10,851 nt of DNA from Candidatus Poribacteria bacterium (lineage in GTDB: Bacteria > Poribacteria > DTPJ01 > WJIO01): the NCBI GenBank assembly GCA_014730235.1, contig WJIO01000073.1, positions 1 to 10,851 of the forward strand. Direction: 5' to 3'. Positions 1-10,851 of this stretch are shown here, in pieces; within the stretch, counting starts at the first letter, position 1; each line of letters opens with the position of its first letter. The position numbers and the translations under genes are program-made. Below the pieces are notes generated by a model. That model had not been told where the DNA came from, searched no databases, and was given only the letters and a program-made list of their open reading frames with translations.

Positions 1-1
1 A

Positions 2-496
2 GTTAAAGCAGGCGAATCTACCGCCGATGGTAAAGTCTGGGCAGCATGGGCCAGATTATATGAACCTATGGCCCTTATCAACGCCGCCGATTTTAACTCG
101 TTTTTCTTCAGATTAAGCGCCGATGGTGAAAACTGGACTCCCGAAACCAGAGGTGACACAAGTCTAAGATGGAACGATCCACCCGATATCTTTCCTGCCA
201 GTGTAAACAACGTGGATATACTTCTTACCGATGTGGGAGAACGCCTTCCCTGGTTCTGGCAGCAGCATAGATCCAACGGTCAAAGCTCAATTGACCCACC
301 GCTGGTTGTAGGTGATAATTACCTTGAGATCGGTATCCGGGAATCTGACGCCAATGATTATCCCAGGATTGATGTGGTATGCCTTAGAAATGACGGAGGT
401 AAGCCCTCTGACGCAGAAGTGCCTCTCTATATTACTTCAGTTGAACCAACGGGAAAATTATCCACTACCTGGAGCAAGATAAAAGCTCTTCACTAA
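2..496 (+). CDS. C-terminal part of an unrecognised protein (5' end outside window)
   Basis: The reading frame is open from the first complete codon at base 2 and ends with TAA at 494-496, giving 164 residues of a longer protein. An ATG at base 68 is in frame, but the open, similar-looking sequence before it argues that it is internal. The fragment is soluble-looking, rich in Asp, Trp, Asn and Pro, and has no membrane segment. Its composition (for example LRWNDPPDIFPASVN, then LPWFWQQHRSNG) suggests a beta-rich extracellular or carbohydrate-related domain, but I recognise no family. The final residues, GKLSTTWSKIKALH, form a basic tail of a kind I associate loosely with hypothetical proteins of candidate phyla such as Poribacteria; this is memory, not a search result. 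A strong hairpin terminator follows 17 bases after the stop, so this gene ends its transcription unit. Confidence 0.75.
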   Translation, partial: VKAGESTADGKVWAAWARLYEPMALINAADFNSFFFRLSADGENWTPETRGDTSLRWNDPPDIFPASVNNVDILLTDVGERLPWFWQQHRSNGQSSIDPPLVVGDNYLEIGIRESDANDYPRIDVVCLRNDGGKPSDAEVPLYITSVEPTGKLSTTWSKIKALH

Positions 497-513
497 ACTG
501 CATGTATTATGAT

Positions 514-553
514 AAAATAAAAGGGTAAGTGATTTCACTTACCCTTTTATTTT
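514..553. terminator. Perfect 19-bp inverted repeat, probable bidirectional intrinsic terminator
   Basis: The left arm at 514-532 (AAAATAAAAGGGTAAGTGA) is the exact reverse complement of 535-553, with two bases between them. The top of the stem probably opens into a 4-6 base loop. The stem ends in an A-rich run on the left and a T-rich run on the right (TTTTATTTT), so it looks like a rho-independent terminator on either strand. It lies 17 bases past the stop of the left-edge gene. No minus-strand gene is seen entering from the right, so its main use is to end that plus-strand gene. Confidence 0.85.
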
Positions 554-623
554 GCAGAGATGCGATCGCTAAGAATAACACTAAATCCGAAAGAGGAAGA
601 ATTCTCTTGATAATGCTTGAAAG

Positions 624-1226
624 TTGGTGAAAAAATTGGGCGGATCATATTATTCCAGCCAGAAAAAGATGGATGAAAAAGTCCGTCAGATACAGGATTA
701 CGTCAGGCAGATAGAACAAAGGGAGCAGAGAAAGTTTGAGAATGCAACAATGCCTGCCGATCTGTGGGTTGAAAGCGGCTTAAGGGAAGGTGGCATACTT
801 ATAATTCATCCAAACGAAAGAATCCGCAGAAGACTTATAAGAAGCCTTGAAAGACAGAGACACCAGGTAACAGCGGTGGATCATGATGAACGCGCTCTCA
901 GACTTTTGAGAAAATTCAATTATAATGCAATAATATTACAATGGGGTATATTCCGGAGGAGTAGCGATCTGGTATCATTACTGCGAAAAGCTTTTCCCAA
1001 TACAAAAATCATAATTACATCTCCTAAATTTGCGTGGCTTTCTGAAAGTTCGGAAGGTGCGGAACTGGGACTTGATGCCCTTCAGGCTGGAGCTTATTCT
1101 TATATACCAAATAAATATATTGAAAGAAATGCCGCAACATGCTTAGAAACTGCGCTTTCGTCACCAGAAAAAGCCTGTCCTGTTTTATTGACTGGTCGCT
1201 CATGCCAATTTCAGTGCATAAGATGA
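624..1226 (+). CDS. Degenerate receiver-domain (pseudo-receiver) protein, stand-alone
   Basis: About 200 residues. Residues 12-40 are charged and heptad-like, probably a short coiled coil. Residues 57-180 look like a response-regulator receiver fold: a hydrophobic first strand (ILIIHPNE), an amphipathic helix, a third strand (NAIILQWG), a fourth strand (KIIITS) and a fifth strand followed by YIPNK. The residues needed for phosphotransfer are not conserved. The acidic pair after strand 1 is His-Pro, and the acceptor Asp after strand 3 is Gln106. The Ser after strand 4 remains. No output domain follows, and no partner kinase is in the window. The start is unclear: TTG at 624 and GTG at 627 are adjacent, neither with a good ribosome binding site. 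The preceding in-frame TGA at 618-620 limits extension, and ATG at 669 is an alternative. Likely a phosphorylation-independent protein-interaction module; the function is unknown. Confidence 0.65.
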   Translation: MVKKLGGSYYSSQKKMDEKVRQIQDYVRQIEQREQRKFENATMPADLWVESGLREGGILIIHPNERIRRRLIRSLERQRHQVTAVDHDERALRLLRKFNYNAIILQWGIFRRSSDLVSLLRKAFPNTKIIITSPKFAWLSESSEGAELGLDALQAGAYSYIPNKYIERNAATCLETALSSPEKACPVLLTGRSCQFQCIR

Positions 1227-1239
1227 TTTTTGGTTTAAA

Positions 1240-1400
1240 ATAAATAGGGCCGCCCCCTCAATTTGGTGTGGAGAAGACGGCCGTTTCTTGTAGCTGGCAT
1301 CTGGTCTGAAATCTCTGGAGGTGAGCCGCCGTCTATTAAGGTGAAAACTGATCTTAAGCAAGATTCAGTTGAAACATAGAATTTTATTAATTTATGTTTC
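1240..1400 (+). promoter_or_regulatory. Stacked inverted repeats, candidate structured RNA or leader
   Basis: This is the first half of a 380-base gap without a convincing gene. Visible pairings are: GGCCG 1248-1252 with CGGCC 1278-1282; AGACGGC 1275-1281 with GCCGTCT 1328-1334, which uses the same central bases and so excludes the first; a nested GGCATCT 1297-1303 with AGGTG(A)GCC; AACTGATCTT 1346-1355 with AAGAT(T)CAGTT 1360-1370; and GAAACATA 1371-1378 with TATGTTTC 1393-1400, with an inner AATT/AATT pair. Two mutually exclusive GC-rich pairings followed by further hairpins is the pattern of a switching leader. It matches no riboswitch consensus I can recall. It could instead be a small RNA or chance palindromes. 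Bases 1400-1500 show nothing I can interpret. Confidence 0.35.
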
Positions 1401-1507
1401 TGACGACGATAAATTATGTAAGGTTGCAGGAAGTAAGTAGCAACTGGTATGATTTAGCTGTTTTGTTGAATTCACCATTGTTAGTCGTGAATACTCCATG
1501 TAACCGG

Positions 1508-1526
1508 TCATTTTTCTGAAAAATGA
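1508..1526 (+). repeat. 8-bp hairpin upstream of MFS gene
   Basis: TCATTTTT and AAAAATGA are exact reverse complements separated by CTG. The downstream bases are T-rich but broken by A, so this is at best a weak terminator or attenuator and may simply be an AT-rich palindrome. Confidence 0.4.
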
Positions 1527-1542
1527 TTATATTTTATTATTT

Positions 1543-1569
1543 CTAATTCCTTGTTTTGGTTGGAATTAG
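1543..1569 (+). promoter_or_regulatory. 8-bp inverted repeat, possible operator or hairpin before MFS gene
   Basis: CTAATTCC at 1543-1550 pairs exactly with GGAATTAG at 1562-1569 around an 11-base T/G-rich spacer. It sits 36 bases before the MFS start codon, a suitable place for a repressor site overlapping the promoter or for a 5'-leader hairpin. I cannot place a convincing promoter here; TATTTA at 1573-1578 is the only -10-like string. Confidence 0.4.
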
Positions 1570-1593
1570 GGATATTTAGTAAAAAATAAATCT

Positions 1594-1600
1594 AAGGAGG
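1594..1600 (+). promoter_or_regulatory. Strong ribosome binding site that sets the MFS start
   Basis: AAGGAGG is complementary to the 16S 3' end. It lies 5 bases before GTG at 1606 but only 2 bases before the adjacent TTG at 1603, so GTG 1606 is the preferred start. Confidence 0.8.
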
Positions 1601-1605
1601 TATTG

Positions 1606-2763
1606 GTGGCTAGCAAATCAGACAAAACAAGCCTTATTATTCTATCTCTGGCTCATGGGGTCACCGACCTTTACGCAAATTTCCTTCCCGCTTTACTACC
1701 TGTATTTGAAAATAAATTTAATTTATCCAAAACATTGATAGGTGTGCTTATATTTGTTGTAAGCACATCCGGATCATTGAGTCAGGTTGTTTACGGTTAT
1801 CTTGGCGACAGATGGGGTAAAAGGCTGTTTCTGGTTCCCGGAACTGCCGTTGCGGCGATTTTCATGAGCTTTATGCCCCTTTCACCTAATTTCTGGATAT
1901 TGCTGGTTTTACTCATTATTGGCGGTTCAGGAGTTTCAGCTTTTCATCCTCATGCAGCCACTTCTGCTGGCGACCTGGCCAAAAGCCGACGAGGATTAAG
2001 TCTCTCTATATTTATGACGGGGGGAACTATTGGTTTTGCTGCCGGTCCTTTGGTTGCTGCTACTCTTATGTCCTCATTTGGACATTCCTGGATTCCTTTT
2101 TTTAGCATTTTCGGAATAGTTACATCTTTGCTGCTATACAAATATGCTGTTCCTGAAGAAAAGGGTAATAGAAAGAAAATGTCTATCGACGTATGGGCGG
2201 TGATTAAACCTCAATTCAAGGCCTTGTCCATACTTTGTCTTATAGTAATGTTCAGAGCTACTGTCGGTATAGTGTTTACAAATTTTCTCTCCCTTCTTAT
2301 AGAGCAGCGGGGTTTATCCATAATGATAGGCGGAAGCGTAATTTTTCTTTTCCTTCTTTCCATTGGTTTTGGCACACTACTTGGTGGTTATTTGTCCGAT
2401 ATATACAGCAGAAAACGTTTGCTTATTATTTCTCTGCTAATGTCTACCCCGCTTCTACTTTTGTTAATACATTCCAGCGGCGTAATTATGGCTGTTTTGC
2501 TTGTTGCATCCGGTTTGGCTCTGGGGTTGCCTAATCCTGTCCCGCTTTCTATGGCCCAGGAGCTTATTCCAGAAGGAGCCAGTACCGCATCATCTTTGAT
2601 GATGGGTTTCAGTTGGGGTTTAGCCGGTATACTGGCCCTGCTTTTTGGTATTATTGCCGATGCCTTTGGCGGTGATGTGGTTCCGGCCATGAGCATAGCC
2701 AGTTTACTTCCTATTGCTGCTGCTCTGTTTGCAGCAGCAATGAAAAGTAAAAGGGAAATTTGA
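1606..2763 (+). CDS. Major facilitator superfamily transporter, Fsr (fosmidomycin-resistance) type
   Basis: 385 residues, the usual length for a 12-helix MFS carrier of the inner membrane. Almost the whole protein is hydrophobic helices separated by short loops. Loop 2-3 carries the MFS motif A as GYLGDRWGKR (about residues 64-73), with a weaker copy, GGYLSDIYSRKR, in the second half. The stretch GVSAFHPHAA (about 109-118) and the following GLSLSIFMTGGTIGFAAGPL resemble the signature of the Fsr subgroup. Members of that family export fosmidomycin and other small molecules, but many are of unknown substrate, so the real cargo here cannot be inferred. GTG start chosen from the ribosome binding site. 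The gene stands alone between a structured upstream region and the next gene's promoter, which begins 10 bases after its stop. No clear terminator follows. Confidence 0.85.
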   Translation: MASKSDKTSLIILSLAHGVTDLYANFLPALLPVFENKFNLSKTLIGVLIFVVSTSGSLSQVVYGYLGDRWGKRLFLVPGTAVAAIFMSFMPLSPNFWILLVLLIIGGSGVSAFHPHAATSAGDLAKSRRGLSLSIFMTGGTIGFAAGPLVAATLMSSFGHSWIPFFSIFGIVTSLLLYKYAVPEEKGNRKKMSIDVWAVIKPQFKALSILCLIVMFRATVGIVFTNFLSLLIEQRGLSIMIGGSVIFLFLLSIGFGTLLGGYLSDIYSRKRLLIISLLMSTPLLLLLIHSSGVIMAVLLVASGLALGLPNPVPLSMAQELIPEGASTASSLMMGFSWGLAGILALLFGIIADAFGGDVVPAMSIASLLPIAAALFAAAMKSKREI

Positions 2764-2779
2764 TGTCAATTTTTGACAT
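2763..2779. promoter_or_regulatory. 17-bp palindrome overlapping a -35 box, candidate operator
   Basis: ATGTCAA (2763-2769) and TTGACAT (2773-2779) are exact reverse complements around TTT. The right arm contains the TTGACA -35 box of the downstream promoter, so a dimeric regulator bound here would compete with RNA polymerase. The left arm starts on the last base of the MFS stop codon. Alternatively the similarity to a palindrome is chance, as the -35 box fixes six of the seven positions in one arm. Confidence 0.4.
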
Positions 2780-2801
2780 AGCTTTGGATTTGTGATATAT
2801 T
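2773..2801 (+). promoter_or_regulatory. Near-consensus sigma70-type promoter with extended -10
   Basis: TTGACA at 2773-2778, a spacer of exactly 17 bases, then TATATT at 2796-2801. TGA precedes the -10 box, forming an extended -10 (TGn). The predicted start is near 2808, giving a leader of about 55 bases before the LysM-YjbH gene. This is the best promoter in the window. Confidence 0.8.
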
Positions 2802-2861
2802 TTACTGTAAGAAAATACATTTTTTGCGCTTTAACTTGCTTAATACAGAGGTATCCAATCC

Positions 2862-4922
2862 ATGAATAAAATTATAAATACAATAACTATAATACTTCTT
2901 CTGGCATTTCCCCTCATGGCTCAGGAAAAGGGTGAAAATAAAGACATATATGAAGTCTCTTATGTATTGCACACAGTCCAAAAGGATCAAACTCTATGGC
3001 GAATTGCCTCAATTCATTATAAAAAAGGCAATCTGTCTGAGATTATAGCGAATTTCAATGATATTAAGGATGTGACGGATATTGAAATAGGCACAGACCT
3101 GAAAATACCCCAGCTAGAATTCTATAGAGTCCAGAAGGATGATACCCTTGAATCAATATCAGAAAAGTTTTTTAAAAGCAAAGACAATGTTGAATATATC
3201 ACCAGATTTAATAAAATATCAGGATCTGGCACATTGAAAATTGGTCAGAAGCTAAATATACCTGTATTGGTCAGGAAAAAAGTTGCTGAAGTTGAAGAGG
3301 CTGAAAAAGAAGAAGAAGCTACTGAAATATTGAAGGATTTGAAAAAGAAAGAAGAAAAACAAAAAAATGAAATTAAAGTTGATAAAGTTGAAAGTGAACA
3401 GGAAACACTTTCTGAGATACCAGAAGAAGAAAAAATAGAAGAACCTGATGTAAGTATTAAAGAAGAGGTAAAACCGGATATTGATACTAGGATAATTAAG
3501 CAAGAGTCTGAAAAAGATAAACCCCAGATCAAAGACCTTGAGACAGTTAAAACTGAAGTAAAATCCGAAAATACAATTACAGAACCAGAGATCAAAGGGG
3601 CACAGAAAGAAGTAGATATTGAGACTGAACCGGAAATAAAACAGGAAAATATTGAAAATACTGAAGAACCGGAATTAGGGATTGTAAAAAATCCAAAACC
3701 AATTGGTAAAGATGTTAAGAATATTATTAGTGAAATGCCAAAGGGCAAAACCCTCGCCCAACAGCGCATTGAAGGATATTTGAAGGAAAGTGAAATCGCA
3801 CCAACTCTCGCAGAACATGGTTTTGAAAACGTCTCTGTAGCTTCTGAGGGTGATTTTATTTCCATAACTTACGAAAACAGGATTTACCGGCATGAGACAA
3901 AAGCCATAGAGGAAGTTTTAAATATTTCCGCTCCTTTTATAGACAAACAGAAGAATATTCTGATAATACCTCAAAATCGAGGAATTCCTCTGGTGTCCGT
4001 AATAAAAAGTACAGTATCACCTCCATTATACACAATTGCCAGTAAAAACAAGTCTAATTCTCCGGGATTTACGGCTTCCATTGAAACCCACACTGAATCT
4101 ATGAAAAAATACGGTAATCCAAAGCTAAATTCCCCTGCATTTATGCTGGATATTACCATAGAACCACAGTTTAAAGCACATTTTGGCAGTCATCGCGAAT
4201 CAATCGCCACCCAATTTAATCTTGCCCCTACAGCCGATCTTAATCTATGGAAGGGAATGTCCATTCTTGGTCAGATGATAATACCCATACAAAATGAGTT
4301 TGGTGAGGAAGATGATTACTGGAGACCGGGAATCCTCGCTGCTAACCAGATCCTGCGTCTGCCTTTTAAGACTTTTGTATCTACAACAGCAGGCTATTTC
4401 ACAGAAAATCGCTATGGTATTGATATGGAGATCAGAAAATACTTTTTTAATGGTTCTCTGTATCTGGGCGCAGATGGCGGATATACCGGATATGCTTCAT
4501 ACTTTAAGGGTAACTGGCAGTGGGAAGATGTAGATTTGCTAACTGGTACAGCAAACGCAGGATTTCGATTGTCTCCTTTTGATTTAGTTCTGACAGCAAA
4601 ATATGGAAAATATCTGGAAGCTGATACAGGATGGCGTTTTGAAATGCTCCGTCAGTTTGGGGAACTGGATCTGGGTTTTTTTGCCATCAAGACCGATATA
4701 GGCTTTAACGGCGGTTTTACTATATCTATACCTTTATTTCCACCCAGATACATACCTACCGGGCCCATCCGATTCGGCCCATCCAAGAATTTTTCATGGG
4801 AATATCGCTACAGAAGAACAACAAAAGAGGCTATAGAATATAAAACAGGTAATAGCATTGACAATTTTATAGAACACCTTAATCCAGCTTATGTGGAAAA
4901 TCAGCTAAAAGATTATCAATAA
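2862..4922 (+). CDS. Secreted LysM-domain protein with C-terminal YjbH-like (DUF940) outer-membrane barrel
   Basis: 686 residues. A cleavable signal peptide occupies about 1-20 (basic start, hydrophobic run, then MAQ-E). Two LysM-type domains follow, about 36-84 (VQKDQTLWRIAS... IGTDLKIP) and 88-135 (VQKDDTLESISEKF... IGQKLNIP); LysM binds peptidoglycan or chitin-like glycans. Residues 138-290 are a Glu/Lys/Pro-rich, probably disordered linker with EPEIK copies. From about 300 the sequence resembles YjbH/DUF940: an E-HGFENVSV...YENRIYRHE segment, then a long beta-rich region with aromatic-glycine strands (GADGGYTGYASYFKG) and a GGFTISIPLFPPRY segment near 617-630. YjbH belongs to exopolysaccharide operons in proteobacteria, but no yjbEFG partners are present here. 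The likely location is the outer membrane with the LysM part in the periplasm. ATG has CAGAGG 10 bases upstream. The barrel call is by motif recall only. Confidence 0.8.
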   Translation: MNKIINTITIILLLAFPLMAQEKGENKDIYEVSYVLHTVQKDQTLWRIASIHYKKGNLSEIIANFNDIKDVTDIEIGTDLKIPQLEFYRVQKDDTLESISEKFFKSKDNVEYITRFNKISGSGTLKIGQKLNIPVLVRKKVAEVEEAEKEEEATEILKDLKKKEEKQKNEIKVDKVESEQETLSEIPEEEKIEEPDVSIKEEVKPDIDTRIIKQESEKDKPQIKDLETVKTEVKSENTITEPEIKGAQKEVDIETEPEIKQENIENTEEPELGIVKNPKPIGKDVKNIISEMPKGKTLAQQRIEGYLKESEIAPTLAEHGFENVSVASEGDFISITYENRIYRHETKAIEEVLNISAPFIDKQKNILIIPQNRGIPLVSVIKSTVSPPLYTIASKNKSNSPGFTASIETHTESMKKYGNPKLNSPAFMLDITIEPQFKAHFGSHRESIATQFNLAPTADLNLWKGMSILGQMIIPIQNEFGEEDDYWRPGILAANQILRLPFKTFVSTTAGYFTENRYGIDMEIRKYFFNGSLYLGADGGYTGYASYFKGNWQWEDVDLLTGTANAGFRLSPFDLVLTAKYGKYLEADTGWRFEMLRQFGELDLGFFAIKTDIGFNGGFTISIPLFPPRYIPTGPIRFGPSKNFSWEYRYRRTTKEAIEYKTGNSIDNFIEHLNPAYVENQLKDYQ

Positions 4923-4926
4923 AGGC

Positions 4927-4955
4927 TTGGACATCTAAAAGATTTATGATATAAT
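4927..4955 (+). promoter_or_regulatory. Sigma70-type promoter with perfect extended -10
   Basis: TTGGAC at 4927-4932, a 17-base spacer, then TATAAT at 4950-4955 preceded by TGA (extended -10). The predicted start near 4962 gives a leader of about 137 bases before the serine-hydrolase gene. The 20 bases at 4941-4960 match 16 of 20 in the promoter of the preceding gene (2787-2806). Confidence 0.75.
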
Positions 4956-4971
4956 AAACTTATGTGAATAT

Positions 4972-5010
4972 ATCACTACGTTTTTAGGCTATGTTTTTAG
5001 TGATTTTTAG
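4972..5010 (+). repeat. Inverted repeat and three short direct repeats in the leader
   Basis: ATCACTA (4972-4978) pairs with TAGTGAT (4998-5004). Within and beyond it, GTTTTTAG occurs at 4980-4987 and 4993-5000, and ATTTTTAG at 5003-5010. These lie just downstream of the predicted transcription start. They could be a leader hairpin, protein-binding repeats or chance in AT-rich DNA. Confidence 0.35.
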
Positions 5011-5099
5011 TAAAATTACTTAAGAATCTGCAATGATCAACCGATCTATATAGCTGAGGGCAAAGTATAATCATTTTTCAGTAGGGGTTTATATTCAAA

Positions 5100-6620
5100 A
5101 TGCTAAGAATAGTCAAAAATACTAGGATTTTAAGGTATTTGGCTTTGCTGGTGTTAATTACAACCTTAAGTTCCTGGCCCGTCATGGGTAGGGTAAGAAC
5201 CAGCAGTTTCGACGTTTCTTATATATGGACTTCACATCTTGGTAAAGCGCTTATTTGTTTGAAACAGGTTGGATCGGTATTAGATTACAATTCCAGGAGA
5301 AAACTTCGTCTCGTTAGAGAATCTTCTGGTAATTACGGTGCTATATACGATTTAAACGGCGATAAAGCATCGGCTATGGCTGTTTTGCAAAAACACGCAG
5401 AATTACTTAAAAACACTGAGCTGGATTCGGCTTCTGTTGTAGAGGACGCTGGTTATCATGATTTATACAATATTAGCTATGGACTGGGGCCAAATCTGGA
5501 AGTACAGAAAGAAAATTATAAAAAGATTGTCCGTATATTGGGTAGGGAAGTGGGCAGAAATTTAGTGATTCAGAAGACTGCTTATGGAAATTATGCCTTA
5601 ATATACATAAGAAGGGGTGAAGAACAATCAACCAGAAGCGTTGCCCGTAGACATTCTAAATTACTTAGATCAGTCAGGCTTAGGGCTGCCATAATCCGGG
5701 AAAATGTAAACAACGATGTTATATATAGCCAAAGTCTTGGAAATGTTCCTGAAAGCCTTTTAAAAATTCCCATCAAACCGGAAAAAACTATAAGAAAAAC
5801 AAAGGTTGAAAAACCCAGAGTTCAAGCCCCACAGGAAAACCTCAGCCTTCAGGAACAGATCGAAAGATATGTATCAGATCTAAAACGCACAAGAACAATT
5901 TCCCAAAATGATAAATTCTCTTGTTCCGTATACGATTTTACTACTGGAAAGAAAGTAGTATCCATCAACGAAGATATACCACTGCAATGCGCCAGCATGT
6001 TTAAACCCTTTGTGGCTCTTGCCTTCTTTCATCAGGTTAAAAACGGTAATATGATATACGGTCCAAAAAGCAAAGCCAAGATGAAAGCCATGATCCAGCG
6101 CAGTAGAAATACTGAAACAAATTGGGTTATGAGACAGCTTGGTGGGCCAGCTAAAGTGCAGGATATCTTAAAGACTAACTATAGTGGTATATTTACCGAT
6201 ACAATAATTCGTGAGTATATCCCCAAAGGTGGTCAGACTTACCGTAATAAAGCCTCAGCCCACGACTATAGTCGTTTCTTATATGCCATGTGGAATGGCA
6301 ACCTTCCATATTCCATCGAACTGCGCAGATTGATGGCCCTACCAAATAGAGACAGAGTTTGTATGGGTGCAAAACACGTACCCAGTGCAACCCTGGTTTA
6401 CGATAAGACTGGCAGCACAGCATATCTTATCGGTAACATGGCCATTCTTGTAGCAAAAGGGAAAGATGGCAAGCGTTATCCCTACACACTAATCTGTATA
6501 ATACAGAAATCACGAAGGGCATCAAACTATACAGTTTGGAAAAATAAGGCCAGTAATATTATCAGAGAGGTATCAAATAAAGTCTACATTGACATGAAGA
6601 AACGCCATAGACTTATATAA
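5100..6620 (+). CDS. Secreted protein with duplicated SPOR-like repeats and a beta-lactamase-like serine hydrolase domain
   Basis: 506 residues. Residues 8-30 form a signal peptide or N-terminal anchor (basic start, LALLVLITTLSSWPVMG). Two 86-residue repeats follow (about 37-122 and 123-208), matching without gaps: GNYGAIY/GNYALIY, a later His (99/185), LL (102-103/188-189) and V-S-Y/I-S-Y at their starts. They vaguely resemble SPOR domains. After a basic, Pro-containing linker (220-248), residues 250-497 resemble the class A beta-lactamase/penicillin-recognising fold: S299-M-F-K302 as SxxK, S335-R-N337 followed by TETNWVMRQLGG in the place of SDN, and K436-T-G438. No EPELN motif with the deacylating Glu is visible, so efficient penicillin hydrolysis is doubtful. 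A cell-wall peptidase or a penicillin-binding role is as likely; this is inference. ATG has a weak AGGGG about 12 bases upstream. It converges on dnaJ with 43 bases between and no obvious terminator. Confidence 0.8.
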   Translation: MLRIVKNTRILRYLALLVLITTLSSWPVMGRVRTSSFDVSYIWTSHLGKALICLKQVGSVLDYNSRRKLRLVRESSGNYGAIYDLNGDKASAMAVLQKHAELLKNTELDSASVVEDAGYHDLYNISYGLGPNLEVQKENYKKIVRILGREVGRNLVIQKTAYGNYALIYIRRGEEQSTRSVARRHSKLLRSVRLRAAIIRENVNNDVIYSQSLGNVPESLLKIPIKPEKTIRKTKVEKPRVQAPQENLSLQEQIERYVSDLKRTRTISQNDKFSCSVYDFTTGKKVVSINEDIPLQCASMFKPFVALAFFHQVKNGNMIYGPKSKAKMKAMIQRSRNTETNWVMRQLGGPAKVQDILKTNYSGIFTDTIIREYIPKGGQTYRNKASAHDYSRFLYAMWNGNLPYSIELRRLMALPNRDRVCMGAKHVPSATLVYDKTGSTAYLIGNMAILVAKGKDGKRYPYTLICIIQKSRRASNYTVWKNKASNIIREVSNKVYIDMKKRHRLI

Positions 6621-6663
6621 CTATGCAAACCGCAAAATTTGTCGTTCCTGTGAAATTATCGCT

Positions 6664-7794
6664 TTAAGATAAGGCATCTTTGACCTTGTTTAGAAATCCC
6701 TTTTCCGGCGAAGCTACTTTCTCATCCCTTAGCTTTGCCAATTCCCGGATCAGGTTTTCTTCTTTAGATGATAATTTGGTAGGAATATCAACATTTACTT
6801 TAACATACTGGTCGCCGCTGCCCCGACCGCGCAGATGAGGAACTCCCCGGTCTTTCATGGAAAAGACTTTACCATTTTGCGTACCCGAAGGTATATTCAG
6901 CTTTGCTTTCCCACCGATTATAGGAACTTCGATCGCTGCGCCTAAAGCTGCCTGGGTAAAGGCAACATTTACCTTACAGATGAGATCATCGCCTTGACGC
7001 TCAAAAATCGGGTGTTCTGCTACATGAATTACAATATGTAGATCTCCTGGATTACCACCTTTTATCCCTGCCTCTCCAGCGCCGGGATAACGTAGGACAA
7101 GACCATTAGATGCACCCGGAGGGATATTAATAGATAACTTGGAGGTATGAGGTATTCGACCATCTCCGTTGCACGATTCGCAAGGATCTGTTATAACCAC
7201 ACCCTCACCCTTGCATATTGGGCATGTTCGGCTGGTAATAAAAAATCCACTTTGCTGTTGTACCTGACCCCTTCCGCCGCATTGAAGACATGTCTGAGGT
7301 GTTGAGCCATCTTTTGAGCCACTTCCCTGACATGTGTGGCAAACCCGAAGGGTAGGCACTTCAATACTCATCTCTTTTCCTTTGACAGCTTCTTCCAGTG
7401 TGATTTCTATGTCTTTTCGCAGATCAGAGCCGGGTCTGGGACCTGAGCGACGTCGGGTTCTTGTGCCAAAAAAGTCATCAAATATACTTCCGCCGCCGAA
7501 TATCTCTTCCACTATATCTTCAAAAGAACCAAATCCGAAGCCAGCACCCTGATTAAATCCTGTTCCTTCCAATCCATCCCAGCCAAATTGGTCATATCTA
7601 GCCCGTCGGTTTGGATCTTTTAAAACATCATAAGCTTCCTGTATTTCCTTAAATTTTTCAGTAGATTCTTCTCGTTTGTCCGGGTTTTTATCGGGATGAT
7701 GCTCTTTTGCAAGTCTATAATAAGCCTGCTTTATATCCTTATCATTGGCATTTTTACCAACTCCTAATACTTCATAGGGATCTCTTTTGGCCAC
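6664..7794 (-). CDS. dnaJ: DnaJ co-chaperone (Hsp40, type I)
   Basis: 376 residues, the normal length of bacterial DnaJ, with all parts in order. The J domain spans about 5-70 with His33-Pro34-Asp35, which stimulates DnaK ATPase. A Gly/Phe-rich segment spans about 71-110. Four zinc-finger repeats of CxxCxGxG start at residues 152, 169, 191 and 205 (CHTCQGSG, CLQCGGRG, CPICKGEG, CESCNGDG). The C-terminal substrate-binding beta domains and a short helical tail follow. It delivers unfolded clients to DnaK in the cytoplasm. The start is GTG (7792-7794): an in-frame TGA lies two codons upstream and GAGGTG (complement of 7801-7806) gives a good ribosome binding site, so the start is secure. It is last in the grpE-dnaK-dnaJ cluster, 161 bases after dnaK. 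Confidence 0.97.
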   Translation of the reverse strand: MAKRDPYEVLGVGKNANDKDIKQAYYRLAKEHHPDKNPDKREESTEKFKEIQEAYDVLKDPNRRARYDQFGWDGLEGTGFNQGAGFGFGSFEDIVEEIFGGGSIFDDFFGTRTRRRSGPRPGSDLRKDIEITLEEAVKGKEMSIEVPTLRVCHTCQGSGSKDGSTPQTCLQCGGRGQVQQQSGFFITSRTCPICKGEGVVITDPCESCNGDGRIPHTSKLSINIPPGASNGLVLRYPGAGEAGIKGGNPGDLHIVIHVAEHPIFERQGDDLICKVNVAFTQAALGAAIEVPIIGGKAKLNIPSGTQNGKVFSMKDRGVPHLRGRGSGDQYVKVNVDIPTKLSSKEENLIRELAKLRDEKVASPEKGFLNKVKDALS

Positions 7795-7816
7795 TTTTCA
7801 CACCTCAGCTAAAACC

Positions 7817-7844
7817 ATAATAGTTTATGCAAATTTAAAAAGTA
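7817..7844 (-). promoter_or_regulatory. Possible weak internal promoter for dnaJ
   Basis: On the minus strand, TATTAT (complement of 7817-7822) is a good -10 box. A poor -35, TACTTT (complement of 7839-7844), lies 16 bases further upstream. A start near 7811 would give a leader of about 17 bases. The long dnaK-dnaJ gap makes an internal promoter plausible, but the match is weak. Confidence 0.25.
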
Positions 7845-7846
7845 TC

Positions 7847-7949
7847 TTTTCCTTGCCATTTTTATTACTATTTTTGTCATTCTGAGCGAAGCGAAGAACC
7901 TCATTCCCTTTTCCAAAGGGGTTTAAAGAGGGATTTCCAGCAAGGTAAA
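7847..7949. repeat. Repeat-like palindromic element between dnaK and dnaJ
   Basis: The ends TTTTCCTTGC (7847-7856) and GCAAGGTAAA (7940-7949) are inverted copies with one mismatch. Inside, 7876-7902 reads GTCATTCTGAGCGAAGCG and then AAGAACCTC. From memory, strings of the form TCATTCTGAGCGAAGCGAAG recur as dispersed intergenic repeats in many unrelated bacterial genomes. Next to it CCCTTT 7906-7911 pairs with AAAGGG 7915-7920. No open frame or transposase is present, so it resembles a REP/MITE-like non-coding element. In the dnaK-to-dnaJ transcript it would fold and might modulate dnaJ expression or mRNA ends. The edges are inferred from the inverted ends only. Confidence 0.55.
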
Positions 7950-7955
7950 TATTAC

Positions 7956-9896
7956 TTATTCCTCTGTCTTCTCCTTCTCTTCCTCTTCGTCCACTACAGT
8001 GTACTCAGCTTCAGAGACATCTTCTTCCTGGTCTTTACCTTCATCTTCGCTGCCCGTTTCCGATTGTTGCTGCTCTTCTTTTTCTTTTGAAGCTCTTTCA
8101 TACATAACCCGGGCCAGGTTCTGGGATACCTCCATAAGCGCATCCGTATCAGCCTTTATAGCTTCAACATCATCCCCATCAATGGATGTTTTCAGCTTAT
8201 CCAGAGCCTGCTGAACTTCCTGTTTTTCCTCATCGCTGGCCTTGTCGCCGTATTCCTCCAGGGATTTTTCCACGCTGTATACGGCCGAATCCGCCTGATT
8301 TCGGACTTCCACCTCTTCCCGTTTTTTCTGGTCTTCGGCGGCATGCTCTTCAGCATCTTTAACCATCTGTTCTATTTCTTCGTCGTTAAGTTTTCCGGAA
8401 GCTTCGATGCGAATGCTCTGTTCCTTTTGGGTTCCAATATCTTTCGCTGAAACGTTCAGGATTCCATTGGCATCAATGTCAAAGGTAACTTCGATCTGAG
8501 GCACACCTCTTGGGGCCGGTGGAATACCTACAAGATCAAATCTTCCCAGGGTTTTATTGTATGCCGCCATGTCTCGCTCGCCCTGAAGCACATGGATACT
8601 CACAGCCGATTGATTATCAGAGGCTGTTGAAAACACCTGTTTTTTATTTGTGGGAATAGTGGTGTTTCGGTCTATAAGCCTTGTGAAAACCCCGCCCAGG
8701 GTCTCAATACCCAGTGAAAGTGGGGTAACGTCAAGAAGCAAAACGTCTTTAACACCTTCATCACCGGAAAGAATACCACCCTGGATAGCGGCGCCAACGG
8801 CCACAACTTCATCGGGATTAACTCCCTTATGTGGATCTTTGCCAAATATCTGCTTTGCTATCTCCTGAACCTTGGGCATCCTGGTTTGTCCTCCCACCAG
8901 AATAACTTCGTCTATATCATCAGCCGTAAGTCCAGCATCAGCCAAAGCCTTTTTACAGGGGCCGACAGTGCGCTGAATTAAATCATCCACCAACTGTTCC
9001 AGCTTACTCCTGCTCATGGTAATATTCATGTGCTTTGGCCCGCTGGCATCGGCTGTAATAAACGGCAGATTTACATCTGTCTGCATGGTAGTAGAAAGCT
9101 CGCATTTGGCCTTTTCAGACGCTTCCTTAAGTCTTTGCAGGGCCATATTATCCTGTCGCAGGTCTATACCGTTTTCCTTCTGGAATTCATCCGCCAGGTA
9201 ATCTATGATCTTCTGATCAAAGTCATCGCCGCCAAGATGAGTATCACCGTTGGTTGACTTGACTTCAAAAACACCTTCCCCCAGTTCGAGAATAGAAATG
9301 TCAAAAGTTCCCCCGCCAAGATCGTATACAGCTATTTTTTCATCGGTTTTGCCTTTACCTAAACCGTAGGCCAGTGCCGCCGCTGTAGGCTCATTTATAA
9401 TCCGCAGAACTTCCAATCCCGCTATTCTACCCGCATCTTGCGTGGCTTGCCTTTGACTGTCGTTAAAATAAGCCGGAACAGTAATAACTGCCTGAGTCAC
9501 TTTTCCGCCCAGATATGATTCTGCTGTTTCACGCATTTTCCGTAGGGTAATAGCGGATATTTGTTGGGGCATCTGTTCCTGATCACTGACTTTTACAACA
9601 GCGTTACCTTCTTTACCCTGTATTACTTCATAGGGTACTTTTGTAATTTCGTCAGTTACTTCATCATATTTTCTGCCCATAAAGCGTTTTATAGAAAATA
9701 TCGTATTATTTGGATTTGTTATGGCCTGACGTTTGGCTACCTGACCAACCAGTATTTCATTTTCCTTGGTAAAAGCTACCACCGAAGGTGTAGTACGTGA
9801 ACCTTCAGCATTGGCGATAACTTCAGGGTTTCCACTTTCCAGGACAGCTACGCATGAATTGGTCGTTCCTAGGTCTATACCTATAACCTTTGACAC
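7956..9896 (-). CDS. dnaK: DnaK molecular chaperone (Hsp70)
   Basis: 646 residues, typical for bacterial DnaK. The N-terminal ATPase domain has the phosphate-1 loop GIDLGTTNS (6-14), a phosphate-2 motif [12 protein letters not shown] near 190-200 and the adenosine motif [11 protein letters not shown] near 340. The interdomain linker is [13 protein letters not shown] (about 385-397). The substrate-binding beta domain and helical lid follow, ending in a very acidic tail ([14 protein letters not shown]) where proteobacterial proteins usually have a shorter EEVKD-like end. It binds exposed hydrophobic peptides in an ATP-driven cycle with DnaJ and GrpE. The start is GTG at 9894-9896, overlapping the grpE stop by one base, with AGGAGG at 9904-9909 (complement) 7 bases upstream. 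Translation is therefore probably coupled to grpE. Confidence 0.98.
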
Positions 9897-9909
9897 TACT
9901 TATCCTCCT
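9894..9909 (-). promoter_or_regulatory. grpE-dnaK one-base overlap with embedded ribosome binding site
   Basis: Read on the minus strand, AGGAGG lies in the last codons of grpE (Pro-Lys-Glu-Asp-Lys-stop). It is followed 7 bases later by TAGTG, in which the TAG stop of grpE shares its G with the GTG start of dnaK. This fixes the dnaK start and supports translational coupling. Confidence 0.85.
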
Positions 9910-10477
9910 TGGGAGAGCCTTTGGAAACCGCTACCATCGCAGGTCTTATAACCCTGTCATGCAGCATATAGCCTTTCTGAAGCTCCTGAGCGACTGTGTT
10001 TTCCGGATATTTCTCAGAATCTATCTGGGTTACGGCTTCATGGACATTGGGGTCAAATTCCTCGCCCACAGCATCTATCCTGCACACCCCTTTACGTTCC
10101 AGGGCATCATACATGCTCTTGTAAATCATCTTTACGCCGTCCAGAAAGGATTTAAAATCTTTCGATTTATCCGCCGACTCGATGGCCCTTTCAAAATTAT
10201 CCAGAACAGGTAGCAGGGATACTATGATTTCCTGCGCTGCATATTTTACCAGCGATTCTCGCTCTTTGGCTACTCTCTTTTTATAATTATCCAGTTCAGC
10301 CGCAAGCCGGAGCATCATATTATCAGCCTGTTCCAACTCCTGTTGCATCTGGGCTATTTCCTGATCGGTTTCCGATTCGGATTTTCCTTCTTCATCAGCT
10401 TCTTTTGCTGATTCCTCTATTTCAGCATTTTCTTCATCTATAGGTATTTCTTTTGCTTTATCTTTTTCCTTCTTCAT
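9896..10477 (-). CDS. grpE: GrpE nucleotide-exchange factor
   Basis: 193 residues, normal length. Residues 1-40 are highly charged (Lys/Glu/Asp) and disordered. A long helix (about 41-100, [26 protein letters not shown]) forms the dimer coiled coil, with the typical LRLxAEFxNYKKR-like signature. A four-helix section follows, then the C-terminal beta domain with [11 protein letters not shown] and [22 protein letters not shown], the GrpE family signature. It opens the DnaK nucleotide cleft to release ADP. The ATG at 10475-10477 has GGGAGA a few bases upstream. It is the first gene of the grpE-dnaK-dnaJ cluster. No hrcA gene lies upstream and no CIRCE operator is visible in the 99-base leader, so any heat-shock control would use another mechanism. 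Confidence 0.95.
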
Positions 10478-10539
10478 AAAAATTCTCCCTATAGCTTCTG
10501 ATTTATATTAAAACTATCTCTTTGAATATAAGTCGAGTT

Positions 10540-10568
10540 ATAATATCTATATTGGTCAATAAATACAA
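10540..10568 (-). promoter_or_regulatory. Probable promoter of the grpE-dnaK-dnaJ cluster
   Basis: On the minus strand, TTGTAT (complement of 10563-10568) is followed by a 17-base spacer and TATTAT (complement of 10540-10545). The start would be about 55 bases before the grpE ATG. An alternative -35, TTGACC, lies within the spacer but has no suitably spaced -10 box. No CIRCE inverted repeat is present. Confidence 0.5.
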
Positions 10569-10576
10569 TTTACTGA

Positions 10577-10851
10577 TCACGCCTGAAATCTGAAATACAT
10601 CATATCGCCATCCATTACCACATACTCTTTGCCTTCCAGGTGCATAAGTCCTTTATCTTTTGCCGCTTTCATGGAACTGGCTTTTATCAAATCCTCGTAG
10701 TGTATAACTTCCGCCCTGATAAAACCTTTCTCCATGTCGGTATGCACTTTTCCGGCTGCCTGAGGGGCTTTAGTTCCTCGGGGGATAGTTCTGGCCCGCA
10801 TTTCGTTTTCGTTGGCAGTGTAGAATGTTATCAAATCAAGCAGTCTATAGG
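10577..10851 (-). CDS. ychF: YchF/Obg-like ATPase, C-terminal TGS domain (5' part outside window)
   Basis: The frame is open from the right edge to TGA at 10577-10579, giving about 90 residues of the C-terminal end. The visible sequence begins [19 protein letters not shown], continues with [20 protein letters not shown], then [11 protein letters not shown], and ends [15 protein letters not shown]. This is the well-known C-terminal TGS-domain signature of YchF (also called EngD or OLA1), a ribosome-associated P-loop ATPase. The nucleotide-binding domain lies outside the window. A start codon within the visible part would be wrong, because homologues extend far upstream. It is followed by a 98-base gap to grpE with its own promoter, so co-transcription with grpE is possible but not required. 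Confidence 0.95.

Follow-up and report, generated by a model that had tools for sequence, protein, structure and literature searches.

A LysM pair joined by an acidic linker to the C-terminal half of YjbH in a Candidatus Poribacteria genome: a candidate wall-anchored outer-membrane portal

Barrels of the outer membrane that bind the cell wall are already known, both as fusions with LysM (the inverse autotransporters) and as other wall-anchored barrels (OmpM). Ties between the outer membrane and the wall have been recognized in a few lineages, by way of Lpp, Pal and OmpA, and of OmpM. For GfcD and YjbH, we know of no experimental demonstration of an export function. These two E. coli proteins are double barrels, in which a 12-strand barrel at the N-terminus and a 13-strand barrel at the C-terminus flank a middle domain in the periplasm (GfcD-M in GfcD; PMC8592465, PMC9603273, PMC11494523). 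The C-terminal barrel of GfcD (GfcD-C) has been described as a 14-strand topology whose last strand is missing, with an opening between strands 1 and 13, and it has been proposed, with simulations, to be a portal for a polysaccharide or lipid-linked glycan (PMC11494523). Experimental precedents for wall binding come from other families. In E. coli YeeJ, LysM-dependent peptidoglycan binding of an outer-membrane barrel protein has been shown (PMC5595812), and OmpM, a barrel with a wall-binding SLH domain, can be the main tether of the outer membrane (PMC10628300).

The window analysed here is the entire contig WJIO01000073.1 (C438) of 10,851 bases, and both of its ends are contig ends. A single uninterrupted open reading frame at 2862–4922 on the plus strand encodes a 686-residue protein with the following features.

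2773..2801, plus strand: promoter-like site TTGACA-17-TATATT with TG before the -10 (consensus scan, 11/12 matches)
2847..2851, plus strand: AGAGG, ribosome-binding-like site 10 nt before the ATG (sequence read directly)
2862..2921, plus strand: predicted signal peptide, residues 1–20, MNKIINTITIILLLAFPLMA (sequence read directly)
2970..3110, plus strand: LysM domain 1, residues 37–83 (PF01476, 33.4 bits, E 3e-7)
3123..3263, plus strand: LysM domain 2, residues 88–134 (PF01476, 42.5 bits, E 4e-10)
3273..3749, plus strand: acidic Glu/Lys linker, residues 138–296, 159 residues (composition; pLDDT of the full-length model)
3750..4121, plus strand: predicted periplasmic α/β domain, about residues 297–420, matching the GfcD/YjbH middle domain (PF06082 profile 269–449; helices and strands of the model; hhalign from residue 314 of E. 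coli YjbH)
4146..4727, plus strand: predicted outer-membrane β-barrel, 13 strands, residues 429–622 (AlphaFold2, strand alternation, VIA)
4758..4922, plus strand: post-barrel tail, 54 residues (633–686), with W-Y, TG, and L-P motifs partly conserved in the consensus of 41 relatives

The promoter-like site falls in the 98-bp gap between the upstream MFS gene and the LysM–YjbH gene, but as a real start signal it is suggestive only, since 13 such sites were found in the region by the consensus scan against 8.9 expected. Direct reading revealed no lipobox Cys in residues 1–20 of the signal peptide.

The sequence-only reading had placed a signal peptide, a LysM pair, a Glu/Lys linker, and a YjbH-like outer-membrane barrel in one protein. 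The continuous frame and the Pfam matches bear out this architecture: LysM (PF01476) was matched in two domains with a whole-protein E of 8.3e-18 (64.5 bits vs. a cut-off of 20.9), and YjbH (PF06082) was matched at residues 299–625 with an E of 4.1e-15 (56.1 bits vs. a curated cut-off of 24). The relationship to YjbH is upheld, but the protein is not a whole YjbH. The match spans positions 263–619 of the 658-position profile, i.e., only the second half with the middle domain and the C-terminal barrel, and the N-terminal 12-strand barrel of the full-length double barrel is missing. A profile built from 41 relatives aligned with residues 314–656 of E. coli YjbH with a probability of 97.2% and an E of 3e-11 (hhalign). 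The linker consists of 25% E and 18% K, with zero aromatic residues and a net charge of −17. Its pLDDT in the full-length model is mostly <50, except for a helix at residues 144–179, and it is probably disordered or partly helical. The full-length model is weak (pLDDT 47, LysM not folded), and the LysM part was not judged from it.

The barrel that had been expected at the C-terminus was modelled by AlphaFold2 as 13 strands after a small α/β domain, but with modest confidence (pLDDT 60, pTM 0.47) and from a shallow alignment of four sequences. The in–out alternation of hydrophobicity in the barrel strands was 2.51, in comparison to 1.35 ± 0.28 for shuffled strands, and 0 of 2000 shuffles were as high. 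The best structural match of the barrel model in VIA is the 14-strand porin OmpG (Z 13.1), which fits the 14-strand topology, less its last strand, of GfcD-C. In fourth place is the exopolysaccharide transporter PelB (9h80; Z 11.8, 3.6 Å for 189 residues), and many further barrels match the model, including general porins and OmpM1 (8bys, Z 10.2). Foldseek alone gave low TM-scores of about 0.3. Since PelB shares this list with OmpG and general porins, the substrate is not given by the fold alone.

The protein thus resembles YjbH/GfcD of E. coli (PF06082) in its middle α/β domain, its C-terminal barrel with 13 modelled strands as in GfcD-C, and the tail after the barrel, at a position where GfcD carries a plug-like tail (PMC11494523). 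It differs in lacking the N-terminal barrel and in carrying the LysM pair and the acidic linker. With the stalked porins OmpM/SlpA of diderm Terrabacteria, it shares a peptidoglycan-binding domain, a stalk or linker, and a barrel in one chain and in the same order (PMC10628300). Yet it has LysM instead of SLH, of which there was none among its Pfam matches, a linker of acidic, low-complexity sequence where OmpM has a coiled-coil stalk, and the barrel of a YjbH C-half. The inverse autotransporters intimin and YeeJ also carry a periplasmic LysM at the N-terminus, ahead of an outer-membrane barrel (PMC5595812). In contrast to these, the window protein has two LysM domains, a long acidic linker, and a barrel of another family. 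Furthermore, no domain that could form the extracellular passenger of a type Ve protein was matched after its barrel, where only 54 residues follow.

The gene is preceded by that of an MFS transporter and followed by that of a secreted class-A β-lactamase-like hydrolase (PF13354); beyond these lie dnaJ, dnaK, and grpE on the opposite strand. No polysaccharide gene, OPX protein, or YjbH N-half gene was found on the 10.8-kb contig. The hydrolase, a serine enzyme at 5100–6620 of the window, has an SxxK motif (SMFK), and its N-terminal region resembles a twofold repeat with no Pfam match; its N-terminal 230 residues gave no SPOR match even at E 5. At 624–1226, the window encodes a diverged receiver domain of the response-regulator type (PF00072, below cut-off), preceded by a long, charged N-terminal stretch. 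The genome has a second DnaK copy (G000:C134:1823-3778), which shares 77% identity with the window copy. The contig DnaK shares 77% identity with its counterpart in a same-order genome and 64–73% with those of most others. Since these identities fit the phylum, the contig is unlikely, as judged from this sequence comparison, to be a contaminant.

Unlike the yjbEFGH/gfcABCD system, the window gene has no neighbour matching the yjbE, yjbF, or yjbG families in Pfam on its 10.8-kb contig, and the GfcC/YjbG family (PF06251) is absent genome-wide, with the E. coli positive control being detected. The earlier observation that yjbEFG neighbours are missing therefore stands, but its weight does not, because half YjbH proteins without yjbEFG are ordinary in relatives from KSB1 and Bacteroidota. 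It is the LysM fusion that is the unusual feature, since none of the 50 C-half genes read with their flanks has LysM, while stand-alone C-halves are ordinary in those groups; the design is indeed uncommon, as had been suspected. The survey for LysM–YjbH fusions covered the own phylum, KSB1, and Bacteroidota, all outside the Pseudomonadota. Among 84 genomes of the own phylum, C-halves occur in this genome only, in three copies; the two besides the window gene, on contigs C27 (40% identity) and C176 (26%), are among the 50 without LysM. A scan of named genomes also located C-halves from candidate division KSB1 and one Bacteroidetes MAG, and wider searches showed them in the KSB1 phylum (22 of 82 genomes), in Bacteroidota (18 of 345), and in one Bacteroidota class (16 of 391), the last two sets overlapping. 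No relative was found on viral contigs. Pfam analysis of 41 C-halves detected LysM only in the window protein, and the tree of these 41 pairs the window gene as a sister with the C27 paralog, which has no fusion (support 95/89), so that gain or loss of the LysM part followed their divergence.

The stand-alone C-halves of KSB1 and Bacteroidota have the same middle domain and barrel, share 25–41% identity for most, and are likewise separate proteins rather than double barrels. N-halves of YjbH occur as stand-alone proteins on three contigs of the own genome and in many relatives. For 18 of the 50 C-halves, unlike the window gene, an N-half gene lies on the same strand within the flank read, and in 11 of these cases it is within 300 bases. 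Two-gene arrangements, in which the C-half and N-half genes often lie side by side or share a 4-base overlap, are seen in KSB1/Bacteroidota at L067:3-1822, L079:1387-3360, L095:1216-3365, and L068:332-3940. From these sequences, the proteobacterial YjbH/GfcD looks like a fusion of separate C-half and N-half genes.

Another protein of the same genome carries a similar N-terminal region. On contig C368 (L055:6644-13537), a 2297-residue protein combines an N-terminal LysM pair and an acidic Glu/Pro/Lys linker with the body of a SprA/Sov-like T9SS translocon, which matches TIGR04189 with an E of 9e-54 at 182 bits, below the 200-bit cut-off. The two LysM pairs are 33% identical over 103 residues without gaps (E 3e-18), whereas none of the remaining LysM proteins in the genome matched the window protein at E 1e-3. 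The two proteins are therefore alike in LysM pair and acidic linker, but differ in the barrel that these precede. Of the 84 genomes in the phylum, 83 have SprA-like giant barrels; almost all of these score under the curated cut-off, which suggests a divergent phylum-wide T9SS-type translocon. Thirteen relatives were fetched, and LysM was absent at or near the N-terminus of the 12 that could be read there, the thirteenth (L139) beginning inside the gene. Given that homologous LysM pairs precede a YjbH C-half and a SprA-like barrel, and that the 12 SprA-like relatives read there have no LysM, the LysM module appears to be reusable, having been joined in this lineage to two outer-membrane barrels of unrelated families. 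A limited literature search found no published LysM–YjbH or LysM–SprA fusion; LysM together with YjbH returned only the unrelated staphylococcal YjbH.

Collectively, we hold with moderate confidence that the window protein is a YjbH/GfcD C-half barrel that is secreted to the outer membrane, has acquired a peptidoglycan anchor, and serves as a polysaccharide-export portal. In the mechanism that we infer, the protein would be exported by Sec and its barrel would insert into the outer membrane, where the small α/β domain would lie at the periplasmic entrance of the pore. Owing to the flexibility of the acidic linker, the LysM pair would be able to reach peptidoglycan and bind it. In line with the proposal for GfcD-C, the barrel would most likely let through a polysaccharide or a lipid-linked glycan, and the LysM anchor would fix the portal to the wall and add to the tethering of the outer membrane. 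This reading is supported by the modelled α/β domain followed by 13 strands, an arrangement that agrees in domain order and number of strands with the published GfcD-M and GfcD-C (PMC11494523), together with the Pfam matches to two LysM domains and YjbH, the hhalign match to E. coli YjbH, and PelB among the structural neighbours. A link to polysaccharides is also consistent with the surroundings of other YjbH halves in this genome. The C27 paralog (L050) is near an Acyl_transf_3 gene, and an N-half barrel on contig C433 (L052:799-11530), preceded by a lipoprotein-like gene, is near an MBOAT O-acyltransferase and two ALGX-domain proteins, possibly a polysaccharide-acetylation locus. Against it speak the contig with no polysaccharide gene, the barrel model of pLDDT 60, the poorly modelled LysM part, and the similar Z values of many barrels. 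Peptidoglycan tethering by the LysM pair can be soundly inferred from the domain itself and from the analogues OmpM, intimin, and YeeJ; the homologous pair on the SprA-like barrel and the experimental precedents of YeeJ (LysM) and OmpM (SLH) also argue for a wall anchor.

The protein might instead act mainly as an outer-membrane tether like OmpM, in which case the barrel would be a foot in the membrane or a general porin, and no polysaccharide would be exported. A peptidoglycan-binding domain, a flexible stalk, and a porin-like barrel reproduce the OmpM layout, general porins and OmpM1 are among the structural neighbours, and a second barrel in the genome bears the same anchor. We nevertheless consider this role unlikely: by sequence the barrel belongs to a polysaccharide-linked family, the LysM-less paralog L050 of the same genome would be expected to need an anchor too, and OmpM uses SLH, which is reported to be absent from Gracilicutes (PMC10628300).

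The LysM pair could also be a receptor for the exported glycan, capturing periplasmic chains that contain N-acetylglucosamine and feeding them to the barrel. Other exporters, such as PgaA and BcsC, have periplasmic glycan-handling domains ahead of the barrel. LysM generally binds N-acetylglucosamine-containing glycans, not only peptidoglycan (PMC5595812). This is quite improbable, as the same LysM pair sits on a SprA-like protein translocon, where capture of an exported glycan makes no sense, and feeding a pore does not need a 159-residue disordered linker. Finally, although the 5.5-Mb assembly is fragmented (451 contigs, contamination 4.8%) and the fusion was not found in a second genome, an erroneous joining of a LysM gene and a YjbH-half gene in the metagenome is very improbable, because the frame is continuous through the junction, comparison with a set of other loci of the genome showed no common repeat of more than 17 bases, a second LysM–linker–barrel gene exists independently in the same genome, and the contig DnaK fits the phylum.

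With the wall-anchored portal as the preferred reading, the two fusions of this genome tentatively raise a broader idea, which we consider possible but doubtful: a modular peptidoglycan anchor, consisting of a LysM pair and a long acidic linker, may have been grafted onto unrelated export barrels, so that the secretion portals themselves would be links between the outer membrane and the wall. In KSB1/Bacteroidota, the two parts of the proteobacterial double-barrel YjbH/GfcD are two separate, often adjacent genes, and the division of labour proposed for the two barrels thereby becomes genetically testable. If a LysM anchor is truly common to two unrelated export barrels, it would represent another solution to the tethering of the outer membrane, one that couples the tether to secretion.
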